Source: Cryobacterium arcticum (GTDB lineage Bacteria > Actinomycetota > Actinomycetes > Actinomycetales > Microbacteriaceae). From it: DNA of 64,000 nt. Shown here piece after piece: positions 1 to 64,000 of this stretch. The stretch is from assembly GCF_003185895.1 (NCBI RefSeq), contig NZ_QHLY01000004.1, positions 62,001 through 126,000 on the forward strand. The letters are read 5' to 3'. Position 1 is the stretch's first letter, and each line of letters opens with the position of its first letter. Under the pieces are notes generated by a model. It was not told the origin of the DNA, did not search any database, and worked only from the letters and a program-made list of their open reading frames with translations. A program made the translations under genes and the position numbers.

Positions 1-633
1 GTCCCGCACGATCACCGTGTGCACAGAGCCGGCGCTCAGTTCGAGGGCCTTCTGCACCAGCGGGAGGTATTCGACGGTCTTGCCGGGCTCCAGGCCGCCG
101 GAGGCGGTGACGAGCACGGCGGGGCGGGCGTCGTCGATGCGCACCGCGAGCTCGCTGGCCGAGAAGCCGCCGAACACGACGGAATGCACGGCTCCGAGCC
201 GGGCGCAGGCGAGCATCGCCACGACGGCCTCCGGGATCATCGGCAGGTAGACGATCACCCGGTCGCCCCGGCCGACGCCGGCGGCGCGGAGCACCCCGGC
301 GAACCGGGCCACCCGCTCGAGCAGGTCACTGTAGCTGAGTCGCACACGGCTGCCGGTCATCGCGGAGTCGTAGATCAGTGCGGTGTGATTGCCGCGGCCG
401 GCAAGCACGTGCCGGTCGAGGGCGTTGTAGCTGGTGTTGAGGGCACCGTCGGCGAACCAGCGGTAGTCGGTGGGGGAGCGCTGTGTCAGGGCCGCGCTCG
501 GCGGCCGCACCCAGTCCACGGCCCGGGCGGCATCGAGCCAGAAGTCTTCGCGCTCGTCGATACTGCGCCGCCAGACGTCGCGGTATCGCCCTGTCTGGGC
601 GGGGGCCGTGTTCGTTCCGGTGTCGTCGATCAT
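1..633 (-). CDS. prpE: Propionyl-CoA synthetase / acyl-CoA ligase, N-terminal part (cut by window edge)
   Basis: Activates propionate (or acetate) with ATP and CoA, the entry step to the 2-methylcitrate cycle, in the cytoplasm. Only the first 211 residues are in the window; the frame is open to base 1. Reading from the ATG at 633 gives the N-terminal cap of an acetyl/propionyl-CoA synthetase, including SYNALDRHV near residue 65 and, near 130, VYLPMIPEAV followed by ARLGAVHSVVFGGFS, typical of this family. The catalytic P-loop and lysine region lies outside. A GGAGAGG ribosome site sits about 9 bases before the ATG. The gene is divergent from the GntR gene and the prpDBC operon, which favours propionate over acetate as substrate; that choice is inferred from context. 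Confidence 0.88.
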   Translation of the reverse strand, partial: MIDDTGTNTAPAQTGRYRDVWRRSIDEREDFWLDAARAVDWVRPPSAALTQRSPTDYRWFADGALNTSYNALDRHVLAGRGNHTALIYDSAMTGSRVRLSYSDLLERVARFAGVLRAAGVGRGDRVIVYLPMIPEAVVAMLACARLGAVHSVVFGGFSASELAVRIDDARPAVLVTASGGLEPGKTVEYLPLVQKALELSAGSVHTVIVRD

Positions 634-661
634 GGTGTGAACCTCTCCATTGAAGCTCTCA

Positions 662-731
662 TGTATACACAAGGTGCGATAAGTCTTGCACAGCCGGGGC
701 AATAGGGGAATAGAATGCGCTTGTGTATACA
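662..731. promoter_or_regulatory. Inverted pair of 12-bp operators in the prpE / gntR divergent promoter
   Basis: The 12-mer CTTGTGTATACA occurs at 720-731 on the plus strand and, perfectly, at 662-673 on the minus strand. The second copy overlaps the GTG start of the regulator, and a TAGAAT -10 box at 711-716 ends six bases before that GTG. The first copy lies in the prpE leader. A GTATAC-centred site is a plausible target for the adjacent GntR/FCD protein, which would control both directions at once. The sites are seen directly; the binding partner is inferred. Confidence 0.75.
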
Positions 732-1406
732 GAGACCGTGAGGCCCGCGCCGGAGCGGGCGAGCGACCGGGCCTACCGGGTGCTGCGCGATGAGATTCTC
801 GACGGCCTGCTCCCGGCCGGAACCGTGCTGCTCGAGGTGGAACAGTCCGCCAGGCTCGGCGTCTCCCGCACCCCGTTGCGCGCCGCGGTCGCCCGGCTGG
901 TGGCCGATGGTCTCGTGGCCGGCCGCAGCGGCAGGGGCTTCTCGGTGACCGAGATGTCGGTCGACTCGATCAACGACCTCTACGAGCTGCGCGAAGCCCT
1001 CGAGGAGCGCGCCGCGACCCTCGCGGCCCGCGGCGCCGACCGGTCCGCGTTCAGGGCACTGCGTGAGCGTTTCCTCGCGGCCCCTGCCCTGCTGGAGGCC
1101 GGAGAACACGGCATCCACGAGTACTACGCCCTCATCGATGAATTCGACGCGGCCATCGACGACGCCATCGGCAACTCGTTCCTGGTGGGGGCGCTCGATA
1201 CCGTGCGCACGCACCTGGTGCGCATCCGCCGTGTCGCCCGGGGCAATCCGGTGCGGCTGCGGGCCGCCGCGGCCGAGCACCTGCTGATCCTCGACGCCAT
1301 CATCGACGGTGACGCGGCGCTCGCCGCACACGCCACCCATGTGCACCTGCACCTCAGCCGGGCGAGTGTGCTCGCGATGCTCGGCGCGAATGAACCGGCT
1401 TCCTGA
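723..1406 (+). CDS. GntR-family transcriptional regulator, FCD type (probable prp regulator)
   Basis: 227-residue one-component regulator. An N-terminal winged helix-turn-helix spans about residues 12-75 ([12 protein letters not shown] is the recognition region), followed by an all-helical FCD ligand domain (about 85-215) with the usual [10 protein letters not shown] helix and late histidines in AEHLLIL and HVHLHL. The usual FH of the FCD motif reads FD here. GTG start chosen because a TAGAAT -10 box lies exactly six bases upstream, implying a leaderless mRNA; a GTG at 738 is an alternative. It starts an apparent operon with prpD, prpB and prpC and faces prpE, so it probably senses a methylcitrate-cycle intermediate. 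The ligand and sign of control cannot be read from sequence. Confidence 0.85.
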
Positions 1407-1435
1407 CCGACCAGAGACGACGAAAGGACCATCCC

Positions 1436-2971
1436 GTGCAGACAACCCACGTGCGCGTTCACCCCAGCGAGGAGAGCCCCGCCCGCTCCGAGCAACTGGC
1501 CTGGAAGATCGCTGCCAGCGCGGCCGACCCGGTTGCCGTCGACGCCGACGTGATCGAGATGATCATCAACCGGGTGATCGACAACGCCGCCGTTGCCGCC
1601 GCCTCGCTCACCCGGGCGCCGGTATCCGCCGCGCGCTCGCAGGCGCTGGCCCACCCGCGGTCCAGCGGCGGAGCCGGCGCCACGGTGTTCGGGCCGTCCG
1701 TCAGCCGCCGGGTCTCCCCGGAGTGGGCCGCATGGGCCAACGGCGTTGCGGTGCGGGAGCTCGACTACCACGACACCTTCCTCGCCGCCGAGTACTCGCA
1801 CCCCGGCGACAACATTCCGCCCATCGTCGCCGTGGCCCAGCACCTGGCCGCCGGCCGCGGACTCACCGGCCGTGAGCTCGTGCGCGGCATCGCCACCGGC
1901 TACGAGGTGCAGATCGACCTGGCCCGCTCGATCAGCCTGCACAGGCACAAGATCGACCACGTCGCCCACCTCGGACCGTCGGCCGCGGCCGGCATCGGTA
2001 CCCTGCTGGGCCTGGACCCCGACACGATCTTCCAGGCCGTCGGCCAGGCCCTGCACACCACCACCGCCACCCGGCAGTCCCGCAAGGGCGAGATCTCCAG
2101 CTGGAAGGCCTACGCGCCCGCCTTCGCCGGGAAGATGGCCGTCGAGGCCGTCGACCGGGCCATGCGCGGCCAGACCAGCCCCACCCCGATCTACGAGGGT
2201 GAGGACGGCGTGATCGCCTGGCTGCTCGATGGGCCGGATGCCGGCTACGACGTCTCACTGCCGGCCGCCGGCGAGTCCAAGCGCGCGATCCTGGACAGCT
2301 TCACCAAGGAGCACTCCGCGGAGTACCAGGCCCAGGCCCTCATCGACCTCGCCCGGAAGCTCAACCGCGAGCACCCCGAGATCCTGGCGCCTGGCGCCAT
2401 CGCGAGCATCGTCATCCACACCTCGCACCACACCCACAACGTGATCGGCTCCGGCGCCAACGACCCGCAGAAGTACGACCCGCGGGCCAGCCGGGAGACC
2501 CTGGACCACTCCGTGCCGTACATCTTCACCGTGGCACTGCAGGACGGCTCCTGGCACCACGAAGACTCGTACCGGCCGGAGCGGGCCAGGCGGGCCGACA
2601 CCGTGGCGCTGTGGAACACCGTGGCCACCCGCGAGGATGCCGAATGGACCCGCCGTTACCACGCCGACGACCCCGCCGAGAAGGCCTTCGGCGGCCGGGT
2701 GGAGATCGAGCTCACCAACGGCAGCCGCCTGGTCGACGAGCTCGCCGTCGCGGATGCGCATCCGCTCGGCGCCCGCCCGTTTGTGCGGGCCGACTACGTG
2801 GCCAAGTTCCGGCTGCTCGCCGCCGACGCCCTCGAGCCGGGCGACATCGACCGGTTCCTCGACCTCGCCCAACGCCTGCCGGAACTCAGCAGCGCCGACC
2901 TCGGTGCGCTCACCCTCGTGGCCAGACCCGGCCTGCTCGACTCCCTGCCCAGCCTGAACGGAATCTTCTGA
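1436..2971 (+). CDS. prpD: 2-methylcitrate dehydratase
   Basis: 511-residue MmgE/PrpD-family enzyme that dehydrates 2-methylcitrate to 2-methyl-cis-aconitate in propionate breakdown. Family hallmarks seen: [20 protein letters not shown] near 105-125, the helix with [15 protein letters not shown], and the His-rich stretch [15 protein letters not shown] near 325. Length fits PrpD (about 480-510). GTG start with a GAAAGGA ribosome site 9 bases before it. It is 29 bases after the GntR gene, and its TGA overlaps the prpB ATG by one base (TGATG), so the three enzymes are translationally linked. Confidence 0.95.
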
Positions 2972-3879
2972 TGCTCTACTCCGGCCTCACCCCCGCCGCC
3001 AAGCGCGAGAAGTTGCGCGCCGACCTTGCCGGCGGCGGCCTGCTGCGCTTTCCCGGCGCGTTCAACCCGCTCTCCGCCCGGCTGATCGAGACCAAGGGTT
3101 TCGAGGGCGTCTACATCTCCGGGGCCGTGCTCGCCGCCGACCTCGGCCTGCCCGACATCGGCCTGACCACCCTCACCGAAGTCGCCGCCCGCAGCCAGCA
3201 GATCTCCCGCATGACCGACCTGCCCACCCTGGTGGATGCCGACACCGGCTTCGGCGAACCGATGAACGTGGCCCGCACCGTGCAGACCCTCGAGGACGCC
3301 GGTGTGGCCGGCCTGCACATCGAAGACCAGGTCAACCCGAAACGCTGCGGGCACCTCGACGGCAAACAGGTGGTCGACACCGACACCGCTCTCAAGCGCA
3401 TCCGGGCGGCCGTCGACGCCCGGCGCGACCCGAACCTGCTCGTGATGGCACGCACCGACATCCGCGCCGTCGACGGGCTGGCTGCGGCGATCGACCGGGC
3501 CAAGGCTCTCGTCGACGCCGGCGCCGACGCGATCTTCCCCGAGGCGATGGGTACCCTGGCCGAGTTCGAGGCCATCCGCGCGGCCGTGGACGTGCCGATC
3601 CTGGCCAATATGACCGAGTTCGGCAAGAGTGAACTCTTCCGGGTCGACCAGCTCGAGGGCGTCGGCGTGAACCTGGTGATCTTCCCGGTTTCGCTGCTGC
3701 GGCTGGCGATGGGAGCGGCCGAGGCCGGCCTGGACACGATTCTGGCCGAGGGCTCGCTGACCAGCCGGGTGCCGGAGATGCAGACCCGGGCCGAGCTCTA
3801 CCGGCTGCTCGACTACGAGGCCTACAATCACTTCGATTCGGGCATTTTCAACTTCTCTCTGGGCGGCCACGACGGCTAG
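2971..3879 (+). CDS. prpB: 2-methylisocitrate lyase
   Basis: 302-residue member of the isocitrate lyase/PEP mutase superfamily; it cleaves 2-methylisocitrate to pyruvate and succinate. The catalytic loop PKRCGHLDGK is near residues 127-136, with the metal-binding acidic stretch VDADTGFGE at about 87-95 and IEDQ at about 121. Short length and KRCGH separate it from true isocitrate lyase (about 430 residues). The ATG overlaps the prpD stop. Part of the gntR-prpDBC operon. Confidence 0.95.
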   Translation: MLYSGLTPAAKREKLRADLAGGGLLRFPGAFNPLSARLIETKGFEGVYISGAVLAADLGLPDIGLTTLTEVAARSQQISRMTDLPTLVDADTGFGEPMNVARTVQTLEDAGVAGLHIEDQVNPKRCGHLDGKQVVDTDTALKRIRAAVDARRDPNLLVMARTDIRAVDGLAAAIDRAKALVDAGADAIFPEAMGTLAEFEAIRAAVDVPILANMTEFGKSELFRVDQLEGVGVNLVIFPVSLLRLAMGAAEAGLDTILAEGSLTSRVPEMQTRAELYRLLDYEAYNHFDSGIFNFSLGGHDG

Positions 3880-3947
3880 CGCCCCCGCCACGACAACCAG
3901 ACTGCACCACCAGCACGGCCAGGAACACAGGACGCAAAGGAGCTTTC

Positions 3948-5138
3948 ATGAGTGCCAACCAGCCCATCGTCACACCGGCGGCCGGCCCGCCGGAGCGCCC
4001 GCAGATTCACAAGGGCCTCGCCGGGGTGGTGGCCGACGAGACGGCCGTGTCCCGGGTCAACCCTGACTCCAACTCGCTGCTCTACCGCGGCTACCCCGTG
4101 CAGGAGCTGGCGGCGCAGAAGAGCTTCGAAGAGGTCGCCTACCTGCTCTGGTACGGCGAGCTGCCCGGCGACAAGGAGCTGGCCGAGTTCGAGGTGGCCG
4201 AGCGTTCGCTCCGCCGGCTCGACCACTCGGTGCGCCGGGTGATCGACGAGATTCCCACCTCGGCCGACCCGATGGACGTGGTGCGCACGGCGGTGAGCGT
4301 GATCGGCGCGAACGACCTCACCACCCCCGACTCGTCACTCGAGGCCAACCGGGCCAAGGCACTGCGCCTGTTCGCGCAACTGCCCGCCATCGTCGCTTAC
4401 GACCAGCGCCGCCGGCACGGCCTCGAGCTGGTCGAACCGCGCGACGACCTGGGCTACTCGGCGAACTTCCTCTACATGACCTTCGGTGAAGTGTCGGAGC
4501 TCGCGGTGGTGGAGGCGTTCGACGTGTCGATGATCATGTACGCCGAGCACTCCTTCAACGCCTCGACCTTCACCGCCCGGGTGATCACCTCCACCCTCTC
4601 CGACCTGTATTCGGCGGTCACCGGCGCGATCGGTGCGCTCAAGGGGCCGCTACACGGCGGTGCCAACGAAGCCGTGATGCAGATCTTCGACGAGATCGGC
4701 CTCGGCGACGGCGCGGGGGAGCGCGCCGCGCTCTGGCTCGACGACACCCTCGCGCACAAGCGCAAGGTGATGGGCTTCGGCCACCGGGTCTACAAGCACG
4801 GTGACTCCCGCGTGCCCACCATGCACGCGGCACTGCTCACCCTGATCGAGCACTACGAGCGGCCCGACCTGATGGTGCTCTACGACGCCCTGGCCGCCGG
4901 AATGAGCGAGCGCACCGGCATCCTGCCCAACCTGGACTACCCGTCGGGGCCGGCGTACCACCTGATGGGCTTCGACACCGCGACCTTCACCCCGATCTTC
5001 GTGGCCGCCAGGGTGACCGGCTGGACGGCGCACGTCATGGAACAGCTGGCCGCGAACTCGTTGATCCGGCCGCTCTCGTTCTACACCGGTACCCCCGAAC
5101 GGCACCTGGCGCCTCCGGACGCGAACGAAGTGCTCTGA
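3948..5138 (+). CDS. prpC: 2-methylcitrate synthase (citrate synthase family)
   Basis: 396-residue enzyme condensing propionyl-CoA with oxaloacetate. Citrate synthase signatures: LKGPLHGGANEAV (active-site His, about 228-240), GFGHRVYKHGDSR (second active-site His, about 275-287), and NLDYPSGPAYHLMG near 330. Subunit length (short type I) and context with prpD and prpB argue for methylcitrate synthase; some activity on acetyl-CoA is usual in this family. AAAGGAG ribosome site six bases before ATG. 68 bases separate it from prpB, with no hairpin that I trust. Confidence 0.93.
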   Translation: MSANQPIVTPAAGPPERPQIHKGLAGVVADETAVSRVNPDSNSLLYRGYPVQELAAQKSFEEVAYLLWYGELPGDKELAEFEVAERSLRRLDHSVRRVIDEIPTSADPMDVVRTAVSVIGANDLTTPDSSLEANRAKALRLFAQLPAIVAYDQRRRHGLELVEPRDDLGYSANFLYMTFGEVSELAVVEAFDVSMIMYAEHSFNASTFTARVITSTLSDLYSAVTGAIGALKGPLHGGANEAVMQIFDEIGLGDGAGERAALWLDDTLAHKRKVMGFGHRVYKHGDSRVPTMHAALLTLIEHYERPDLMVLYDALAAGMSERTGILPNLDYPSGPAYHLMGFDTATFTPIFVAARVTGWTAHVMEQLAANSLIRPLSFYTGTPERHLAPPDANEVL

Positions 5139-5158
5139 GTCGCCTCCATACTGGGGAG

Positions 5159-6004
5159 ATGACTGTACTGATTGCCGGATGCGGCGACCTCGGCACCGAG
5201 GTGGGCCTGCGCCTGGTGGCGCTCGGCCAACACGTGGTCGGCCTCCGCCGCCAGGCCGGAGTGCTGCCCGCCGCACTGAACGGCCAGTCCGTCGACCTGG
5301 CCGTGCAGCGGCCCGTGGTGCCGCCGGACACCGACATCGTGATCGTCGCGATCGCGGCCGGCAACCCCGACCCGCAGGTGTACCGGGCGGCTTACGTGAC
5401 CGGCCTGGCCAACCTGCTCGACGCCCTCGACGACGCGCGAGTCACCCCCCGACGGTTCCTGCTGGTGTCCTCCACCGCCGTCTACGACGTGAACGACGGC
5501 AGCGACGTGGACGAGCTGACCCCGGCCACCGCGGCCACCGGAACCGATGCGATCCTGCTCGAAGCCGAAGAGCTGCTGCACAGCCGTATCCCCGCCGCCG
5601 TGGTGCTGCGGCTGGCCGGCATCTACGGCCCCGGCCGGGAACGTCTGATCGGCCAGGTGCGCTCGGGCCGGGCCGCGGTCTCAGCCCGCACCCGCCTGAC
5701 CAACCGGATCCACCGGGACGACGCGGCGGCCGCGATCGTGCACCTGGTGCTCGGCACGGCGGAGCCGGAGCCGCTCTACCTCGGCGTCGACAGCGCCCCG
5801 GTGCCGAGCGTGGAGGTGCTGGACTTCCTCGCCGCCGAGCTCGGCCTGCCGCAGCCGGAGATCACCGAAACCGGTGGCACGCGCGGGGGCGACAAGCGGC
5901 TGAGCAACCGGCGGCTGCTCGAGACCGGGTTCACCCTGGCCTACCCCAGCTACCGCGAGGGCTACCGGGCCGTTCTGGCCGGCGACGGGGTGCGGCACCC
6001 CTAG
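5159..6004 (+). CDS. NAD(P)-dependent epimerase/reductase-like Rossmann protein
   Basis: 281-residue extended-SDR-like protein of the sugar-nucleotide epimerase type. N-terminal Rossmann motif IAGCGDLGTEVGLRL (about residues 4-18), SSTAVYDV near 104-111, RLAGIYGPGRERL near 145-157, and NRIHRDDAAAAI near 178-189 resemble the NAD-dependent epimerase/YeeZ group. Substrate unknown. A CATACT -10 box ends six bases before the ATG, indicating leaderless transcription independent of prpC. Its TAG stop shares the palindrome CTAG with the stop of the convergent MOSC gene. Confidence 0.75.
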   Translation: MTVLIAGCGDLGTEVGLRLVALGQHVVGLRRQAGVLPAALNGQSVDLAVQRPVVPPDTDIVIVAIAAGNPDPQVYRAAYVTGLANLLDALDDARVTPRRFLLVSSTAVYDVNDGSDVDELTPATAATGTDAILLEAEELLHSRIPAAVVLRLAGIYGPGRERLIGQVRSGRAAVSARTRLTNRIHRDDAAAAIVHLVLGTAEPEPLYLGVDSAPVPSVEVLDFLAAELGLPQPEITETGGTRGGDKRLSNRRLLETGFTLAYPSYREGYRAVLAGDGVRHP

Positions 6005-6552
6005 GTTCCGGGTGTCTCCGTGCTCAGCGGAACAGTGCTGAGCATCCGCGCCGGACCCAGCCGCAGAGTCCCGTCGGTCAGCGGTTCGCAGCGCATGCCG
6101 CCGCGCCCGCGCAGCGCCCGGTGCGCGCCGGGAGCCAGCACCACGTCCATCCACGCGCACGGATTCGCCGGCCGGTTGGCCCGGAACCGAACTGGTCCAT
6201 CGCCGGTGTCGAGGGAGAACTCCGCCCCGCGCAGGGCGTCGACGTCCACGCCGCGCAGCAGGATGTTGCGCCGGGTGCTGATCGGGGCGAGGGTGCGCGG
6301 CAGGCCGAGGTCATCCGCCACCTGCTCGAGCACCGCCGCGTTCATCACCGTGACCGACGCGTGCACGTGCGCGCGCTGACCGAAGTGCCGGTCGCCCACG
6401 ATGCCGAGGCCCGCCCGCAACCGAATGCTGGCGTGGCTCTCCTCACCGACCGCGGGCAACGGCCCGTCGGCCGGCCGGCCCTCGTAGCGGTGCACCGCCG
6501 AGGCCAGCAGCAGCACGATCTCGACGTCGGCGCCGTACGGCAGGGAGATCAC
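6001..6552 (-). CDS. MOSC-domain protein
   Basis: 183 residues. MOSC (molybdenum-cofactor sulfurase C-terminal) features seen: GIVGDRHFGQ near 53-62, STRRNILLRG near 94-103, and NPCAWMD near 128-134 with the conserved cysteine thought to carry sulfur in this family, then RGRGGMRC. GTG start at 6552 is chosen because it comes 4 bases after the stop of the upstream 88-residue gene; a longer frame from 6588 would overlap that gene. Third gene of an apparent operon with the MFS pump. Substrate unknown; related proteins move activated sulfur or reduce N-hydroxylated compounds. Confidence 0.82.
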   Translation of the reverse strand: MISLPYGADVEIVLLLASAVHRYEGRPADGPLPAVGEESHASIRLRAGLGIVGDRHFGQRAHVHASVTVMNAAVLEQVADDLGLPRTLAPISTRRNILLRGVDVDALRGAEFSLDTGDGPVRFRANRPANPCAWMDVVLAPGAHRALRGRGGMRCEPLTDGTLRLGPARMLSTVPLSTETPGT

Positions 6553-6556
6553 GGCA

Positions 6557-6823
6557 TCAGGCCGGCATACCCGCCTGCACGGGCACAAACTCCACGTTGT
6601 TGGTGGGGTGCACGGTCTTGGCCGGCGCCCGGGAGAACCCCTTGGCGTCGAGGCGGTTCTCGGCCCGGTACACGGCCAGCGCCTCGTCGTAGAGCTCGTT
6701 CAGTTTGCGGCCGGTGTATTCGGCCTCGCTGCCGTCGGTGAAACGGATGCTGATGGGCGTTTTGGCGGGGAAGTGCCGGTTCATGCGGACGAAGCCGTCG
6801 GCATCCTGGGTCAGTGTGATCAT
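6557..6823 (-). CDS. Uncharacterised 88-residue protein between MFS pump and MOSC gene
   Basis: I do not recognise a named family. The protein starts MITLTQDADG, is soluble (no hydrophobic run) and has a compact mixed fold with FTDGSEAEYTGRKLNELYDEA near residues 29-49, ending in a polar tail. Its ATG overlaps the MFS stop in ATGA, and the MOSC GTG follows its stop by 4 bases, so the three are almost certainly co-translated. The tight coupling supports a real gene. A function related to the pump or the MOSC enzyme is possible but unproven. Confidence 0.75.
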   Translation of the reverse strand: MITLTQDADGFVRMNRHFPAKTPISIRFTDGSEAEYTGRKLNELYDEALAVYRAENRLDAKGFSRAPAKTVHPTNNVEFVPVQAGMPA

Positions 6824-8307
6824 GGGGCTAATTCTCCCGCAACCGGCTCCTCCAGAACCGCCACATCGCTGAAAGCGAGCTTGGGCACGAAGAACAACAA
6901 CACCCCGGCCGCGAGGGCGCCGACGCCGCAGATGGTCCAGACCGTGAGGTAGCCGCCCAGGCTGGCCGCCGTGCTGGTCACCGTGGATGCCGCGCCCACG
7001 ATCAGCACCACCCCGAAGATTCCGGAGGCGAAGGAGCCGCCGATGGTCTTGGTGGTGTTGGTGAGGGCGGCGGCGATGCCGGTCTGGCCGCGCGGGGCCG
7101 CGGCCGCGGCGGCGGCGGGCAGCGCCCCGACCAGGGCGCCGGAGCCGAGCCCGGCGATGGCCATGTTGGTGAACACCTGCCAGGTCTCCAGGTGGAACGG
7201 CAGGAAGAGCAGGTAGCCGAGCGCCACCAGGAAAGTGGCCGCGATCAGCGCCACCCGCGGGCTGGCGAGCCGGGACACCATCGGGAACAGCAGTGCGCCG
7301 ACGATCATCGAAATCAGGTAGGCGCCGATCAGGGTGGAGATGTCGCTGGCATCCAGCCCCAGGCCGTAACCGTTGGCCCGGTCGGTGCCGGCGTAGGTGG
7401 CCAGCGGCGCCTGCGCGCCGAGCAGGCTGATGCCCACCAGGCCCGCGGTGAGCTGGACCGGCCACATGTTCGGCTGCCGCAGCACCCGCAGGTCGATGGC
7501 CGGGTCTTTCTGGCGCAGTTCGAACCGGCCGAACGGGATGAAGCTGAGGATGCCCACCAGGATGAGCACCCACACCCACCAGGCCCCCGGGCCGTTCAGG
7601 CGCAGGAACGTGAGGCCGGAGGTGATCAGCAGCAGCCCGACGGTGAGCAGGATGAACCCCCGGGTGTCCAGGCTCCGGCCGGTGACGGGCTCGGACTCCG
7701 GCACGCCGAACCAGATGGCGAAGAACACCAGGGTCACCGCGATCGCCGGCATGAACAGCGTGAGTGTGACGTTCTCGCCGAGCGCGGCGAACACCCGGCC
7801 GCCCGAGAGCGCCCCGATGATGGCGCCGGCCTCGAGCGCGACCACGAGCAGGCCGGCCGCCCGGCGAGTCTGCGACGCGCCGCGACCGGTGCGCCGGCCA
7901 CGATCGAAGATCAGCGCCACTTCCAGCGGCAGCCAGACCACGTAGAAGCCCTGCAGCGCCCACGCCGCGAGGAAGCTCCAGAAGTCGCCGGCGAAGGCCA
8001 GCCACCAGCTCGCGCCGGCGGTGAGCACGGTGGAGACCAGCAGGATGCGTCGGTGCCCGTACAGGTCGCCGAGCTTGGCCAGGAACGGCACGCTGATCGC
8101 CGCGACCAGCAGTTGGGCGGCTTCGAACCAGTTGAAATCGGCGTCGTGGATACCCAGGTGCCGCACCAGGTCGGGGATCAGGGGGATGTAGAAACCCTGC
8201 AGGATGCCGCTGGTGATCTCCACCAGGAACAGGAAACCGACCAGGCTCGCGGTCACTCCCGCGGCCGAACTCGTAAACCTCGCGGAGCCCCGCGCGAAAC
8301 TCATCAT
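6820..8307 (-). CDS. MFS drug/metabolite transporter, 14-helix type
   Basis: 495-residue major facilitator protein of the inner membrane. About 14 hydrophobic helices are visible, with the motif A-like loop LGDLYGHRRIL after helix 2 (about residues 71-81) and a lengthened C-terminal half, as in DHA2-like antiporters. Substrate not predictable. The first of two adjacent ATGs (8307) is chosen because a TAGCAT -10 box ends exactly six bases upstream. It heads a three-gene operon and is divergent from the phosphoribosyltransferase gene, 68 bases away. Confidence 0.85.
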   Translation of the reverse strand: MMSFARGSARFTSSAAGVTASLVGFLFLVEITSGILQGFYIPLIPDLVRHLGIHDADFNWFEAAQLLVAAISVPFLAKLGDLYGHRRILLVSTVLTAGASWWLAFAGDFWSFLAAWALQGFYVVWLPLEVALIFDRGRRTGRGASQTRRAAGLLVVALEAGAIIGALSGGRVFAALGENVTLTLFMPAIAVTLVFFAIWFGVPESEPVTGRSLDTRGFILLTVGLLLITSGLTFLRLNGPGAWWVWVLILVGILSFIPFGRFELRQKDPAIDLRVLRQPNMWPVQLTAGLVGISLLGAQAPLATYAGTDRANGYGLGLDASDISTLIGAYLISMIVGALLFPMVSRLASPRVALIAATFLVALGYLLFLPFHLETWQVFTNMAIAGLGSGALVGALPAAAAAAAPRGQTGIAAALTNTTKTIGGSFASGIFGVVLIVGAASTVTSTAASLGGYLTVWTICGVGALAAGVLLFFVPKLAFSDVAVLEEPVAGELAP

Positions 8308-8375
8308 GGTCGGATGCTAGTGGTCAGGGTCCTTCGTCCGCGCGCGGCGCGGGCACGAGGTTCTACCATTGACAA

Positions 8376-8912
8376 ATGCAACCCGACCAGCACACCGAGA
8401 CCACCGCCACCGCTACCCCTCCCCGCGAGGTGTTGGAGTGGACAGAATTCGCCGACGCCTCCAGGATCCTGGCGTCGACCGTGCTTGCCAGCGGGTTCCA
8501 GCCCGACGTCGTGATCGCCATCGCCCGCGGCGGACTGCTGCTGGCCGGGGCGATCTCCTACGCGCTCGGCACCAAGAACTGCGGCTCCATCAACGTGGAG
8601 TTCTACACCGGCATCGACGAGCGCCTCCCGGAGCCCGTGCTCTCCGGTCCGATGCTCGACGCTCCCGCCCTGGCCGGCAAGCGGGTGCTGCTGGTCGACG
8701 ACGTCTCCGACTCCGGCCACACCCTGGCCCTGGTCGTCGGCATCCTCAAGGAATCGGCCGGAGAGGTGCGCTCCGCGACGCTGTACACCAAGCCGCGCAC
8801 CGTGCACGTGCCCGACTTCACCTGGCGCGAGACCGACGGTTGGATCGTGTTCCCGTGGTCGGCGCTGCCGCCCGTGACGGCCACGCCCCTCACCGCGGTG
8901 GTCGACGCGTGA
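8376..8912 (+). CDS. Purine-type phosphoribosyltransferase
   Basis: 178-residue type I phosphoribosyltransferase. The PRPP loop is seen as RVLLVDDVSDSGHTL (about residues 107-121), preceded by the hydrophobic strand and PP loop VIAIARGGLLLAG (about 47-59). This resembles xanthine or hypoxanthine phosphoribosyltransferase-like salvage proteins, but the base specificity is not clear. A TACCAT -10 box ends six bases before ATG (leaderless). Its stop overlaps the GTG of the S51-type peptidase gene (GTGA). Confidence 0.85.
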   Translation: MQPDQHTETTATATPPREVLEWTEFADASRILASTVLASGFQPDVVIAIARGGLLLAGAISYALGTKNCGSINVEFYTGIDERLPEPVLSGPMLDAPALAGKRVLLVDDVSDSGHTLALVVGILKESAGEVRSATLYTKPRTVHVPDFTWRETDGWIVFPWSALPPVTATPLTAVVDA

Positions 8913-9640
8913 GCATCCACCTCGTCGGCGGCGGTTGGGCCGCCGAGAGCGACGCCGAGAGCGACGCCGTGGTCTATGGACCGTTCCTGGCCGAGGCCGC
9001 CCTGCGCGCCACCGCTGCCGGCCGCGACGAGCCGCGCCTGGCCGTCATCGTGGTGCGCGGTGACGACGGTGACGACCACGCAGCGAAGCTGGTCGCCGCC
9101 CTCAGCACCGCAGGCGCCATCGCCCCGCACCTCACCGTGCTCGGCCTGGCCGACGAAGCCACGCTGCTCGCGGTGGCGGATGTCGACGGCATCGTGATCG
9201 GCGGCGGCCTCACCCCCGCCTACCTCACGGCCGTCACCCCCATCGCCGGGGAGATCCGCCGCCAGGTCGCCAGCGGTATCCCGTACCTCGGTTACTCCGC
9301 CGGCGCCATGATCGCTGCCGAACGCGCCGTGCTCGGTGGCTGGCAGATCGGCGGGGTTCCGGTGAGCCCCCAGGATGCGTCTGAGGGGCTCGACGAGATC
9401 ACCATCGAGAACGGCATCGGCCTGCTCGACGTGACCGTCGACGTGCACGCCGCCCAGTGGGGCACCCTGAGCCGCATGGTCGCCGCCACCGAAGCCGGGC
9501 TCATCCGCGGCGGCCTCGCCGTCGACGAGGGCACCGTGCTGATCGTGGGCCAGGGCACCCTCGGCGTCGCCGGCACCGGCAGCGTCTGGACCGTGAGCGA
9601 ATCCGAGGGCGGGGTGCTCGTGAGCACCTTCGGCTCCTGA
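8909..9640 (+). CDS. Peptidase S51 / cyanophycinase-like hydrolase
   Basis: 243-residue class-I glutamine-amidotransferase-like serine hydrolase. The nucleophile elbow is [11 protein letters not shown] (Ser about residue 131), with the preceding glycine-rich strand [14 protein letters not shown] near 93-106. These are marks of the S51 family (dipeptidase E, cyanophycinase). Family members cleave Asp-X dipeptides or cyanophycin; substrate here unknown. The GTG start overlaps the preceding stop, so it is co-translated with the phosphoribosyltransferase. Confidence 0.82.
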
Positions 9641-9653
9641 GTCGACCCGCGGC

Positions 9654-10370
9654 ATGACCGAACCGGCGTTGATCGAGCCCGGCTGGGCGCGAGCGTTCGG
9701 CGTGCCCGCGACCGGCACCGACGCTGACGGGCTGGTCGAGGTCAGCGGAGTCGCGCCGTTCGCGGCCCCGCTGGCCTTCCTGCGAGCAGAGGCCGCGGCC
9801 GGGCGCACCGTGCTGCCCGCACCGGGCAACATCCTGCGCGCCTTCCGCCAGCCGTTCGACCAGGTGCGGGTGCTGATCGTGGGCCAGGACCCGTACCCGA
9901 CCCCCGGGCATCCGGTGGGCCTGTCGTTCTCCGTGGCCGCCGACGTGCGCCCGGTGCCGCGCAGCCTCGCCAACATCTTCGCCGAGCTGCAGACCGACCT
10001 CGGCCTGCCCACCCCGCCGAACGGCGACCTCACCCCGTGGACCCGGCACGGCGTGCTGCTGCTCAACCGGGTGCTCACCGTGGGCGCGGGCGCCGCCGGC
10101 TCGCACCGGAAACACGGCTGGGAAGCCGTGACCGACCAGGCCATCCGGTCGCTCGCCGGGCGCGGTACCCCGCTGGTGGCGATTCTCTGGGGCAAGGATG
10201 CCGAGAATCTCAGGCCGCTGCTCGGCGCGACGCCCACGATCGTCTCGGCGCATCCCAGCCCGTTGTCGGCCCGGCGCGGCTTCACCGGGTCGCGACCCTT
10301 CAGCCGGGCCAACGCCCTGCTGGCCGGGCAGGGTGCGGCGCCCGTGGACTGGTCACTGACGGTAATCTGA
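9654..10370 (+). CDS. ung: Uracil-DNA glycosylase, family 1
   Basis: 238 residues; removes uracil from DNA at the start of base-excision repair. Catalytic water-activating loop [17 protein letters not shown] (about residues 78-94; Asp in GQDPYP) and the minor-groove loop [11 protein letters not shown] (about 201-211; catalytic His) are intact. Length fits the family (about 220-240). It follows the S51 gene by 13 bases without a clear ribosome site, so the exact start is less sure than the function. Confidence 0.95.
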
Positions 10371-10396
10371 AAGCGTTACGGGAGAGGACACCACCG

Positions 10397-10975
10397 GTGC
10401 TTGAAGAGGAATACCAGCCGCGTCGACAGCTACCACGCCACCTGGCGCCGGTGCCGGCGCCCGAGGCGCCGTTCGAGTACTCCCTGCGCGACGCCGTGGA
10501 GACGGACCTGCCCGACATCCAGGAGATCTACAACTACTACGTGGCCAACAGCACCGTCACCTTCGACGAGGATGCGATGACCCTCGCCGAGTGGCGCGAC
10601 AAGTTCGCCTACCTGCAGAAGCTCGGCATGCCGTTCATCGTCGCCCAGTCGCCGGCCGGGCAGTTGCTCGGCTACGCGCTGGTGAGCCCGTGGAAGCAGA
10701 AGAAGGCCTACCGGTTCACGGTGGAGAACTCGATCTACCTCGGCGCCGCCTCCACCGGCAAGGGCCTCGGCCGGGTGCTGCTGGCCGAACTGATCGAACG
10801 GTCCACGGCTGCCGGCCTCAAGGAGATCATCGCGGTGATCGCCGACCAGGGTGCTGAGGCGTCGATCAAGCTGCACCAGGACTTCGGTTTCGAAGAGATC
10901 GGCCGGATGGGCAAGGTCGGCTTCAAGTTCGAACGCTGGCTCGGCACCGTTTTGCTGCAGAAGAGCCTCAAATAG
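10397..10975 (+). CDS. GNAT N-acetyltransferase, phosphinothricin-acetyltransferase-like
   Basis: 192-residue GNAT. EIYNYYVANSTVTFDE near residues 45-60 is the N-terminal signature of the phosphinothricin/methionine-sulfoximine acetyltransferase branch, and the acetyl-CoA loop is STGKGLGRVLL near 117-127. Natural substrates of this branch are amino-acid analogues such as methionine sulfoximine; the substrate here is inferred at family level only. GTG start at 10397 has a GGGAGAGGA ribosome site; the longer upstream frame lies inside ung in another frame and is rejected. Confidence 0.82.
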   Translation: MLEEEYQPRRQLPRHLAPVPAPEAPFEYSLRDAVETDLPDIQEIYNYYVANSTVTFDEDAMTLAEWRDKFAYLQKLGMPFIVAQSPAGQLLGYALVSPWKQKKAYRFTVENSIYLGAASTGKGLGRVLLAELIERSTAAGLKEIIAVIADQGAEASIKLHQDFGFEEIGRMGKVGFKFERWLGTVLLQKSLK

Positions 10976-10977
10976 GC

Positions 10978-10996
10978 CGACGCGCTCGCAGCGTCG
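10978..10996. terminator. Short hairpin between convergent genes
   Basis: A perfect 6-bp stem CGACGC / GCGTCG with a 7-base loop fills the 22-base gap between the acetyltransferase stop and the SDR stop. There is no T-tract, as is common for actinobacterial terminators. A bidirectional terminator is plausible from its position. Confidence 0.45.
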
Positions 10997-10997
10997 C

Positions 10998-11822
10998 TCA
11001 GCGGCGGGACAACCGCCCGGTCACCGTCACCACGGCGCGCCGCGGCGACACACCGGCCAGCCAGGCGACCAGCCGGTTCGACGTGCCCGTGATCACATGT
11101 GGGGGAGTGGCCTGCCGGTCCAGCGCCGCGAACGTGCCGCTCACCACCTCGTCGACGCTCATCACCCGTCGCGGTCCCGCCTGCGACCGGTGCGCCACGG
11201 CGTAGAACTCGGTGTCGGTCGGGCCGGGGCACACCGCGGTCACCTTGAGGCCGGTTCCGCGGGTTTCGTACCAGAGCGCCTCGGTCAGGCTGAGTACATA
11301 GGCCTTGGTCGCCGCGTAGACCGCCAGTCGTGGCACCGGCTGGAACGCCGCCGTGCTGGCCACGTTCACCAGCGCCGCGCCGTGCGGATGCGTGAGGGCC
11401 GCGGTGAGCAGGTCGGGCAGCAGCGCGTGGCTGAGGTCGGTGAGCGCCGCCACGTTCACCGCGACCTGGCCGTGCACCCGGTCGGCCGAGGCATCCACCA
11501 CGCTGCCGTAGTGGCCGAAGCCGGCATTGTTGACCAGCGTGCCCACCCGGATGTCCCGCTCGGCCAGGTCGCGCACGAGCTCGGCGACCGCACCGGGTTC
11601 GGCCAGGTCGAGCGGGATCACCGTCGACACCGTGCCGTACTTCTCGGCCAGCTCCACCGCGAGCGCCTCGAGCCGGTCGAGCCGGCGGGCGGTGAGCACC
11701 AGGTCGGCGCCGCGGCGGGCAAGTTCGTGGGCGTAGCCCACGCCCAGGCCGCTGGACGCCCCGGTGACCAGGGCGGTGGTTCCCATCGGATTGAACAGCG
11801 CGGCGGCATCGGTGCGGGTCAT
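10998..11822 (-). CDS. Short-chain dehydrogenase/reductase
   Basis: 274-residue classical SDR. Cofactor motif TGASSGLGVGYA (about residues 21-32), NNAG near 97, catalytic Ser in VNVASTAAF, and YAATK near 165. The C-terminus carries a basic stretch after VAWLAGVSPRR, suggesting a membrane-associated ketoreductase of the DltE/YqjQ type, but the substrate is unknown. A TAGCCT -10 box ends six bases before the ATG (leaderless). It is divergent from the amidase. Confidence 0.85.
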   Translation of the reverse strand: MTRTDAAALFNPMGTTALVTGASSGLGVGYAHELARRGADLVLTARRLDRLEALAVELAEKYGTVSTVIPLDLAEPGAVAELVRDLAERDIRVGTLVNNAGFGHYGSVVDASADRVHGQVAVNVAALTDLSHALLPDLLTAALTHPHGAALVNVASTAAFQPVPRLAVYAATKAYVLSLTEALWYETRGTGLKVTAVCPGPTDTEFYAVAHRSQAGPRRVMSVDEVVSGTFAALDRQATPPHVITGTSNRLVAWLAGVSPRRAVVTVTGRLSRR

Positions 11823-11911
11823 GCTCAGAGGCTACCCGGGCCGGGGTTTTCACCGCCAGACGCCACGCGCCGCGCCGACGACGAGGGGCGGCGCGTCGTT
11901 AGGCTCGGAGG

Positions 11912-13339
11912 ATGACCGAGCTCTTCGAACTGACCGCCCTCGACCAGTGGCGCGCGCTGCAGCGCGGCGACGTCAGCCCCACCGAGCTGACCGAGCACTA
12001 CCTGGCCCGCATCGAGCGCCTGAACCCCGGCCTCGGCGCGTTCGTCACCGTGACGGCCGACGCCGCCCGGGCCCGGGCGAGGCACGTCGAGACCGAGGTC
12101 GCCAAGACGGCGCCACTCTGGGGTCTGCCCTTCGCCGACAAGGACCTGCAACTGCGGGCCGGTGTGCCGGCCCGGCTTGGCTCCCGGCTGATGCGGGACA
12201 ATATTCCCGAGACCAGCGACCTGCTGGTGCAGGCCCTCGACACCGCCGGCGGCATCAGCCTGGGCAAGACCAACACGCCCGAATTCGGACTGCCGTCCTA
12301 CACCGAGCCGGTCGCCGGCTCGCCCGCGCGCAACCCCTGGAACCCGGAGTTCGGCGCGGGCGGGTCCAGCGGTGGTGCCGCGGTCGCCGTGGCCGCCCGG
12401 CTCTTGCCGTTCGCTCCGGGCAGCGACGGCGGCGGGTCGGTGCGCATCCCCGCGGCCGCCAGCGGCCTGGTGGGGCTCAAACCGTCCCGCGGGCGCATTC
12501 CCGCTGCCTCCGGCCTGGATTCTCCCGGCGGCCTGCCGGTGGCCGGACCGCTGGCGCGCACCGTGGCGGATGCCGCGCTGCTGCTCGACGCCATGATCGC
12601 GCCCGCCGGCGGCCGGCCCGAGCACCCGTTCGCCGTGCGCGCTCCCGGCGGCGAGGAGCAGTTTCTCGGCGCCGCCGTGCGGGGTGAGGGCCGCTACCAG
12701 CTCGGCGTGATGACCACCTCGGCCTGGGACGATGCCTACGAGATCAGCCTGGCGCCGGAGGCCCTGGCCGCGCTCGAAGACGCTGTGACCGGCTTCGCCG
12801 CGATCGGGCACGGTATCGAACAGACCGCCCTCACCCCGGATGCGAGTTACGCGCCGGCCTTCCGGGCGCTGTGGCAGCTCAGCGCCGCGCGCATCCCCGC
12901 CGACACACCCGAAAAGGAGGAGCTGCTCGAACCGCTCACCCGCTGGCTGATGCACCGCGGCCGGGAGCTGAGTGGCCGGGCAGTCGCCGAGGCGCTCACT
13001 GCCCTGGCTGCCTACGAGCGCTCGTTCATCCGGCAGCTGTCGGCCTACGACGCCGTGCTCACCCCGGCCCTCGCGCTCACGCCCCGCCCGGTGGGCTGGT
13101 ACGACGCCGAGAACGGCGAACGCAACTTCGCCCAGCAGGTGCAGTACACCCCGTTCACCTCCATGATCAACGTCTGTGGCCTGCCCGCCATCACCCTGCC
13201 GGTCAGCCAGACCGCCGACGGCCTGCCGATGGGTGTGCAGCTGATCGGCCGGCCCGGCGGCGAGGCCACCCTGCTCGCGCTCGGTGCGCAGCTCGAGCGG
13301 AAGTTGCGCTGGCAGGACCGGGTGCCACCCGGACTCTGA
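11912..13339 (+). CDS. Amidase-signature enzyme
   Basis: 475-residue amidase-signature hydrolase. The Ser-cis-Ser-Lys triad is visible: Lys in FADKDLQLRAG (about residue 73), the first Ser in GSDGGGSVRIPAA (about 170) and the nucleophile region GGSSGGAAVAVAA (about 150). Length matches bacterial amidases and GatA relatives; GatA itself is unlikely because gatC and gatB are not adjacent. Substrate unknown. A TAGGCT -10 box ends six bases before ATG; the GGAGG just before ATG is too close to act as a normal ribosome site. Confidence 0.88.
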   Translation: MTELFELTALDQWRALQRGDVSPTELTEHYLARIERLNPGLGAFVTVTADAARARARHVETEVAKTAPLWGLPFADKDLQLRAGVPARLGSRLMRDNIPETSDLLVQALDTAGGISLGKTNTPEFGLPSYTEPVAGSPARNPWNPEFGAGGSSGGAAVAVAARLLPFAPGSDGGGSVRIPAAASGLVGLKPSRGRIPAASGLDSPGGLPVAGPLARTVADAALLLDAMIAPAGGRPEHPFAVRAPGGEEQFLGAAVRGEGRYQLGVMTTSAWDDAYEISLAPEALAALEDAVTGFAAIGHGIEQTALTPDASYAPAFRALWQLSAARIPADTPEKEELLEPLTRWLMHRGRELSGRAVAEALTALAAYERSFIRQLSAYDAVLTPALALTPRPVGWYDAENGERNFAQQVQYTPFTSMINVCGLPAITLPVSQTADGLPMGVQLIGRPGGEATLLALGAQLERKLRWQDRVPPGL

Positions 13340-13360
13340 CAGGCACCTTACGGGCGTGTC

Positions 13361-13383
13361 TTGTTTTGAATGACTCAAAACAA
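13361..13383. promoter_or_regulatory. Perfect palindromic operator of the Fur-type regulator
   Basis: TTGTTTTGA and TCAAAACAA form perfect 9-bp arms around a 5-base spacer. The site covers the expected -35 and spacer of the promoter whose -10 box TAGCGT is at 13388-13393. AT-rich palindromes of this kind are the usual targets of FurA/CatR/PerR-like proteins that control adjacent catalase genes, so autoregulation of the next gene is the likely role. Confidence 0.8.
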
Positions 13384-13398
13384 CTGCTAGCGTGAGGC

Positions 13399-13902
13399 AT
13401 GGCCACACGCGAAGGAACCGACACGGAGCACCACTCTCATGGTCTCCGTGAGGGCGATCACGGCTCCGACGACTTCGCGGCCGTCATTCGCGACGCCGGG
13501 CTCAAGGTCACCGCACCCCGGCTCGCCGTGCTCACCAGCCTGGCCGCGTCGGCGCACGCCACCGCGGAGCAGCTCTTCGACACCGTGAGCGTGAGCCTGC
13601 CCGGCACCAGCCTGCAGGCCGTGTACGGCGTGCTGGGCGCGTTCACCACCGCCGGCCTGGTGCGCCGCATCGAGCCCGCGGGCTCCGCCGCCCTGTTCGA
13701 GCGGCGGGTCGGCGACAACCACCATCACCTCATCTGCACCGGCTGCCGCTCGGTGACCGACGTCGAGTGCGTGGTCGGGGAAGCCCCCTGCCTCACCCCC
13801 AGCGACGCTGCCGGCTTCGTCGTGCAGACCGCCGAAGTGACCTTCTGGGGACTCTGCCCCGACTGCCAGGCCGGCGCCGCGGCATCCGCCCACGATCTCT
13901 GA
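13399..13902 (+). CDS. Fur-family regulator (FurA/CatR-like) upstream of catalase
   Basis: 167-residue Fur-family repressor: winged-helix DNA-binding domain (about 25-105, [15 protein letters not shown] at its start), then the metal-binding dimer domain with [11 protein letters not shown] (about 111-121) and a C-terminal CPDC pair, giving two CxxC zinc-site motifs. The N-terminus is His-rich ([13 protein letters not shown]). Position 52 bases before catalase suggests a peroxide- or iron-responsive repressor of the pair. The -10 box lies five bases before ATG, so the mRNA is probably leaderless. Confidence 0.9.
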
Positions 13903-13954
13903 ACGACACCTTCTGAATGACCTGAACGACCAGCACCTGACCCAAAGGAGAACC

Positions 13955-15460
13955 ATGACGATCACGCCCCCCACGACCACGCAGACCGGCACCCCGGTCC
14001 CCAGCGACGAGCACTCCCTCACCGCCGGCTCTGAGGGCGTCACCGCCCTGCACGACCGCTACCTGGTCGAGAAGCTCGCCCAGTTCAACCGCGAGCGCAT
14101 CCCGGAGCGCATCGTGCACGCCAAGGGCGGCGGGGCGCACGGCGTCTTCGAGGTCACCGGCGACGTCTCCGCCTACACCCGTGCCGCTCTGTTCCAGCCT
14201 GGCGCCCGCACCGACACCCTGCAGCGCTTCTCCAGCGTCGCCGGCGAGCAGGGCTCGCCCGACACCTGGCGCGACGTGCGCGGCTTCTCGGTGAAGTTCT
14301 ACACGACCGAGGGTAACTACGACATCGTCGGCAACAACACCCCGGTGTTCTTCATTCGCGACGGCATCAAGTTCCCCGACTTTATCCACTCGCAGAAGCG
14401 CCTGCCGGGATCCGGCCTCCGCGACGCCGACATGCAGTGGGACTTCTGGACCCTCTCGCCCGAATCCGCACACCAGGTCACCTACCTGATGGGCGACCGC
14501 GGCCTGCCGCGCTCCTGGCGCACCATGCCCGGCTTCGGCTCGCACACCTACCAGTGGATCAACGCCGCCGGTGAGCGCTTCTGGGTGAAGTACCACTTCA
14601 CCTCCAACCAGGGCAACATCGAGATGGAAGGCGCCGAGGCCGAGCTCATCGCCGGAGCCGACGCCGACTACTACCGCCGCGACCTCTACGAGGCCATCGA
14701 CGCCGGCGACTTCCCGTCCTGGGACGTGCACGTGCAGGTCATGCCGTACGAAGAGGGCAAGACCTACCGGTTCAACCCGTTCGACCTCACCAAGGTCTGG
14801 CCGCACAGTGACTTCCCGCTGATCAAGGTGGGCACGCACACCCTCAACCGCAACCCGGGCAACTTCTTCGCCGAGATCGAGCAGGCCGCGTTCTCGCCGG
14901 CCAACCTCGTTCCCGGCATCGCGGCCAGCCCTGACAAGATGCTCATGGCGCGCATCTTCTCCTACCCGGACGCGCAGCGCTACCGCGTGGGCACCAACTA
15001 CAACCAGCTGCCGGTGAACGCGCCGATCTCGCCGGTGAACAACTACTCCCAGGATGGCGCCGCCCGGTACCACTTCAACGACGCCAGTGCGCCGAACTAC
15101 GCGCCGAACTCGCTCGGCGGCCCCGTCGCCGATGCCGCCCTCGCGGGCGACGGCACCTGGGAGAGCGACGGTGCGCTGGTGCGGAGCGCCGCTCTCCTGC
15201 GCGCCGACGACGATGACTTCGGCCAGGCCGGCACGCTGTACCGCGAGGTCTTCGATGACGCGGCCAAGGCCCGCTTCCTCGACACCATCACGGGCGCCGT
15301 CGGCGGCGTCACCCGCCCCGAGGTGAAGGAACGCGCCATCCAGTACTGGACGAACGTGGACGCGACCCTCGGCGCGAGCCTGCGTCTGAACCTGGCCGAC
15401 GGCGAAGCGGAGGCCACCTCGGCCAACGTTGCCGCCGAGCCGGTCGGCGTCGGCGAGTAA
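13955..15460 (+). CDS. katA: Haem catalase, small-subunit type
   Basis: 501-residue monofunctional catalase that disproportionates hydrogen peroxide in the cytoplasm. Distal active-site motif [20 protein letters not shown] (His near residue 57), distal Asn region in [13 protein letters not shown] near 128, and the proximal haem ligand region [15 protein letters not shown] (Tyr near 336). Length matches clade-3 catalases. Strong AAAGGAG ribosome site. Forms a two-gene unit with the Fur-type regulator. Confidence 0.96.
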
Positions 15461-15485
15461 CCAGCACCACCGCACCACCGAATCG

Positions 15486-15563
15486 CTGGTCGAGCTTGTC
15501 GAGACCCGGTGAGCATGTCTGCGTTCAGAGGACGGCTCACGGGATCTCGACAGGCTCGATCAG
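15486..15563. repeat. 29-bp imperfect inverted repeat after catalase
   Basis: Arms at 15486-15514 and 15535-15563 match with only a few mismatches and enclose a 20-base loop. The core of each arm is GTCGAGCTTGTCGAGA or its near complement, itself palindromic. Such GTCGAG-rich elements are, as far as I know, dispersed in Microbacteriaceae genomes between genes. It sits 25 bases after the catalase stop and could end its transcript. Confidence 0.7.
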
Positions 15564-15597
15564 CGGGGCGGAGGAACATCCGCCGGGCGCAATTGAG

Positions 15598-15613
15598 GTA
15601 AGGCATGCCATAC
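15598..15613. promoter_or_regulatory. Candidate DtxR/IdeR-type iron box before the siderophore-interacting protein
   Basis: GTAAGGCATGCCATAC is a 16-bp palindrome with one mismatch and overlaps the CATACT -10 box (15609-15614) of the next gene. Its AT-flanked AGGC-GCCT-like core recalls DtxR/IdeR boxes. Iron repression of a siderophore-reductase gene is the expected logic; the binding protein is inferred. Confidence 0.55.
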
Positions 15614-15620
15614 TTAGGCC

Positions 15621-16559
15621 ATGCTTACATCGACTGTCGCTGCTGCGCAGGCCCCCGCACGCGTGCGGGCACCGCGCCCGAGCTATCGCCCGTTCGCCGT
15701 CTCAGTGGCCCGCGTGCAACGCCTGTCGACTAATTTCACCCGGGTGACCTTCACCGGCCCCGACCTGCATGAGTTCGGCACCGCCGGCCTCGACCAGCGC
15801 ATCAAGATCGTGCTGCCGCTGCCGGGCGTGGGCGTCTCCCTCTTCCCGCAGCACGACTCCTGGTACGAGGCCTGGCGCGACCTGCCCGACGAACACCGCA
15901 ACCCGATCCGCACCTACACGGTGCGGCAGGCCCGGCCAGAGCACCGCGAGGTCGACATCGACTTCGTCACCCACGGTGACGCCGGCCCAGCCTCCCGCTG
16001 GGTGCGCGCCGCCCTCGTCGGCGACGAGGTCGCGATTGTGGGGCCGCTCGCCGACGGCGACAACCCGAGCATCGGCATCGAGTGGGCTCCGGGCAACGCC
16101 AACACCGTGCTGATCGCGGGCGACGAGACCGCCGCACCGGCGATCTGCGCCATCCTCTCGGCCCTGCCGCGCGACGCCCGCGGCTGCGCCTACATCGAGG
16201 TGCCAGAGGCGGGCGACGCCCACGAGACCCACGCGCCCGAGGGCGTGACCGTCACCTGGTTGCCGCGCGACGGCGGCGCTCACGGTGCCGCGCTCGAGAC
16301 CGCCGTGAAGGGCTGGACGGCTCGTTTCATAACCGCCCACCACGCTGGCGCTGACCTCCCCGAGATCGACATCGACGAGTCGATCCTGTGGGAGGTGCCC
16401 GACGGCTCCGCTCTCGACGGCGAGCTCTACGCCTGGCTGGCCGGTGAAGCCAGCGTGATCAAGCGCCTACGCCGGTTCCTGGTCTCAGAGGTCGGCATCG
16501 ACCGCCGCCAGGTGGCTTTCATGGGGTACTGGCGGGACGGTCGCGCGGAGCACGCGTGA
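15621..16559 (+). CDS. Siderophore-interacting protein (flavin ferric-siderophore reductase)
   Basis: 312-residue SIP-family protein: N-terminal FAD-binding beta barrel (about residues 18-145, flavin motif RTYTVRQA near 94) and C-terminal SIP/NAD(P)-like domain with AGDETAAPAI near 172 and the conserved end YAWLAGEASVIKRLRRFL near 273-290, then QVAFMGYWRDGRAE. Such proteins release iron from siderophores by reduction in the cytoplasm. ATG is exactly six bases after the CATACT -10 box (leaderless). The 3' end overlaps the next, convergent gene by 41 bases. Confidence 0.93.
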   Translation: MLTSTVAAAQAPARVRAPRPSYRPFAVSVARVQRLSTNFTRVTFTGPDLHEFGTAGLDQRIKIVLPLPGVGVSLFPQHDSWYEAWRDLPDEHRNPIRTYTVRQARPEHREVDIDFVTHGDAGPASRWVRAALVGDEVAIVGPLADGDNPSIGIEWAPGNANTVLIAGDETAAPAICAILSALPRDARGCAYIEVPEAGDAHETHAPEGVTVTWLPRDGGAHGAALETAVKGWTARFITAHHAGADLPEIDIDESILWEVPDGSALDGELYAWLAGEASVIKRLRRFLVSEVGIDRRQVAFMGYWRDGRAEHA

Positions 16560-16929
16560 CCACCCGCTTCTTGCGCAGGTAGCCGCCCTTCTCCAAGCCG
16601 GCCTCGATCTCGAACCGGTTCTTCAGCGGGTCACGCCCGGCGACGAAGTACAGCAGCGGAAAGAGCATGCCGTAGCGCTGCCACTGCAGCTTGTGCACGG
16701 CTTCGTGCTCGAGCACATCCGCCGACACATTCTGGTTGGTGAGGTAGACGGCGCCCACGCAGGAGCCGCCGCGGCCGAAGCTCCAGGCGGGCAGGCCGCG
16801 GAAGACAAACAGGCCGTTACGGCGTTCGATCCGGCCGGTGCTCCAGATGGCGCCCCAGACCAGACCGACGGCGGTGGCATAGAGGTAGCCGGCCCGGCTG
16901 AGCGGGGAGTCGAACAGGATGCGCCGCAT
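16519..16929 (-). CDS. Uncharacterised protein with HExxH-like motif
   Basis: 136 residues; I do not recognise a named family. A hydrophobic segment near residues 14-30 (AGYLYATAVGLVWGAIW) may be membrane-associated. NVSADVLEHEAVHKLQWQ (about 67-84) has HEAVH, a zincin-like HExxH, although no third ligand is obvious. The C-terminus is basic. Its ATG overlaps the stop of the upstream flavoprotein gene in TGATG, so the two are coupled. Its 3' end overlaps the siderophore-interacting protein gene on the opposite strand. Confidence 0.7.
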   Translation of the reverse strand: MRRILFDSPLSRAGYLYATAVGLVWGAIWSTGRIERRNGLFVFRGLPAWSFGRGGSCVGAVYLTNQNVSADVLEHEAVHKLQWQRYGMLFPLLYFVAGRDPLKNRFEIEAGLEKGGYLRKKRVVTRAPRDRPASTP

Positions 16930-18437
16930 CAGTCGGTCTGGCTGGAGCCGCCGGTGGGCCGGCCGTAGGTCTCCAGCAGGCGCAGCCAGACCTCGCTGAG
17001 GGTGGGGTAGCTGGGCACGGCGTGCCAGAGCCGGTTCAGTGGCACCTCGCCGACCACGGCGATGGTGGCTGCATGCAGCAGCTCGCCGACCGCGGCGCCC
17101 ACGAAGGTGACGCCGATCAGTACCTCCCGGTCGAGGTCCACGATCGCGCGCACCTGCCCGGTGTAGCCGTCGGCCTGGATGCTCGCACCGGCCACGTTGG
17201 CCAGGTCGTAGTCGAGCACCCGGATGCGGAAGCCGGCCTTCTCCGCGGCGGCCGCGGTGAGGCCCACCGAGGCGACCTCGGGGTCGGTGAAGGTGACCTG
17301 CGGCACCGCGGCGTGGTCGGCGGTGGCCACGTGGGTGCCCCAGGGGGCATCATCGACGGTGTGACCGGCGGCCCGGGCGGCGATCACGTCGCCGGCGGCG
17401 CGGGCCTGGTACTTGCCCTGGTGGGTGAGCAGCGCCCGGTGGTTGAGGTCGCCCGTGGCGTAGAGCCAGTCGCCGGCCAGGGCGGGGGAGTCGCCCTGCA
17501 CCAGCAGGGTGTCGTCCACGCTCACCCAGTCGCCCGGGGTGAGGCCAACGGTGTCCACCCCGAGGTCCTGGGTGCGCGGGATGCGGCCGGTGGCCACGAG
17601 CACCTCGTCGGCAACGACGGAGCGCCCGTCGGCCAGCACCAGCGCCACCTGGCCGGTCTCGATGCGGCGGGCGGCGGTGGGACTGGCCCCGGTGAGCACG
17701 GTGATGCCCGCCTCGGTGAGGGCGGCGCCCACCAGTTCACCGGCGAACGGTTCCTGGTCGCGCAGCAGCGAACTGCGCACCAGCAGGGTCACGTCCACCC
17801 CGAGCGACCGGTACGCGGCGGCCATCTCCACCGCCACCACCCCGCCGCCGATGACGGCGAGGCTGTCGGGCAGGTGGGTGACCGAGGTGGCATCCCGGCT
17901 GGTCCACGGGTTCACGTCGGCAAGGCCGTCGATGTCGGGCAGCAGGGCGCTGGAGCCCGTGCTGAGCACCACGGCGTGCGTGGCGGTGACGACGACGGTG
18001 CCCTCGGCGGTGTCGACGGTGACCTCGCGGATGCCGCTGAGCCGGGCATGGCCGCGCAGCAGCTCGATGCCGGCGGAGTCCAGCCAGTCGACCTGGCTGG
18101 AGTCATTCCAGTCGTGGGTCATCTCGGTGCGGCGGCGGAGCACCGCGGCCACGTCGAGCTGCCCGGTGACGGCCTCTTTCGCGCCGCCTACCCGGCGGGC
18201 GGCGGCGAGTACCGCGCCGCTCCGCAGCAGCGCCTTGGACGGCATGCAGGCCCAGTAGGAGCACTCCCCGCCCACCAACTCGGACTCGATCACGAGGGTC
18301 TTCAGCCCGGCCTGGGCGGTGCGGTCGGCCACGTTCTCGCCCACGGCGCCGGCGCCGATCACGATGACGTCGTAGCTGCGGCTCTCGCCGGCTGCGGGGG
18401 CGGATGTCGAGGTCTGGGTGCTGTCAGCGTCGCTCAT
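16929..18437 (-). CDS. FAD-dependent pyridine nucleotide-disulfide oxidoreductase (LpdA/dihydrolipoyl-dehydrogenase-like)
   Basis: 502-residue flavoprotein. FAD motif VIGAGAVGENVADR (about 25-38), redox-active disulfide motif GGECSYWACMPSKALL (about 56-71), NAD motif IGGGVVAVEMA (about 185-195), second FAD motif DWLYATGDLNH near 315. At the C-terminus the usual HAHPT catalytic His region reads PSYPTLSE, so the base His of lipoamide dehydrogenase is replaced; a quinone or other disulfide reductase role, as for mycobacterial LpdA, is more likely. The second of two ATGs is chosen because a TAGGCT -10 box ends six bases before it. Confidence 0.87.
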   Translation of the reverse strand: MSDADSTQTSTSAPAAGESRSYDVIVIGAGAVGENVADRTAQAGLKTLVIESELVGGECSYWACMPSKALLRSGAVLAAARRVGGAKEAVTGQLDVAAVLRRRTEMTHDWNDSSQVDWLDSAGIELLRGHARLSGIREVTVDTAEGTVVVTATHAVVLSTGSSALLPDIDGLADVNPWTSRDATSVTHLPDSLAVIGGGVVAVEMAAAYRSLGVDVTLLVRSSLLRDQEPFAGELVGAALTEAGITVLTGASPTAARRIETGQVALVLADGRSVVADEVLVATGRIPRTQDLGVDTVGLTPGDWVSVDDTLLVQGDSPALAGDWLYATGDLNHRALLTHQGKYQARAAGDVIAARAAGHTVDDAPWGTHVATADHAAVPQVTFTDPEVASVGLTAAAAEKAGFRIRVLDYDLANVAGASIQADGYTGQVRAIVDLDREVLIGVTFVGAAVGELLHAATIAVVGEVPLNRLWHAVPSYPTLSEVWLRLLETYGRPTGGSSQTD

Positions 18438-18483
18438 CATCGCAGCCTACCGACCCCACCCGACAGGAATCCAGACTCTGGTG

Positions 18484-19278
18484 TCAGCGGCCCTCGAAGA
18501 CCGCCTCGGTGCGGGTGAGGAACGCTTCCATGCCGATTCGGGCATCCGTGGAGCCGGCCAGCCGGGCCAGGGCGGGCTGTAGTTCGGCCTCGGCCGCCGC
18601 TGCACCCTCACGAAGAGCCAGCCGGGCGTTGGCGAGGGTGGCCTGCACGGCCAGCGGGGCCTGGGCGGCGATGCGCTCGGCGAGCTCGATCGCCCGGTGC
18701 AGCTCGCGGCCGTTGGGGGCGATCTCCTGCACCAGCCCGAGCCGGTGCGCCTCGCGGGCGTCGAACAGGTCGCCGGTGAGCAGCCAGCGCATGGCGTTGC
18801 CCCAGCCGGCGGCCCGGGGAAAACGGATGGTGGCGCCGCCGAACGGCAGGATGCCCCGGCTGACCTCGATCTGGCCGAACCGGGTGGATTCGGCGGCCAC
18901 GACGATGTCGCTGGCGAGCATCAGCTCGATGCCCAGGGTGAGACAGGTGCCCTGCACGGCGATCACGACGGGTTTGCTCAGCGCCGTGCCGTCGACCTGC
19001 CAGGGGTTGATGCCGCCCTCCGGCACCATCTCCAAGCCCTCGGGGCCGAGCCTCGGGCCGATGTCGGCCAAGTCGAGGCCGGCGGTGAAGTGTTCACCGA
19101 GCGCGTGCACCACGCCCACCCGCAGGTCGGGGTCGCGCTCGAGCTGCCCGTAGGCCAGGGCGAGCTGCTGCAGCATGGCGAAGTCCGCCGCGTTGCGCTT
19201 CTCCGGCCGGTTCAGGCCGATCAGCAGCAGGTGCCCCCGCCGCTCCACGACAACTCGAGCGTCCGACGCATCCGTCAC
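18484..19278 (-). CDS. Enoyl-CoA hydratase/isomerase (crotonase family)
   Basis: 264-residue crotonase. RPEKRNAADFAML (about 24-36) and HFTAGLDLADIG (about 63-74) form the CoA and oxyanion region; GTCLTLGIELMLASDI (about 110-125) and FGQIEVSRGILPFGG (about 134-148) keep both glutamates expected for hydratase activity. The usual crotonase-family length fits. Substrate chain length cannot be read. AAGGAG ribosome site before ATG. A 61-bp repeat element lies just upstream, between it and the arginase-family gene. Confidence 0.88.
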   Translation of the reverse strand: MTDASDARVVVERRGHLLLIGLNRPEKRNAADFAMLQQLALAYGQLERDPDLRVGVVHALGEHFTAGLDLADIGPRLGPEGLEMVPEGGINPWQVDGTALSKPVVIAVQGTCLTLGIELMLASDIVVAAESTRFGQIEVSRGILPFGGATIRFPRAAGWGNAMRWLLTGDLFDAREAHRLGLVQEIAPNGRELHRAIELAERIAAQAPLAVQATLANARLALREGAAAAEAELQPALARLAGSTDARIGMEAFLTRTEAVFEGR

Positions 19279-19304
19279 ATCGATCTCCTTCGATCACTGG
19301 TTTT

Positions 19305-19365
19305 CGCGAACCGTGAGAAAAGCACCGAAAAACTCGAGTTTTCGGGGCTTAGCTCACAGCTCGCG
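19305..19365 (-). repeat. 61-bp palindromic element, copy A
   Basis: Read on the minus strand it matches copies at 28750-28810 and 30989-31049 in length and most positions: outer CGCGA/TCGCG ends, GTGAGCTAAGCCCCGAAAA in the left half and a complementary right half ending in CTCAC, with CTCGAG at the centre. Here it separates two tandem genes, 9 bases after the arginase-family stop and 26 bases before the crotonase ATG. It can fold into one long hairpin. Confidence 0.85.
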
Positions 19366-19373
19366 GAGGGGAA

Positions 19374-20207
19374 TTAGCGGGTGAGGGCGCCGATGATGCG
19401 CAGAATGCTGGGCAGGTCGTCGTTCGCGGCTTCGGGGGAAGACGGCGCGAACCCGGCGATGGTGGCGCCGGCAAGGGTGAACTCCTTGCGCAGGGCCACG
19501 ATGGCGCCCGTGAGGCTCTCCACCGCCAGACCGAACGGATAGATATTCGACAGCCCCACGATGGTGGCGGGGTCGAGAACGTCGAGGTCGATGTGCAGGT
19601 AGATGTGCGCGGCACCGGTGCGCTTCACCGCGGCCACGAGAGCGTCGGGGCTGTTGAAGCTCTCCACCGGCACCAGCGGGATGCCCTGTTCGGTGATGTA
19701 GACATCCTCGGCCGGGTCGATGTCGCGCACGCCGGCCAACACCACCCGGTCGGGCGTGATGCGGGCATCCGGGTCGAGCGCGAGCCCGTCGGTGCCGTCG
19801 CCGAGGATGGCGCGCAGCACCATGCCGCCGAAGCCGCCGGACTGCGACGATTCGCTGGTGTGCAGGTCGGGGTGGGCGTCGAACCAGACCAGGGCGATGT
19901 CGCCGGGGTGCCGCCGGGAGGCGTGCTCGACGGCGCCGAACGAGACCCCGCAGTCGCCGCCGATGGTGAGCACCGGCTCGGTGCTGGTGCGCAGAACCGC
20001 GAGCTGCCGGTCCCGCACCGTCAACAGCGAGGAGAACCGGTGGATGCCGGTGTCCAGCGAGTCGCCGGCCTCGACCGGCACGTCGACCGGATAGGTGACC
20101 GAGAAGGGCAGGTCACCCCTGATCGCCTCCGCACCGTCGACAAGGCGCATCGCGCGAGGAGAAACCGAACCTTGCCACTGCGGCACAACCACGTAGTTGG
20201 GAGACAC
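19374..20207 (-). CDS. Arginase/agmatinase-family ureohydrolase
   Basis: 277-residue ureohydrolase-fold enzyme. Metal-binding motifs: GGDCGVSFG (about residues 84-92), WFDAHPDLHT (about 108-117) and HIDLDVLDP (about 210-218), containing the Asp and His ligands of the binuclear manganese site; the first motif has GGDC where GGDHS is usual, so one ligand (His) is changed to Cys. That substitution leaves the activity uncertain. Substrate could be arginine, agmatine, formiminoglutamate or another guanidino compound. GTG start chosen because a CATACT -10 box ends six bases before it. Confidence 0.85.
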   Translation of the reverse strand: MSPNYVVVPQWQGSVSPRAMRLVDGAEAIRGDLPFSVTYPVDVPVEAGDSLDTGIHRFSSLLTVRDRQLAVLRTSTEPVLTIGGDCGVSFGAVEHASRRHPGDIALVWFDAHPDLHTSESSQSGGFGGMVLRAILGDGTDGLALDPDARITPDRVVLAGVRDIDPAEDVYITEQGIPLVPVESFNSPDALVAAVKRTGAAHIYLHIDLDVLDPATIVGLSNIYPFGLAVESLTGAIVALRKEFTLAGATIAGFAPSSPEAANDDLPSILRIIGALTR

Positions 20208-20269
20208 CCCCTCAGTATGCTCCCCAGCCCGGGCCCGGCGCATCTGTCTGCGTGGGTCCGGTGCGACCG

Positions 20270-20929
20270 TCAGACGGCCTCGGGCATGTCCCGGTACCGG
20301 ATGGCGGCCGACACGGCCTCCCGCAGCTCGAATTCAGCCAGGCGCGGGCCATAGCCCGGGGTGCCGCGCTGGATGCGCCAGCCTTCGTTGAGCGGCCCGA
20401 GGTCGACGGTGTCGAAACCGAAGTCGTCAAGTAGGGCGGTGACCGTGGCGCGGGCATCGGGGTCGTTGCCCGCGATCACGAGCGCGCGGCGGTCCTCGGT
20501 GCCGGCGGGCAGCCCGTCGGTGGTGAGGTCGGCGGCGTAGATGTGGTTGAACGCCTTGACGACCTTGGCGTCGGGAACCAGGTCCTGCAGCAGCTCGGCC
20601 GTGGTGGTGGTCTCCTCATCGAGGGCCACGATGTCGCCGTCGCGCTGGGGGTAGTAGTTGTTGGTGTCGATCACCGTCTTGCCGGCCAGTTCCGCCAGCG
20701 GCAGGGTGTGGATCTGGTGCAGCGGAATGGTCACGACCACCAGGTCGCCGGCCGTGGCGGCCTCGGCGGGAAGGGCGGCGCGGGCGCGCGGGCCGAGCTC
20801 GGCCACCAGGCCCTCCAGGGTGGCCGGGCCGCGGGAATTACTCACCACGACGTCGTATCCGCTGGCCACGCCGAGGCGGGCGAGCTGGCTGCCGATGTTA
20901 CCTGCACCGATGATTCCGAGAGTAGTCAT
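20270..20929 (-). CDS. NADPH-dependent F420 reductase-like oxidoreductase
   Basis: 219-residue Rossmann protein of the F420:NADP reductase / ProC-like group. N-terminal motif IIGAGNIGSQLARLG (about 5-19), SNSRGPATL near 31-39, and VIDTNNYYPQRDGDI near 92-106. DTNNY is characteristic of this family. It may reduce F420 or simply be a NAD(P)-binding reductase. A TATTGT box lies seven bases before ATG. The strong hairpin at 20942-20978 separates it from pspA. Confidence 0.8.
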   Translation of the reverse strand: MTTLGIIGAGNIGSQLARLGVASGYDVVVSNSRGPATLEGLVAELGPRARAALPAEAATAGDLVVVTIPLHQIHTLPLAELAGKTVIDTNNYYPQRDGDIVALDEETTTTAELLQDLVPDAKVVKAFNHIYAADLTTDGLPAGTEDRRALVIAGNDPDARATVTALLDDFGFDTVDLGPLNEGWRIQRGTPGYGPRLAEFELREAVSAAIRYRDMPEAV

Positions 20930-20941
20930 GCTGGTGACAAT

Positions 20942-20978
20942 ACAGAACGGCCCCGAAATGTTCCCGGGGCCGTTCTGT
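20942..20978. terminator. Strong hairpin between pspA and the reductase gene
   Basis: Perfect 14-bp arms (ACAGAACGGCCCCG and complement) with a 9-base loop, starting 19 bases after the pspA stop on the minus strand. No T-tract follows. Its place suggests the pspA terminator; because it abuts the next gene's promoter it should insulate the two. Confidence 0.8.
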
Positions 20979-20997
20979 CGTGCACGTGCAGGATGCG

Positions 20998-21729
20998 TTA
21001 CTGCTCGATCGACGAGGGCGTGCCGGCCTTGAGCGCGGCGAAGCGGGCATCCACCTCGGTGAGCTCGCCGAGGTCGTCGAGGCTCTCGAACTGGGCGTCC
21101 AGGCTGGAAGCGGCGAGCTCGCTCGCGCCGCGCACCTTGGCCTCTTCGCGGCGGATCTTGTCTTCGAACCGGCTGACCTCGCTGGTGGGGTCCATCATGT
21201 CGATGCTCTTCACGGCGTCCATGACCTGCGACTGCGCCGCCGCGGTCTTGGACCGGGCGATGAGCTCGCTGCGCTTGGCGGTGAGCTGACCCAGCTTGGT
21301 CTTCATGGTGTTGAGGCCGGTCTTGAGCTGCTCGACCACGGCGCTCTGGCTCGCGATCTGCGGTTCGGCGTCCGTCGCCTCCTTCTCGGACTGCAGCTGG
21401 CGGCTGAGCGCCACCTTGGCGAGGTTGTCGAACTTGTCGGCGTCGACGGTGTTGCCGGCCCCGCGCAGCTCGTCGGCCTTGCGGCTGGCGGCGAGGGCCT
21501 TGCGACCCCACTCGCCGGCGGCCTGCACGTCTTCGCGGTGGTCGTCCTCGAGCAGCCGCAGGTTGCCGATGGTCTCGGCGATCGCGCTCTCGGCGTCGAC
21601 GATGCTGTTGGTGAAGTCCCGCACCATCTGGTCGAGCATCTTCTCGGGGTCTTCCGCGGAGTCCAGCAGCGCGTTGATGTTCGCCCTGGTGAGCTGGGCG
21701 ATGCGGCCGAAGATCGACTGCTTGGTCAT
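20998..21729 (-). CDS. pspA: PspA/IM30 envelope-stress protein
   Basis: 243 residues, almost entirely helical. It starts MTKQSIFGRIAQLTRANINALL, the amphipathic N-terminal helix that binds membranes, then has long coiled-coil helices with DPEKMLDQMVRDF (about 27-39), the conserved core of PspA/Vipp1. It forms ESCRT-III-like scaffolds that stabilise damaged cytoplasmic membrane. AAAGGA ribosome site. A TPM-domain protein, a frequent PspA partner in actinobacteria, is encoded about 4 kb away, not adjacent. Confidence 0.94.
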   Translation of the reverse strand: MTKQSIFGRIAQLTRANINALLDSAEDPEKMLDQMVRDFTNSIVDAESAIAETIGNLRLLEDDHREDVQAAGEWGRKALAASRKADELRGAGNTVDADKFDNLAKVALSRQLQSEKEATDAEPQIASQSAVVEQLKTGLNTMKTKLGQLTAKRSELIARSKTAAAQSQVMDAVKSIDMMDPTSEVSRFEDKIRREEAKVRGASELAASSLDAQFESLDDLGELTEVDARFAALKAGTPSSIEQ

Positions 21730-21834
21730 GTGAATGTCCTTTCGACGGGGATCAACGCTTAGAAACTACCGCGTTCACCTCCGCATTTACCTGTATGACG
21801 GCAAGCCTGCAGAGAAGGATGATCAATGGATAGT

Positions 21835-21860
21835 GTGTTTTCACACGGTGTTTTCACACG
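21835..21860. repeat. Perfect tandem 13-bp repeat, each unit palindromic
   Basis: GTGTTTTCACACG occurs twice in immediate succession. Each unit contains inverted arms GTGT and ACAC around TTTC. It lies in the 157-base gap between divergent pspA and the RBBP9-like hydrolase gene, 26 bases before the latter's ATG. Two operators for an unknown regulator is the simplest reading. Confidence 0.7.
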
Positions 21861-21886
21861 CCCATCGACTCTCAAGGATCCCCACC

Positions 21887-22438
21887 ATGCCCACCCCCCT
21901 GAGCCTGACGATAGTTCCGGGCATCAACGGCTCCGCCGACAAGCACTGGCAGACCCGTTGGGAGGCGACGCAGACGGATGCCGTGCGCATCCGCCCAGTC
22001 TCGTGGGACGAACCGGACCTGGAGGACTGGATCGCCGCCGTCGACGCGGCCGTGACCACTCCTGACACGATCATCGTGGCGCACAGCCTGGGCTGCCTGG
22101 CCGCCGCGGCGTGGCTGGCGCAGAACCCTGGCCGGGTACGCGGCGCCCTGCTGGTGGCCCCGCCCGACCGGTTCGGCCCGGACTTCCCGTCGGTGGCTCC
22201 GACCTTCCGCGCCGCCGAACCCGCCGCGCTCGGTACGCCGGCCCTGGTGATCGCCAGCGCCAACGACCCCTACTGCGCCCTCGGCACCGCGCGCACGCTT
22301 GCGACCGCGTGGGGCGCCGGGTTCGTCGAGGTCGGCAACCTCGGGCACATCAACATCGCCAGCAAGCTCGGCAACTGGCCGTCCGGACGGGCCATCCTCG
22401 ACGAGTTCGCCGAGAGCCTGGCCGGGATGGTGCGCTGA
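21887..22438 (+). CDS. RBBP9/YdeN-family alpha/beta hydrolase
   Basis: 183-residue serine hydrolase of the RBBP9 family. Signatures: IVPGINGSADKHWQTRWE (about 9-26), nucleophile elbow VAHSLGCLAA (about 68-77), SANDPYC (about 129-135; Asp) and GNLGHIN (about 155-161; His), a complete Ser-Asp-His triad. Substrate unknown. AAGGA ribosome site before ATG. Its TGA overlaps the M20 peptidase ATG (TGATG), making it first in a coupled four-gene operon. Confidence 0.87.
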   Translation: MPTPLSLTIVPGINGSADKHWQTRWEATQTDAVRIRPVSWDEPDLEDWIAAVDAAVTTPDTIIVAHSLGCLAAAAWLAQNPGRVRGALLVAPPDRFGPDFPSVAPTFRAAEPAALGTPALVIASANDPYCALGTARTLATAWGAGFVEVGNLGHINIASKLGNWPSGRAILDEFAESLAGMVR

Positions 22439-23769
22439 TGACCGATCCCGATGTGCTCACCCGGCAGACCGTCGACCTGCTGCGCGACCTGATCCGCAAC
22501 GCCTGCGTCAACGACGGCACCCCCGATTCCGGTGGAGAGATCCGCAGCGTGCGCACCCTCGAGGGCTTCTTCGCCGGCTCAGGGCTGGAGCTCGAAGTTG
22601 TGGAACCGCATGCCGGCCGGGGCTCGCTGATCGCGCGTCTCCGCGGCACCGACCCCAGCGCGCCGTCGCTGGCGCTGGTGGGGCACATCGACGTGGTGCC
22701 AGTGGACGAAAGCGGCTGGAGCCGCGACCCGTTTTCCGCCGACCTCGTCGACGGCGAAATCTGGGGCCGCGGCGCCCTCGACATGCTCTACCTCACCGCC
22801 AGCTACGCCGTCGTCATCCGCGACCTCGCCATGGGCCCGTTCCGCCCCCGCGGCGACCTGGTCTTCGCGGCCGTCGCCGACGAGGAGAGCGGCAGCCGCT
22901 TCGGGGTGGGTTGGATGACCGAACACCGGCTCGAGCTCATCGACGCCACCTCCGTGCTCACCGAGTCCGGTGGTGCCCCCGTGGGCGTGCGGCCGTCGAT
23001 CACCACCACCATCGGCGAGAAGGGAATCGCCGGCCGCCGCCTGGTGGTGCGCGGCACGCCCGGGCACGGCTCGGCGCCGTGGGGCGCCCGCAACGCCGCC
23101 GTGATAGCCGCGGAGGCCGTGACCCGGCTCGCCCGGTTCGACCCGCCGGTGCAGATCACCGCGGACTGGCGGCACTACGTGTCGGTGCTCGGCCTGCCCG
23201 GCGAACTGGCCGACCGGCTGGTCGACCCCGCGCGCATCGACGGGGCCGTGCACGAACTCGGCAAACTGGCCGGCTTCGCGCACGCCTCTACCCACACCAC
23301 CATCTCGCCCAACATCGTGCACGCGGGCGAGAAGGAGAACGTCATCCCGTCGCTGGCCACCGTGGACCTCGACATCCGGGTGCTGCCCGGCATCGACGCC
23401 GCCGATGTGGACGCCTACCTGCGCGAGGCGCTGGGTGACCTGATGGGCGACATCGAGATCGTCGGCGACAGGTTCGAGGCCGCCACCCGTTCTCCCGTCG
23501 ACACTCCGCTGTTCGCCGCGCTCAGCGCCGCCGTGGCCCGGGCCTACCCGAACGCCGACCTGTTGCCGGTGCTCAGCGTCGGCGGATCGGATGCGCGGTT
23601 CTACCGCTGGCGCGGTGTGCCCGCCTACGGCTTCGGCCTGCTCAGCCCGCGCTGGGACTACGGCACCTTCCGCACCCTGTTCCACGGCAACGACGAACGC
23701 ATCGACGTCGACTCGGTCGCCCTCACCGTGGCCGCGCTCGACTTCACCGTGCGCCAGGTGCTGGCATGA
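22438..23769 (+). CDS. M20-family metallopeptidase / deacylase
   Basis: 443 residues. Zinc-site motifs: GHIDVVPV (about 81-88, first His and catalytic Asp), WGRGALDM (about 109-116), and DEESGSRFG (about 146-154, catalytic Glu). These fit the M20 peptidase/ArgE-DapE superfamily of dipeptidases and N-acyl-amino-acid hydrolases. The lid domain lies about residues 190-330. Starts on the preceding stop and ends overlapping the GNAT gene (ATGA). Substrate unknown. Confidence 0.9.
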   Translation: MTDPDVLTRQTVDLLRDLIRNACVNDGTPDSGGEIRSVRTLEGFFAGSGLELEVVEPHAGRGSLIARLRGTDPSAPSLALVGHIDVVPVDESGWSRDPFSADLVDGEIWGRGALDMLYLTASYAVVIRDLAMGPFRPRGDLVFAAVADEESGSRFGVGWMTEHRLELIDATSVLTESGGAPVGVRPSITTTIGEKGIAGRRLVVRGTPGHGSAPWGARNAAVIAAEAVTRLARFDPPVQITADWRHYVSVLGLPGELADRLVDPARIDGAVHELGKLAGFAHASTHTTISPNIVHAGEKENVIPSLATVDLDIRVLPGIDAADVDAYLREALGDLMGDIEIVGDRFEAATRSPVDTPLFAALSAAVARAYPNADLLPVLSVGGSDARFYRWRGVPAYGFGLLSPRWDYGTFRTLFHGNDERIDVDSVALTVAALDFTVRQVLA

Positions 23770-24266
23770 CCGTCACGACCGGCACCGTGCAGATCCACAC
23801 GGTTGCCTGGACGGATGCGCGGGCCGTGGCGCTGCGTGCGGCCATGGACGACGAGATCATGCCCCGCTACGCCGATCGGTTCGAGACCATCTCGACAACG
23901 GATGCCGCGGCGACCGACGCCGCATTCGCCATCGACCCGAACACCATGGTGCTCACCCTCATCGCGACGGTGGACGGTGTGCCCGCGGGCCACGCCGCCC
24001 TGCGTATGCTCGGCGAGGAATACGAGCTGAAGCGCCTCGTCACCCTGGCCGCGTATCGCGGCCGGGGCGTCAGCAAGGCGCTCATCAGCGCTGTCGAGGC
24101 CGAGGCATCCGCTCGGGGTGCTCGCCGGCTGATCCTGCAGACCGGTGACCGGCAGCCGGAGGCGGTGCGGCACTACGAGCACCTCGGCTACACGCCGATC
24201 CCGATCTACCCGCCCTACGAGGCGATCTGGTTCTCCCTCTGCTACGAACGGATGCTGCCCGCATGA
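23766..24266 (+). CDS. GNAT N-acetyltransferase
   Basis: 166-residue GNAT-fold protein. The acetyl-CoA loop is AYRGRGVSKALI (about residues 98-109), preceded by the strand ELKRLVTLA, and followed by YEHLGYTPIP, the usual C-terminal helix and strand. ATGA overlaps on both sides couple it to an M20 hydrolase and an FAD amine oxidase, suggesting acylation/deacylation and oxidation of one amine-type substrate, which is inference. Confidence 0.88.
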   Translation: MTVTTGTVQIHTVAWTDARAVALRAAMDDEIMPRYADRFETISTTDAAATDAAFAIDPNTMVLTLIATVDGVPAGHAALRMLGEEYELKRLVTLAAYRGRGVSKALISAVEAEASARGARRLILQTGDRQPEAVRHYEHLGYTPIPIYPPYEAIWFSLCYERMLPA

Positions 24267-25372
24267 ACACGCGCGTTGACACCCTCGTGATCGGCGGCGG
24301 CGCCATGGGTTCTGCGGCGGCCTGGCAGCTGGCCCGCCGCGGCCGCGACGTGACCCTGCTCGAGCGGTTCGAGCCCGGGCACACTAACGGTGCCTCGCAC
24401 GGTGCCTCCCGCAACTTCAACCTCAGCTACTCCGACCCCACCTACGTGGCCATGCTCATCGAGGCGCTACAGCTGTGGCGGGAGCTCGAAGACGAGACCG
24501 ACACCCGGCTGCTCGAGCAGGTGGGCCTGGTCAACCACGGCGCGGGCCAGCCGTTCGCCGAGGTACACGCCGCTCTGACCGCAGTGGGGTTCGACCCCGA
24601 GATGCTCAGCGTCGCCGCCGCCGCCGAGCGCTGGCCGGGCATCCGCTTCGACACCGAAGTGCTCTACACACCCGAAGCCGGCCGGCTGAACGCGAACGCG
24701 TCGGTGGCGGCCCTGCAGGCCGCCGCAGCAGCCCTCGGGGCCCGGGTGGAGCACGGGATGCCCGTCACCCGAATCACCGTCGCGGGCGACGACCGGGTGC
24801 TCGTGGCCACCGACACCGAACAGTTCGAGGCCCGCCGGGTGATCGTGACCCTCGGCGCCTGGACCAGCTCCCTGCTCGGCGGCCTGCTGCCGCTGCCCAA
24901 GCTGGTGGTCACCCAGGAGCAGCCGGCCCACTTCGCCGTGCTCGACACCAGCTTCACTTGGCCGGGCTTCAACCACGGCTACCGCCCTGGCACCGCCGGC
25001 TACGACTACTGGCGCTCGCCGGTCTACGGCATGCACACCCCCGGCGAGGGCATCAAGGCCGGCTGGCACGGCGTCGGCCCCGTCGTCGACCCCGACCACC
25101 GCGACTTCACCGCGGAACCCGAACAGCTGCTGGCCCTGCGCCGCTACGCCCGCGAGTGGCTGCCGGGCGCGGATGCCGACAGTTTCGTCGAAATCAGCTG
25201 CACCTACACGACCACACCCGACTCGAATTTCGTGCTCGACCGGCGCGGCCCCGTGGTCGTGGGCGCGGGCTTCTCCGGGCACGGTTTCAAGTTCACCCCC
25301 ACCGTCGGCCGCATCCTCGCCGACCTGGCCGACGACCTCCCCGCTCCGCCCCTGTTCGCGCTCGATCGCTAG
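24263..25372 (+). CDS. Sarcosine-oxidase / N-methyltryptophan-oxidase-like FAD enzyme
   Basis: 369-residue FAD-dependent amine oxidase of the monomeric sarcosine oxidase (SolA) type. FAD motif VIGGGAMGSAAAWQLARRG (about 9-27), HGASRNFNLSYSD near 47-59, and near residue 312 ISCTYTTTPDSNFVLD, which contains the cysteine that binds FAD covalently in this family; VVGAGFSGHGFKFTP ends the fold. Typical substrates are N-methyl amino acids. Last gene of the coupled operon starting at the RBBP9-like hydrolase. Confidence 0.88.
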   Translation: MNTRVDTLVIGGGAMGSAAAWQLARRGRDVTLLERFEPGHTNGASHGASRNFNLSYSDPTYVAMLIEALQLWRELEDETDTRLLEQVGLVNHGAGQPFAEVHAALTAVGFDPEMLSVAAAAERWPGIRFDTEVLYTPEAGRLNANASVAALQAAAAALGARVEHGMPVTRITVAGDDRVLVATDTEQFEARRVIVTLGAWTSSLLGGLLPLPKLVVTQEQPAHFAVLDTSFTWPGFNHGYRPGTAGYDYWRSPVYGMHTPGEGIKAGWHGVGPVVDPDHRDFTAEPEQLLALRRYAREWLPGADADSFVEISCTYTTTPDSNFVLDRRGPVVVGAGFSGHGFKFTPTVGRILADLADDLPAPPLFALDR

Positions 25373-25468
25373 CCGCGACGCAGGGCCCGTCGCCCAGTTG
25401 CCGCAAAGTGCCGCTTCCTGCTCGTCGAGGTGGTCTATTGCCGCAAGTCGGGCTCCCCATCGGCGACC

Positions 25469-25588
25469 TGCCAGTTGAGGCCCTCTCCGGGCGCCGCGAT
25501 GGGCGCCAACTGGTATCTCGCTGGGGTGAGGTCCGTGAATTGCCAGTTCGGGCCCCCTCCGGGCGCCGCAATGGGCGGCATCTGGCAA
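25469..25588. repeat. Two 45-bp direct repeats, each with inverted ends
   Basis: Units at 25469-25513 and 25541-25585 differ at about six positions and share the core CTCCGGGCGCCGC. Each has perfect complementary ends (CCAGTTG/CAACTGG in the first, TTGCCAG/CTGGCAA in the second), so either can fold as a hairpin. They fill most of the 245-base gap between the convergent amine oxidase and TPM-domain genes, where I see no coding potential. Terminator or dispersed repeat are both possible. Confidence 0.7.
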
Positions 25589-25617
25589 GTCACGAGCGGG
25601 CGCGGGCGCCGAACCGC

Positions 25618-27756
25618 TTAGAAACGCCCGCCGCCACCGCGCCGGCCGCGGGTGCCGCTGCCGCCGAAGCTGCCGGGGCTGCGCCCGCCGCCGAAACCGC
25701 CACCGCTGCTGCGTCGTCCGCCGCCTCCGCCGAACCCGCCTCCGCCGCCGCCACCGAACATGCCGCCACCGCCGCCACCGCCGAGGATCTGACCGATCAG
25801 GATGCCGCCGAGCACCGCCCCCATCGAGCCGTTGCTGCCGCCGCGCCGGCTGGCCCCGCCGCCGCCGAAGAAGTCACCGAAGTCGTCATCGTTGTCCGAC
25901 GAGAACCCGTCGACGTCACGGCGGGCCATCGCGGTCGCCTCCGCAGCCAGGGACCCGGCGCGCTGGGAGACCGCGAGCGCCGCGGCCGGGTCGGTGGGTA
26001 CGAGGGACTCGGCCTGGGCCGTCAGCCGGGCGGCCTCGGCGAGTCGGGTGCGCGCTTCCGCTCCCACGGCGCCGCGCCGGGCCGTGATGAAATCGTCGGC
26101 GGCCGATACCTGGCTGCGCGCTGCCTGCATGCTGTTGCTGAGCGCCTGATTGAGGCGTTGCGCCTGCAGCTGGGCATCGCGCGCGCCCTGCAACGCGGCA
26201 TCCATGCTGGCATTGGTGGTTTCGAGGACCTGCACGAGCTCGATCGGGTTGATCGGCGGTGTCTCGAGCTTCGCACGAACCTCCGCGAGGGTGCGCTCGG
26301 TCTGCTCGATCGCGCCGGGCACCGCGGCCGTGCCGCCGGGCAGGGCGCGAGCGGTGACGAGATCGGTGTCGAGATCGGCCAGCATGGCCGGGATCCCGGA
26401 CTCGGCCGTCTGCAGGTCGGCGGCGAGCCGGTCCACGGCGTCGACCAGCAGTTTGGCCTGGTCCACGGCTTCCTCGGCGGCGCGGATGCCGACGGCCGCG
26501 GCGCTCGGTTCGCCTGCGGCCAGCCGGGCCTGCGCTTCGGTCAGCGCATTGGTGGCGAAGGTGAGCCGCTCGGCGGCCTGGTCGGGGTTGTCGGCGACGG
26601 TGTTGATGGCCGCAGCGGTGTACCGGGCGGCCAGCTGCTCCACCCCGGTCTCGGCTTGGTCGAGCCGGGCGTCGATTGCGGCCAGCTCGGTCTGCAACTC
26701 CGCGGCGGCGGCCGGCGCGTTGGCCTCCAGCTTGCGCAACTCGTCGAACGCCGCGGCCTGCTCGTCGAGGGCCTGGTTGGCCTCGGCGCAGAGGGCGATG
26801 ATCGAGCGGTACCAGGCCCGCACCTGCTCCTCGGTGTCGGGCTCGGCGTCATCCAGGCGTTGCTGCAGCGTGAACGCCTCGCTCAGCTTGCCCGCCGCGG
26901 TGCTCACCGCCGCCTGGAACGGTTCGGCAGCGCCCACCCCGTACTGCGCGACCGCGAAGCCCACCTCCTGGCCGCTGGTCTTGATGGCGTCATCGGTCTC
27001 GATCAGCGCACTGGATGCTTCCCGCTTCAGTTCGGCCGTCGGCACCTGGTCGGCGCCGGGCCCGACCGCCGTCTTGGCGCCGCGGCGGCGGAGCAACACG
27101 ATCACGATGGTGACGATCGCTCCCAGAATCACCACGGCGATCAGCACCCCGACCCAGCCGGGCAGCCCGCCGGAGCCGGTATTGGCCTCCCCGGGCGTGA
27201 CGACCGGGTCGCTGAGCGGTTCGCCTGCCACACTCTGCTGCATGGCGGTCGCGCCGTTGATGGCCGCTCCCGCCCAATCGTTCTCCCGCAACGACGGCTC
27301 GATGGCCGTGCTCGTCACCTCACTGAGCTGGGCATCACTCAGCACGAAGTCTGTCGCGACCGACAGCTGATACTGGCGGTCATCGGTGGCCACGGCCAGC
27401 AGCACGTCGCTCTCACCGAATCCGTTGTTCACGGCGGTCTGGTCGGCCCAGGTGGAGAGGTCATCAACACCGTCGAAACTCGACACGTAGGCCACGTACA
27501 GGTCGATCCGAGTGTCAGCGTAGAGCTCGTCGAAGGCCGCGAGCACCTCGTCCTCCCGGTCGCCGAGAGCCCCGACGGTGTCGACGATCTTGCTGTCCTC
27601 GAACGTCACCGGGTCATCCGCCCGCGCCGCCAGGGGAGTGGCCAGCCCCGCTCCGACCAGGCCGGCGACGGCCAGCGCACCCGCCGCGCTCAGCAGCGCC
27701 ACCCGGGCGGCGAGCCCGGTGACGGTCGATCGAATGTGCGGGCGGCCTGACTGCAT
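25618..27756 (-). CDS. TPM-domain membrane protein with long coiled coil and Gly-rich tail
   Basis: 712 residues. Order: signal peptide (about 1-45, ending ATPLAARA), extracytoplasmic TPM domain (about 48-170), one membrane helix near 190-212 (WVGVLIAVVILGAIVTIVIV), a long cytoplasmic Ala/Glu/Gln-rich coiled-coil region (about 225-600), and a C-terminal glycine-rich tail rich in GGGG, FGG and Arg. TPM proteins are common partners of PspA-like proteins. ATG at 27756 follows GAGGA by about ten bases; an ATG at 27765 is an alternative. A much longer upstream frame lacks support. Function: probably envelope stress or membrane integrity, by family. Confidence 0.87.
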   Translation of the reverse strand: MQSGRPHIRSTVTGLAARVALLSAAGALAVAGLVGAGLATPLAARADDPVTFEDSKIVDTVGALGDREDEVLAAFDELYADTRIDLYVAYVSSFDGVDDLSTWADQTAVNNGFGESDVLLAVATDDRQYQLSVATDFVLSDAQLSEVTSTAIEPSLRENDWAGAAINGATAMQQSVAGEPLSDPVVTPGEANTGSGGLPGWVGVLIAVVILGAIVTIVIVLLRRRGAKTAVGPGADQVPTAELKREASSALIETDDAIKTSGQEVGFAVAQYGVGAAEPFQAAVSTAAGKLSEAFTLQQRLDDAEPDTEEQVRAWYRSIIALCAEANQALDEQAAAFDELRKLEANAPAAAAELQTELAAIDARLDQAETGVEQLAARYTAAAINTVADNPDQAAERLTFATNALTEAQARLAAGEPSAAAVGIRAAEEAVDQAKLLVDAVDRLAADLQTAESGIPAMLADLDTDLVTARALPGGTAAVPGAIEQTERTLAEVRAKLETPPINPIELVQVLETTNASMDAALQGARDAQLQAQRLNQALSNSMQAARSQVSAADDFITARRGAVGAEARTRLAEAARLTAQAESLVPTDPAAALAVSQRAGSLAAEATAMARRDVDGFSSDNDDDFGDFFGGGGASRRGGSNGSMGAVLGGILIGQILGGGGGGGMFGGGGGGGFGGGGGRRSSGGGFGGGRSPGSFGGSGTRGRRGGGGRF

Positions 27757-27964
27757 GGGGTCCATTTCCTCGAACGGTTCGCGTGCGGCGGTTCCCATCG
27801 AGCATAGAACCCCCGGCCAGGAGCGGCTAGGAAGCCGGCTGGGAGCCAGCCGGCGCGACTGTTGCGCTCTGTTACCGCTGACCGGATGCCCGCGGGCCAC
27901 CTCGGGCACACTGGAATCCGCGGCAATCGTTCGCGGCCGCATCGATCCCGTCACGGAGGCGAGA

Positions 27965-28747
27965 ATGACCATCCAGAATCTCGCCGCCATGACCGACCTG
28001 GCCGCTCGCCCCACTCTCGCCGTGGTCGAGGTCACCCGCAGCCGGCCCGACCGGCCCGAGTACCACGCCAAGGTGCAGACCCTCAACGCCACCGTTGTGG
28101 ATGCCGGCACCCGCGGCGGGTGGACCGTCGTGCGCCTGGCCGCCGCCGATCTCGATCCCGCGGCGCTGCTGGACCTCACCGACTCCGCCGACGCTGTCGT
28201 GATCGTGGGCGGCGAAGACATCGACCCCCGCTTCTACGGCGCCCGCGCCGGCTACGAGGGCGAGACCACCCACTTCATCGACGCTGACGAGGGCCAGATC
28301 GCCCTCGTGCAGCGCGCCGCCGACCGCGGCACACCGCTGCTGGGCATCTGCCGCGGCTTGCAGATCATCAACGTCGCCCTCGGCGGCGACCTCGTGCAGC
28401 ACATCGACGACGGCATCCACCGCAACGTCGGCGTGCCGATCGACGAGATCCTCTCCACCCACGACGTGCACCTGCACGCCACCAGCGGCCTCGCCGCCGC
28501 CCTCGGTGACACCCGCATCTCGGTGCAGAGCGCACACCACCAGAGCGTCGGCCGCCTCGGCGCCGGCCTGGTACCCGTGGCCACGGCGCCCGACGGCCTG
28601 GTCGAAGCCCTCGAACACCGCACCGCGCCGATCACCGGGGTGCAGTGGCACCCCGAAGCACCGGATGCGCCCGCCGCCCAGCTGCCCCTCCTGCTCGCGT
28701 CCCTCCAAGCGTCGCTAGCCACCACCGAGGTCGCCCGCGCCGCCTAG
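27965..28747 (+). CDS. Class-I glutamine amidotransferase-like gamma-glutamyl hydrolase (peptidase C26)
   Basis: 260 residues. Nucleophile elbow LLGICRGLQIINV (Cys about residue 122) and the C-terminal catalytic pair in GVQWHPEAPD (about 227-236), plus IVGGEDIDPRFYG near 80-92, mark the PuuD-like gamma-glutamyl-gamma-aminobutyrate hydrolase family. Usual role is release of glutamate from gamma-glutamylated amines in putrescine breakdown; whether that pathway exists here is unknown. GGAGG ribosome site. Divergent from the TPM-domain gene. Confidence 0.88.
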   Translation: MTIQNLAAMTDLAARPTLAVVEVTRSRPDRPEYHAKVQTLNATVVDAGTRGGWTVVRLAAADLDPAALLDLTDSADAVVIVGGEDIDPRFYGARAGYEGETTHFIDADEGQIALVQRAADRGTPLLGICRGLQIINVALGGDLVQHIDDGIHRNVGVPIDEILSTHDVHLHATSGLAAALGDTRISVQSAHHQSVGRLGAGLVPVATAPDGLVEALEHRTAPITGVQWHPEAPDAPAAQLPLLLASLQASLATTEVARAA

Positions 28748-28749
28748 TT

Positions 28750-28810
28750 CGCGACCTGTGAGCTAAGCCCCGAAAAACCCGAGTTTTGGGTGCTTAGGTC
28801 ACGGCTCGCG
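28750..28810 (+). repeat. 61-bp palindromic element, copy B
   Basis: Same length and layout as copies A and C: CGCGA end, GTGAGCTAAGCCCCGAAAA, a complementary right half, and a TCGCG end. It lies between two convergent genes; it begins 3 bases after the stop of the C26-type hydrolase gene, and its right arm holds the TAA stop and last few codons of the TetR gene on the minus strand. Confidence 0.88.
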
Positions 28811-29327
28811 GGCGCACCCGGGCCAGGAACGCGGGCACGTCCAGCTCGTGCTCGAACGGCTCGGCGACGGTGGTGGCGTCGTAGTACAGGCCGTCGGCCA
28901 GCAGCATGGTGGCCCGGGCCAACTCGGGGTCCTGCAAATCGTCGTTGAGAATCTCGAAGTACCGGCGCCGCATCTCCACCACCACCGCCCGGGCCTGTGG
29001 GGTGCGGCGGGCCAGGGTGCCGCCGGCGAGGGTGGCCCGGTCCAGCGGGCTGTTCACGTACTCGGCCAGGCTCACGTAGTAGGCGGCAGCGCCGCCCGGG
29101 GCCTGCCGCATGCGTTCGTATTCGGCGGCGGCCAGCGTCTCGAGCCGTTCGATCAGCGCGGTCTCCAGCCCGTCCCGGGAGCCGAAGTGGTAGAGCAGGC
29201 CGCCCTTGGTGACGCCGGCGGCTTTCGCGACCGCGTCGAGGGAAGCGCCGGAACCGCTGGTGTCAATGAGCAGTTCCTGGAACGCGGTGAGGATGCTCTC
29301 CCGCGCGCTGTCGCGATGTTGGGCCAT
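28794..29327 (-). CDS. TetR-family repressor, divergent from MFS pump
   Basis: 177-residue TetR protein. The DNA-binding domain is about residues 8-55 (LDAVAKAAGVTKGGLLYHF is the helix-turn-helix), followed by a helical ligand domain. Start chosen at the ATG with MAQHRDSARESI; longer frames reach into the neighbouring gene's promoter. Its last codons and TAA stop come from the 61-bp element. It faces the MFS gene across a mirrored site and probably represses it in response to the pump substrate. Confidence 0.88.
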   Translation of the reverse strand: MAQHRDSARESILTAFQELLIDTSGSGASLDAVAKAAGVTKGGLLYHFGSRDGLETALIERLETLAAAEYERMRQAPGGAAAYYVSLAEYVNSPLDRATLAGGTLARRTPQARAVVVEMRRRYFEILNDDLQDPELARATMLLADGLYYDATTVAEPFEHELDVPAFLARVRPRAVT

Positions 29328-29336
29328 GCCCGCCAC

Positions 29337-29390
29337 TTTACTGTACTTGGTGGTATAGTCGATGTCTGCTGTACTGAATGGTGCAGTAAA
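29337..29390. promoter_or_regulatory. Mirrored half-sites in the tetR / MFS divergent promoter
   Basis: TTTACTGTAC at 29337-29346 and GTGCAGTAAA at 29381-29390 are reverse complements but for one base. CTGTACT also recurs in between (29369-29375). They lie between the TetR start and the MFS start and are plausible operator half-sites. Spacing (34 bases) is long for one TetR dimer, so two dimers are possible. Confidence 0.5.
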
Positions 29391-29433
29391 ACTCGCCGTT
29401 CCGTTCGGAACCCCGTTCTTCAGCCAGGTTGAC

Positions 29434-31005
29434 ATGAGCACGACAGACACCATCCGCACCCTTTCCGACAGCACCGCCGCCGCATCGGCCGCACCCCGCG
29501 CCGGCCGCCGGGAATGGTTCGGCCTGGTGCTGCTGATGCTGCCGGTGTTGCTCATCTCGGTGGACAACACCGTGCTGAGTTTCGCCCTGCCGGCGATCAG
29601 CCTCGACCTGCGCCCCAGCAGCACCACGCTGCTCTGGATCGTCGACGTCTACCCGCTGGTGCTCGCCGGCTTGCTGGTGGCCATGGGCACTCTCGGCGAC
29701 CGGGTTGGCCGGCGCCGGCTGCTTCTGATCGGTGCCACCGGGTTCGGTGTGGTGTCGGTGCTGGCGGCGTTCGCGCCCACCGCCGAGTTGCTGATCGCGG
29801 CCCGCGCGGTGATGGGCTTCTTCGGCGCCATGATCATGCCGTCCACCCTCTCGTTGCTGCGCAGCCTGTTCCGGGATGCCCGCCAGCGCACCCTGGCGAT
29901 CGCGGTCTGGGCCGGTGCCTTCGCGGCCGGGTCGAGCCTCGGCCCGATCGTGGGCGGGGTAGTTCTGCAGCACTTCAACTGGGGTGCCGTGTTTCTCATC
30001 GCGGTGCCGTTCCTGCTGCCCCTCGTGGTGTTCGCACCCTTGCTGGTGCCCGAGTCCAAGGACCCGGCGCCATTGAAGATCGACCTGGCCAGCGTGGCGC
30101 TGTCGCTGCTCACGCTCACCCCGTTGGTGTTCGCCATCAAGACCCTCACCCACGATGGCGCCACGGTGCTCGGCCTCGGCGCGCTGGTGCTGGGCCTGGT
30201 CGCCGGCGCGGTCTTCCTCCGCCGCCAGCTGCGCATCGGCAACCCGCTGCTCGACCTGGCCCTGTTCCGGCATGCGCCGTTCGCCGGGTCGGTGCTGGCG
30301 AACTTCCTCTCGGTCTTCAGCCTGGTCGGGTTCCTGTTCTTCGTATCGCAGCACCTGCAGCTGGTACTCGGCCTCGACCCGCTCGACGCCGGACTGCTCC
30401 TGTTGCCCGGAGCCGTGCTGTCGGTAGCCGCCGGCCTGGGCGCGGCCTACGTGGTGCGCCGGGTGCCGCCGCGTCTGGTGATCGTGGCCGGCATCCTGCT
30501 CTCGGCCGGAGGTTTCGCGCTGATCGTGCTGCTGCGGGAAAACCTGACGGCCGGGGTGGTGGCGCTCGCGTTCGGCATCCTCTCGGTGGGCGTCGGTGCG
30601 GCCGAGACCATCTCCAACGACACCATCCTGAGCTCGGTGCCGGCCGACAAGGCCGGGGCTGCGGCCGGTGTCTCCGAGACCGCCTATGAGCTCGGTGCCG
30701 TGCTCGGCACCGCTGTGCTCGGCGCGATCCTCGCGGCCTCCTACCGGGCTGCCGTGGTGCTGCCCGACGGCCTCGGCGCCGGGGCGGCCGGCCAGGCCGG
30801 AGAAACCCTCGGCGGGGCGCTCGGTGTGGCCGGAAGCCTGCCTGCCGGTCAAGCCGAGGCGCTCACCGAGTCGGCTCGGGCAGCGTTCGACAGCGGCGTT
30901 GGCGTGACCTCGATCATCGCCGTGGCGCTGATGCTGGTGGCCGCGGCCGCCGTGCAACTGAGCATGCGCCCCCGCCGCACCTCCCGCCCGCGACCCGTGA
31001 GCTAA
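29434..31005 (+). CDS. MFS multidrug transporter, QacA/SmvA-like 14-helix type
   Basis: 523-residue inner-membrane antiporter. Motif ISVDNTVLSFALPAIS near residues 42-57 matches the helix-1 signature of the DHA2 family, the loop LGDRVGRRRL follows helix 2, and fourteen hydrophobic helices can be drawn. Likely exports lipophilic cations or dyes, by family. ATG at 29434 chosen for the AGG site before it; the frame is open 72 bases further upstream through the operator region. The last codons and TAA stop lie inside the 61-bp element. Confidence 0.88.
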   Translation: MSTTDTIRTLSDSTAAASAAPRAGRREWFGLVLLMLPVLLISVDNTVLSFALPAISLDLRPSSTTLLWIVDVYPLVLAGLLVAMGTLGDRVGRRRLLLIGATGFGVVSVLAAFAPTAELLIAARAVMGFFGAMIMPSTLSLLRSLFRDARQRTLAIAVWAGAFAAGSSLGPIVGGVVLQHFNWGAVFLIAVPFLLPLVVFAPLLVPESKDPAPLKIDLASVALSLLTLTPLVFAIKTLTHDGATVLGLGALVLGLVAGAVFLRRQLRIGNPLLDLALFRHAPFAGSVLANFLSVFSLVGFLFFVSQHLQLVLGLDPLDAGLLLLPGAVLSVAAGLGAAYVVRRVPPRLVIVAGILLSAGGFALIVLLRENLTAGVVALAFGILSVGVGAAETISNDTILSSVPADKAGAAAGVSETAYELGAVLGTAVLGAILAASYRAAVVLPDGLGAGAAGQAGETLGGALGVAGSLPAGQAEALTESARAAFDSGVGVTSIIAVALMLVAAAAVQLSMRPRRTSRPRPVS

Positions 31006-31049
31006 GCCCCGAAAACCTCGAGTTTTGGGTGCTTTCCTCTCAGCTCGCG
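30989..31049 (+). repeat. 61-bp palindromic element, copy C
   Basis: Third copy, again exactly 61 bp. Left arm supplies the last codons and TAA of the plus-strand MFS gene; right arm supplies the last codons and TGA of the minus-strand copA gene. Centre CTCGAG; arms can pair to form a long stem suited to termination in both directions. Confidence 0.88.
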
Positions 31050-33301
31050 AAGGGGCGGAAGCCGCGCAGGCGGAGGCTGTTGCTCACCACGAAGACCGAG
31101 GAGAGCGCCATGGCGGCGCCCGCGATCAGCGGGTTGAGCAGGCCGAGGGCGGCCAGCGGGATCGCCGCCACGTTGTAGGCGAACGCCCAGAACAGGTTCG
31201 CCTTGATCGTGGCCAGCGTGCGCCGGGACAACCGGATGGCATCGACCACGGCGAGCAGGTCGGCACGCACCAGAGTGATGTCACTGGCTTCGATGGCCAC
31301 ATCGGTACCCGTGCCCATGGCGATGCCGAGGTCGGCGGCGGCCAGCGCCGCGGCGTCGTTCACGCCGTCGCCCACCATCGCCACCACGTGGCCGGCGGCC
31401 TGCAGCGCGCGCACCCTGTCAACCTTCTCGGCCGGCAGCACACCCGCGAAGACCTCGCTGATGCCCACCTGGTCGGCCACAGCGCGGGCGGCGGTGGGGT
31501 TGTCGCCGGTGAGCAGCACCGGAGTGAGCCCGAGCGCCACCAACTGGGCCACGGCCGCAGCGCTGCTGGGCTTGACCTCATCGGCCACGGCCAGGATGCC
31601 CCGGGCCGCGCCATCCCAGGCCACCGCCACGGCGGTCTGCCCGCGCGCCTCGATACCGGCCAGCACCTCGGCCAGATCGGCGGGCAAGATCACCTGCCAC
31701 TCGTCGGCCAACCACCGCGGCCGGCCCACCAGCACTAAGTGGCCTTCGACGGTGGCCTGCACGCCGAAGCCCTGCGCCGAGGTGAAGGCCGTGGCTGCAG
31801 GCAGGATGCCCACCTGGTCGGCCGCACCGTTCACGATGGCGATCCCGATCGGATGCTCAGAGCCGGCCTCGGCCGCGCCCGCCAGCCGCAGAAGCTCGGT
31901 TTCCGCAGCAGCACCGGCAGGGGTTCCCGCCAAGCCGCCGTCCGCGGCCACCCCGGCAGCCACATGCACGCCGAGCAACGCCATCCGCCCCGTGGTCACG
32001 GTGCCGGTCTTGTCAAGCACGATGGCGTCCACCTGGCGGGTGGACTCCAGGATCTGTGGTCCGCGAATGAGGATGCCCAACTGAGCGCCGCGCCCGGTGC
32101 CCACCAACAGGGCGGTGGGAGTGGCCAGACCCAGGGCACACGGGCAGGCGATGATGAGCGTGGCCACCGCGGCGGTGAACGCCTGTTCGGGGCTGGCGCC
32201 GACAAGCAGCCAGACCGCCAGGGTCCCCAGCGCGATCACGAACACGATCGGCACGAAGACCGCGGAGACCCGGTCGGCCAGGCGCTGCACAGGGGCCTTG
32301 CCGGACTGCGCCTGCTCCACCAGCCGGCCGATGCGGGCCAGCTCGGTGTCGGCGCCCACCCGGGTGGCACGCACGGTGAGGCGGCCGCCGGAGTTGACGG
32401 TGGCGCCCACGACGGTGTCGCCGGGGCCCACCTCCACCGGCACGGTCTCGCCGGTGAGCAGGCTGGTGTCGATGGCCGAGGCGCCATCGACGACCACGCC
32501 GTCTGTGGCCACCTTCTCGCCCGGTCGCACCACGAAGACGTCACCGACCATCAGTTCGCCGATCGGGATGCGCCGTTCGAGCGACCCGCGCAGCACGGCC
32601 ACGTCTTTCGCGCCCAGGTTGACCAGCGCCTGCAGGGCCGCGCCGGAGCGGGTCTTGGCCCGCGCCTCGAAGTACCGCCCGGCCAGGATGAAGACCGTGA
32701 CGGCGGCCGCGACCTCGAGGTAGATGTCGGTCTGCCCCGACATGCCGAAGCTCAGCTGCATGGTCATGCCGGGCATGCCGGCGTCACCCAGGAACAGGGC
32801 GTAGAGCGACCAGCCGAACGCGGCCAGCACGCCCACGCTGATCAGGGTGTCCATGCTGGCGGCGCCGTGCCTGGCGTTCAGCCACGCGGCCCGGTGGAAC
32901 GGCCACGCGCCCCAGACGGCCACCGGGGCGGCGAGCGTCAGGGCCAACCACTGCCAGTTGGTGAACTGCAGCGCGGGCACCATGGAGAGCAGGGTCACCG
33001 GAATCGCCAGGGCGGTGGAGACCAGCAGCCGCTGACGTAGCGCGAGGGTGTCGGCATCCAGCTCGGCTGTGACCGGCTCGGTGACCACGGGCGCGGGCAG
33101 CCGGGCGGTGTAGCCGGTGGCCACGATGGTGGCGATGGCGTCGTCGACGGTGGTGCCCTCGGGCAGGCGAACGGTGGCCTTGTCGGTGGCGTAGTTGACC
33201 GTGGCAACCACCCCGGGCAGGCGGTTGAGCTTCTTCTCGATACGGGCGGCGCACGACGCGCAGGTCATGCCGCCGACCAGGAGGTCGACGGGCTCGCTCA
33301 C
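31040..33301 (-). CDS. copA: Copper-exporting P1B-type ATPase
   Basis: 753 residues. One N-terminal heavy-metal domain ([12 protein letters not shown], about 10-21), eight membrane helices, phosphatase loop with [10 protein letters not shown] (about 280), metal-site [12 protein letters not shown] (about 385), phosphorylation site DKTGTVT (about 430), SEHPIG (nucleotide His-Pro) and [11 protein letters not shown] near 645. These define a Cu(I)-type CopA that pumps cytosolic copper out using ATP. Its ATG overlaps the copZ stop (ATGA). Its stop lies within repeat element C. Confidence 0.96.
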
Positions 33302-33543
33302 GCGGCTGAGCCCTGGTCGGCGCCCTGCAGCTCGTAACCGGCTTCATCGATGGCTGCGCGAATCTCGGCGGCATCCGGGGTCACGGTGCTGGTGACGTGC
33401 ACGGTGCTGGCCGCGCCCACGACCAGGTCAACGGTGACGGCGTTGACGCCGGCCACCAGCGAGACCTCCTCGATCACACTGGCGACGCAGTGGCCACAGG
33501 TCATGCCGGTGACGAGGTAATCGGTGTTGAGTGTCTGAGCCAT
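33298..33543 (-). CDS. copZ: Copper chaperone, heavy-metal-associated domain
   Basis: 81-residue single-domain metallochaperone with the Cu-binding loop [13 protein letters not shown] (about residues 11-23) in a betaalphabeta fold. It delivers Cu(I) to CopA, whose gene overlaps its stop. It is transcribed divergently from csoR, and the operator region lies just upstream. Confidence 0.94.
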
Positions 33544-33604
33544 GGTGCGGACCTTCTTCGGTGAAACGGATGTCGGTGAAGCGGCTGGCGAGCCGCGGGG
33601 TGGA

Positions 33605-33654
33605 TACCCCCTCCGGGTACTCTAGCGCACATCCGTGATACCGTGAGGGGGTAT
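33605..33654. promoter_or_regulatory. Two CsoR-type operators between copZ and csoR
   Basis: TACCCCCTCCGGGTA at 33605-33619 (5-bp arms) and ATACC...GGTAT at 33638-33654 (5-bp arms, 7-base spacer, G/C-rich core). A/T-flanked GC-tract palindromes of this type are known CsoR sites. One copy faces each gene, so CsoR should repress both the copZ-copA unit and itself until copper binds. Confidence 0.75.
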
Positions 33655-33682
33655 AGGGTCAGCCGACACTCAGGAGAACATC

Positions 33683-34057
33683 ATGACGACCGTCCCCGCC
33701 GCAGCACCCGAAGATGCAGCACCCGAAGATGCAGCGCCCGAACACGACGCGCACGCCGAGCACACCCACGACGGCCCGCACGGCTACATCTCCAACAAGG
33801 ACGACTACCTCAAGCGCCTGCGCCGCATCGAGGGCCAGGCGCGCGGCCTGCAGGGCATGGTCACCGACGACAAGTACTGCATCGACATCCTCACCCAGGT
33901 GTCGGCCATGACCAGCGCCCTGCAGTCGGTGGCGCTGGGCCTGCTCAACGACCACCTCAGCCACTGCGTCGTCGACGCCGTCGCCACCGGCGGCGACGAG
34001 GCCACGGCCAAGCTCAAGGAAGCCGGGGACGCGATCGCCCGGCTGGTGCGTTCCTAA
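33683..34057 (+). CDS. csoR: CsoR copper-sensing repressor
   Basis: 124-residue DUF156/CsoR protein. Cu(I) ligands of the family are all present: Cys in KYCIDIL (about 74), and His and Cys in NDHLSHCVV (about 99 and 103), with the H-x3-C spacing. KRLRRIEGQARGLQ begins the four-helix fold. The first 35 residues are an extra acidic His-rich extension containing a duplicated APED-A unit. AGGAG ribosome site. Divergent from copZ-copA, which it should control. Confidence 0.94.
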   Translation: MTTVPAAAPEDAAPEDAAPEHDAHAEHTHDGPHGYISNKDDYLKRLRRIEGQARGLQGMVTDDKYCIDILTQVSAMTSALQSVALGLLNDHLSHCVVDAVATGGDEATAKLKEAGDAIARLVRS

Positions 34058-34084
34058 CCGCCAAGATTTCCCTAGGCTGTGCGC

Positions 34085-35287
34085 ATGACGGATGCGGGCA
34101 GCTTCAGAATCCACCGGCGCATGACCGCGCGCGACACCGGCGAGGCGCACCGGGTGTCCAGCCCGCTCGAGCTCCTGTTCGACCTCACCTTCGTGGTGGC
34201 GGTGGCCTCGCTGGTGGTGCAACTGGCCCATGGCATCGAGGGCGGGCACGGTGCCGACAGGATCGGCCCGTTCCTGATGGTGTTCTTCGCCATCTGGTGG
34301 GCCTGGATGAACTTCACCTGGTTCGCGTCGTCATACGACACCGACGACGTGCCCTACCGACTGCTGACGATGGTGCAGATGGCCGGCGTGCTGGTGCTCG
34401 CCGCCGGGGTTCCCGCGGCCTTCGACGACGGCAACTTCACCGCGATCACCGTGGGCTATCTGATCATGCGTATTGGCCTGGTCGCGCAGTGGGTGCGGGC
34501 CGGTTTCGAGCATCCGGAGAGCCGGGTGACGGCGTGGCGGTACGCGGCCGGTGTGAGCCTGGTGCAGGTCGGCTGGCTGGCCCGCCTGGCGCTGCCGGAG
34601 GAGCTAGGGGTGTCGTCGTTCGTCGTGCTCGCCCTGCTCGACGTGACGGTGCCGTTCTGGGCGGAGCGCACCGGAACGACCTTCTGGCACCCGCATCACA
34701 TCGCGGAACGGTACGGCCTGTTCACCATCATCGTGCTCGGCGAGAGCGTGCTGGCCGCCACCTACGGTGTGCAGGAGGCGCTCGGCGCGGGCGGCGTGAG
34801 CGGTGACCTGGTGCTCGTCTCGGCCGCGGCGTTGGTGACGCTGTTCGCGATCTGGTGGCTGTATTTTCTCGAACCGGCGGGGGAAGCCCTGTCGGTCAAG
34901 CGCGGCCGGTCGTTCTTCTGGGGCTACGGCCACTACGGCGTCTTCGCCGCCCTGGCCGCGCTCGGCGCGGGGCTCGAAGTGGCGGTAGCCCAGGCCGGCC
35001 ACCACCTGGAGGTCTCGCCCGTGGTGCTGGGATACGCCGTCGGCCTGCCCGTGGGTATCTTCCTGCTGCTCTTGTGGGCGGTGCACGCCGTGCTGGAGAC
35101 CCGCACCCAGATCCGGCCGGTGGTGATCCTGCCGTCCGCGGCGGCGGTGCTGCTCGTGCCGTTGGCGGCGGGTGCGCTCGGAGTGACGACGGTGGTGGTG
35201 CTCATCGCCACCCTCTGCGTTCTCATCGTGGCGATCACCCTGGCCGGCCAGTTGCGCCGCAGCCGCGCATCCGCGCCGGTCGGTTAG
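34085..35287 (+). CDS. ltrA: LtrA-family membrane protein (low temperature requirement A-like)
   Basis: 400-residue polytopic protein with about 11-12 hydrophobic segments. The N-terminus HRVSSPLELLFDLTFVVAV (about 21-39) and the HHIAERYGLFTIIVLGESV block (about 202-220) are hallmarks of LtrA proteins, named from a Listeria gene needed at low temperature. Biochemical function unknown. ATG at 34085 chosen because TAGGCT ends six bases upstream. Convergent with the next gene. Confidence 0.88.
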   Translation: MTDAGSFRIHRRMTARDTGEAHRVSSPLELLFDLTFVVAVASLVVQLAHGIEGGHGADRIGPFLMVFFAIWWAWMNFTWFASSYDTDDVPYRLLTMVQMAGVLVLAAGVPAAFDDGNFTAITVGYLIMRIGLVAQWVRAGFEHPESRVTAWRYAAGVSLVQVGWLARLALPEELGVSSFVVLALLDVTVPFWAERTGTTFWHPHHIAERYGLFTIIVLGESVLAATYGVQEALGAGGVSGDLVLVSAAALVTLFAIWWLYFLEPAGEALSVKRGRSFFWGYGHYGVFAALAALGAGLEVAVAQAGHHLEVSPVVLGYAVGLPVGIFLLLLWAVHAVLETRTQIRPVVILPSAAAVLLVPLAAGALGVTTVVVLIATLCVLIVAITLAGQLRRSRASAPVG

Positions 35288-35297
35288 GCGCCGCTGA

Positions 35298-35885
35298 TCA
35301 GGGCTTCGGAAACCAGTAGCCCACCCGGCAGAGCAACTGGGTCTCGCGGTCCGCGCCGGCGGGCGCCTCGATCTCGGGCGGGAAGACGCCCATCGCGCGA
35401 AAACCATCGACCTGCGGCCCGATCAGCTCCCAGAGGTTCTCCACCAGCGGTGCCGGCAGCGAGTAGTCCCAGCCCAGGGTGCGGGCGATCGACCAGGCCT
35501 GGAACGCCCGGTAGGTGCTGATGTGCTCCAAATACTCCCGGATCGGGTAGTCGCCGTAACTCAGGTGCACCACCTTCTCCGGGTCGAGGTCTTCGTTCAC
35601 GGCCGCGGTGGCGGCGTCGTTGAGCCGGTCGTAGGCGGTGATCGGATCGGTGCCGAGCAGGTCGCCGTCGTAGGTGCCGCCGGCATCCTCGATCGTGCGG
35701 CCGAGCAGCACATCCGGCACCCAGGCTTCGTCCCGGGCGTGCGCGGCCACGATGTCGCGGATGGTGGGGTTCGGAGTGAACGACCACTCAGCCGGCGCCG
35801 GCAGACCGAGCTGCTCCGGCTCGATCCGGTCGATCACGGAGCGCAACGCGGCATCCGACTGCAGGAACAGCTCTGTTTGCTTCAT
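35298..35885 (-). CDS. TIGR03086-like DinB/mycothiol-dependent metal-binding protein
   Basis: 195 residues, all-helical DinB-like fold. It resembles the actinobacterial maleylpyruvate-isomerase N-terminal/TIGR03086 group: AEWSFTPNPTIRDIVAAHARDE (in two parts, about 32-53) with the first His of a metal site, and ISTYRAFQAWSIARTLG near 122-138. The second and third His ligands are not all clear. Members often use mycothiol. A TAGCGT -10 box ends six bases before ATG. Function not assigned further. Confidence 0.65.
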   Translation of the reverse strand: MKQTELFLQSDAALRSVIDRIEPEQLGLPAPAEWSFTPNPTIRDIVAAHARDEAWVPDVLLGRTIEDAGGTYDGDLLGTDPITAYDRLNDAATAAVNEDLDPEKVVHLSYGDYPIREYLEHISTYRAFQAWSIARTLGWDYSLPAPLVENLWELIGPQVDGFRAMGVFPPEIEAPAGADRETQLLCRVGYWFPKP

Positions 35886-35934
35886 GCGGGCACGCTAGCA
35901 CCGGCCGCAGACAGCGGTCCAGTAGTGTCTGCAT

Positions 35935-36903
35935 GTGCCCGTCCCGTTCTTTCCCACCGAAGTCACCGATGTGATCGTGCCGTTCCTTGACCCGGCGGCG
36001 CGCAAGAATCTCGGCATCGTAGTCGCGCTCGCCGGTACGGTCTTCCTCGCCCTGGGCGCGCAACTGCAGCACCGCGGGGTCGGCAAGGCGGCCCGGATGC
36101 GTCCCGGCGACCAGGAGAAAATGAGCATCGGCCAGCTGGTGGCCCTGCTGCGCCGGCCGTCGTGGTTGCTCGGCACGCTGCTGCTCGGCTGCGCCATCCT
36201 GCTGCAGCTCACCAGTCTCGGCCTGGCCCCGCTGCTCGTGGTGCAACCGCTCGGCGTGGCCGCACTGGTGCTCTCCACCGTGGTGGATTCCCGGATCGCG
36301 CATACCCGGCTGGACGGCACGGTGCTGCGATCGGTGGCACTGTCAGTGGGCGGCATCGTCGTCTTCGTCTCGATCGCCGCCGTCTACGCCACCGACCGGC
36401 CCATCCAACCGCCGCAGGTCGTGATCATCCTCAGCCTGCTCGCCGGAGTGCTGCTGGTCTTCGGCTCGGTGTTCGTCTTCCTGCGCGCCCGGTTGACCGC
36501 CGTGGCGTACGTGATCGGCGCCGGGGTGCTCTACGCATTCGTGGCCACGCTGGCCAAACTCACCATCACCCAGCTCGTCGGCGGTGACTACTCTCTGCTC
36601 ACCCTGCTCTGTGTGGGCGGGGTGCTCACCGCGGCGATCGTCGGCGGCGTCTTCGTGCAGATCGCCTATTCCACCGGGCCGCCCAACCTGGTGATCGCCG
36701 GACTCACCGTGGTGGATCCGCTCGTGGCCGTCGGCATCGGCATCGTGGTGCTCGGTGAGGCGAGCGAGGCGCCGCTCTACGCGCTGATCGCATTCGTTCT
36801 GGCCGGCGCGGTGGCGGCATTCGGGGTCGTGGGACTGTCCAGGCACCAACCCGCCTCCACCCTCGAAGACGCGCGCGTTCCGGCGCCGCATTCGCCCGAG
36901 TGA
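35935..36903 (+). CDS. DMT-superfamily membrane protein (NIPA/EamA-like)
   Basis: 322 residues with about 9-10 helices and an internal duplication. ALGAQLQHRGVGKAAR near 39-54, PLLVVQPLGVAALVLS near 98-113, and PPNLVIAGLTVVDPLVAVGIG near 240-260 recall NIPA/DMT transporters. Magnesium or another small solute is possible by family; no motif fixes it. GTG start with TAGTGT ending six bases upstream (leaderless). Divergent from the TIGR03086-like gene. Confidence 0.78.
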   Translation: MPVPFFPTEVTDVIVPFLDPAARKNLGIVVALAGTVFLALGAQLQHRGVGKAARMRPGDQEKMSIGQLVALLRRPSWLLGTLLLGCAILLQLTSLGLAPLLVVQPLGVAALVLSTVVDSRIAHTRLDGTVLRSVALSVGGIVVFVSIAAVYATDRPIQPPQVVIILSLLAGVLLVFGSVFVFLRARLTAVAYVIGAGVLYAFVATLAKLTITQLVGGDYSLLTLLCVGGVLTAAIVGGVFVQIAYSTGPPNLVIAGLTVVDPLVAVGIGIVVLGEASEAPLYALIAFVLAGAVAAFGVVGLSRHQPASTLEDARVPAPHSPE

Positions 36904-37006
36904 GCGCCGCAGCGCTGAGCCGGTCGCTCCCGCACGCTGGCAATAGCCTGCGAAAGCACGCCCGAATCACGGAGGGTGTCCAGCCAACGTCTGTAGCATC
37001 GTGCTG

Positions 37007-37795
37007 ATGTCTACCGTTCACTCGAAAACCAAGGTCGCAGGGCGGCTCATCGTCGTTGCCGGTTTCCTGGCGCTCGTGCTCTCCGGCTGCGCCGCCAACG
37101 GTGCCGCGCAGGCCGGTGTGGTGAAGCCGTCGCAAGCCGACGAGTCCACCGACCCGACCGCATCCACCGAACCCACGGAGGCCGTCGCAGCCGAGCCGAC
37201 CGGCTGCCCGGAAACGGACGCGACGATGCCGGACGACGCGGACAGCGCCGAGATCGCCGACATCGACGGTGACGGGAAGAACGACACCGAGTGGTACTCG
37301 GAGGCGACAGTGCCCTTCACCTACGGCATCACCACGGCATCCGGGGGAACGTACACCCTGGAAGACGACCTCGCCGGGCCGAACACCCACAGCGGCTGGA
37401 CGGCCGCGCTGCACAACGGCGTGGTGGTGACAGTGCTCGACGACGGCCGGGGAGCCACCCTGCATGCCTTCGTGGACTGCGCCTTCGTCACCCCGATCGG
37501 CGTCGACGGCAAGGCGTACACCTTTGACATGCAGAACCTGCACGACAACGGCACCGGGGTGGGCTGCCTCGAGGTCGACGGCGGACTCGAGCTCAACGGC
37601 CTGCAGGTCACCGAGAACCGGGACGACAGCTACTCGCTGCTGGCCACGGGCATCACGGTGTCAGACGACGGTTCGTCGGCCGTGAACGGGTACACCGCCG
37701 TGTCGGCGTCGTTGCCCGCCGATGACCGCCGAGTGGCCGAGGCGCAGACGTCCTCGTGCGCCGACGCTCCCGTGGTGAGCACCAGCGGCCGCTAA
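37007..37795 (+). CDS. Putative lipoprotein, function unknown
   Basis: 262 residues. Signal peptide with lipobox VLSGCAAN (Cys about residue 29), then a Thr/Pro/Glu-rich linker (about 35-70) and a folded region with alternating beta-like segments. IADIDGDGKNDTEWYS near 84-99 is a calcium-loop-like DxDxDG motif of the FG-GAP/EF-hand kind. No named family recognised. A TAGCAT -10 box lies seven bases before ATG. Its stop overlaps that of the convergent lipoprotein gene. Confidence 0.78.
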   Translation: MSTVHSKTKVAGRLIVVAGFLALVLSGCAANGAAQAGVVKPSQADESTDPTASTEPTEAVAAEPTGCPETDATMPDDADSAEIADIDGDGKNDTEWYSEATVPFTYGITTASGGTYTLEDDLAGPNTHSGWTAALHNGVVVTVLDDGRGATLHAFVDCAFVTPIGVDGKAYTFDMQNLHDNGTGVGCLEVDGGLELNGLQVTENRDDSYSLLATGITVSDDGSSAVNGYTAVSASLPADDRRVAEAQTSSCADAPVVSTSGR

Positions 37796-37802
37796 CGGCC
37801 GC
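37785..37802. terminator. Hairpin at overlapping stop codons of two convergent lipoprotein genes
   Basis: GCGGCCG and CGGCCGC are perfect 7-bp arms around the tetranucleotide CTAA, which itself contains both stop codons (TAA plus strand, TAG minus strand). A compact bidirectional terminator is likely. Confidence 0.6.
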
Positions 37803-38625
37803 GTTCGTACCGGCTCAGGTTGAGCGTCTCGCCCGTCTGGGCGCTCGCGTAGCCGCGCATCGGATTCAACCAGGCCAGGTCCCACACCTCCACTCTGAAC
37901 CTGACGGCGATGTCGTCGAGAAGGTCGCCGCTGGCGACGACGTACCCGGACGGGTCGCCGGCGCTGTCGTAGATCACCTCGCCCCGGGCGTGGGGCGCGG
38001 TGCCGGTGTCCAGCACCGTCAGATCGGGACGCATATCGGGCAGCGCCCAGGTCAACGATGCGGTGGCGAGCACCCGCCCATACGGCAGGCCGTCGGCCTG
38101 CTGCCAGATCACCGCTGTGCGCATCCAGCTCGGGTCACTCGTGACCAGCTCACTGCCGTACTCGATCTCAAAAACCTGACTCGCGGCCGCGACCACGTCA
38201 GCCTGGCCAGCGCCGAGCTGGCCGTAAGCCACCCTGAATTCGCCCGGCGTTGAGTCGTCAGTGCGTGCGTTGAGTTCCAGGATGGCCCCGTCGACGGGGC
38301 CGATCGACGGCCCGAGGTCGAGGTCGCGCACGGTCACCGTGAGCCGGCCCATCTCCTTGGCGATCTCGATGGTTCCCGACACCGGGTCTGCCGAGGTCTC
38401 GCCGCTTCCGGTGAAGCTGCCGTTGGCAATGACCGTTCCATCGGGGAAGGTGCTCAGATCTGGCCAGCCTCCGGCAGGAAGGTCGGAGGTGACGTCGATC
38501 GCAGCGGGGTCGCTGGCGGCGCGAGTCTCGGCCGGGCCGACGGGCGGCGTCACCACCGTGCATCCCGTCACGAGCAGCAGCGACAGCAGGGCGCCGGCGG
38601 CACCGGCCCAGCCGCGCACTCGCAT
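37792..38625 (-). CDS. Lipoprotein with C-terminal LysM-like domain
   Basis: 277 residues. Lipobox VTGCTVV (Cys about 22) after a short signal peptide. The middle (about 40-215) is a beta-rich domain not recognised. The last 50 residues, GYVVASGDLLDDIAVRF followed by LAWLNP and GETLNLSRYE, fit a LysM peptidoglycan-binding module. The ATG directly follows the esterase stop (no gap), so it is probably co-translated with it. Likely an anchored cell-wall-binding protein. Confidence 0.78.
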   Translation of the reverse strand: MRVRGWAGAAGALLSLLLVTGCTVVTPPVGPAETRAASDPAAIDVTSDLPAGGWPDLSTFPDGTVIANGSFTGSGETSADPVSGTIEIAKEMGRLTVTVRDLDLGPSIGPVDGAILELNARTDDSTPGEFRVAYGQLGAGQADVVAAASQVFEIEYGSELVTSDPSWMRTAVIWQQADGLPYGRVLATASLTWALPDMRPDLTVLDTGTAPHARGEVIYDSAGDPSGYVVASGDLLDDIAVRFRVEVWDLAWLNPMRGYASAQTGETLNLSRYERGR

Positions 38626-40170
38626 TTACAACGCCGCCAGTTCGGCCTCGAGCTCGTAGGCGTTCGGGTCGAAGACCGAGAGGGTGTCGAACCGCTCGGC
38701 GCCGGCGGGGTGCTCGGCCACGGCCGGCCAGGAGACCGTGCCGGTGCTGATGAACTGCACCCACTCGGCGTGCATGGTCGCCGCCAGCGCGCGCGGCAGG
38801 TTGTCGCCCACCGAGACGCTGACCTGCTCGGCGTCGAGCAGGTCCCAGGCGAAGGGCAGGTCGATGCAGTGCCCGGCCAGCCCAGAGGCTGGGGCGCGGA
38901 ACGCGAAGTCGTACAACCAGGTGCGGGCACCGGCGCCGGCTTCCGTGCGGGCGGATGCGCACCGCACCGTCGGCACCCGGAAGAGCACCGCGGAGGAGAG
39001 CTGGCCGCGGGCGTATCCGCTGCCGATGGCCGACACCGTCGACTCGAACCGGGCGACGGCCTCCGGTGAGATCCCAGCGTCGGTGAGAGCATCCGTCAGC
39101 TCATCGACGCTCTCGCCAGACGGAAAGTTGAATTCGTGGGTGGTCGACCCGAGCAACAACGGCACCTCGGCGTTCCGGCCGGTGCGCACCGCCGTCAGCA
39201 GGTCGGCCACGATGTCGTCGTCCACGACCGGCGCGAAGGGGATGCCGGTGATGTCGGCCCCGGGGTCGTGCGCGGCCCGGGTGAGGGCGGGCAGCGGCAT
39301 GGTGGGGTGGAGGATCCCGTCGCCGGTGAGCTGGGCGGACGGTTCGGCGTCGACGATGGTCTCTGCAGCCACGGTGCGCCAGCCGGTGAGGTCCGGGCTC
39401 ACGCCCAGACGCGCAGCGAAGCGCCGCCCGATCTTCTCCGCAGCTGCCGCGCTCTGCCCGTATGCGGGCGCGGATTGCGCGATGGCGCCGGCGAACAGGC
39501 CGGCGGTGCGCGGGCACGAGAGCAGAGCCAGCGTGCTACCCGCACCGGCGGACTGGCCGGCCACCGTGACCCTGTCCGGGTCGCCGCCGAAGGCCCCGAT
39601 GTTGCTTTGCACCCATTCCAGGGCCGCGATCTGGTCGAGAATGCCGCGGTTCAGCGGGGCGCCGTCGATCCAGCCGAAGCCTTCGAAGCCGAGACGGTAC
39701 GACACCGTGACCACCACGATGCCATCGCGGTTGAACGCGACTCCGTCGTACCAGGGGCTGGCCGGCGACCCGGCCGCGTAGCCGCCACCATGGATCCAGA
39801 CCAGCACCGGCAGACCGGGAACGGGGGACTCCGCCGCGGGAAGACGGGGAGTGAACACGTTGACCGACAGGATGTCGTCGCCGGGGATCGACGGTTCCGG
39901 GATCGTCGTGACCTCGGCGAATTGGCGGCGCTGCGGGGTGGGTCCGTAGGCGAGCGCGTCGCGCACTCCCGCCCACGGAGTGACCGGAGCCGGCGCGAGA
40001 AACCTGTGCTCGCCCACGGGGGCGGCGGCGAAGGGGATGCCCAGGAACGCGGCCGATGCGCCGCGCCAGAAGCCGCGCACCCGACCAGAGCGGGTGATCG
40101 CCTCCGGTGCCGCGGCGGGGTCCATCGGGCTGTTGGCGGAAGCGTCGAGTAGGTCCTTCTCTGCGGGCAT
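38626..40170 (-). CDS. Carboxylesterase type B
   Basis: 514-residue alpha/beta hydrolase of the COesterase/lipase family. Oxyanion hole WIHGGGYAAGS (about 111-121), nucleophile elbow VTVAGQSAGAGS (about 196-207, Ser in GQSAG), and an N-terminal FLGIPFAAAPVGEHRF typical of the family. Cytosolic; no signal peptide seen. Substrate broad esters by family. TACGAT -10 box ends six bases before ATG. Followed without gap by the LysM lipoprotein. Confidence 0.9.
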   Translation of the reverse strand: MPAEKDLLDASANSPMDPAAAPEAITRSGRVRGFWRGASAAFLGIPFAAAPVGEHRFLAPAPVTPWAGVRDALAYGPTPQRRQFAEVTTIPEPSIPGDDILSVNVFTPRLPAAESPVPGLPVLVWIHGGGYAAGSPASPWYDGVAFNRDGIVVVTVSYRLGFEGFGWIDGAPLNRGILDQIAALEWVQSNIGAFGGDPDRVTVAGQSAGAGSTLALLSCPRTAGLFAGAIAQSAPAYGQSAAAAEKIGRRFAARLGVSPDLTGWRTVAAETIVDAEPSAQLTGDGILHPTMPLPALTRAAHDPGADITGIPFAPVVDDDIVADLLTAVRTGRNAEVPLLLGSTTHEFNFPSGESVDELTDALTDAGISPEAVARFESTVSAIGSGYARGQLSSAVLFRVPTVRCASARTEAGAGARTWLYDFAFRAPASGLAGHCIDLPFAWDLLDAEQVSVSVGDNLPRALAATMHAEWVQFISTGTVSWPAVAEHPAGAERFDTLSVFDPNAYELEAELAAL

Positions 40171-40265
40171 GGCTCGATCGTAGCGAGAGCGGCCGACCTC
40201 GCCTGTGGATCGGCGGCATCACGCCGGAAAATTTTGTAGGGTGGGGACTGATTGGGGAGAACCGC

Positions 40266-40751
40266 GTGAGACCTGGGGACACAGACACGGCGAGTTCTGT
40301 CGTGCGCCTGTTTCCGGACTACGCCGGAACCGTGCTCTGGGTTCCCCATCCGGTGGCGTACGACTCCACCGCCCTGGACGCCGAGCTGGTGACCGACCTG
40401 ATCCGCTGGGAGATCGAGTACTACGACGCGCTCGACGCCGATTTCGCCTGGCGCAGTCCGGCTCTGGCCAGCGCCTTCACTGCGGCGGGCGTCGGCCTGG
40501 CCCTGCGCCTGGCGCTGCAGCTCGGTTCCGGGTTCGACATTGAGTTCGCCTCGTACGAGGCCGGCGTGGCCACCCGGCGGTTCCGGAGCGACTTCGCCGC
40601 CGACAACCCCCGGGCAGCGGCCGCGTTCGCCGCCCACGCCGGCACCCACACGGGCACCCACACCAGTGCCGTCGCCAGGGCGACGCCGGTGCTGGCTACC
40701 CGGCTGCCGGTGCCACCCCGCGGGTCAGCATCCCGGCGGCGTCAAGGCTGA
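40266..40751 (+). CDS. Uncharacterised protein with His/Thr-rich tail
   Basis: 161 residues; no family recognised. The core WVPHPVAYDSTALD and WEIEYYDALDADFAW (about 27-65) suggests a mixed alpha-beta fold with no membrane segment. The C-terminus carries AGTHTGTHTSA and an Arg-rich end. GTG start with GGGGAG 7 bases before it. Its 3' end overlaps the ABC-F gene on the opposite strand by 56 bases, so the last 18 residues are constrained by both genes. Real coding status is fairly likely but the tail may be functionless. Confidence 0.6.
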   Translation: MRPGDTDTASSVVRLFPDYAGTVLWVPHPVAYDSTALDAELVTDLIRWEIEYYDALDADFAWRSPALASAFTAAGVGLALRLALQLGSGFDIEFASYEAGVATRRFRSDFAADNPRAAAAFAAHAGTHTGTHTSAVARATPVLATRLPVPPRGSASRRRQG

Positions 40752-42312
40752 GCCAGTCGGTGATGCCGAGCCGGCCGAGGAAGGCATCGTCGTGGCTGAC
40801 CACGAGCAGACCGCCCCGGTAGGTGCCGAGCGCTGAGACCAGCTCGTCGACGCTTTGCCGGTCGAGGTTGTTGGTCGGCTCATCGAGCACGATCAGCTGA
40901 GCGGGCGGATCGGCCAGCAGCAGCCGTGCGAGCGACACCCGGAACCGTTCGCCGCCGGACAGGCTCCGCACCGGCCGGTGCACGGCATCCCCGCGAAGCA
41001 GGAAGCGTGCCAGGCGGCCGCGCAGTTCGCCCGGGGGAGTGTTCGGTGCGGCTGAACGCAGGTTGTCCAGCGCGCTGCCGTTCTCGTCGAGCCCGTCCAG
41101 GCGCTGGCTGAGGTAGCCGATCCGGTCGGTGTGCGCGGTCGCCGAGGCCAGCCCGGCCCGGGCGGTGGCCGGATGCACCAGTGACTCGAGCAGGCTGGTC
41201 TTGCCCACGCCGTTCGGCCCGGTGAGCGCGACCCGCACCGGTCCGTGCAGCAGGAACGGCTCGTTGCTGCCGTGCAGTTCGGCCAGTCGTTTGCTACTGG
41301 CCACCTGGGGGTCGGGAAGGTCCACCTGGATGGTGTCGTCCGAGCGCACCCGGGCGGAGGCGGCGACGGCGGCGGCCCTGGCATCCTGCACCTTGCCGTC
41401 GAACTCGGTGCGTAGCTTGCCGGCCGAGACCTGGGCCGCCGACTTGCGCAGCCCCATCACGATCTTCGGCACGCTCTTGTTCTCGTACTCGGTGCGGGCG
41501 AACCGGGCTCGGCGGGCGAGTTTGGTTTCGGCCTCGATGCGTTGCTGCTTCTCCTTCTTGACCGCCTGGTCCGCGGTGCGTTGGGCCTGTTGCGCGGCGG
41601 CCTGCTCGCGTTCGAGGTGCTCGAGGAAGGCGCTGTACGGCCCGCCGAACACCGTGAGCGTGCCGGCATGCAACTCGGCGGTGTCGTCCATCAGCTCGAG
41701 CAGCGCCGTGTCGTGGCTGACCACCACGAGCGCGCCGGGCCAGGACGTCACCATCCCGGCCAGCCGCGCGCGGGCGGCCCGGTCGAGGTTGTTGGTGGGT
41801 TCGTCGAGCACCGTGATCGGTGCCGCTCCCAGGCGGAGGCCCGCGATGGCCACCAGGATCGCCTCGCCGCCGGACAGCTCGCCGACCGAGCGGTCGAGAT
41901 CCTCCTCGGCCAGGCCCGCCGATCGCAGCGCCTCCCCGGCCCTGGTGGTGATGTCCCAGTCGTCACCGAGCACCTCGAAGTGCCGCATGTCGACGTCACC
42001 GGATTCGATTGATCGCAGCGCGTCGAGCTTCGCCCGCACGCCGAGCAGGTCGGCCGCGGTAGTGCCAACGTGCAGGGTGAGGGTCTGCGGCAGATAGCCC
42101 ACTTCGCCGCTCAGCACGACGCTGCCGGTGGTGGGTGGCAGAGCGCCGGTGATCAGGCGCAGCAGTGTGGACTTACCGGAGCCGTTGGCGCCGACCAGGC
42201 CGGTACGACCTCGGCCGAAGGCGGCGCTGATGCCGGTGAGGGCGGTGGATCCGTCTGGCCAGGTGAGGCCGACATCCGTCAGAAGAATTGTTGCATTGTG
42301 GGCCGTAGCCAT
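40696..42312 (-). CDS. ABC-F family ATPase (ribosome-associated type)
   Basis: 538 residues with two ABC cassettes and no membrane helices. First: Walker A GANGSGKST (about 41-49), GELSGGE signature, LDEPTNNLD (about 171-179). Second: GPNGVGKTS (about 351-359), SLSGGERFRVSLARL (about 441-455), again LDEPTNNLD. The linker between them (about 235-320) is charged and helical, as in the P-site-tRNA motif of ABC-F proteins. These act on the ribosome in translation rescue or antibiotic protection. GGGGAG ribosome site before ATG. A structured leader lies upstream. Confidence 0.92.
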   Translation of the reverse strand: MATAHNATILLTDVGLTWPDGSTALTGISAAFGRGRTGLVGANGSGKSTLLRLITGALPPTTGSVVLSGEVGYLPQTLTLHVGTTAADLLGVRAKLDALRSIESGDVDMRHFEVLGDDWDITTRAGEALRSAGLAEEDLDRSVGELSGGEAILVAIAGLRLGAAPITVLDEPTNNLDRAARARLAGMVTSWPGALVVVSHDTALLELMDDTAELHAGTLTVFGGPYSAFLEHLEREQAAAQQAQRTADQAVKKEKQQRIEAETKLARRARFARTEYENKSVPKIVMGLRKSAAQVSAGKLRTEFDGKVQDARAAAVAASARVRSDDTIQVDLPDPQVASSKRLAELHGSNEPFLLHGPVRVALTGPNGVGKTSLLESLVHPATARAGLASATAHTDRIGYLSQRLDGLDENGSALDNLRSAAPNTPPGELRGRLARFLLRGDAVHRPVRSLSGGERFRVSLARLLLADPPAQLIVLDEPTNNLDRQSVDELVSALGTYRGGLLVVSHDDAFLGRLGITDWLSLDAAGMLTRGVAPAAG

Positions 42313-42321
42313 GGGAACTCC

Positions 42322-42412
42322 CCGTCGTCAGTTCGAGCACTGACTCCGGATGCCGCGGCGCGACAAACGACGGATGTCAGCGCGTGAGCGCGAAACCGAC
42401 GAGGATCTTCAC
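42322..42412 (-). promoter_or_regulatory. Possible leader peptide and hairpin before the ABC-F gene
   Basis: The 168-base leader holds a short frame (42412 to 42377 on the minus strand, GTG start, MKILVGFALTR). Just after its stop, CCGTCGT (minus strand) can pair with ACGACGG next to the ABC-F ribosome site (arms 42367-42373 and 42322-42328), enclosing a smaller TCAGT/ACTGA hairpin. Leader-peptide attenuation is known for antibiotic-resistance ABC-F genes. The 11-codon frame continues an open frame further upstream, so coding is only a possibility. Confidence 0.35.
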
Positions 42413-42480
42413 TGGCTGAACCTGACTCTGGGGGATGGGACCGCTCCAGTCTGCCAAGGTCGGGGGCGGCGGCGCAACTG

Positions 42481-42810
42481 CTAGTCCACGATGAACAGCC
42501 GCGCACCGGTTTCGGTGCTCGACCGGTGTGCCTCCATGTCGGTGGACACCGAATAGCTCTGGCCCGCCGAGAGCTCGATGACCCGGCCGTCGTCGAGCTC
42601 GGTGCGCAGACTGCCCTCGAGAACGAGGAGCACGTGCCCGCGTGAGCACCAGTGGTCGGCTACATAGCCGGCGCTGTACTCCACCATTCGGGTGCGAGTG
42701 GAGCCCATCATCACTGTGCGCCAGGTGGCCACGCCCGTCGTGCCGTCATGAACTGTGCTGGGCACGGTGCCCCAGCTGGTGGTGGCGAACGGCAGGGCCG
42801 GGTCAAGCAT
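42481..42810 (-). CDS. DHCW-motif cupin-fold protein
   Basis: 109-residue single-domain cupin. ADHWCSRGHVLLVLEGSL (about 51-68) gives the first cupin motif in its DHCW-like form, with LSAGQSYSV near 78. Metal-binding residues are partly present. Its ATG lies inside the last codons of the upstream gene (8-base overlap), so it is co-translated with that 144-residue protein. Function unknown. Confidence 0.75.
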   Translation of the reverse strand: MLDPALPFATTSWGTVPSTVHDGTTGVATWRTVMMGSTRTRMVEYSAGYVADHWCSRGHVLLVLEGSLRTELDDGRVIELSAGQSYSVSTDMEAHRSSTETGARLFIVD

Positions 42811-43237
42811 CGGTGTCAACACCCATCCGCGCCTCGATCTCGGCAAGGAAGGCGGTGCTGAGCCGGTCGAACTCGGCCGCGGTGAGCCGGATGTCGTCGC
42901 CGATCTCGAGCCGCACAACCGTGTTCGCCGGCACGTACTTGATCACGGCGTTGCCGCGCAGCACGGCGTTGTTGGTCAGTAGCGACTCGGCGATCAGCTC
43001 CACCTCGTTGAGCGGGTTGCTGTCTTTGCCGGTGACCGCGCGCACCCGGTGCACGAAGAACCGGTCGAGCACGAGCACGAGATTGTTGAAGAACAGCGGC
43101 TCGAAGTCCGCCAACGCCGCCTGGGCGGTCTCGCCGTTGGCTTCGGCTACCAGAGTGCCGTAGGCAGTGAGCTGTTCCGCCAGGGCGAACCGGGCATTGT
43201 TGATCTCGTCGTGGGTGTAGGTTTTGCGGCCGAGCAT
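42803..43237 (-). CDS. Conserved hypothetical helical protein
   Basis: 144 residues; the sequence looks like an actinobacterial conserved unknown family but I cannot name it. TYTHDEINNARFALAEQL (about 6-23), FEPLFFNNLVLVLDRFFVHR near 45-64, and DSNPLNEVELIAES near 72-85 suggest a mostly helical soluble protein. AAGGAG ribosome site before ATG. It overlaps the cupin gene by 8 bases. Confidence 0.75.
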   Translation of the reverse strand: MLGRKTYTHDEINNARFALAEQLTAYGTLVAEANGETAQAALADFEPLFFNNLVLVLDRFFVHRVRAVTGKDSNPLNEVELIAESLLTNNAVLRGNAVIKYVPANTVVRLEIGDDIRLTAAEFDRLSTAFLAEIEARMGVDTDA

Positions 43238-43343
43238 GTGGTCTCCTTGAGGGCGCCGGGGTTAGGTCGACACTAGTCACGCGCTAACCTGTGCGGCAAA
43301 GCGGCAGTCGCACGCAGTGGCAGCAAGAGGATGCGGGGCAGGG

Positions 43344-45341
43344 GTGTTCGAATCGTTCTGGGCGTGGATCGTGTTCGGTCTGGTGGCGTTCGTCTTCGCC
43401 GTGTCCGTTGGCTTCGCCACCCGGTCGCTGCTCGGCACCACCGTGGGTTGGTTGCGCACTTTTCTGGTGGGCCTGCTGGTGTTCGTGGCCAGCTGGCCGT
43501 TCTCATATTTCGTGGCGACAGAGGCCCGGGTGATCGCGACCGATGGCTCCCTCAGGGCGCCCGTCCTGGTGGTGGTGCTGTTCGTCGCGCTCGCGTTCGG
43601 CTGGGTCTTCGCCTTCGGCATCGCCCTGCTGGTGGCCACCGAGGCGCTCTGGCCCACCACAGCGGCGAATCCGGTGGATGCGATCCGGGCGGCCCTGCAC
43701 CGCCGGCGGCGCACCAAGCGCTACCTGCAGATCCTCACCCTGCTCTCCAAACACGGTATCGGCTGGATCCTGCATGAGCGGCCCGGCTTGCCGCCGCGTG
43801 GCCGCGCACGTCGCGGGGGCACTCCTGCGGCCCTGGTCGCGGCGATCAACGAGGCCGGCGTCACCTTCGTCAAGCTCGGCCAGCTGCTTTCCACCCGTCG
43901 GGACCTGCTGCCGCGGAACTACACTCTGGCGCTCTCCTCGCTGCAGTCCCGCGCGACCACGCTGCCTTGGCCGATGATCCGCACCGTGATCGAAGCCGAG
44001 ATCGGCGCGCCGCTGGGCACCGTGTTCGCCGAGGTCAACGAGGTACCGCTGGCGGCGGCATCCGTGGCGCAGGTGCACACCGGCACCCTTCTCGACGGCA
44101 CCGCGGTGGTGCTCAAGGTGCAGCGCCCCGGCGCCGGCGCCCAGGTGGCGGCCGACGTTGACATCATCGTGCGGCTGGCCCAGCGCTTCGAGAACCAAAC
44201 CAGCTGGGGACGTGATTTCGGGGCGGTGGCGCTCGCCGAAGGGTTCGCCCGGTCGCTGCGCGACGAGCTCGACTACCGAATCGAGTTCACCAGCACCCAG
44301 CAGATCCGCACCGTGGTGGCGTCTTCGGCCGCCGCCGACATTCTGGTGGTGCCGCGGGTATACCCGGCAGCGAGTTCCCGGCGGCTGCTCACCATGGACC
44401 TCATCGACGGCGTGCCGCTGAACGCTGCGGCGGAGCGGTTGGCCGAGTTGTGGCCCGAGGAGCGGGAGGCGCTCGCCTCAGCGCTGCTCGATGCGGTGCT
44501 TGAACAGGTGATCGTGCGCGGCGTCTTCCACGGCGACCTGCACCCGGGCAACCTGATACTGCAGCAAGACGGTCGGCTCGGCCTGATCGACTTCGGCAAT
44601 GTGGGTGTGCTCGAGCGCAGCATGCGCGAGGGCCTGGTGACGCTGCTGCTGGCGGCGGCGAACGACGACGACATCGCCACCACGGATGCGCTGCTGCTGG
44701 TGGTCGATGCGCCGGCCGACGCCGACATCCCTGGCCTGCAACGCGACCTGGGGCGCATGCTCACTCTCACCCGGTACAGCGGCGCGGAGGGGTCGATCTT
44801 CTCCGCCATGCTCGACACGATTCGCGAACACCACCTCGCCATCCCGTCGTCACTGGGCATGGCGCTGCGCGCGTTGATCACGCTCGAGGCGAGCCTGGCG
44901 ATCCTGGCGCCGGACTTCGACATGGTGGACAACGCCCTCGACCGGGTGCCGCACTTCCTGCGCCGGCTGGTGACCCCGCGGACTCTGCTCGGATCGGTGC
45001 AGGCGCAGGGCGCCGTGCTGCGCGCGACGGTCCGGCGCCTGCCGCGGCGGCTGGAAGCGATCACCGCCGGGCTGGAAGACGGCACGTTCAGCGTGCGCAT
45101 CCGTGCCTTCGCCGAGCCCGACGACAGGTCCTGGCTCACGTCGATCGTGGTCGAATCCGTCGGTGCCCTGATCGGCATCGCGGCGGCCACCTTGGGCATC
45201 GTGCTCGTGGTCTCCGATTCCGGTCCGGAGCTCGTGCCGGGGGTGCAGCTCTTCGCCTTCCTCGGATCCACGATCGGACTCGTGGGATTCATCCTGCTGA
45301 TTCGGGCGCTGCGTCAGGTGTTCCTGCGCCGAACGAACTGA
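43344..45341 (+). CDS. ABC1/UbiB-family atypical kinase
   Basis: About 665 residues. N-terminal membrane segments (about 5-100), then the UbiB kinase-like domain: FVKLGQLLSTRRDLLP (KxGQ motif, about 177-192), VAQVHTG, KVQRPG, ELDYRIEF near 313, GVFHGDLHPGNLIL and LIDFGNVG (about 393-419), and two C-terminal membrane helices. UbiB proteins assist quinone biosynthesis or lipid transport. GTG at 43344 chosen over 43317 with low certainty: the upstream GTG lacks a clear ribosome site, while AGAGGA lies 13 bases before 43344. Confidence 0.87.
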   Translation: MFESFWAWIVFGLVAFVFAVSVGFATRSLLGTTVGWLRTFLVGLLVFVASWPFSYFVATEARVIATDGSLRAPVLVVVLFVALAFGWVFAFGIALLVATEALWPTTAANPVDAIRAALHRRRRTKRYLQILTLLSKHGIGWILHERPGLPPRGRARRGGTPAALVAAINEAGVTFVKLGQLLSTRRDLLPRNYTLALSSLQSRATTLPWPMIRTVIEAEIGAPLGTVFAEVNEVPLAAASVAQVHTGTLLDGTAVVLKVQRPGAGAQVAADVDIIVRLAQRFENQTSWGRDFGAVALAEGFARSLRDELDYRIEFTSTQQIRTVVASSAAADILVVPRVYPAASSRRLLTMDLIDGVPLNAAAERLAELWPEEREALASALLDAVLEQVIVRGVFHGDLHPGNLILQQDGRLGLIDFGNVGVLERSMREGLVTLLLAAANDDDIATTDALLLVVDAPADADIPGLQRDLGRMLTLTRYSGAEGSIFSAMLDTIREHHLAIPSSLGMALRALITLEASLAILAPDFDMVDNALDRVPHFLRRLVTPRTLLGSVQAQGAVLRATVRRLPRRLEAITAGLEDGTFSVRIRAFAEPDDRSWLTSIVVESVGALIGIAAATLGIVLVVSDSGPELVPGVQLFAFLGSTIGLVGFILLIRALRQVFLRRTN

Positions 45342-45359
45342 CCGCGCCGGCTGCCGCGG

Positions 45360-45914
45360 CTAGGCGTCGTGCGCGGCCCGTTCCCGGAACGCGATCATGT
45401 TCATCCGGTTGCCGCAGCGGATGCTGCAGAACCGTTTGGAGCCGTTGCGGGACAGGTCCACCAGGATCCCGTCGCAGTCCTCGGCCGCGCAGGCGCGCAG
45501 CCGGCCGGTCTCGTCGGTGCGGATGACATCGACGAGGGCCAGCGCCACCTCCACCCGGATGCGTTCGGCCAGCGGTGCCTCCGGGTCGGTGGCGTGCAGG
45601 TGCCAGTCGAGCCCGTCGTGGCGCATCAGCCGTGGCCGGGCCAGGGCGGAGAGCAACATCGTGTTCACCTCGAGCGCCGCGTCGTCACGTTCGAGCAGCC
45701 AGATGCGTCGAAGCAGGTCGCGGGCGACCCGCACCTCGGCCAGCTCGGCGTCGTCCTGATCCAGCCGGCCGGAGAAGCGATGGGTCAGAAAAAGGGTCGT
45801 CAGGTGGGCAGAGGTGGTGAGCTCATCCAGACCATTTTTGGTCGCGCCGGCGACGGTATTGGCCAGGTCCACGGTGAACGCCAGACTCGCCTCGGTGTCA
45901 GGGGCAAAATGCAA
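45360..45914 (-). CDS. CGNR zinc-finger transcriptional regulator
   Basis: 184 residues: N-terminal stress-induced-like domain (about 10-125) and C-terminal CGNR zinc finger with CAAEDC (about 142-147) and RFCSIRCGNRMNM (about 162-174), ending FRERAA. Zn cysteines are complete. The start is TTG, with AAGGAG five bases before it; no ATG is available nearby. It faces the EamA exporter gene, a pairing frequent in actinobacteria, and is therefore its probable regulator. Confidence 0.88.
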   Translation of the reverse strand: MHFAPDTEASLAFTVDLANTVAGATKNGLDELTTSAHLTTLFLTHRFSGRLDQDDAELAEVRVARDLLRRIWLLERDDAALEVNTMLLSALARPRLMRHDGLDWHLHATDPEAPLAERIRVEVALALVDVIRTDETGRLRACAAEDCDGILVDLSRNGSKRFCSIRCGNRMNMIAFRERAAHDA

Positions 45915-45996
45915 ATTGACTCCTTACTGAGACCAGATTATCTTCAACCTGACCCCACCCGCAATGTCCCCACGACGCAGTCCGCCTGGAGCCCGC

Positions 45997-46965
45997 ATGA
46001 ACCGCTCGTCTACCTCCCTCGGCCTGGTGATCGCGCTGGTCGCTGCGGCCACCTTCGGGCTGTCCGGCGCCCTCGCCAAGCCGCTCCTGGAGAGCGGCTG
46101 GAGCCCGGCCGCTGCGGTCACCGTGCGGGTGCTGATCGGCGGCATCGTGCTTGCCCCGGTGGCCGCGATCGCGCTACGCGGCAAGTGGGCGTTGCTCTGG
46201 CGCGCCCGCTGGCGGGTGCTGGCGATGGCTCTGATCGGCGTGGCCGGCACCCAGCTGGTCTACTTCGCCGCGATCGAGCGGATTCCGGTCGGGACCGCCG
46301 TGCTGATCGAGTACATGGCGCCCCTGTTGCTGGTGGGTTGGGCGTGGGCACGCACCCGGCGCAGCCCCAAGGCCGTGGTGCTCATCGGTTCGGTGATTGC
46401 CCTCGGCGGCCTGGTGCTGGTGGTGTCTCCCGGCGGGTCGAACAGTTTCGACGTGCTCGGCCTCATCCTGGCGCTGCTGGCGATGGTGGGCTGCGCGATC
46501 TATTACGTGGTGGCCGCGCAACCCAGTGAGGGCCTGCCGGCGGTAGCGCTGGCTGCCTTCGGACTACTCCTGGGCGGTGTGCTCCTCGGCCTCATCGGCC
46601 TGTCGGGCTTAGTGCCGTTCACCACGTCCACCGCCGACGTGCCGATGTTCGGTGCCGAGGTGCCGTGGTGGCTGCCGCTGGTGATCATCGGCGTCGTGGC
46701 GACCGCCATCGCCTACTCCACCAGCATCGCGGCCAGCGAGATGCTCGGTTCCCGGTTGGCGTCGTTCGTCGGCCTGCTCGAGGTGGTGGCGGCCACGTTC
46801 TACGCCTGGCTGCTGCTCGGCGAGCAGCTCACCGTGCCGCAGCTGTTCGGCGGCCTGCTGATTCTGGTGGGCATCGCGTTCGTGCGCTCCGAGAAGACGG
46901 ATGCCGCGCTCGAGCCGGCCGCCGTGGTGCCGCTGGACGTACGCGACGCCCCGGTCCGCAGCTAG
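45997..46965 (+). CDS. EamA/RhaT-type DMT exporter
   Basis: 322 residues with ten membrane helices and two EamA repeats. SLGLVIALVAAATFGLSGAL (about 6-25), ERIPVGTAVLIEYMAPLLL near 89-107, and the second repeat SEMLGSRLASFVGLLEVVA near 247-265. EamA proteins export metabolites such as amino acids or nucleobases; specificity unknown. ATG at 45997 chosen because GGAG lies six bases before it; an in-frame ATG 33 bases upstream has no ribosome site. Its stop codon is in the loop of a strong hairpin. Confidence 0.88.
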   Translation: MNRSSTSLGLVIALVAAATFGLSGALAKPLLESGWSPAAAVTVRVLIGGIVLAPVAAIALRGKWALLWRARWRVLAMALIGVAGTQLVYFAAIERIPVGTAVLIEYMAPLLLVGWAWARTRRSPKAVVLIGSVIALGGLVLVVSPGGSNSFDVLGLILALLAMVGCAIYYVVAAQPSEGLPAVALAAFGLLLGGVLLGLIGLSGLVPFTTSTADVPMFGAEVPWWLPLVIIGVVATAIAYSTSIAASEMLGSRLASFVGLLEVVAATFYAWLLLGEQLTVPQLFGGLLILVGIAFVRSEKTDAALEPAAVVPLDVRDAPVRS

Positions 46966-46979
46966 CGGGCCGGGGCGTC
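46945..46979. terminator. Strong hairpin containing the EamA stop codon
   Basis: GACGCCCCGG and CCGGGGCGTC are perfect 10-bp arms; inside, CCGC and GCGG pair across a T:G wobble, giving a stem of about 15 bp with the loop AGCTA. The TAG stop at 46963-46965 overlaps the loop. It lies between two convergent genes and should end both transcripts. Confidence 0.85.
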
Positions 46980-47007
46980 GGGCCCCGCGGAGTTTTGGTG
47001 CGCCTGC

Positions 47008-48522
47008 CTAGTGGGCGACCACCGGGTCGGCGTCGGCGGCCGTGTGCGCGTTCGCCAGGGACAGGCCGTGGCCCATCCGGCGGAAGAGCAGCGCGGCGAT
47101 GATGCCACCGACGGCGAAGAAGCCGGCGCCCCACCAGTAGGCGACCGCGTAGCTGTTCACCGCGGCCTGGGCGGCCACTTCGGCCGTGGCCGGCAGGTGC
47201 GCGGCCACGTAGTCGGCCGCCGCGGTGGCCGCCAGGGTGTTCAGCAGGGCCGTGCCGATGGAGCCACCGACCTGCTGGCTGGTGTTCACCATCGCAGAGG
47301 CGACCCCGGCGAACTGCCGGTCGACGCCGAGGGTGGCGGTCTGCATCGATGCGGGCATGATCGAGCCCATGGCGAAGCCGAGGATCAGCAGCGGTGGCAG
47401 CACGTTGGCCGCGTAGGTGCTGTCGAGGTTGAGGTTGGTGAGCAGGATCATGCCGATCACGCCCAGGCTCATGCCGAACGGCACCATGATCTTGGGTCCG
47501 AACCGCGGCACGAAGATGTTCGTCGACAGCTGCGCCGCGAGCACGAGCATGGCGATCATCGGCAGGAACGAGAAGCCGGTCTGCATCGGCGTGAAGCCGA
47601 GCGAGACCTGCAGGTAGTAGGTGACGAAGAGGAAGATGCCGAACATGCCGGCACCGGCGATCATCACCGAGAGGTAGGCGGCGCCGCGGTTGCGGTCGAG
47701 CACGATCGCCAGCGGCAGCAGCGGATGCGCGGCCTTCCGCTGCCACAGCACGAACGCGACGAGCAGCACGACGGCGCCCGCGAGCATGCCCCAGGTGAGC
47801 GGCGAGTCCCAGCCATCCGTTTCGGCGTTGGAGAACCCGAAGACCAGGCCGAATAGCGCCGCGGAGACCAGGATCGTGCCGGGGATGTCGAGCTTGGGGC
47901 GGGGCCCGGTGCGCTGCAGGTGGTCGACGAAGATGGCGGCGCCGATAACCCCGACGATCGCGATGAAGACGTTGATGTAGAGGTTCCAGCGCCAGTCGAA
48001 GTACTCGGTGAGGAACCCGCCGAGCAGGAGGCCCACGGCACCACCGGCGCCGGCGATCGCGCCGAAGACACCGAACGCGCGGGCGCGTTCCTTGGGAATG
48101 GTGAAGGTGGTCGTGAGCACGGCCAAGGCGGTGGGAGCCAGCAGCGCGCCGAAGGCACCCTGCAGGGCGCGGGCGGCAACAAGCCAGCCGAAGCTGTCGG
48201 ACGCGCCACCGAGGGCGGAGGCGACCGCGAAGCCGATCAGGCCGATGATGAAGGTGCGCTTGCGGCCGATCAGGTCGGAGAGCCGGCCGCCGAGCAGCAG
48301 GAGGCTGGCGAAGGCGAGGGAATAGGCCGTGATGATCCACTGGCGGTCGCCGTTGGAGAAGCCGAGGTCGGCCTGGGCGGCGGGAAGGGCGATGTTCACG
48401 ACGGTGGAATCGAGGACGACCATGAGCTGGGCGAGCGCGACCACGCTGAGGGTCCACCACCGGCGGGAGTGTGGCACGGGGGTGCTCGTCGCGGTCGACG
48501 GGGCTTGGATGGTTTTAGGCAT
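47008..48522 (-). CDS. MFS drug exporter, EmrB/QacA (DHA2) family
   Basis: 504-residue, 14-helix antiporter. The helix-1 motif VVLDSTVVNIALPAAQADLG (about 31-50) and the loop GGRLSDLIGRKRTF (about 81-94) are diagnostic for DHA2. Divergent from a TetR gene 116 bases away, which probably represses it. ATG at 48522 with MPKTIQAPST chosen; longer frames run through the promoter. Substrate unknown. Confidence 0.92.
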   Translation of the reverse strand: MPKTIQAPSTATSTPVPHSRRWWTLSVVALAQLMVVLDSTVVNIALPAAQADLGFSNGDRQWIITAYSLAFASLLLLGGRLSDLIGRKRTFIIGLIGFAVASALGGASDSFGWLVAARALQGAFGALLAPTALAVLTTTFTIPKERARAFGVFGAIAGAGGAVGLLLGGFLTEYFDWRWNLYINVFIAIVGVIGAAIFVDHLQRTGPRPKLDIPGTILVSAALFGLVFGFSNAETDGWDSPLTWGMLAGAVVLLVAFVLWQRKAAHPLLPLAIVLDRNRGAAYLSVMIAGAGMFGIFLFVTYYLQVSLGFTPMQTGFSFLPMIAMLVLAAQLSTNIFVPRFGPKIMVPFGMSLGVIGMILLTNLNLDSTYAANVLPPLLILGFAMGSIMPASMQTATLGVDRQFAGVASAMVNTSQQVGGSIGTALLNTLAATAAADYVAAHLPATAEVAAQAAVNSYAVAYWWGAGFFAVGGIIAALLFRRMGHGLSLANAHTAADADPVVAH

Positions 48523-48638
48523 GAACGCGACTCTATACGATACTGTGGAGTTCCGGATCTCAGGATTCCCGAATTTACGCTCCGGTAACATTTGAGTTAG
48601 TACAGGATTCACCTCGCGGACACAATGGAAAGGCCGTC

Positions 48639-49313
48639 ATGACGCAGCTCGAACTCGGTGAGAGTGGTGCCGCTGCGGCCGAGACCAAGCTGGGCCGCAG
48701 GCGTGACCACACCCGTGACCCCGAGATTCTGGCCGCGGCGATCGAGGTGCTCGCCGAGACCGGCTTCGACGGCATGACCATCGACATGGTCGCCACCCGG
48801 GCGAAGGCGGGCAAGGCCACGCTGTACCGACGCTGGCCGTCGAAGAACGAACTCGTGATCGACGCCGTCGCGTGCATGAAGATGGGTGACCTCGACGTCG
48901 CTCACCTGCCCGACACCGGCACTCTGCGTGGCGACCTCGTGGCAATGATCAAGCCGCGCTCCATTCAGGAGGCCGAGAAGAAGATGCAGATCATGGCCGG
49001 GCTGATGTCGATGCTCTCGACCGCTCCCGAACTCGCCGATGCCGCCAACAACGCCATCGCCAAGCCGCGCGCGACCGCGAACCGGTTCCTGATGCAGCGC
49101 GCCATCGACCGGGGAGAGATCTCGCCGCAGTGTGACATCGAGACGCTCGCCCTGGTCACCCCGTCGATGGCCGCCTACCGCACCCTGATCGAACGTAAGC
49201 CCGTTGACCGGGACTTTCTCATCTCCCTCATCGACGGCGTGCTCCTTCCGGCGCTCGGCCTGGTCGGCGGGGACCCAGCGCAGCGCGGTAAGGTTCAGCC
49301 ACCGGCCTCGTAG
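48639..49313 (+). CDS. TetR-family repressor, divergent from DHA2 exporter
   Basis: 224 residues. The DNA-binding domain is about 23-70, with FDGMTIDMVATRAKAGKATL and YRRWPSKNEL carrying the helix-turn-helix. The C-terminal domain is helical. AAAGG ribosome site before ATG. Pairing with the DHA2 exporter suggests substrate-relieved repression. The 116-base gap contains two CAGGATTC direct repeats (about 48561 and 48603), possible half-sites, weaker than at other TetR pairs here. Confidence 0.88.
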   Translation: MTQLELGESGAAAAETKLGRRRDHTRDPEILAAAIEVLAETGFDGMTIDMVATRAKAGKATLYRRWPSKNELVIDAVACMKMGDLDVAHLPDTGTLRGDLVAMIKPRSIQEAEKKMQIMAGLMSMLSTAPELADAANNAIAKPRATANRFLMQRAIDRGEISPQCDIETLALVTPSMAAYRTLIERKPVDRDFLISLIDGVLLPALGLVGGDPAQRGKVQPPAS

Positions 49314-49348
49314 CCGGCGGAGTTCCATCTCGACGAAGAGAGCGTGTC

Positions 49349-49534
49349 ATGTCCGGCAAGTATGAATTGACTGCAGACCGATCCGGTGGGTATGTCTTCA
49401 AGCTCAAAGCGCACAACGGCGAGGTCCTCATGACCTCCGAGAGCTACCAGACCAAGGCCGCTGCCCTCAAGGGCATCGATGTGGTCAAGGCCGACGCCAA
49501 GGGCAAGGTCGTCGACCTCACCGAACCGAAGTAG
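49349..49534 (+). CDS. YegP-like DUF1508 protein
   Basis: 61-residue single-unit DUF1508 protein. GYVFKLKAHNGEVLMTSESY (about 14-33) is the repeated motif of this family, with KAAALKGIDVVK after it. Function is unknown; family members are small beta-alpha proteins. It lies 35 bases after the TetR stop and may be co-transcribed. Confidence 0.9.
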   Translation: MSGKYELTADRSGGYVFKLKAHNGEVLMTSESYQTKAAALKGIDVVKADAKGKVVDLTEPK

Positions 49535-49538
49535 CCCG

Positions 49539-50420
49539 CTACAGCTCGGTGTCGGCCAGGGCGAACGTGTCGCAGGCTTCGGCCCCGTTCGAATAACCGG
49601 TCTGGAACCACTTCTGGCGCATCTCGCCCGAGCCGTGGGTCCAGGTCTCCGGGTTGACCTGCCCCTGGGTCTTCTCCTGGATGCGGTCGTCGCCGATGGC
49701 GGATGCCGCGTTCAGCGCATCCGCCACCTGGGCGTCGGTGATCGGGTCGAGGAGTGGGGTGCCAGAGGCATCCGTGGTCTGGGCGGCAGCGCCGAGCCAC
49801 GCGCCGGCGAAACAGTCGGCCTGCACTTCGAGGCGCACCGCGTCGGACGCGGGGCCGGTCTGCGACGTGTCAGCGGTCGCGAACGTGCCCGCGAGGTTCT
49901 GAATGTGGTGGCCCCACTCGTGCCCGACCACATACAACTGCGAGAGCGGGCCCGCGGTGGCGCCGAACTGGGTGCGCAGCTCGTCGTAGAACGCGGTGTC
50001 GAGGTAGATCTGCTGGTCGGCGGGGCAGTAGAACGGCCCTACCGCGCTTGTGGCGCCGCCGCAGCCGGTATCGACCGAGCCGGCGAACAGGTTGATCGTG
50101 GGGGAGACGTAGGCGATGCCCATCGCTGGGGCCTGCTCGGACCAGTAGTCCTCGAGGGAGTCGCGGGTGAAGCCGACCCGGCACTCGACGTCGACGTTGG
50201 CATCGGCGCCGGTGTCGCAGTTCGTCAGCGCGGTGTCCTCGCTCTGGCTGGTACCGGCCGTGCCGCCGCCCACGAGGCCGGTCAGGTCAACGCCGAGCAG
50301 TTGGGAGAGCAGCACGATCGCGACGAGGCCCAGCCCGCCACCGCCGACGGCGAGGCCGGTGCGGCGGCCCGATTTGCGCACGCCCTTGCCCGAGTACTTG
50401 GCATCGTCGTTGAAAGTCAT
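49539..50420 (-). CDS. Neutral zinc metallopeptidase (YpfJ family), membrane anchored
   Basis: 293 residues: cytoplasmic basic N-terminus, one membrane helix (about 26-45, GGLGLVAIVLLSQLLG), then the extracytoplasmic domain. HEWGHHIQN (about 163-171) is the zinc-binding HExxH motif, with a downstream EVQADCFAG segment (about 192-200) that gives the third ligand Glu. Cys residues at several positions could form disulfides outside the cell. TATTGT -10 box ends six bases before ATG. Substrate unknown. Confidence 0.9.
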   Translation of the reverse strand: MTFNDDAKYSGKGVRKSGRRTGLAVGGGGLGLVAIVLLSQLLGVDLTGLVGGGTAGTSQSEDTALTNCDTGADANVDVECRVGFTRDSLEDYWSEQAPAMGIAYVSPTINLFAGSVDTGCGGATSAVGPFYCPADQQIYLDTAFYDELRTQFGATAGPLSQLYVVGHEWGHHIQNLAGTFATADTSQTGPASDAVRLEVQADCFAGAWLGAAAQTTDASGTPLLDPITDAQVADALNAASAIGDDRIQEKTQGQVNPETWTHGSGEMRQKWFQTGYSNGAEACDTFALADTEL

Positions 50421-50457
50421 CCCTAGACAATAAGCGATTCCCTGCGAAACTTCGTTC

Positions 50458-51117
50458 ATGGGAACACGTGGTTTGCTCGCTCTCGCCGTGGTCGCGGCCG
50501 GTGTGCTCGCGCTGAGCGGATGCGCCGGCATGGCAGCACCGGCAGGCGGTGTTCCAGCCACGCCGGGCAGTTTCCCGCGCCCGGCCGCCGCCGGCGAGGT
50601 ACTTGCCCAGGCCACCGTGCTGCAGAATGACGGCGAGGCGCCCCAGCTCTGCCTGGGCGGCGTCGCGGAGTCGTACCCGCCCCTCTGCGGTGGCCCGCCG
50701 ATCGTGGGCTGGGACTGGGCGGCCGTAGAACAATCCGAGACCGCATCCGGGGTCACCTGGGGCAGCTACGCCATCACCGGAACCTGGGACGCCAGCGAAT
50801 TCACGGTGACCGGCACACCCGTGCCACTGTCTCTCTATGATCCGCTCGCCGTGCTCGACCCGCGGCTCGACGAGGCCAACGCCGGTCGAAGCGACGAGGC
50901 CGCCCTGCAGCGCTACCAGGACGAGCTGCACGCCGCCGACTAAAACCCGGCCGTCGCATCCGACTGGTCTGACGTGGTGGTGCTCACCGACTGGCCCCAA
51001 AACGGTTATCTCTGGGTCACCGTGATCTACGACGACGGCACCATCCAGGACTTCTTCGACCAGCAGTGGGGCGAGGGCGTCGTCGCGGTTCAGTCGGCGC
51101 TGCGTGACACCGACTGA
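50458..51117 (+). pseudogene. Lipoprotein paralogue interrupted by an in-frame TAA
   Basis: The frame from ATG 50458 (lipobox ALSGCAGM, Cys about 22) runs to TAA at 50941-50943 (161 residues), then continues in the same frame for 57 sense codons to TGA at 51115-51117. The tail VIYDDGTIQDFFDQQWGEG aligns with the same region (VIYDDGSVQRFFDEQWGEG) of the intact next gene. Both copies share LCLGG/VCFGL cysteines and GWDWA. Either a recent nonsense mutation, a sequencing error, or a truncated lipoprotein. Not annotated as recoded because TAA is rarely read through. Confidence 0.75.
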
Positions 51118-51140
51118 CCGGTCGTGCCACACTTCGCTGC

Positions 51141-51776
51141 ATGAGGATCCGAGGCTCCGTTTCACTCGTGGGCATCACCGCCGGTCTGCTCGTCATGGGC
51201 GGATGCACGGCCAGCACCGCTCCATCCGGCCCCGGCGGTCTGCCGCAACCGAGCTCGACCGAGGAGCTCACCGGTCAGGCTGTGGTCCTGGAGAAGGACG
51301 GCGAGGAGCCCAAGGTGTGTTTCGGCCTCATCGAAGCATCGTTGCCGCCTCAATGCGGCGGCCCGGCGGTGACGGGCTGGGACTGGGCGACGGCCAAGGA
51401 ATCTGAGTCGGCGGCGGGAGTTACCTGGGGCATATACGCCGTCACGGGGATCTACGACGGTGGCGGTTTCACCGTGACCCAGCCGCCAATCCCCGTGTCC
51501 CGTGACGACCCTTACGCGCGACAGGACCCGCGAGTGGACGGCGAGGCCGGAACGAGCAGCGCGGCGGAGCTTGAGCGGTATCAGGAGGAGATGGCCAGCT
51601 ATTTTCCGAGCGGTGTGCCGGACTGGTCGGAGATCACCTTGCTCGGCTCCGGTGTCTACAACGGTTACCTTGTGATCGACGTAATCTACGACGACGGTTC
51701 CGTGCAGCGGTTCTTCGACGAACAATGGGGCGAGGGCACCACGATCGTGCAGTCAGCGCTTTGGAAGGCGACCTAG
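51141..51776 (+). CDS. Putative lipoprotein, intact tandem paralogue
   Basis: 211 residues. Signal peptide with lipobox MGGCTAS (Cys about 17). Conserved with the preceding broken copy: DGEEPKVCFGL (about 53-63), LPPQCGGPAVTGWDWA near 68-83 (two cysteines that may bond), TWGIYAVTG, and the C-terminal DVIYDDGSVQRFF. No named domain recognised. It follows the broken copy by 23 bases; tandem duplication is evident. Role: exported protein of unknown function. Confidence 0.8.
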   Translation: MRIRGSVSLVGITAGLLVMGGCTASTAPSGPGGLPQPSSTEELTGQAVVLEKDGEEPKVCFGLIEASLPPQCGGPAVTGWDWATAKESESAAGVTWGIYAVTGIYDGGGFTVTQPPIPVSRDDPYARQDPRVDGEAGTSSAAELERYQEEMASYFPSGVPDWSEITLLGSGVYNGYLVIDVIYDDGSVQRFFDEQWGEGTTIVQSALWKAT

Positions 51777-51802
51777 TCGGCCACTCGACCTAGGATCGGG
51801 GC

Positions 51803-52468
51803 ATGGCATTTCTCCATTACCAGGCAAGCATGCAGCCCACCAAGATCGAACTCCTCACCGCGTGGGTGCCCACCCAACCATGGTTCGTGGGGGAGGCCGG
51901 CGCCGAGCTCACCAACCTCGGTGCGTACCGGTTCGACGACCCTGACGGGGAGGTAGGCATCGAGACGATTCTGGTGCGCGCCGGCGACGGCCCCGTGCTG
52001 CAGGTGCCGGTGACCTACCGCGACGCCCCGCTCGAAGGCGCCGAGGCCGCTCTGGTCGGTACCACGCAGCACTCGGTGCTCGGTGAGCGTTGGGTCTACG
52101 ACGGTGCCGGGGACCCCGCGTACCTCGCCGCCGTGGCGACCACGGTGTTGGCCGGCGGTCATCAGGCGGAACAATTCGTGGAGATCGACGGTGAGCGGGT
52201 CGTGCGTGAGCCCACGGCCGTGGTGGCCGGCAGCGGTACTCCCGGCTCCCCGAATGTGCCGTTGCCCGCGGTCGGCGAGATCAGCAGCCGTCAGGGCGCC
52301 GGCGTGACGGTCGTGACCGCCGGCCCGTTGCAGCTGGTCATCGCCCGGGTGCTCGGCGATGACGACGCGCTGGCGGCCGAAGTCGACGAGTCCCGCGATC
52401 ACGAGGTTCTCGCCGGAACCTGGCCGGGCCAGCCCGACCTGCGCACCCTCGTGCTGGTCGGCGCCTAA
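51803..52468 (+). CDS. Maltokinase N-terminal cap-like domain protein
   Basis: 221 residues. It starts MAFLHYQASMQPTKIELL and contains a cap-like domain with FVGEAGAELTNLGAYRFDDP near 30-49 and GDGPVLQVPVTYRDAPL near 62-78, similar to the N-terminal cap of actinobacterial maltokinases and CG0192-like proteins. The kinase domain itself is absent. TAGGAT -10 box ends six bases before ATG. Likely acts on, or regulates, trehalose/maltose phosphate metabolism; this is inference from the domain. Confidence 0.7.
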   Translation: MAFLHYQASMQPTKIELLTAWVPTQPWFVGEAGAELTNLGAYRFDDPDGEVGIETILVRAGDGPVLQVPVTYRDAPLEGAEAALVGTTQHSVLGERWVYDGAGDPAYLAAVATTVLAGGHQAEQFVEIDGERVVREPTAVVAGSGTPGSPNVPLPAVGEISSRQGAGVTVVTAGPLQLVIARVLGDDDALAAEVDESRDHEVLAGTWPGQPDLRTLVLVGA

Positions 52469-52528
52469 GGACGACCGGGCGCCGGTAACAATCCGAGGCT
52501 GACCGCGCGGCAGCGATAGCGTGCAGGC

Positions 52529-53230
52529 ATGCCCCTCAATGCCCTGCCCCCTCTGCTCGCGATCCCCGCGGGCAAGGTGACCATGACGGACGCCCGCACC
52601 CGGCGCAGCTGGATCGCCGATGTCGCCTCCTTCGAGATCGCGGCGCATCCGCTGACGCAAGAGGAATACGCGCAGGTCACGGGCCAGTGGCCGGCGGCGG
52701 TCACGGGGGAGCGGTTGCCGGTCGAGGGCGTGTCGTGGTGGGACGCGGTGCGATTCTGCAACACCCTGTCGGAGCGGTCCGGCCTCACCCCGGTGTACAG
52801 CCTGGCCGGGGACGAAGTCGATGGCACCGCGGTGTGGGAGACCTCGGCTGACGGCTATCGGTTGCCCAGTGAGGCCGAATGGGAGTACGCCTGCCGAGCC
52901 GGAACGGCCGGCCCCCGCTACGGCGAGCTCGACGAGATCGCTTGGTACCGCGGCAACTCCGACGAACGCCCGCACGAGGTAGGTGGCAAACAGCCGAACG
53001 CGTGGGGTCTGCACGATATCTTGGGCAGCGTGTGGGAGTGGTGCTGGGATTTCTCCGATCCCGATCCCGATCGTTACGGCACGTACCGCGTGCTTCGCGG
53101 CGGTGGCTGGTTCGACCAGCACTGGAGCTGCCGCGCGTCGGTGCGCCGCGGCAGCTACCCCGGCCTGCGCATAGACGATGTCGGGTTCCGCCTCGTTCGG
53201 AGCTTGCCCGGGATGCCGCACACTGAATGA
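52529..53230 (+). CDS. Formylglycine-generating-enzyme-like (SUMF1) protein
   Basis: 233 residues of the FGE/SUMF1 fold. Signatures: PVEGVSWWDAVRFCNTLSER near 67-86, YRLPSEAEWEYACRAGT near 110-126, GLHDILGSVWEWCWD near 159-173, VLRGGGWFDQHWSCRASVRRG near 190-210 in parts, and DDVGFRLVRS. Only one cysteine is seen in the region where active FGE has two, so formylglycine formation is doubtful; other members act as scaffolds or bind oxidised thiols. TAGCGT -10 box ends six bases before ATG. A Zn-ribbon gene follows directly. Confidence 0.85.
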   Translation: MPLNALPPLLAIPAGKVTMTDARTRRSWIADVASFEIAAHPLTQEEYAQVTGQWPAAVTGERLPVEGVSWWDAVRFCNTLSERSGLTPVYSLAGDEVDGTAVWETSADGYRLPSEAEWEYACRAGTAGPRYGELDEIAWYRGNSDERPHEVGGKQPNAWGLHDILGSVWEWCWDFSDPDPDRYGTYRVLRGGGWFDQHWSCRASVRRGSYPGLRIDDVGFRLVRSLPGMPHTE

Positions 53231-53407
53231 GTGGATGACGACGATCTCGAGGAGCTAGAGGCTTTCGACGAACCCGGGCCCGCCTGCCCGGCCTGCAGTA
53301 CCGAGATGACGCCCGACGGTGTCGACACCGCCGAGGGACTCGAGTCCTGCCATCGCTGCCCGCGCTGCAAGCTCGTGATTGTCGTGCCCGGGCTGTGGCC
53401 GCACTGA
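53231..53407 (+). CDS. Small zinc-ribbon-like protein
   Basis: 58 residues with GTG start at the base after the FGE-like gene's TGA (no gap). Very acidic N-terminus (DDDDLEELEAFDE), then CPAC (about 19-22) and CHRCPRC (about 40-46), giving at least four cysteines arranged as a zinc ribbon. No family named. Zero spacing to the FGE-like gene argues for translational coupling; no ribosome site of its own is seen. Confidence 0.6.
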   Translation: MDDDDLEELEAFDEPGPACPACSTEMTPDGVDTAEGLESCHRCPRCKLVIVVPGLWPH

Positions 53408-53481
53408 GCCAGCTGGAGGCGCGACCCCGGATCTTTTCCAGTAGGCCTTTCCTTGTTCACCCCGAGCAGCGAAGATCGACC

Positions 53482-53685
53482 ATGGGCAATACCCCGATCT
53501 CCAGCGGCATGGCCAGCGCCATGCGATTCGCGGGACGGGCCTGCGTGCTGTTCGCGGTGGTCCTGTTCGTCGCCTCAGTGGTCGTCTTCGCCATCGGGAT
53601 CGAGGTCGCCGTGATTCCCATGATTTTCGCATTCGGCGTGTTCACGCTCGGGATCGGTGCACTGGCTGCCGCGAAACGGGCGTGA
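53482..53685 (+). CDS. Small two-helix membrane protein
   Basis: 67 residues. Two adjoining hydrophobic helices (about 18-38 and 40-60; VLFAVVLFVASVVVFAIGIE and VAVIPMIFAFGVFTLGIGAL) with a short polar start and basic end AAKRA. No named family. No good ribosome site, so the ATG is tentative. It lies 74 bases after the zinc-ribbon gene. Confidence 0.55.
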   Translation: MGNTPISSGMASAMRFAGRACVLFAVVLFVASVVVFAIGIEVAVIPMIFAFGVFTLGIGALAAAKRA

Positions 53686-53708
53686 CCGGCATGCGCTGCG
53701 GAGAAGCC

Positions 53709-53936
53709 CTATCGATCGCCCGGCGCTGGAATTGAGACCTTCCGCCTGCTCTGCTCTTGGGTCTCGACGAAGGTGTCGTACGCGGTGACGTGCATCCCCT
53801 GGTCGTAGGCCGCCATCGCCGCCCCGATAGCGGGACCCGCACTGCCGCGGCGCAGCCGGTGCGCCAGCAGACCGAGCGCGACCATGACGCCGGCCACGCC
53901 GACAACCAGGAACACTCCAAACCAGAGCTCTGTCAT
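53709..53936 (-). CDS. Small single-helix membrane protein
   Basis: 75 residues: one N-terminal hydrophobic helix (about 4-27, FGVFLVVGVAGVMVALGLLA), then a basic cytoplasmic patch (RLRRG) and a soluble tail with AAYDQGMHVTAYDTF. No known family. TAGAAT -10 box ends six bases before ATG, which supports a real start. Divergent or tail-to-tail with neighbours on both sides; function unknown. Confidence 0.65.
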   Translation of the reverse strand: MTELWFGVFLVVGVAGVMVALGLLAHRLRRGSAGPAIGAAMAAYDQGMHVTAYDTFVETQEQSRRKVSIPAPGDR

Positions 53937-53970
53937 GGCACGATTCTACGTCTGCGGGCGTAGGTCTCTC

Positions 53971-55527
53971 TTAGAGGCCCAGCAGGTAGCCGTCGGAATG
54001 GTTTGCGCCGGCAGGATCGTCGTCGTAGGTCACTCCGCCCCAGACCAGGATGCTGTCGGGCCCGGTGATCACGGTGGCTTCGGACCGGTCGGTCCACGGT
54101 TGCTGGGGGAGCTCGGTGATCGCGCGGGTCACGGGGTCGACCAGAAAGCGAACGCCGATCAGTACCCGGTCGCCGACTGCCTGGGGCGCACTGCCATTGG
54201 CGTACTCGTTGAGCGGAGCACCGCCGGGTAGCTCCGGCATGGCGGTCCACGTCTGGTCGTCTGGGTTGAAGATCCCGGCCTCCTCGTAAGGGCGCTCGCC
54301 GGGTCGCACGGCTGCTCCGGTGCTGTCGGTGCCGTAAAAGGGAAACACCCCCAGACCGGCGACCGCAAGCGGACCAAGTCCCGTGATGTCGCTCTCGGGC
54401 AGCTCCGTCCACGTCGTGAGGGTGCTGTCCAGTGAGGCCAGTCGCACCAGCGAAGGCGCCGCGGAGTCGGGGTTGTCGACAAGACGCTTCGCGCTGAGCA
54501 ACAAGGAACCATTCAGCCAGGCAGCCCCGCGGTCGTAGCTCGGGCCGAGCGGATCGTCGGGCAGCGCCGACCACATCTGCGTGGCCGGGTCGAAGACCGC
54601 ATCGGCGCCGACGACGTTCTCGTCGGACCCCGTGATAGCGAGCACCCTGTCGCCGGCCGCGACGAGCGCCCCGGGTGAGGGCGGCGACGGCAGAACGCTC
54701 CACGCATCCGCCTCGCTGTCGTAACGCAGGAAGGAAACCACTATCTGGCCATCGGTGCCCACCTGGAGACCGCCGTCGACGACATCGTAGGTGAGCAGAT
54801 AGAGATCGCTGCCCACGACGGCCGAGCTGTAGGTACTCACCGGAACTGGCGCCGTCGCGATCCGCTGCCACATATCGATGTAAGGGTCATAGCTTGCGCC
54901 GTCCCGCTGCGCCGACTCGCGATAGGCGCAATCCGCCGTCGGAAGGCAGGGTTGGTCCGTCCAGCCGCCCACGATCACAAAGCTGTCGCCGACCCAGGCG
55001 CCCACACTGGCGCGCCGGGCCGCCAGCGGGCTCTCGGGAAGCTCACCCCAGGCCTCGTCGGGCGGAAGATCGGGTGCCACGAGCGGGTCGGGCACCTCCG
55101 CGTCGACACCGCCCACCAGAACCGGGGCGTGCTCACCGCAGTGCTCGCGCACCTCGGCGGGGAGCACGACGTCGTGCAACTGGCCGCCGCCAGCCGCCAT
55201 CCGGTCGCCCACCTGGTATTCCAAGCCATCCACGGTCAGTGTGGTGCCATCCCAGGTGGTGAGATCGGCGGGAAAGATAAGCGGGTCGCCGCCGACCCGG
55301 AGGCAGCCGTTCTCAAACGTGAGTGTCCCCACGAACAGTGCCGCCATCGACACGTAGCCGCCGCCTGGCTGTTCCACCCGTTCGTAGGTGAGCAACCCGT
55401 CGGTGAACATCGGGAAGGGTGCGGCGGATGGGCTGGGGCCGGCCAGTCCGGCCGCGCCAGTCCCGCAGCCGCTCAGGGCCAGCGTCGCCACTGTCGCGAT
55501 CGTGAACCACACGCCGTGTCGCCTCAT
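53971..55527 (-). CDS. Lipoprotein with Kelch-like beta-propeller repeats
   Basis: 518 residues. Signal peptide with lipobox ALSGCGT (Cys about 21). Several Kelch-like blades: DSFVIVGGWTDQP near 173, YDPYIDMWQRI near 205, LYLLTYDVVDGG, WSVLPSPPSP, and near the C-terminus SILVWGGVTYDDDP. Blades have the GG-x-W pattern typical of Kelch. Extracellular, membrane-anchored; binding partner unknown. GAGGGG ribosome site before ATG. Confidence 0.87.
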   Translation of the reverse strand: MRRHGVWFTIATVATLALSGCGTGAAGLAGPSPSAAPFPMFTDGLLTYERVEQPGGGYVSMAALFVGTLTFENGCLRVGGDPLIFPADLTTWDGTTLTVDGLEYQVGDRMAAGGGQLHDVVLPAEVREHCGEHAPVLVGGVDAEVPDPLVAPDLPPDEAWGELPESPLAARRASVGAWVGDSFVIVGGWTDQPCLPTADCAYRESAQRDGASYDPYIDMWQRIATAPVPVSTYSSAVVGSDLYLLTYDVVDGGLQVGTDGQIVVSFLRYDSEADAWSVLPSPPSPGALVAAGDRVLAITGSDENVVGADAVFDPATQMWSALPDDPLGPSYDRGAAWLNGSLLLSAKRLVDNPDSAAPSLVRLASLDSTLTTWTELPESDITGLGPLAVAGLGVFPFYGTDSTGAAVRPGERPYEEAGIFNPDDQTWTAMPELPGGAPLNEYANGSAPQAVGDRVLIGVRFLVDPVTRAITELPQQPWTDRSEATVITGPDSILVWGGVTYDDDPAGANHSDGYLLGL

Positions 55528-55596
55528 CGGTACCCCTCAGATGTTTCGTACTAGGGAATGTCCGCGCGGTGTCGTCCGGTTCCCGAAGTACACCTT

Positions 55597-56436
55597 CTAG
55601 AGCGGGTCGGCCGCCTTCACGGCCTGGATCGTGTAGCTGAGCGGCGCCACACCCGCCAACGCATCCAGAGCGAACTCGCCGTCGGCGCGCCCGACCATCT
55701 GCCCGGGCAGCGCCTCCCAGGGCACGCTGTCGTGCTCGATCAGCATGGTCAGGGTGAGCCCGGCGTTCAAGAGCGCGGTCACGATCTCGCCGAGCCCGTG
55801 GTTCCACTCGTAGGTCTTCGTTGCGGTCAGAGGTCGATCGGTGGCCACGTAGGTGGAGCTGTCGTCCCAGGCCAACGGTTCGGCCTGCTCAAAATAGGGG
55901 AACCGCAGGTGCAGGTCGTCATCGAGTCGTTCATCCATGGCCCAGAGCACCGGATGCCCCTCCCGCAGGAACAGGCGCCCACCCGGGGCCAGCAACCCGG
56001 CCACCACGGCGGCCCAGCGGTCGATGCTCGGCAGCCAGCACAGCGCGCCGATGCCCGTGTAGACCAGGTCGAAACTGGCCGGCTCGAGCACCGACAGTGC
56101 CGAGTACACATCGGATTCGACGAAGTCAACGCCGTCACCGGTCTCCGCCACGAGCGTTCGCGCCTCTGCCAGGGCCACCGGCGAGAAGTCCAGCCCGGTG
56201 ACGCGGGCGCCCAGCCGCGCCAACGAAAGCGTGTCGGTGCCGATGTGGCACTGCAGGTGAACGGTGCGCAGGCCCGTGATGTCGCCCAGCCGGTCGAGGT
56301 CGAACCGCACCACGTCCGACAACAACGCGTGATCGTCGACGTATCGCTGCACGCCGTAGCCCAGCCCGGTGCGGGCGGCGTGCACCGATGCGCGGTCGTC
56401 CCAGTTGGCGCGGTTGGTGTCGAGATACTCCTGCAT
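55597..56436 (-). CDS. Class I SAM-dependent methyltransferase
   Basis: 279 residues. The SAM-binding region reads VHLQCHIGTDTLSLARLGA with the following strand VTGLDFSPVALAEAR (about 58-92), where H-L-Q-C-H-I-G-T-D is characteristic of a subgroup, and DLVYTGIGALCWLP near 123. Start at ATG 56436 chosen because AGGG lies 5 bases before it; other in-frame starts extend upstream. Substrate unknown. Confidence 0.85.
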   Translation of the reverse strand: MQEYLDTNRANWDDRASVHAARTGLGYGVQRYVDDHALLSDVVRFDLDRLGDITGLRTVHLQCHIGTDTLSLARLGARVTGLDFSPVALAEARTLVAETGDGVDFVESDVYSALSVLEPASFDLVYTGIGALCWLPSIDRWAAVVAGLLAPGGRLFLREGHPVLWAMDERLDDDLHLRFPYFEQAEPLAWDDSSTYVATDRPLTATKTYEWNHGLGEIVTALLNAGLTLTMLIEHDSVPWEALPGQMVGRADGEFALDALAGVAPLSYTIQAVKAADPL

Positions 56437-56509
56437 GGTCACCCTCATCCTGCTCGGCGAAGGCGAGCCCACCAGACTACTGGCCAGCCGGTCGGCGGCG
56501 CCAGTGCGG

Positions 56510-57421
56510 TCAGGCTTCGAGCGGCACCGTGACTGCGCGCCGCATTTTTTGCACGATGGCGGCGCGAGCATCGCTGCCCACCGTGGTGGGCAGCAGTGGG
56601 TAGACATGTACCTGTCCGTCGTGCTCGTGGAAGTCGAGGTCGACTCCCGCAGCGGCAGCTTTCGCTACCAGCAGGTGGGCGTCGGGGTTGAGCACGTCCC
56701 AGGTTCCGCTGAACAGGGTGATCGGTCCGAGCCCGGCCAGATCGCCCATCAACGGGCTCACCACCGGGTCCAGGATGTCGCTGTCGCCCTTCCAGAGATC
56801 GGCAAGCACCTCTCCGCCGGGAGTGGCGAGCCAAGGGTCGCTCGGCTGCACGGCCGGGATGCGCGGATTGCTCCAGCTGAGGTCGAGGGCCGGGGAGATC
56901 AGCACGGTTTCGGGCAGGGTGATGTTGTGCCCGTCGCGCAGGGCGAGTGCGGTCGAGAGGGCGATCTGTCCGCCGGCGGAATCCCCGGCGAGGCAGGTCG
57001 TGCCATACCGTTCGAGGTTCTGTCGCACCAGATCGACGACACCGGCCGCCACGGCCGCGGCGGTTCCGAACGGCACCAGCGGGTAGATCGGAACGGTGAC
57101 GGTGGTGTTCGCCTCGGCGGCGATCTGCGCCGCGAGATGCCAGTGCTGGCCGACGATCTGATTGACCCAGCCGCCGCCGTGCACGTAGACCACACTGCCG
57201 GCGGGTGTGCTGCCGAAGGGGGTGATGGTGTAGACCGGCCAGCCCCGGTTGGTGACCTCCACCCGCACGTCCCGGCGCAGCCGGCTCGGTGGGCCGTAGG
57301 GGGTCGGCCGCAGTTCGAGTTCCCGCACCCGCCGGCGCGCCCCATCGGCCGTGACGAAGACGCGGTTGGCGCGCATCAGGCGGAGGGCGGGGGCAATGAG
57401 GTTGCTGGGTACGACGGCCAT
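56510..57421 (-). CDS. Alpha/beta hydrolase, hormone-sensitive-lipase family
   Basis: 303 residues. HSL-family motifs: YVHGGGWVNQ (oxyanion hole, about 75-84), nucleophile elbow CLAGDSAGGQIAL (about 143-155), and C-terminal DGQVHVYPLLP near 269-279 with the catalytic His. Probably a cytosolic ester hydrolase. It lies 73 bases from the methyltransferase gene, same strand, and is divergent from the decarboxylase-like gene. Confidence 0.88.
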   Translation of the reverse strand: MAVVPSNLIAPALRLMRANRVFVTADGARRRVRELELRPTPYGPPSRLRRDVRVEVTNRGWPVYTITPFGSTPAGSVVYVHGGGWVNQIVGQHWHLAAQIAAEANTTVTVPIYPLVPFGTAAAVAAGVVDLVRQNLERYGTTCLAGDSAGGQIALSTALALRDGHNITLPETVLISPALDLSWSNPRIPAVQPSDPWLATPGGEVLADLWKGDSDILDPVVSPLMGDLAGLGPITLFSGTWDVLNPDAHLLVAKAAAAGVDLDFHEHDGQVHVYPLLPTTVGSDARAAIVQKMRRAVTVPLEA

Positions 57422-57508
57422 GCCTTACATTCTGCAAGGTCAGGTCGAAAAACGGATGTGCGGCTGACACACTGGGGGCGTGACCTGCGCAGGCGAAGAA
57501 GCATCCAC

Positions 57509-58171
57509 ATGACCGACACCGTGACCGACGTCACCGGATACCCGCCCGAGCCCTGGTACCTGGGCGGCACCATGAACGTGTCGGTCTTCCTCGTGTCGGA
57601 GGCCGACCTGCCGGCCGGCTGTGATCTGCCGAACGGTCGGCGCCCGCTGCGGGTGGGCTCGCGCGTGGTCGTCGGGGTCGCCGCCGTGCGCTACTTGCCC
57701 GGCGGGGTGCTCGACTACGACGAACTCCTGATCGCGGTGCCGAGCCTGGGTCGCGGCGGCTTCCGGGTCACGATCCCGCAGATCTGGGTCGACAGCGCCA
57801 CCTCCCGGCAGGGCGGCCGAGAGCTATGGGGCATCCCGAAAGAGCTGGCCGAGTTCACCGGCACCGAGCGAGCGGGCGCCACCAGCATGTCGATGACCGT
57901 CGACAGCAACCCGGTCGCGGCCGTGCGTGCTCGCCGCGGCTTGCCTCTGCTGCCCGGGATGCGCCAGCTTGCGCTGCCGATCCTGCAGCGCCTCGATGGC
58001 AGACTCACGCTCTCGCACAACCGTGTCATCGGCCGGATGTCGGGTCTGCGGGCATCCTGGCGCTTCGCCGCCACCGGCCCGCTGGGCTACCTGCACGGCC
58101 GCCGGCCGCTGCTGAGCCTCGCCCTGCACGATGCGGCGATCATCTTCGGAATGGATGTGACCAGATCATGA
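57509..58171 (+). CDS. Acetoacetate-decarboxylase-family protein
   Basis: 220 residues. GGRELWGIPKELAEFTG (about 103-119) holds the lysine that would form the Schiff base in acetoacetate decarboxylases (GxPK). EPWYLGGTMNVSVFLVS near 14-30 is typical of the start. Enzymes in this family act on acetoacetate or unrelated 2-oxo acids, and many are uncharacterised. The ATG lacks a strong ribosome site. Its stop overlaps the SDR start (ATGA). Confidence 0.8.
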   Translation: MTDTVTDVTGYPPEPWYLGGTMNVSVFLVSEADLPAGCDLPNGRRPLRVGSRVVVGVAAVRYLPGGVLDYDELLIAVPSLGRGGFRVTIPQIWVDSATSRQGGRELWGIPKELAEFTGTERAGATSMSMTVDSNPVAAVRARRGLPLLPGMRQLALPILQRLDGRLTLSHNRVIGRMSGLRASWRFAATGPLGYLHGRRPLLSLALHDAAIIFGMDVTRS

Positions 58172-58992
58172 CCGAACGCCCTCTCGCGGTCATCACCGGC
58201 GGCGCCCGGGGGATCGGCCGGCAGATCGCCGCCGATCTGGTCACCCGGGGCTACCGGGTGGTGATCGGTGACCTCGACGAGGAGGCCACCCGGCGCACCG
58301 CCGCAGAACTGGGCGCCGCAGTGACCGGAGTGCGTCTGGACATCACCGACCGTGCCCTGGTGGCGGAGACGATCGACTTCGTGGAAAGCACCATCGGCCC
58401 GATCGCGGTCTGGGTGAACAACGCCGGCATCATGCCCACCGGCGCCTTCGCCAGCCAGGATGCCGCCTTGGCGCGCGCCGTGATCGATGTCGACTACGCC
58501 GCCCTGGTGGAGGTGACCTCGGCCATTCTGCCCCGGTTCCTCTCCCGGAATGCGGGCACGCTGATCAACCTGGGCAGTGCGACCGGGCTGAAACCGCTGG
58601 CCGGCCTGGCCGTGTACTCCGGCGCGAAGGCCGCGGTGATCGGCTTCAGCGACGCATTGCGCCGGGAGCTTCGCGGCACCGGGGTGCGGGTGCGGGTGAT
58701 CCTGCCCAACCTCGTTTCGACCCCCATGGGCGCCGGCATCACCCCGCCGCGGTTTTCGCCCGCGGTCACGCCCGAGCAGGTGAGCCGGGCTGTGGTGCGG
58801 GCGATCGACCACGGGCCGTTCGCGGTGACGGTACCGCGGGTGCTCGGCCCGGTGCTGCGGGTCTCGCGCCTGCTGCCGACGGCCGCACAGGACTGGCTGG
58901 ACGATCGCATCGGAACCGACCGCATCGGCCTCGGCGGCGACCCGGCCGCTCGGGCGGCCTACCAGGCGGGACTACCGGCCGAGCCGCGCTGA
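58168..58992 (+). CDS. Short-chain dehydrogenase/reductase
   Basis: 274-residue classical SDR. ITGGARGIGRQIA (about 9-21), VNNAGIMPTG (about 87-96), catalytic LINLGSATG and YSGAK near 152. Overlaps the decarboxylase-like gene, suggesting reduction of the ketone or aldehyde it makes or uses. Convergent with the TetR gene 11 bases on. Confidence 0.88.
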   Translation: MTERPLAVITGGARGIGRQIAADLVTRGYRVVIGDLDEEATRRTAAELGAAVTGVRLDITDRALVAETIDFVESTIGPIAVWVNNAGIMPTGAFASQDAALARAVIDVDYAALVEVTSAILPRFLSRNAGTLINLGSATGLKPLAGLAVYSGAKAAVIGFSDALRRELRGTGVRVRVILPNLVSTPMGAGITPPRFSPAVTPEQVSRAVVRAIDHGPFAVTVPRVLGPVLRVSRLLPTAAQDWLDDRIGTDRIGLGGDPAARAAYQAGLPAEPR

Positions 58993-59003
58993 ACCCGGCG
59001 GCC

Positions 59004-59549
59004 TCAGGCGGCGGCGGGACGGAGCCCGGTGAGGATGATCTCGAGCAGCGGCGTGCGATCGGCCGGGCTGCCCAGCCGCACGGCGTACTCGACGCCGCAG
59101 ACCAGGTGGGAGAGCTGCTCGAGGGTGAGATCCGCCCGAACCGCGCCCACGCTCTTCGCGCCGTCGAGCACCGCGGCGAAGGTGCCGAAGATCTCCCGCT
59201 TGGCCGCGCGCACCTCCTCGGCCTCATCTTCTGGGGAGAGCAGAACCGACTGCAGGCCACCATCCTCCAACTGCAGTGTGAGCGCCGACCGGAGATAGAA
59301 CGAGAACGCCGTCGCCGGGTCCACCTCGGCGGCCGCGCGCCGCGAGATCTGCAGCATCCGCTCGAGGGTGTCAACGGTGAGCGCTTCGACGAGGGCCGGC
59401 ACCGAGGGAAAGTGGCGGTAGACCGTGCCCACGCCGACACCGGCCTCACGGGCCAGATCGTTCATGCGCAGGGCGTGGATGTCGTGGGTGCGGGCGACCT
59501 CGAGGATGCGCGCCCGGCTGCGGGCGGCATCGGACCGGAGCGCTGACAT
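59004..59549 (-). CDS. TetR-family repressor with two operators in the divergent gap
   Basis: 181 residues; DNA-binding domain about 9-56 (LAREAGVGVGTVYRHFPSVP), then a helical ligand domain. TAGACT -10 box ends exactly six bases before ATG. The gap to the next SDR gene holds two near-identical palindromes, so this protein probably represses both itself and that SDR. Confidence 0.9.
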   Translation of the reverse strand: MSALRSDAARSRARILEVARTHDIHALRMNDLAREAGVGVGTVYRHFPSVPALVEALTVDTLERMLQISRRAAAEVDPATAFSFYLRSALTLQLEDGGLQSVLLSPEDEAEEVRAAKREIFGTFAAVLDGAKSVGAVRADLTLEQLSHLVCGVEYAVRLGSPADRTPLLEIILTGLRPAAA

Positions 59550-59566
59550 GCCCGAAGTCTAACCGA

Positions 59567-59619
59567 AACGGATGAGTCATCCGTTCTTGTGCTAGCGTCG
59601 AAACGGATAACTAATCCGC
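59567..59619. promoter_or_regulatory. Two TetR operators of shared 17-bp form
   Basis: ACGGATGAGTCATCCGT (59568-59584, perfect palindrome with one central base, extended to 19 bp by flanking A/T) and ACGGATAACTAATCCGC (59603-59619) align at every arm base but the last, consensus ACGGATNANTNATCCGY. The first covers the -35 and the second the start point of the SDR promoter (-10 TAGCGT at 59593-59598). Spacing of 35 bases centre to centre places them near three helical turns apart. Confidence 0.85.
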
Positions 59620-59636
59620 TTTGAGAGAAGGACGAT

Positions 59637-60584
59637 ATGACCTGGAACCCCGCCACCCTGCCCGCCCAGCCGGGCCGCACCTTCGTCGTCACTGGCGCGA
59701 CCGCCGGCATCGGCTATTTCGCCGCCGAGCAGCTCGCCGCCACCGGCGCCCACATCGTGCTGGCGTCCCGCTCTGCGGCGAAGCTGCGGGTGGCTCAGGA
59801 CTCGATTCGCAGCCGGGTGCCGGATGCCTCACTCGGCGCTGTCGTGATCGAGCTGGGCTCGCTCGCCTCGGTGGCCGATGCCGCCGCCGAACTCGCGGCG
59901 CTGCCGCGGCTCGACGGCATCCTGCTCAACGGCGGCGCGATGAGCATGAGCCGTGGCGCGACCACCGACGACGGCCTGCCGATCCTGCTGGGCACGCACG
60001 TGGTGGCCAATGTGCGGCTGCTCGCCGGGGTGCTGCCAGCCCTGATCGGCACGGCGACGGAACACGGCACCCTCGGCAGGGTGGTGCACACCTCCACCGG
60101 GTTCGTGGGCCTTCGCAACTACAAGCTCGATGACCTCACCAGGATGCCGTGGACCGGTATCGGTGCCTACACGAAGGCGAAGACGGCCACCGAGGTGCTC
60201 GCGTTCGAGCTCGACCGTCGACTGCGGGCAGCGGGCCTGCCGGTGGCCTCGGTGGTGTCGCGGCCGGGCGTGGGCGTGGATGCGAAGACGCCGGAGCGCG
60301 CCGGCATCCGCGATGCGACGACGCCCTACCAGCGGAATCCGTACACGCCGTGGGCGCAGGGTAAGGACACCGCCGCGTGGTCGGCTGTGCGCGGGCTCAC
60401 CGACCCGGCGGTGCAGGGCGGGGAGTACTTCGCACCCAGCGGCGGTCGCCGGGGTGAGCCGGTCGCGGTGCCGACCCTGGCCCGCACGGCTGCTCCCGCG
60501 CGAGACCTCGCCGAGCGAGTCTGGGCTCAGCTCGAAGACCTCGCCGGGGCGCAGATCCCCGGGCTGGTGTCCGCGAAGGTCTAA
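59637..60584 (+). CDS. SDR oxidoreductase under TetR control
   Basis: 315 residues of the longer SDR type resembling retinol-dehydrogenase/oxidoreductase-like proteins. VTGATAGIGYFAAEQL (about 19-34), ILLNGGAMSMSRG near 98-110 in place of NNAG, and AYTKAKTATEV (active Tyr-x3-Lys) near 178-188. A GAAGGA ribosome site precedes ATG. TAA shares CTAA with the stop of the convergent methyltransferase. Inducible oxidoreductase is inferred. Confidence 0.87.
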   Translation: MTWNPATLPAQPGRTFVVTGATAGIGYFAAEQLAATGAHIVLASRSAAKLRVAQDSIRSRVPDASLGAVVIELGSLASVADAAAELAALPRLDGILLNGGAMSMSRGATTDDGLPILLGTHVVANVRLLAGVLPALIGTATEHGTLGRVVHTSTGFVGLRNYKLDDLTRMPWTGIGAYTKAKTATEVLAFELDRRLRAAGLPVASVVSRPGVGVDAKTPERAGIRDATTPYQRNPYTPWAQGKDTAAWSAVRGLTDPAVQGGEYFAPSGGRRGEPVAVPTLARTAAPARDLAERVWAQLEDLAGAQIPGLVSAKV

Positions 60585-61234
60585 CGCAGCCGCCGTGCGC
60601 GCAGCACCACGTCCTCGGTGTGGTGCGCGCCGGCGCCGGTTGCCACGCGCCGGGGGCGAGTCTCGTCCACCTCGATGCGCCAATCGTCGCCCAGCAGGGC
60701 GGCGACGTCGGCCGGGCTCACGTAGTCGTCACGGTTGAAGCCGTGTGCACGCGCCTCTTCCTCGGTCGGCGCCGGGTGATGCACGACCAGAAGCACCCCG
60801 CCGGGTGTGACCGCGCCGAGCAGGGCGTGTTCGGCCAGGTTGTCGCTGGTGCGCAGCAAAGCGGGATACTGGGCCGAGACCAGATCGAAGGACGCCGGGG
60901 GCAATGCCGCCTCGACCAGACCGGAATGCAGCCAGGTCACCGTCAGTCCGCGGGCGCCGGCCTCTCGTGCGGCGCGGTCCAGCGCGACGGGTGACACATC
61001 CAGCGCGGTGACGTCCCAGCCCTGCTCGGCCAGCCAGAGCGCATCCGCCCCCTCGCCGCAGCCGACGTCGAGAACCCGCCCGGGCTTGAGCTCGCGAGTC
61101 TCGCCGATCAAGACGGCATTCGGCTGCCCGCTCCAGAGCTGGTCCAGCCCGGCGTAGCGCTGGTCCCAGAGGAGCTGGATCTCGCCAGGGTCGTGGCTGG
61201 CAGGGGCGGGGGAGTCTGGGTGCTCTCGGTGCAT
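60581..61234 (-). CDS. Class I SAM-dependent methyltransferase
   Basis: 217 residues. SAM motif VLDVGCGEGADALWLAEQGW (about 54-73), then VTALDVSPVALDRAA and FDLVSAQYPAL near 114-124. Start at ATG 61234 (MHREHPDS); a CATGCT box lies six bases upstream. Residues resemble small thiopurine- or tellurite-resistance-type (TehB-like) methyltransferases, but the substrate is not clear. Confidence 0.85.
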   Translation of the reverse strand: MHREHPDSPAPASHDPGEIQLLWDQRYAGLDQLWSGQPNAVLIGETRELKPGRVLDVGCGEGADALWLAEQGWDVTALDVSPVALDRAAREAGARGLTVTWLHSGLVEAALPPASFDLVSAQYPALLRTSDNLAEHALLGAVTPGGVLLVVHHPAPTEEEARAHGFNRDDYVSPADVAALLGDDWRIEVDETRPRRVATGAGAHHTEDVVLRARRLR

Positions 61235-61435
61235 GACTGCAGCATGCACCGATCGGGACCCGGAACAAAAACAGATTGCCGAACCGGCAACCACTGGGCG
61301 GCTTCCCTGGACAACCCCTGGGTGACCGGGCCGGGCGGAATTTCCCGTGGACGACGGGCGTTGGCCTGAATTGCACGAAAAACGTGCGACTGCGAGAGTA
61401 GTTCATCCATCTTTTCGAGAACCCGAGGAGCACCT

Positions 61436-61810
61436 ATGCCCACCATCGACGTTACCGAGACCACCTTCGGCGAGACCCTCGCCGCCAACGACATTGTGCT
61501 CGTGGACTTCTGGGCCGACTGGTGCGGCCCGTGTAAGCAGTTCGCGCCCACCTACGCCGCGTCGTCCGAGCAGCACCAGGACGTGGTGTTCGCCAAGGTC
61601 GACACCGAAGCCGAGCAGCAGCTCTCCGCTGCCGCCGGCATCCAGTCCATCCCCACGCTGATGGCTTTCCGTGAGGGCGTTCTGGTCTTCTCCCAGCCCG
61701 GTGCGCTGCCGCCCGCCGCCCTGGAGCAGGTCGTCACCGCCGTCAAGGGCCTCGACATGGCCGAGGTGCACCGCCAGGTCGCCGCGCAGAAGGCCGAACA
61801 GCAGGCCTAA
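61436..61810 (+). CDS. trxA: Thioredoxin
   Basis: 124 residues; active site FWADWCGPCKQF (about 25-36) with the cis-proline in SIPTLMAFREG (about 70-80). Cytoplasmic protein-disulfide reductant. Good GAGGAG ribosome site. The 201-base upstream gap has no gene; it contains a GCACG/CGTGC palindrome (61373-61387) close to where the promoter should be. Confidence 0.94.
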   Translation: MPTIDVTETTFGETLAANDIVLVDFWADWCGPCKQFAPTYAASSEQHQDVVFAKVDTEAEQQLSAAAGIQSIPTLMAFREGVLVFSQPGALPPAALEQVVTAVKGLDMAEVHRQVAAQKAEQQA

Positions 61811-61840
61811 GCCCGGCGATCACCCCAGCCGGCAGGCACC

Positions 61841-62857
61841 TCAGCGTCGAGTGTTGTCTGCCGCCGGGTGCAACCGGATGAGCCGCTGCGGGCCGTCTTC
61901 TTCCAGCTCGACCAGGTCGCTGCGGGAGGAGAGGAAGTCGGTGAACGAGCGGAAACCGAGCGGCTTCTCGTTGAACGACGGGTCCATCCGGCGCATCTGG
62001 TTCTTCACGGTGCCGGTATTGAGCCACTCGTCGGCGTCGCCCTTGGCGTGACCGATCTGTAGCGCCCGCACGAGAAGCTCGGTCGCGATCGTCTGCGGGT
62101 CGATGTCCTCGCCGGACTCCGGCTCGTCGAACTGCGTGTCTTCGGTGTGCGAGAACATCGGCACCGTCGTGAACTTGCGCGCCTTGCTCGGGGCCGGCTC
62201 CGGCTCCACCTCAACCGGTTCGGCGGTCTTCTTGCCCGACGAACGCCGGTCGTTGACCGGCTCGGCGCTCGGGGTGACCTTCTCGATGCCGGGCAGCGAG
62301 TCGTAGTCCTCGAACTCGTCGCAGGCCGCGGCGAGGGAGGTGCTGGTGGACCCGGCGACGCCGATGCCCACGACGAAGCGGCCGAGCCGCTTGGACTTCT
62401 GGGCCAGGGCGATGTAATCCGAGTCGCCCGCGATGATGATCACGTGGGTGAGGTCGGGCAGCCGAAAGAGGTCTTCGACCACGTCGACCGCCAGACGGAT
62501 GTCGGCACCGTTCTTGGTGCCCCGCGTGGTGGTGGTGAACAGCTGAGTGAGGTCGACCGCTCGGGACATCAGCTGGCGCTGGTAGCTCGCGTTCACCGGC
62601 ACCGACCAGTCGGCGTAGGCACGGTTCACCACGAGGGTGCCGAACGAGGCGGCGAAGTCGATGATGGCGTTGAAGTCGACGGTTGCGGCGGCGAGGCGCG
62701 CGGCGACCTCGGGGTCGGCATCCCGGCTGGACTTGTCGAAGTTGCGGATGCCGTCGCGCTGGAAGGCGTTGCGCCCGTGTAGCTGCTGGTAGCGCGAAAT
62801 GACGATGTTGTCGAAGTCGATATAGAGGCCGACGCGTGCATCGTTCGGTTCGGTCAT
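61841..62857 (-). CDS. NYN/LabA-like nuclease-fold protein with C-terminal LOTUS (OST-HTH) domain
   Basis: 338 residues. PIN-like NYN domain: YIDFDNIVI (about 11-19), KNGADIRLAVDVVE near 116-129, and AGDSDYIALAQ near 140-150, with conserved aspartates of the putative metal site. Linker rich in Glu/Pro/Lys (about 185-250), then an OST-HTH/LOTUS domain (about 270-330). The domain pair suggests RNA binding or cleavage. AAGGAG ribosome site before ATG. RNA substrate unknown. Confidence 0.88.
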   Translation of the reverse strand: MTEPNDARVGLYIDFDNIVISRYQQLHGRNAFQRDGIRNFDKSSRDADPEVAARLAAATVDFNAIIDFAASFGTLVVNRAYADWSVPVNASYQRQLMSRAVDLTQLFTTTTRGTKNGADIRLAVDVVEDLFRLPDLTHVIIIAGDSDYIALAQKSKRLGRFVVGIGVAGSTSTSLAAACDEFEDYDSLPGIEKVTPSAEPVNDRRSSGKKTAEPVEVEPEPAPSKARKFTTVPMFSHTEDTQFDEPESGEDIDPQTIATELLVRALQIGHAKGDADEWLNTGTVKNQMRRMDPSFNEKPLGFRSFTDFLSSRSDLVELEEDGPQRLIRLHPAADNTRR

Positions 62858-62958
62858 GGTGAGCTCCTTAGCCGCCTGCGGAAGACTCAGTTGCGATCCG
62901 GTGCTTCCAGTCTGGTGCGCGGGGTGCGGCGAGGGCAACTCGTGGTGCCCTCGGTTGG

Positions 62959-63153
62959 TCAGCTGGCGGGCTTGCCGGCCTCGTCAGCGAGGGCTTCCTT
63001 GAGGATCCGGATGGCCTTCGGGCCGACTCCATGGAGGTCGATCAGCGCATCCAGGTCTTGATCCCGCAGCTCATCGAGCGACGTAATGCCGCTCGTGGCG
63101 AGTGCTCGCGTGGCCGGGGCGCCGATTTTCGGGAGCGGTGTCGAGTCGGACAT
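62959..63153 (-). CDS. Small helix-hairpin-helix DNA-binding protein
   Basis: 64 residues: two HhH motifs, LPKIGAPATRALATSGI (about 7-23) and LIDLHGVGPKAIRILKEAL (about 37-55). This resembles the HhH domain found at the end of RNA polymerase alpha-like and other helix-hairpin-helix proteins, and small HhH proteins of unknown role. TATCGT -10 box ends six bases before the ATG. A longer frame upstream is rejected. Confidence 0.75.
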   Translation of the reverse strand: MSDSTPLPKIGAPATRALATSGITSLDELRDQDLDALIDLHGVGPKAIRILKEALADEAGKPAS

Positions 63154-63222
63154 GCCTCCACGATAGGCGAAGCGCTCGGGGCATCGCTTGATGCGATCTG
63201 CAGATGACACCACACTGAACAG

Positions 63223-64000
63223 GTGGCAGTGGCGAAGAATGCAGCGGATGCGCAGGCCGCGGGCGGGGTGAGCGCCGACGCCGAACGCGCCCGGGTGCAA
63301 CGCCGCACCCTGATCGTGGTGGTGATGAGCCAGGTGCTCGGCGGCGCCGGCCTCGCGGCGGGCGTGACCGTCGGAGCGCTGCTGGCCCAGGAGATGCTCG
63401 GTTCCAGCAGCTTCGCCGGCATCTCGACCGCGCTGTTCACCCTGGGCTCAGCACTGACCGCTTACGTCATCGGCCGGGTGACGCAGCGATCCGGGCGCCG
63501 GCTCGGGCTCGGCTTGGGCTTCGCCGCCGGGGGACTCGGCGCCATCGGCGTGGTGGTCGCCGCTGTCGCCGACAATGTGCCGCTGCTGTTCCTGTCGATG
63601 TTCATCTACGGCGCGGGCACGGCGACCAACCTGCAGGCGCGATACGCCGGCACAGACCTCGCGGCTCCCGACCGCCGGGGCACCGCCGTCAGCATTGCCC
63701 TGGTCTCCACCACGTTCGGCGCCGTCGCCGGCCCCAACCTGGTGGAACCGCTCGGCGAGTTCGCGCTGAGCCTGGGGATCCCGCCGCTGGCCGGGCCGTT
63801 CCTACTCGCCGCCGCGGCATACCTCGCCGCCGGGCTCGTGTTGCTGGTACTGCTGCGCCCCGACCCGTTCCTGCTCGCCCGGCGGCTGGCCGAGAGCACC
63901 GAACCGGCGCCGGGCGTTCCGGCGGCCCGCAACGCTCCCATGCCAGGCCCCGGAAACGGAGCCTACGTGGGTGCCACGATCATGGTGCTGACCCAGATCG
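63223..64000 (+). CDS. MFS transporter, N-terminal part (cut by window edge)
   Basis: 259 residues to the window end, still open. GTG start; CACACT -10 box ends six bases before it. After a short N-terminus, VVVMSQVLGGAGLAAGVTVGA (in parts, about 36-56) and further hydrophobic helices follow, with loop RVTQRSGRRLG after helix 2 (about 86-96) and GTATNLQARYAGTD near 131-144, typical of the 12-helix NNP/YfkF-like MFS group. Substrate and full length cannot be judged. Confidence 0.85.
   Translation, partial: MAVAKNAADAQAAGGVSADAERARVQRRTLIVVVMSQVLGGAGLAAGVTVGALLAQEMLGSSSFAGISTALFTLGSALTAYVIGRVTQRSGRRLGLGLGFAAGGLGAIGVVVAAVADNVPLLFLSMFIYGAGTATNLQARYAGTDLAAPDRRGTAVSIALVSTTFGAVAGPNLVEPLGEFALSLGIPPLAGPFLLAAAAYLAAGLVLLVLLRPDPFLLARRLAESTEPAPGVPAARNAPMPGPGNGAYVGATIMVLTQI

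What the first reader, a model, noticed from the sequence alone, without database searches (positions are those of the whole stretch)
28750..31049. A 61-bp palindromic element in three exactly equal copies
Copies A (19305-19365, reverse), B (28750-28810) and C (30989-31049) are all 61 bp, share CGCGA/TCGCG ends, GTGAGCTAAGCCCCGAAAA in the left half, an approximately complementary right half and a CTCGAG-like centre. Despite base changes in the arms, equal length and symmetry are kept, pointing to a structured, possibly mobile or terminator-type repeat family. I see no reading frame inside it. I know of no named family with this sequence.
Basis: seen in the sequence. Interest (0 to 1): 0.75.

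Follow-up and report, generated by a model that had tools for sequence, protein, structure and literature searches.

The report
Fixed-length 61-bp palindromic repeat family
A Cryobacterium genome carries at least 71 copies of a 61-letter, almost mirror-symmetric DNA element, mostly in narrow gaps at gene ends; its length is nearly always exactly the same although much of its sequence drifts, which suggests that an unknown protein grips both ends of it.

Summary
The three copies belong to a large unnamed family: 71 places in this Cryobacterium genome (a lower bound) and 26-72 strict-pattern copies in six relatives. Length is very fixed. With the middle free over 51-81 bp, 103 of 107 copies are 61 bp; at five sites found by flanking genes 40 of 43 are. 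Free columns differ in 35% of comparisons there, conserved ones in 0.7%. Two genomes of another family of the order have 61-bp copies with the same CGCGAAC ends and different arms, 16 of 16. The element sits at gene 3' ends, often between convergent genes, and in 35 of 194 cases a stop codon lies inside it.

Both arms share one consensus but vary independently at the free outer positions. This fits a duplex-DNA double half-site for a symmetric protein better than a selected RNA hairpin, although apical positions do pair more than expected. U-tracts are on a minority of strands. RAYT transposases are absent from 57 of 57 genomes, and 104 of 107 copies lack a target-site duplication. Paper searches found no name. 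The binding protein and the function are unknown.

The parts
19305..19365 (-). Copy A of the 61-bp element, between two minus-strand genes: stop codon of an arginase-family gene (19374-20243) on one side, start of an enoyl-CoA hydratase gene (18484-19278) on the other
28750..28810 (+). Copy B of the 61-bp element, between convergent genes: a peptidase C26/glutamine amidotransferase gene (+) and a TetR-type regulator gene (-)
30989..31049 (+). Copy C of the 61-bp element, between convergent genes: an MFS transporter gene (+) and a P-type ATPase gene (-)
28794..28796 (-). Stop codon of the TetR-type reading frame, supplied by the right arm of copy B
31003..31005 (+). Stop codon of the MFS reading frame, supplied by the left arm of copy C
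31040..31042 (-). Stop codon of the P-type ATPase reading frame, inside the right arm of copy C

Best explanation
The element is a dispersed, dyad-symmetric duplex-DNA site of fixed geometry: two copies of a half-site of about 28 bp facing each other in 61 bp, in short gaps at gene 3' ends. SHOWN: copy number, near-constant length, a shared half-site consensus, independent variation of the arms at free outer positions, retention at orthologous sites with conserved columns held and free columns drifting, and presence/absence between relatives. INFERRED: a symmetric sequence-specific DNA-binding protein contacts both ends at once. That would explain the fixed length, the equal but independent arms, the genome-specific arm sequence in some clades (site and protein changing together) and the erosion seen in a few genomes (protein lost). 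GUESSED: its job, by analogy with REP/BIME repeats: a topology, nucleoid or roadblock site between transcription units.
For: Length: 103 of 107 copies are 61 bp with 51-81 allowed; 45 of 46 in G005; 56 of the 59 G066 copies listed, of 96; 40 of 43 at orthologous sites; 16 of 16 GGCAG-arm copies in G029/G522. Arms: pairing equals shuffled pairing in own copies (82.8 against 82.9%); positions 8 and 13-16 at chance in 102 named-species copies and in 56 G066 copies; arms independent in 45 G005 copies, with position 26 tending to be non-complementary (z -2.8). Constraint: 10 of 1440 differences at conserved columns against 609 of 1728 at free columns among copy-rich genomes. In G005 and G002 the copy at the shared site S1 has the arm sequence of that genome's other copies.
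Against: No binding protein was identified. Apical positions pair more than expected in the named-species set (23-26 and 28, z 2.4 to 6.1; position 6, z 5.0), and positions 25-26 in own copies (z 5.5, 5.7, resting on one or two copies). Real elements fold better than re-paired arms in the mixed set (z -4.6) and G066 (z -2.9), not in own copies (z +1.1). In the 16 other-family copies positions 8 and 14 pair more than expected (z 3.2, 2.5). Length is looser in G021 (6 of 11 at the 61-bp equivalent), G018 (3 of 5) and G002 (5 of 6). The G018 copy at S1 does not resemble its five listed copies. Gene conversion among copies could also make arms independent.
Confidence: 0.47

Rival explanations
1. 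A bidirectional transcription terminator or mRNA 3'-end hairpin: both transcripts of a convergent pair fold the palindrome and end, or are protected, there.
For: Placement 2-18 nt behind 132 of 194 stop codons and frequent convergent context. Stable folds on both strands of all three window copies (z -2.7 to -6.6). Excess apical pairing. In G052 one eroded copy keeps a perfect inner hairpin with damaged outer arms (one case).
Against: At least 5 T of 8 behind the inner stem on only 17 of 88, 68 of 204 and 29 of 112 strands in three sets; the listed G005 copies read GGTGCC(A/G)AACTCAC or close variants there, with no T run. The most conserved part is the outer arm sequence, which a terminator does not need. 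No compensation at free outer positions. Behind 5S rRNA genes another terminator-like hairpin comes first. In the window's 15-kb stretch the terminator scan finds 4 sites against 3.6 expected, one of them in copy A.
Confidence: 0.2
2. A non-autonomous mobile element (MITE-like) whose inverted ends are recognised by a transposase or recombinase acting in trans; the fixed length reflects the machine that joins the two ends.
For: Conserved inverted ends, dispersed copies, filled and empty sites among relatives. In named genome N22 two copies at unlike flanks agree in 59 of 61 positions (L107, L169), so fairly recent copying is not excluded. Element-free sites hold YYCGCGRR somewhat more than its base rate: sites A and B 3 of 11 (0.14 expected), S1 1 of 13 (0.40) and S3 3 of 13 (0.56; G004 and G051 share that sequence and G002 holds another palindrome); this could be a target or a deletion scar.
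Against: No target-site duplication in 104 of 107 copies, unless the terminal CGCG is one. No cognate transposase known; RAYT absent. Conserved columns are held at single orthologous sites while free columns drift, more than a dead insertion would do.
Confidence: 0.25
3. No present function: an old repeat whose copies are kept alike by gene conversion among themselves.
For: Arms freely mixed from a common pool; genome-specific arms in G005 and G002.
Against: Conversion would homogenise every column, yet about half are free, and the same outer columns are conserved in separate clades; length is kept where arms differ.
Confidence: 0.05

Closest known systems
REP elements / BIMEs with RAYT transposases (described in PMC2817692; abstract and passages seen)
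   Same: Abundant, intergenic imperfect palindromes, tens to over a hundred per genome, with clade-specific sequence.
   Different: 61 bp instead of the 21-35 nt in the table seen; no GT(A/G)G head; no Y1 transposase in 57 of 57 genus genomes.
[quoted passage not shown] recalled, PMC10969869 seen in a listing only)
   Same: Short, non-coding, inverted ends, dispersed, present or absent at orthologous sites.
   Different: Hardly any target-site duplication, no parent IS recognised, near-constant length.
Bidirectional intrinsic terminators between convergent genes (recalled)
   Same: Position just behind stop codons, stable hairpin on both strands.
   Different: Conserved sequence and length, U-tract missing on most strands.
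Paired DNA uptake sequences acting as terminators (mentioned in a passage of PMC2267715)
   Same: Inverted pairs of a sequence-recognised motif forming hairpins.
   Different: Here the pair has a fixed 61-bp geometry; single half-sites were looked for only in the fetched loci.

Membership tests
REP/RAYT | RAYT (Y1_Tnp, PF01797) gene in the genome | tested here: not met
   0 of 57 genus genomes; 5 of 14 control genomes have it
REP/RAYT | GT(A/G)G head next to the palindrome | tested here: not met
   Flanks at -4 to -1 and +1 to +4 show no such tetranucleotide in the column counts of 106 copies
REP/RAYT | Many dispersed intergenic imperfect palindromes | tested here: met
   71 places; context
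MITE | Terminal inverted repeats | tested here: met
   Outer 12 bp conserved and inverted
MITE | Target-site duplication | tested here: not met
   104 of 107 copies have none directly outside the 61-mer, 2 have one base, 1 has four; whether the terminal CGCG is itself a duplication is open
MITE | Parent transposon with the same ends | tested here: inconclusive
   Only the fetched loci were scanned for unpaired arms; the one split copy holds an IS with other ends
Intrinsic terminator | Stable RNA hairpin | tested here: met
   both strands of the three window copies
Intrinsic terminator | U-tract behind the hairpin | tested here: not met
   17 of 88, 68 of 204, 29 of 112 strands have at least 5 T of 8, so not a family feature
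Intrinsic terminator | Transcripts end there | not testable with these tools
   needs RNA 3'-end mapping
Duplex site for a symmetric protein | Equal half-sites varying independently at fixed spacing | tested here: met
   with the exceptions in the Against line
Duplex site for a symmetric protein | A protein that binds it | not testable with these tools
   needs affinity purification
Any named RNA family | Match in Rfam 15 | tested here: not met
   0 gathering-level matches in the window

The most novel reading that the evidence does not exclude
Micrococcales encode an undescribed symmetric DNA-binding protein that clamps both ends of a 61-bp site at gene 3' ends, up to about a hundred per chromosome, as a boundary between converging transcription units or a topology/chromosome-organising site. 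Clades evolve their own arm code while the geometry stays. In two genomes of another family a second arm type comes in two length classes, 51-54 and 62-63 bp, about one helical turn apart (7 and 7 of 14 copies, none between, pattern limits 51-71).
Probability: 0.2. Interest if true: 0.85.

Novelty: new variant of a known kind. Interest (0 to 1): 0.6.

Why it matters
Dispersed intergenic palindromes are usually read as hairpins or transposition relics. Here length and arm sequence can be compared at the same sites across many genomes, and the pattern points to duplex recognition with a rigid 61-bp spacing. If a protein is found, it gives a handle on what repeats between convergent genes do. The genomes where copies seem to erode (G003 and G023, close relatives of the copy-rich G066) offer a natural comparison for finding its gene.

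Tried and rejected
RAYT-mobilised REP: rejected. Autonomous parent: the one split copy (G066, L234:6001-7504) holds an IS with its own ends and an apparent 8-bp duplication; that it is ISL3-type is recalled, not tested. The identical own pair L033/L034 has similar sequence duplicated around it, read, so it looks like a segmental duplication. I first thought, from the cut output, that no dispersed pair was closer than 58 of 61; one search shows this was wrong (59 of 61 in N22; some of the 24 pairs with unlike flanks are orthologs missed by ungapped comparison), and I moved 0.03 from the main reading to the mobile one. Plasmid or phage carriage: no match for copy B or a G029 copy. Bias along the chromosome: not tested. 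A-tract bending as the conserved feature: set aside because G005 copies lack the central A/T tracts. The first gene-context count (22 convergent, 15 tandem, 5 divergent, 3 at an edge) was replaced. Finding the protein by gene content was not possible without whole genomes.

Full report
WHAT IS THERE. The window is G000:C7:62001-126000 of a 4.31-Mb genome. The genus Cryobacterium is taken from the named records that carry the same element (C. lactosi, C. adonitolivorans, C. zongtaii and unnamed Cryobacterium). A covariance model built on 45 own copies finds 142 rows, i.e. 71 distinct places each found on both strands. At most 150 candidates were scored, so 71 is a lower bound. Rfam has no gathering-level match in the window.

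FIXED LENGTH. The first 45 copies align without a gap in 61 columns, but they were chosen by similarity. The fairer test is the named-genome scan with the middle free (51-81 bp in all). They hold 107 copies: 103 of 61 bp, three of 60 and one of 62. In G066 56 of the 59 copies listed (of 96) and in G005 45 of 46 have the matching length. Length is looser in G021 (6 of 11), G018 (3 of 5) and G002 (5 of 6). At five sites found by their flanking genes 40 of 43 copies are 61 bp and three are 60 (the own copies are the starting point, the relatives were not chosen for the element). In two genomes of one genus in another family of the order, 30 hits share the CGCGAAC ends. The 16 with GGCAG arms are all 61 bp. 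The other 14 are 51-54 bp (7) or 62-63 bp (7), about one DNA turn apart. Two subfamilies by descent would explain that too, and the pattern could not see anything shorter than 51.

WHERE IT SITS. By a home-made coding-score caller 25 of 45 own copies lie between convergent genes, 12 between tandem and 3 between divergent genes, with 5 unresolved or at a contig end. In the 107 named copies the figures are 48, 27, 8 and 24. Random positions in the same loci gave 68 of 3040 convergent, a loose control because most are coding. Of 194 inward stop codons, 132 lie 2-18 nt from the element and 35 lie inside it: 20 at the TGA of positions 10-12, 11 at the TAA of 15-17, 4 elsewhere. Some calls will be spurious. 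Copies B and C supply stop codons of their neighbours.

ARMS. Both arms follow one half-site consensus, but at the free outer positions they do not compensate each other. Own copies: 82.8% of cells paired against 82.9% after shuffling, reached by 281 of 500 shuffles. In 102 named-species copies positions 8, 13-16 and 20 pair as by chance (z -1.7 to 1.0), while position 6 (z 5.0) and apical positions 23-26 and 28 (z 2.4 to 6.1) pair more than expected; that set mixes species. In 56 G066 copies positions 8 and 13-16 are at chance (z -1.6 to 0.6), with weak signals at 20 (z 1.9), 25 (2.8), 28 (2.6) and the block 23-28 (2.4). In 45 G005 copies the arms are independent and position 26 tends to differ between them (z -2.8). 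In 16 other-family copies from two genomes positions 8 and 14 pair more than expected (z 3.2, 2.5). Folding energy against re-paired arms gives z +1.1 in own copies, -4.6 in the mixed set and -2.9 in G066. So some selection or copying process for the inner hairpin is possible, but most of the palindrome is explained by two copies of one conserved half-site. That is what duplex recognition by a symmetric protein, or arms exchanged by gene conversion, would leave; a strictly selected RNA stem would not.

HISTORY OF SITES. Site B is filled in the own genome and six relatives and empty in five. Site A is filled in the own genome and three relatives, split by an IS in G066 and empty in six; G062 was not covered. 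Site C is filled only here: the ten relatives with both flanks found have 149-733 bp of other sequence there, and G040 lacked a flank. Behind one gene (site S1), read in 29 of 30 fetched genomes, 16 have a 60-61-bp element, six of them outside the main clade, and 13 have none. The S1 copies of G005 and G002 have their own genome's arm sequence; that of G018 does not resemble its five other listed copies. Among copy-rich genomes conserved columns differ in 10 of 1440 comparisons and free columns in 609 of 1728. Departures from the consensus at conserved columns are 2 of 40 in G071, 4 of 40 in G003 and 2 of 20 in G023, against 0 to 1 per 60-100 in the copy-rich genomes. So copies look old, held under constraint where the family is abundant and eroding in a few genomes; the erosion rests on few copies. 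Dispersed pairs up to 59 of 61 alike at unlike flanks in one genome exist, so fairly recent copying is not excluded. Element-free sites A and B hold YYCGCGRR in 3 of 11 (0.14 expected), S1 in 1 of 13 (0.40) and S3 in 3 of 13 (0.56): a weak hint of an insertion target or a deletion scar.

SPREAD. The strict pattern occurs in 12 of 57 genus genomes, 1 to 72 copies each, with no hit for the reversed pattern in any. The covariance model matches 19 of 40 genomes, the own one included, at E 0.001. In 299 genomes of the bacterial family 5 match at E 1e-6: three of this genus, the own one included, and two others by one place each, with stricter filters that lose weak matches. A looser end pattern in 396 genomes of the order gives 17 and 13 hits in two genomes of one genus and at most 3 in any other genome outside Cryobacterium in the listing; many of those look like coding background, and the reversed control also gives 1-2 in some. 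No plasmid or phage record matches.

HOW IT MOST LIKELY WORKS. The reading I favour (0.47) is a fixed-geometry double half-site bound as duplex DNA by an unknown symmetric protein, with a REP/BIME-like role between genes. A MITE-like element (0.25) fits presence/absence and inverted ends, but 104 of 107 copies lack a target-site duplication. A terminator or 3'-end hairpin (0.2) fits the placement and the stable folds, but a usable U-tract is on 17 of 88, 68 of 204 and 29 of 112 strands and is missing in the listed G005 copies. Behind 5S rRNA genes a terminator-like hairpin precedes the elements. It is not a REP in the RAYT sense: PF01797 is absent from 57 of 57 genomes and present in 5 of 14 controls, and the GT(A/G)G head described in PMC2817692 (abstract and passages) is absent.

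PRINT. Searches for the genus with palindromic repeats, for a 61-bp convergent-gene repeat and for arm letters found no description (listings). The Cryobacterium genome paper PMC7381226 uses 'palindromic' only for CRISPR in the two passages shown. PMC2267715 was seen in passages only and names no such family there. Most subscription papers were not searchable.

Noticed in passing
L302:154-796 and L303:376-914 (own genome, starts of contigs C7 and C6); L304:235-295 (start of C9): Next to 5S rRNA genes the 61-mers stand in tandem units of 213-219 bp, alternating with a second inverted repeat built on TGGTCGAGCCTGTCGAGACC.
   Followed up: partly
L234:6001-7504 (G066): An IS of about 1.44 kb with GGCTCTTC-like ends sits inside a 61-bp palindrome, with an apparent 8-bp duplication AGGTTTTG.
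   Followed up: partly
L285 (G007) and L287 (G011), site orthologous to L029:2913-2973: A different palindrome built on GTGCCCGTTCCGGTCGA occupies the same convergent gap in these genomes.
   Followed up: no
L284 (G002), same site: A 60-bp palindrome with CGCGAGTGAGCA ends, perhaps another related family.
   Followed up: no
L282 (G052), same site: An eroded copy that keeps a perfect inner hairpin while both outer arms are damaged; one case.
   Followed up: no
G635:C1:437268-437337 and 1472430-1472499 (L315, L320), G430:C2:1099512-1099581: 70-bp palindromes with CGCGAACTGCG ends in another family of the order.
   Followed up: no
window 30940-31060 (copy C): Eight of ten relatives have about 500-730 bp, apparently with a small gene, between the MFS and P-type ATPase genes where this genome has only the element (the other two have 149 and 268 bp).
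   Followed up: no
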